Assembly (NCBI GenBank): GCA_900758955.1
Contig: CAAETL010000135.1
Span: 1 to 5,800 of the forward strand
Length of the DNA stretch: 5,800 bases
DNA from: an uncultured Oscillospiraceae bacterium
GTDB lineage: Bacteria; Bacillota; Clostridia; Oscillospirales; Oscillospiraceae
Direction of reading: 5' to 3'
Shown here: positions 1 through 5,800 of the stretch, piece after piece
How the letters are laid out: each line of letters starts with the position of its first letter
Position numbering within the stretch: position 1 is the stretch's first letter
Translations under genes and position numbers: made by a program
The notes under the pieces: model-generated
Database searches by the model: none
Told to the model about the DNA's origin: nothing
Seen by the model: only the letters and a program-made list of their open reading frames with translations

Positions 1-386
1 GTATCCCGCCACACACAGCGCCAGTAAACGCCGGACAAGCCGATTGATTCCTGGCTGGTAATCAGGACCGGGGTAACTTCCGGCGCGGAATAGACATTGC
101 CGAAGAACAGGATCATGGCGTGCGCAGAGGCGGAAACATCCTCCTCCGTCATGCGATAGCCCTCGGTCAGTTCAATTTGGGACTGTTGGTTGCGAAACAG
201 GTCCAAAGCTCGAAAGAAATCGAGGTTTTGAGATAATACCAGGGAGACGTCCGCATTTTCCTTCTGCATCATTTCATTTTCCAACTGATGGTCTAAAATG
301 AAGAAGGCAAGAGGGGGCATGAATGCGCTCAACATCAGCAGAAGCAGGGTGAATAGTATGGCGGCGATTGTCCAAACCCGGGTCAT
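1..386 (-). CDS. Membrane-anchored protein of unknown function, third gene of a two-component operon (3' end outside window)
   Basis: The frame opens with an ATG at 386-384 that overlaps the stop of the histidine kinase gene (ATGA), preceded by a GAGGAGG-type ribosome binding site, and stays open for 128 codons to the window edge, so the C-terminus is missing. The protein starts MTRVWTIAAILF and has one strongly hydrophobic segment at about residues 4-31 after a short basic N-terminus, so it is probably a membrane anchor or uncleaved signal with the rest outside the cell. No lipoprotein Cys is seen just after the hydrophobic stretch. Residues 32-80 are polar and probably helical (LENEMMQKENADVS); residues 88-128 look more like a beta-rich extracytoplasmic domain. 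I do not recognise the family. The tight coupling to the kinase suggests an accessory protein that modulates or is co-regulated with the sensor; this is inference from position only. Confidence 0.85.
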   Translation of the reverse strand, partial: MTRVWTIAAILFTLLLLMLSAFMPPLAFFILDHQLENEMMQKENADVSLVLSQNLDFFRALDLFRNQQSQIELTEGYRMTEEDVSASAHAMILFFGNVYSAPEVTPVLITSQESIGLSGVYWRCVWRD

Positions 387-1783
387 GGTCTGCCTCCTCT
401 CAGTTCGACGATCACGGTAGTCCCCTGCTCCAGTTGGCTTTCAAACCGGATGCTGCCGTGATGCAGCGCGGCGATCTCCCGGCACAGGGACAGGCCGAGG
501 CCTACGCCTCCCTGCTCCCGGGCCCGGGACGTGTCCACCCGATAAAAGGCCTCGGTGAGATGCTCCAGCGCGGCGGGAGGTATTCCCCGTCCTGTGTCCT
601 GTACGGCGATGCGGCAGCCGTCGGGCAGCATCGCCGAGCAGACCGTGATCTGCCCGCCTCGCCCAGCCATGGCCTTGCGGGCGTTATCCCACAAGTTGGT
701 GAGCAGTGATTTGATCAGGTCAGGTTCCAGCAGGCAGGTTCCTTCCTCACAGTCGCAGGCCGTGGTGATGCCGTGCTGCTGGTAGAGCGGCGCCAGGTGC
801 GCGGCCAGCCCCTGGATCAGCGCGGCGGGTTGAACGGGGATCAGGACGATGGCGTTTCTCTGTAAAACTAAAATATCCAGCAGCTTCTGGGATAAGTTTT
901 CCAGCCGCTTTCCCTCGGAGACGATGTAGTTTGCCGCTTCGATCTGCTCCTCTTCGCTCAGGGTTTGCCCCCGAATCAGGTCAGCGTAGCCGATGATGGA
1001 GGTCATGGGCGTTTTGGCTTCATGGGCAAAGCTCCCCATAAAGCGCTCCTGGCGCTCCACAGAATTTTTTAGTTGGGAAATGTTTTCTTCCAACGTCTCC
1101 GCCATGACGTTAAAATCACGGGCCAACAGGCCCACTTCGTCTTGGCCGCTGACTTGGGCGCGACTGGAGAGATCCCCGGTGGCTATGGCGCGGGAGGCCT
1201 GGGAAAGACGCACCAGGGGATTGGTCAAAAATCGGGCGATGCTGTAGGAGAGCAGGGCGCATAGCGCGGCCATCAGCAGAAACACCCATAGATAGGTTTG
1301 CTGCTGCATCCGTCTTGTTTCAAAGAGCGGGGTGACGTCCCGGACCATGTCCAAATACAGAGTTTCCTTCCCCGCCTCCAAGGTCCCCGCCAGGACCAGG
1401 GTATGTCCGGCTTGTCCCAGGGAGAGGTAACGAATGGTGCAGCTGCCGGGCTGCACCGATTGGGCCAGCCGTTCCGGCAATGGGGAACCGTACTCATAAA
1501 TTTGTTCGGTCATGGTATACAGTCGCAGCGCTTTCCAGGACTGCGTGTTCTGGCCCGATAGCTGCTCCAACGTGCGGGAGAGATCGGCATAATTGGAGAG
1601 ACCGTTCATGCTGTTCAGGATTTGCAGGGTGCCCAGCACCATCTGGTAGGCGTTAAACAGCGCGTCTTGCTCCCGTTCCAGTGAGTTGCGGTATGAAGTG
1701 GAGAGCAGGAGGCTGCCGCCCACCCCAAAGAGTACGGAGAGCAGGCCCAGCATACAGAGGGTGATTTTCAGGCAAAACTTCAT
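383..1783 (-). CDS. Two-component sensor histidine kinase (HAMP, HisKA, HATPase)
   Basis: A 466-residue membrane histidine kinase that autophosphorylates and passes phosphate to the regulator encoded just upstream. Order of parts: membrane helix 1 at about 6-28, extracytoplasmic sensor region about 29-163, membrane helix 2 about 164-186, HAMP linker about 187-239, and a dimerisation/phosphotransfer domain with the H-box SFAHEAKTP in which H254 is the phosphoacceptor. The ATPase domain has an N-box (N363, N367 in LTNLWDNARK), G1 box DTGRG at 396-400, an F-box region FYRVD at about 414-418, and G2 box GGVGLGLSL starting at G425. All catalytic motifs are intact, so it should be active. The start ATG (1783-1781) overlaps the regulator stop as ATGA, with GAGGT about 6 bases upstream inside the regulator gene. 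The sensor region matches no family I can name, so the signal is unknown. Confidence 0.95.
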   Translation of the reverse strand: MKFCLKITLCMLGLLSVLFGVGGSLLLSTSYRNSLEREQDALFNAYQMVLGTLQILNSMNGLSNYADLSRTLEQLSGQNTQSWKALRLYTMTEQIYEYGSPLPERLAQSVQPGSCTIRYLSLGQAGHTLVLAGTLEAGKETLYLDMVRDVTPLFETRRMQQQTYLWVFLLMAALCALLSYSIARFLTNPLVRLSQASRAIATGDLSSRAQVSGQDEVGLLARDFNVMAETLEENISQLKNSVERQERFMGSFAHEAKTPMTSIIGYADLIRGQTLSEEEQIEAANYIVSEGKRLENLSQKLLDILVLQRNAIVLIPVQPAALIQGLAAHLAPLYQQHGITTACDCEEGTCLLEPDLIKSLLTNLWDNARKAMAGRGGQITVCSAMLPDGCRIAVQDTGRGIPPAALEHLTEAFYRVDTSRAREQGGVGLGLSLCREIAALHHGSIRFESQLEQGTTVIVELRGGRP

Positions 1784-2439
1784 GGGGTGACCTCAAGGCG
1801 ATAGCCAACCTTGTTAACCGCTTGCAGCTGATGCTCCCAGCCGACCTTTTTGCGCAGGCGCTGCACGTGTAGATCCACGGTTTTGCTGCCAAACTGGTAT
1901 TCTTCTCCCCACACCCGTTCATAGATGGTCTCCCGAAAGAGGGCCCGTCTGGGATTTTGGGCGAACAGGAGAAGAAGATCATATTCCTTTTTTGTCAGAT
2001 TAATCACCTTATCGTCCCGCCACACCTGCATGGCGTATGTATCAATTTTCAGGCCGCCAATGAGCAACACCGCCGCGTTTTTCTGGTACCGGCGCAGCAC
2101 CACGTCTACCCGCGCCAGCAGCTCCACAATTTCAAATGGCTTCACGATATAGTCCTCAGCGCCGGCCCGGAGGCCCTTGACCTTGTCTGTTACCGTATTT
2201 TTGGCTGTGATAAAAATAACCGGTATTTCCATGGGACGGATGTATTCCATCAGTTCCAAACCGTCAATTTTGGGTAACATAATATCCAGTAGAACCAAAT
2301 CGTAATGATTTTTCTCCAACAGATCAGCGGCTTGCGCGCCGTCATGGGCGACAGTGCAGGAATAGCCCTCTTTGGCGAGGCTCAGGCGGATCAGATTGGA
2401 GATGGCGTGTTCATCCTCCACGATCAAAATCTCTAGCAT
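1780..2439 (-). CDS. OmpR/PhoB-family response regulator
   Basis: A 219-residue DNA-binding response regulator. The N-terminal receiver domain (about 1-118) has the acidic pair E8/D9, the phosphoacceptor D52 in LVLLDIMLP, the switch residue T78 in FITAK, Y97 and the conserved K100 in VKPF. The C-terminal winged-helix DNA-binding domain (about 125-217) has the usual OmpR-type features, including LTKKEYDLL, the recognition-helix region KTVDLHVQRLRKKVG and the wing motif VGYRLE. The open frame extends upstream to 2643, but the ATG at 2439 is chosen because the receiver domain starts there (MLEILIVEDE) and AAGGAGG sits 6 bases before it; the upstream extension runs through a promoter-like sequence and terminator hairpins. 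The stop overlaps the kinase start, so the two proteins are probably translated together. Target genes cannot be read from the sequence; autoregulation of the operon is a common arrangement but unproven here. Confidence 0.96.
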   Translation of the reverse strand: MLEILIVEDEHAISNLIRLSLAKEGYSCTVAHDGAQAADLLEKNHYDLVLLDIMLPKIDGLELMEYIRPMEIPVIFITAKNTVTDKVKGLRAGAEDYIVKPFEIVELLARVDVVLRRYQKNAAVLLIGGLKIDTYAMQVWRDDKVINLTKKEYDLLLLFAQNPRRALFRETIYERVWGEEYQFGSKTVDLHVQRLRKKVGWEHQLQAVNKVGYRLEVTP

Positions 2440-2472
2440 AAGATCCCTCCTTCCCCCAATCGTGTTAAAACT

Positions 2473-2503
2473 AGTATATAGGGTTTTGGCATCAAAACGG
2501 CAA
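2473..2503 (-). promoter_or_regulatory. Putative promoter of the two-component operon
   Basis: On the minus strand TTGCCG (2503-2498) is followed by 17 bases and then TATATA (2480-2475), each matching 4 of 6 bases of the vegetative consensus. An overlapping TATACT at 2478-2473 is an alternative -10 with a 19-base spacer. Transcription would begin near 2468, giving a leader of about 29 bases ending in the AAGGAGG ribosome binding site at 2452-2446. No clear direct repeat for regulator binding is seen upstream. Confidence 0.45.
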
Positions 2504-2528
2504 AGATTCCGTCGCAGCCATGCCAATA

Positions 2529-2557
2529 GAAAACGCCGTCCGGAGAATCCGGGCGGC
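2529..2557 (-). terminator. Terminator-like hairpin just upstream of the two-component promoter
   Basis: Bases 2535-2544 and 2548-2557 form a GC-rich 10-position stem (GCCGTCCGGA/TCCGGGCGGC on the plus strand) with one non-Watson-Crick position and a GAA loop. Read on the minus strand the hairpin is followed by GTTTTC, a short U-run. It would stop leftward read-through from the DUF1292/6S region into the two-component operon. Because of the mismatch and short U-run it is weaker than the neighbouring terminator. Confidence 0.45.
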
Positions 2558-2564
2558 ATAAAAA

Positions 2565-2595
2565 GTAAAAAACAGAGGGAACCGCTGCTTTTTAC
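2565..2595. terminator. Bidirectional intrinsic terminator
   Basis: An A-tract, GC-containing stem and T-tract are arranged symmetrically: GTAAAAAA (2565-2572), CAGAGG (2573-2578), loop GAA, CCGCTG (2582-2587), CTTTTTAC (2588-2595). The inner stem has one mismatch (2576/2584) and the A and T tracts also pair. On the minus strand the stem is followed by six U, then AC and five more U, so it should work best leftward, ending the DUF1292/6S transcript before the two-component promoter. It could also act rightward. Confidence 0.65.
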
Positions 2596-2610
2596 GGGTG
2601 GAATGCAATA

Positions 2611-2635
2611 CGCCCGTCCACTTTGTGGACGGGCG
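2611..2635. repeat. Perfect 11-bp inverted repeat (hairpin)
   Basis: CGCCCGTCCAC (2611-2621) and GTGGACGGGCG (2625-2635) are exact reverse complements separated by TTT. In either strand's RNA this gives a very stable hairpin with a 3-base loop. No U-run follows on either strand, so it is not a canonical terminator; it may be an RNA 3'-end stabiliser or part of the terminator cluster. On the minus strand ACGGG within its 3' arm could instead pair with CCCGT at 2598-2594. Confidence 0.6.
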
Positions 2636-2642
2636 CGCATCA

Positions 2643-2659
2643 ATAGCGGGATCCGCTAT
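2643..2659. repeat. Short inverted repeat (7-bp hairpin)
   Basis: ATAGCGG (2643-2649) and CCGCTAT (2653-2659) are exact reverse complements with a GAT loop. It lies just downstream of the 3' end of the 6S-like RNA on the minus strand and is the first of four hairpins before the two-component promoter. No U-run follows it. Confidence 0.45.
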
Positions 2660-2668
2660 ACATTTATC

Positions 2669-2863
2669 AAAAGTGCCCCGCTTTAGCCGTGCCAGCCCAA
2701 TTAAAACCTGCACGTAATTGGCAGGTGGGTTGCCTCCATCTCGCTTCTTTGCTTCCAACTTCCAACCAAAAGGCCGGGAGGCCTGCAATCCACGAAATGA
2801 GTTAGCGTCCCGTTGAAGAAATGTGGGTTTAAAAGGGCCAGGTCACGCACCAAGCAGGGCGAT
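2669..2863 (-). ncRNA. ssrS: Candidate 6S RNA
   Basis: This gene-free stretch folds by eye into a 6S-like rod about 195 bases long. Closing helix, outside to inside: GCCCTGCTT (2860-2852) with AAGCGGGGC (2683-2675), 9 pairs; an internal loop; GTG (2846-2844) with CAC (2691-2689); CTGGCCC (2841-2835) with GGGCTGG (2698-2692); TTAAA (2832-2828) with TTTAA (2705-2701); then CC with GG. A large central bubble follows. Its 3' strand contains a small hairpin, ACCTGC (2726-2721) with GCAGGT (2711-2706). Beyond the bubble are CTCATTTCG (2801-2793) with CGAGATGGAG (2743-2734, one bulge) and an apical hairpin AGGCC/GGCCT (2784-2771). The 3' end runs into ACTTTTG. 6S RNA mimics an open promoter and sequesters vegetative RNA polymerase. 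I did not recognise it by primary sequence; the call rests on fold, length and position. No convincing promoter lies directly upstream, so it may be processed from the DUF1292 transcript. Ends are approximate. Confidence 0.66.
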
Positions 2864-2866
2864 TTG

Positions 2867-3166
2867 TTATTCGTCGTCGTCTTCCTCATCCGCGAACAGA
2901 CTCTCCATGAATTGTTCGTAGACCGCATCCAGCTCCTCGTCGCTGTCCAGCGTGGAAAGAAGCTCCTCGCCGTTTTCCATTACCTGCTTGAGGATGATGA
3001 GACCCTGCTCTTCCTCGGGGGATTCCTCTCCCTCCGCTTCCTCGGTGGGGAAGAAAGAGAGGTAGGTCTGGCCGTTGTACTCAATGGTGTCCAGATACTC
3101 CAGCTCGATCTCGTTACCCTCGTCGTCGACGACGGTGATGAAGTTGGCGCCATACTCTTCGGTCAT
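2867..3166 (-). CDS. DUF1292 (UPF0473, YrzB-like) acidic protein
   Basis: A 99-residue cytoplasmic protein of unknown function. The N-terminal part (MTEEYGANFITVVDDEGNE, then a beta-rich segment with YNGQTYLSFFP around 30-40) matches the DUF1292 pattern; the middle (LIILKQV at about 56-62, NGEELLSTL, DEELDAVYEQF) is also typical. The start at 3166 is preferred over an upstream in-frame ATG at 3229. It is the usual start for the family, it has GGAAGGAG about 11 bases upstream, and the longer version would begin inside the promoter -35 element. The protein is extremely acidic: about 35 of 99 residues are Asp or Glu, with one Lys and no Arg, and it ends in a run of D/E. In many Firmicutes this family sits beside ruvX, which is not present here. 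It is followed within a few bases by the 6S-like RNA. Confidence 0.9.
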   Translation of the reverse strand: MTEEYGANFITVVDDEGNEIELEYLDTIEYNGQTYLSFFPTEEAEGEESPEEEQGLIILKQVMENGEELLSTLDSDEELDAVYEQFMESLFADEEDDDE

Positions 3167-3200
3167 AGTAAGGATAGCTCCTTCCGATATTTTCACCCTT

Positions 3201-3229
3201 ATTGTACCCCGCGGTCCAATAAAAAGCAA
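3201..3229 (-). promoter_or_regulatory. Promoter of the DUF1292 gene (and possibly the 6S-like RNA)
   Basis: On the minus strand TTGCTT (3229-3224), a 17-base spacer and TACAAT (3206-3201) give a near-consensus vegetative promoter (4/6 and 5/6). Transcription would start near 3194, leaving a leader of about 28 bases that holds the ribosome binding site. This promoter rules out translation from the upstream ATG at 3229. Confidence 0.7.
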
Positions 3230-3246
3230 GCCTATCAGAAAAAAAT

Positions 3247-3277
3247 CTTTTCCAGTTTTCCGGCCCCTTGGGAAAAG
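3247..3277. promoter_or_regulatory. Inverted repeat between divergent promoters, possible operator
   Basis: CTTTTCC (3247-3253) and GGAAAAG (3271-3277) are exact reverse complements separated by 17 bases, centred between the -35 elements of the leftward DUF1292 promoter and the rightward penicillin-binding-protein promoter. This is where a regulator of both genes could bind, but a 7-bp repeat of low complexity can occur by chance. Confidence 0.2.
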
Positions 3278-3283
3278 TATGGA

Positions 3284-3311
3284 TAGACAAATCGGGAAGG
3301 TGTGTTATAAT
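3284..3311 (+). promoter_or_regulatory. Extended -10 promoter of the penicillin-binding-protein gene
   Basis: TAGACA (3284-3289, 5/6 of consensus), a 16-base spacer and a perfect TATAAT (3306-3311) preceded by the extended -10 motif TGT (3303-3305). Transcription would begin near 3318, within the palindrome ACACGTGT at 3315-3322. This implies a leader of roughly 135 bases before the TTG start. Confidence 0.75.
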
Positions 3312-3317
3312 AAGACA

Positions 3318-3452
3318 CGTGTACAAATTTTGATTTTGGATGGATTTTAGTCCAAATGCGTCGTGTTTCGACGAGACGACGACTCCTGATCTCAATGGTA
3401 CCAACCTACTGCCGCTAACCATTCCTGCGTTAGGACTCACGGAGGTGTTTTT
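3318..3452 (+). promoter_or_regulatory. Structured 5' leader of the penicillin-binding-protein mRNA
   Basis: Successive potential hairpins fill the leader: TTTGGA/TCCAAA (3335-3340 with 3351-3356), CGTCGT/ACGACG (3359-3364 with 3376-3381), AATGGT/ACCATT (3394-3399 with 3418-3423) and TCCT/AGGA just after. The ribosome binding site GGAGG is at 3441-3445, 7 bases before TTG. CTCC at 3383-3386 could pair with GGAG of the ribosome binding site. I match it to no riboswitch class; T-box and cyclic-di-AMP signatures are absent. Whether the leader is regulatory is uncertain. Confidence 0.35.
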
Positions 3453-5800
3453 TTGACCCACAGCAATTCCAATCATTCTACCCCGAGGAGACAGCCCCAG
3501 CAAGGTCATCCCGCCTTACGGGTTGTGGGCACGATCTTTCTAATCGGTATCGTCACCTGCGCCATGCTGGCCTGCCTGGGGGTAATGTATCTCAAAATTG
3601 TCATCATTCCCAATGCGGGCCTTGAGCTTCAATCGTATAGCCCCAAATTAACCACCAATGTGTACGCTACCAATTCCGCTGGAGAGAATCAAGTGGTGGA
3701 GACGCTCTATGGAGAAGAAAACCGCGTCTGGGTGGATTTTGATGATATTCCCCAGTATATGAAGGACGCGGCGGTCTCCATTGAGGACCACCGGTTCTAT
3801 GAGCACAACGGCGTGGACTGGCTCCGCACGGCCAGAGGTATTCTGAGCATGTTTACCGGACAGGACATCCAGGGCGGCTCCACCATCACCCAGCAGCTCA
3901 TCAAAAACCTCACAACGGAGGACCAGGTTACCGTCAAGCGGAAGGTCACTGAAATTTTCCGTGCCCTGGAGTTTGAAAAAGAACACGATAAAGACGAGAT
4001 CCTGGAGTATTACCTCAACTACATCTATTTGGGCAATCAGTACTATGGCATTTCCACCGCCGCGCGCAACTATTTTAACAAAGACGTGTCCGAGCTGACC
4101 CTCGCCGAGTGCGCCAGCATTATCGGCATTACCAACAACCCCTCCAAATACAACCCCTACGGCACCCTTCAGGTCACGGATGAGGAGACGGGGGAGGTTC
4201 TCACCTGCCGGGATTTCAATAAGGAGCGGCAGGAAAATATTCTCTATAGAATGTATTATCTCGGCAAGATTACCAAAGAGGAGTATGACGCCGCCGTGGC
4301 GGAGGAGCTCCAGTTCGTTCGAGGCGAGGATGAGGAAACCTCGAACGTATACAGCTGGTACACCGACGCCGTAATTCAGCAAGTGATAGCGGATCTGCAG
4401 AAACTCGGCTATTCCAAGCGGTATGCATCCAACGCGGTGTATGGCGGCGGCCTAAAGATTTACACCTGCATGAACACGGACGTGCAGAGCTATGTAGACG
4501 CCATCTATAATAATCGGGAAAACCTAAACTATACCTCCGCATCCGGGTCCCCGCTTCAGTCGTCCATTACCGTTGTGGACAATAACTCCGGCGCTGTGGT
4601 TGCCATGGCGGGCGGGATCGGGGAGAAAACCGGCAGCCTTTCCTTTAACCGGGCCACCCGGGCCAAACGTCAGCCCGGTTCTGCGTTCAAGCCCCTGTCG
4701 GTGTATGCGCCGGCTTTGGAGGAGGGGATCATTACGCCCCTCTCAACTGAAATAGACAGTCCTTATGATGTAGAAAATAATTGGCCCGTGAACTCCTACA
4801 GTACCCCCAAAGGTCGACTGTCCATGACGAATGCGCTGAAATACTCCTGTAACACGATTGCGGTTAAGATTCTGGCAAAGCTGACGCCGGAAAAAAGCTT
4901 CCACTTCTTGCAGGATAAGCTGCATCTTGAACTGGTGGAGAGCGTCACCAAGGGCAATAAGACGTATTCCGACATCGATCTGTCGCCTTTGGGCCTGGGC
5001 GGCCTCACCGAGGGCGTTACCACCTATGATATGGCGGCGGCCTACTCCACCTTTGCCCGGAGCGGTACCTATATCGAACCCCGAATCTATACCAAGGTAG
5101 AGGATCGGGAGGGGAAGGTGCTCCTGGAAAACAAGCAGACCAGCGAAACCGCCATGAAGGAGAGCACCGCCTATTATATGACCACCATGCTCCAATCGGT
5201 GGTAGAAACGGATGGTACCGGTGCAAGAGCTAAATTTACCGGCATGCCCATAGCGGGTAAAACGGGTACCACCGGCACCAGCGCCGGCAAAAATGATATG
5301 TGGTTTGTGGGCTACACCCCCTACTATACCGCGGCGATCTGGACCGGTTACGACCGGCAAGCCGAGGAAATCAATTTGGGCAGAAATCCCGCGCCGACCT
5401 TATGGAAGCAGGTCATGCAGCCGCTGCATCAGTATCTGGAATATAAGGAGTTCCCCCAGCCCGAAAGCGGCAAGCTGGTTCAGGTGAATATTTGTACCGT
5501 TAGCGGCGACAGGGCCACCCAGTACTGTTCAGGCCACGTGAACACGGTTTATATGTTCGAGGAGAGCGTGCCCAGCAAAAACTGTGATGTTCACACCGCC
5601 GCAAGCATTCAGCCGCCCACCACCCCGGGCTTTAATGTGGACGATCCCAGTACTTGGCCCAACGACCCCAATTTCGACCCCAGCAATCCCGATACCTACC
5701 CGGGCGCCTCCACCGATCCCAACGGCGGGGAAGGCGCCGGCGGTGAGGGAACTGGCGGAGAAGGGACAGGCGGGGAAGGCGCCGGCGAAGTGCTCGGTGA
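3453..5800 (+). CDS. Class A (bifunctional) penicillin-binding protein, PBP1A family (3' end outside window)
   Basis: Polymerises lipid II glycan strands and cross-links their peptides at the outer face of the membrane. The TTG start at 3453 has GGAGG 7 bases upstream; no in-frame ATG exists before the membrane helix. Parts: polar cytoplasmic tail (1-21), membrane anchor about 23-52, family 51 transglycosylase domain about 80-260 with E111 in EDHRFYEHNG, GGSTITQQLIKN at 141-152, RKVTE at 163-167 and E185 in EILEYYLN as the likely second catalytic Glu. The transpeptidase domain (about 370-660) has SxxK at S410-K413 (GSAFKP), SxN at S465-N467 (YSCN) and KTGT at K603-T606, so both activities should be intact. 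After it comes a Cys-containing segment (NICTVSG, QYCSG, KNCDVH) typical of Firmicutes PBPs, then a Pro/Asp/Gly-rich tail. The frame is open for 782 codons to the window end. It may correspond to ponA or a paralogue; a symbol cannot be assigned from one window. Confidence 0.96.
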   Translation, partial: MTHSNSNHSTPRRQPQQGHPALRVVGTIFLIGIVTCAMLACLGVMYLKIVIIPNAGLELQSYSPKLTTNVYATNSAGENQVVETLYGEENRVWVDFDDIPQYMKDAAVSIEDHRFYEHNGVDWLRTARGILSMFTGQDIQGGSTITQQLIKNLTTEDQVTVKRKVTEIFRALEFEKEHDKDEILEYYLNYIYLGNQYYGISTAARNYFNKDVSELTLAECASIIGITNNPSKYNPYGTLQVTDEETGEVLTCRDFNKERQENILYRMYYLGKITKEEYDAAVAEELQFVRGEDEETSNVYSWYTDAVIQQVIADLQKLGYSKRYASNAVYGGGLKIYTCMNTDVQSYVDAIYNNRENLNYTSASGSPLQSSITVVDNNSGAVVAMAGGIGEKTGSLSFNRATRAKRQPGSAFKPLSVYAPALEEGIITPLSTEIDSPYDVENNWPVNSYSTPKGRLSMTNALKYSCNTIAVKILAKLTPEKSFHFLQDKLHLELVESVTKGNKTYSDIDLSPLGLGGLTEGVTTYDMAAAYSTFARSGTYIEPRIYTKVEDREGKVLLENKQTSETAMKESTAYYMTTMLQSVVETDGTGARAKFTGMPIAGKTGTTGTSAGKNDMWFVGYTPYYTAAIWTGYDRQAEEINLGRNPAPTLWKQVMQPLHQYLEYKEFPQPESGKLVQVNICTVSGDRATQYCSGHVNTVYMFEESVPSKNCDVHTAASIQPPTTPGFNVDDPSTWPNDPNFDPSNPDTYPGASTDPNGGEGAGGEGTGGEGTGGEGAGEVLG
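5724..5783 (+). repeat. Four tandem 15-bp units encoding GGEG(A/T)
   Basis: Residues 758-777 of the penicillin-binding protein are four pentapeptides GGEGA, GGEGT, GGEGT, GGEGA. The first and fourth DNA units are identical (GGCGGGGAAGGCGCC), while the middle two use different synonymous codons. They form part of a disordered acidic/glycine-rich extracellular tail. The repeat may continue past the window edge, since the next residues are GEVLG. Confidence 0.9.

Follow-up and report, generated by a model that had tools for sequence, protein, structure and literature searches.

The window analysed here (the whole stretch of DNA, 5,800 nt) carries genes for a DUF1292 protein, a response regulator and a histidine kinase on the minus strand and for a penicillin-binding protein on the plus strand, together with an RNA element that is very probably a 6S RNA (Table 1). 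The 6S match starts 3 nt past the DUF1292 stop codon and lies between the DUF1292 and response regulator genes, where an earlier reading of the sequence alone had placed an RNA between a DUF1292 gene and two-component genes. In the region 3284-3452 there is also a divergent, plus-strand promoter-like site (TAGACA-16-TATAAT, 11/12, with TG before the -10), some 140 nt before the penicillin-binding protein ORF begins; Rfam gave no match in that region.

Table 1. Genes, RNA elements and promoter- and terminator-like sites of the window.
Feature	Position	Strand	Remarks
Histidine kinase	383-1783	-	
Response regulator	1780-2439	-	
Likely intrinsic terminator	2525..2559	-	hairpin 2559-2533, T-rich tail 2532-2525
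6S RNA (very probable)	2671..2863	-	bounds are those of the Rfam RF00013 model; true 5' and 3' ends may differ
Closing stem P1, 3' arm	2676..2687	-	RNA nt 177-188
Helix P2, 3' arm	2692..2698	-	RNA nt 166-172
3'-side bubble hairpin ACCUGC/GCAGGU	2706..2726	-	2726-2721 pairs with 2711-2706
Apical (internal) arm	2727..2811	-	helices 3 to 7 of the consensus
AACCCACA, 5' side of central bubble	2822..2829	-	invariant across the 66 aligned sequences
Predicted pRNA 5'-GUGGGUUUAAAAGGGCCAGG	2823..2842	+	computed complement
Helix P2, 5' arm	2836..2842	-	RNA nt 22-28; partner 2692-2698
Closing stem P1, 5' arm	2849..2859	-	RNA nt 5-15; partner 2676-2687
DUF1292 protein gene, 99 aa	2867..3166	-	PF06949, 55.7 bits, E 9.5e-15
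Sigma-A-like promoter of DUF1292, TTGCTT-17-TACAAT	3201..3229	-	TTGCTT 3229-3224, TACAAT 3206-3201; score 9.8, p 0.018
Penicillin-binding protein, transglycosylase and transpeptidase domains	from ~3453	+	

The covariance model RF00013, which has a curated cut-off of 46.4 bits, matched the minus strand of the window from 2863 to 2671 over its full length (model positions 1-187 of 187) with 79.0 bits and an E-value of 5.8e-15, and we are confident that the RNA encoded there is a 6S RNA. The search with this model had been proposed along with the sequence-only guess of 6S (ssrS), which the match supports; the further option of a divergent 6S is not needed, 79 bits being a good match. The location first given (2669..2863) was right and had come without a strand, which can now be assigned as minus, and on this strand the 3' U-run that had been claimed is found as CUUUU at window 2673-2669. 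The claim that the stretch holds no coding gene also held up: a Pfam search (E 0.01) of the four mechanically called ORFs that overlap the 6S stretch or its ends gave no match. As to other Rfam families, the window showed just SNORD39 (E 8.4) and anti-hemB (E 8.9), both far below their cut-offs; the weak anti-hemB match overlaps the likely terminator. The 6S RNA described here is an additional, previously undescribed copy within a known family and not a new class.

The minus-strand fold of positions 2669-2863 has a minimum free energy of -77.9 kcal/mol, compared to a mean of -63.1 kcal/mol for shuffled sequences (z -3.58; 0/200 shuffles fold as well), and the ordered long-range pairing noted in the sequence-only reading is real. 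Both the window fold and the consensus of 66 sequences exhibit a closing stem, a large central bubble and an apical arm. The alignment behind this consensus of 49 pairs comprises the window and 65 relatives with matches over the RF00013 cut-off (66 sequences, 64 of them distinct). Compensatory changes are seen in 20 of the 49 consensus pairs across the 66 aligned sequences, as opposed to 7 to 11 when the pairing partners are slid; amongst the 64 distinct sequences 97.7% of paired cells can pair, compared to 88.7% in shuffles (0/500 reach the observed value) and 35 to 44% in slid structures, and 288 cells show double changes against a shuffled mean of 95 (again reached by 0/500): the structure was derived from the same alignment and the sequences are related, both of which favour it, but the gap is still wide. 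The closing-stem pairs, whose covariation among relatives had been suggested as a check, do show compensatory changes: these occur at 3 of the 11 pairs of the outer helix P1, in which 6 pairs never vary, and at 6 of the 7 pairs of the next helix P2, one of the seven positions being U-U in the window. The small hairpin on the 3' side of the bubble has 5 of its 6 pairs invariant in the 64 distinct sequences and therefore has no covariation support of its own.

This architecture of a rod with closing stem, central bubble and apical arm is shared with 6S-1 (bsrA) of Bacillus subtilis, as is the small hairpin on the 3' side of the bubble, near-invariant here, which in B. subtilis is already formed in the free RNA (PMC8876501). 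The E. coli 6S RNA forms a 9-bp 3' hairpin on release only (PMC8876501), and the 3'-side hairpin found here differs from it in this respect. Also common to both RNAs is a C for a pRNA that is initiated with G, at nt 41 here and at nt 40 in B. subtilis 6S-1, where nt 40 is the pRNA start (PMC8876501). By analogy, the pRNA start is predicted opposite C41 (window 2823). The 6S RNA would then be expected to bind the housekeeping (sigma-A) RNA polymerase as a mimic of a melted promoter and, as with B. subtilis 6S-1, to hold the polymerase back under nutrient scarcity; the polymerase would copy a short pRNA beginning with GUGGGUUUAAAAGGGCC from the 5' side of the bubble, upon which P2 would open and the 6S RNA be released. 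An opening of P2 by pRNA synthesis is to be expected from PMC8876501. As to promoter-like elements within the RNA itself, the 3' side of the bubble carries UUUUAA at 2706-2701 (a candidate -10-like element) and the apical arm two copies of UUGGAAG at 2765-2759 and 2758-2752 (candidates for a -35-like element).

A scan with the DUF1292 protein yielded 75 loci in 74 distinct genomes, including Oscillibacter, Dysosmobacter, Lawsonibacter and Flavonifractor as well as MAGs labelled Oscillospiraceae, Clostridia, Clostridiales, Firmicutes or bacterium; the most similar proteins, at 72% identity in each case, come from [Clostridium] viride and Candidatus Evtepia. An RF00013 match at E 0.001 or better was present in 72 of the 74 genomes (over the cut-off in 66), and when 18 of the 75 loci were scanned directly with cmscan, 16 gave 6S over the cut-off. 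In all 71 loci in which the 6S RNA could be placed it lies downstream of DUF1292 and shares its strand; in 70 of them the gap ranges from 1 to 302 nt (the value for L074 being unreliable). The 6S RNA closest to that of the window is found in [Clostridium] viride DSM 6836; it is 84.5% identical and follows DUF1292 at a gap of 4 nt. The genome search gave no match for L014, L033 and L047, where the contigs end 132 to 187 nt past the stop codon; a later scan of L014, which is counted among the 71, recovered a 6S RNA cut off by the contig end (41.8 bits). Scans of the loci L031 and L041 found no 6S, and the match in these genomes lies outside the locus. For L002, L003, L030, L074 and L075 the 6S position was confirmed but the match is under the RF00013 cut-off; these were excluded from the alignment, promoter and terminator counts, for which 65 loci and the window remain. 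Near the C. viride 6S locus there is also a T-box leader on the minus strand (L009:7219-7462, 98.2 bits). B. subtilis has two 6S genes (PMC8876501), whereas the relatives of the window have one match each (exactly one in each of 72/74). A single 6S match was likewise found in each of 92 genomes of the order-level draw described below, and at class level, among the matches listed, 17 of the 165 6S-positive genomes have two or more, with G229 having three, two of them on one contig some 12 kb apart.

On a wider scale, an even sample of 117 genomes was taken from the order to which C. viride belongs; a 6S match is present in 92 (73 over the cut-off with stricter filters) and DUF1292 in 112. The DUF1292 gene lies within 600 bp upstream of the 6S RNA on the same strand in 86 of the 92 6S-positive genomes; the six exceptions consist of five with the genes on different contigs and one (G147) with the genes about 1.4 kb apart. 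DUF1292 is also carried by 20 of the 25 order genomes without a 6S match, and in these the DNA behind DUF1292 was scanned with permissive filters (for G165, one of its two copies). This gave a 6S match on the DUF1292 strand in 14 of the 20, all under the cut-off at 26.3 to 43.1 bits (L136, L139-L141, L144-L147 and L149-L154), and no 6S match behind DUF1292 in the other six. These sub-threshold matches are probably divergent 6S genes, although the four with the lowest scores (E 0.035 to 0.057) are doubtful. In total, 100 of the 117 order genomes thus have a 6S or 6S-like match behind DUF1292. In one 6S-less genome a Gut-1 RNA match (RF01706, 50.2 bits, cut-off 50) was seen about 400 bases behind DUF1292 (L148:623-698).

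Promoter-like sequences were scored with weights that are general consensus values and were not fitted; for the DUF1292 promoter, p-values were taken against control DNA from the interval between the DUF1292 ATG and the 6S RNA. At p<0.05, 65 of 66 loci have a sigma-A-like element upstream of the DUF1292 ATG (51 of 66 at p<0.01), although the controls, here and for sites directly before the 6S RNA, are mostly coding DNA and so flatter AT-rich intergenic DNA, which gives more weight to the steady hexamers and the 17-nt spacing: the element reads TTGC(A/T)(A/T)-17-TANAAT in 64 loci, is slightly different in L051 and is lacking in L008. The distance from the end of the -10 to the ATG is mostly 29 to 38 nt and is larger in the others. 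Between the ATG and the 6S RNA of the window the best promoter-like score is 4.2, versus 9.8 for the DUF1292 promoter. A promoter specific to the 6S RNA in the window was not found by the promoter scans (p 0.37 just before the 6S RNA), so that with regard to small RNAs embedded in an mRNA (3' UTR-derived) a sequence scan finds no promoter-like site of the RNA's own. Downstream, a terminator-like site, consisting of a hairpin and a T-rich tail, was found within 200 nt after the 6S RNA in 62 of 63 loci, versus 12 of 315 mononucleotide shuffles, at a score limit that equals the lowest observed value and was fixed after the values were seen; the count omits 2 of the 65 loci with less than 120 nt of downstream DNA, and equal-length stretches of DUF1292 gave 0 of 63. 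The best terminator of the window lies about 110 nt beyond the 6S RNA, farther than in nearly all relatives listed. A stricter consensus scan of the window listed neither the DUF1292 promoter nor the terminator at 2525-2559. By eye, a strong GC-rich hairpin, CGCCCGTCCAC/GTGGACGGGCG, is visible on the minus strand at 2611-2635, about 36 nt past the 6S RNA and followed by TATTGCAT; it might act as a first terminator or as a signal for 3' processing.

The position next to the end of a reading frame, found in 71/71 placed relatives, would also suit a different kind of rod-like RNA, such as a cis-acting regulatory element or an extended 3' end of the DUF1292 message. We consider this very improbable in view of the full-length match to the 6S covariance model, the 6S-type architecture with its large and partly invariant bubble, the fact that RF00013 matches nowhere else at E 0.001 in the 72 genomes (of 74) that have a match, and the distinct terminator-like site downstream of the RNA. 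A location of the RNA on the plus strand, which the left-to-right order of the sequence-only description might be taken to imply and where mirror-image helices are also seen, is rejected and hardly credible at all: the plus strand has no Rfam match, its fold is reached by 25 of 200 shuffles (z -1.42), and the placed relatives all have the 6S RNA on the DUF1292 strand.

With regard to how the 6S RNA is made, the 3-nt gap and the lack of a promoter-like site in front indicate that it is likely transcribed from the DUF1292 promoter, and its near-constant position behind DUF1292 in close relatives makes one transcript likely. We thus infer, as the somewhat more probable reading, that in this lineage DUF1292 and 6S form a single transcript from which the 6S RNA is cut: transcription from the conserved DUF1292 promoter would yield a DUF1292-6S transcript whose 3' part is the 6S RNA, which a ribonuclease would then cut out. 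The 6S RNA could instead have a promoter of its own, concealed within the last part of the DUF1292 reading frame, with the neighbourhood merely reflecting inherited gene order; lactic acid bacteria also keep 6S gene order at the family level (PMC8414754). The DUF1292 reading frame of the window could contain a promoter that is weak or departs from the consensus, and promoter-like sites directly before the 6S RNA (p<0.05) are present in 9 of 23 relatives with longer gaps, including three Oscillibacter MAGs (L023, L024 and L025) that have TTGCAT-17-TACGGT. However, where the gap is 23 nt or less such sites occur in just 4 of 43 loci, with about 2 expected, and the linkage spans an order (86/92) with a conserved promoter-like site before DUF1292 (65/66), such that an own promoter appears to us a serious but rather less than probable explanation. 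The longer-gap loci do mean that cotranscription is not required everywhere; in the simplest reading, the clade shares one DUF1292-6S unit, and some lineages add a second, near promoter.

Other 6S RNAs offer points of comparison for the single-transcript reading. E. coli 6S RNA (ssrS), a member of the same family, has a far promoter and is trimmed by ribonucleases from longer precursors, which may be compared with the processing proposed here. A study of the E. coli RNA reportedly deals with the switching of sigma factors and endoribonucleases. The gene linked to it, ygfA, reportedly lies downstream, whereas the protein gene linked here lies upstream. In Clostridium acetobutylicum, which shares with the window a clostridial 6S RNA, expression is strong and three Northern bands were read as processed forms (PMC3879012); the passages on this RNA gave no statement on DUF1292 linkage. 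Together with the trimming in E. coli this means that cutting a 6S RNA from a longer RNA would not be a new principle, and its derivation from an mRNA would represent a variant of known 6S precursor processing. In B. licheniformis, BsrA is annotated as a transcript in its own right, located between aspS and yrvM (PMC3871023); here, by comparison, the 6S RNA stands 3 nt behind DUF1292 and its own promoter-like site was not found.

Of these results, only the DUF1292-6S unit across the order may be novel, and its interpretation is inferential. In the open-licence literature searched we found no link between 6S RNA and DUF1292: in the portions of text available, 6S RNA and yrzB co-occur just as unrelated table entries, 6S RNA and Faecalibacterium appear together in a report of E. 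coli 6S in stool, and 6S RNA and bicistronic lead to a Wolbachia paper in which a different operon is meant. The surveys said to be likeliest to give clostridial 6S contexts (Wehner 2014, Barrick 2005) lay outside this search, and therefore the linkage may already be in print.

As a tentative interpretation, which we hold to be quite possible yet short of probable, the 6S RNA across this order of Clostridia would be the 3' half of a coding message: one strong sigma-A promoter would give rise to both the acidic DUF1292 protein and the 6S RNA, with a ribonuclease, and not a promoter, setting the amount of active 6S RNA. A brake on the sigma-A polymerase would in this case be fed by a sigma-A promoter, as a built-in loop, with DUF1292 as partner protein and as signpost for 6S genes under the Rfam cut-off. 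The 6S RNA itself is ordinary; should the linkage have the meaning that it hints at, it would afford a simple route to divergent 6S genes under the Rfam cut-off (14/20), an example, open to testing, of a global regulator that derives from the tail end of an mRNA, and a hint, by linkage alone, at the setting of the uncharacterised DUF1292 protein. A class-wide link to DUF1292 is only partial, being found in a minority of genomes (30 of the 107 with both a 6S and a DUF1292 match, among the matches listed and as a rough figure). Also among the matches listed at class level, DUF1292 lies about 3.25 kb upstream of the 6S RNA on the same strand in G244, G271 and G364 and 4.3 kb upstream, again on the same strand, in G324: these distances look as if the linkage were looser elsewhere in the class.
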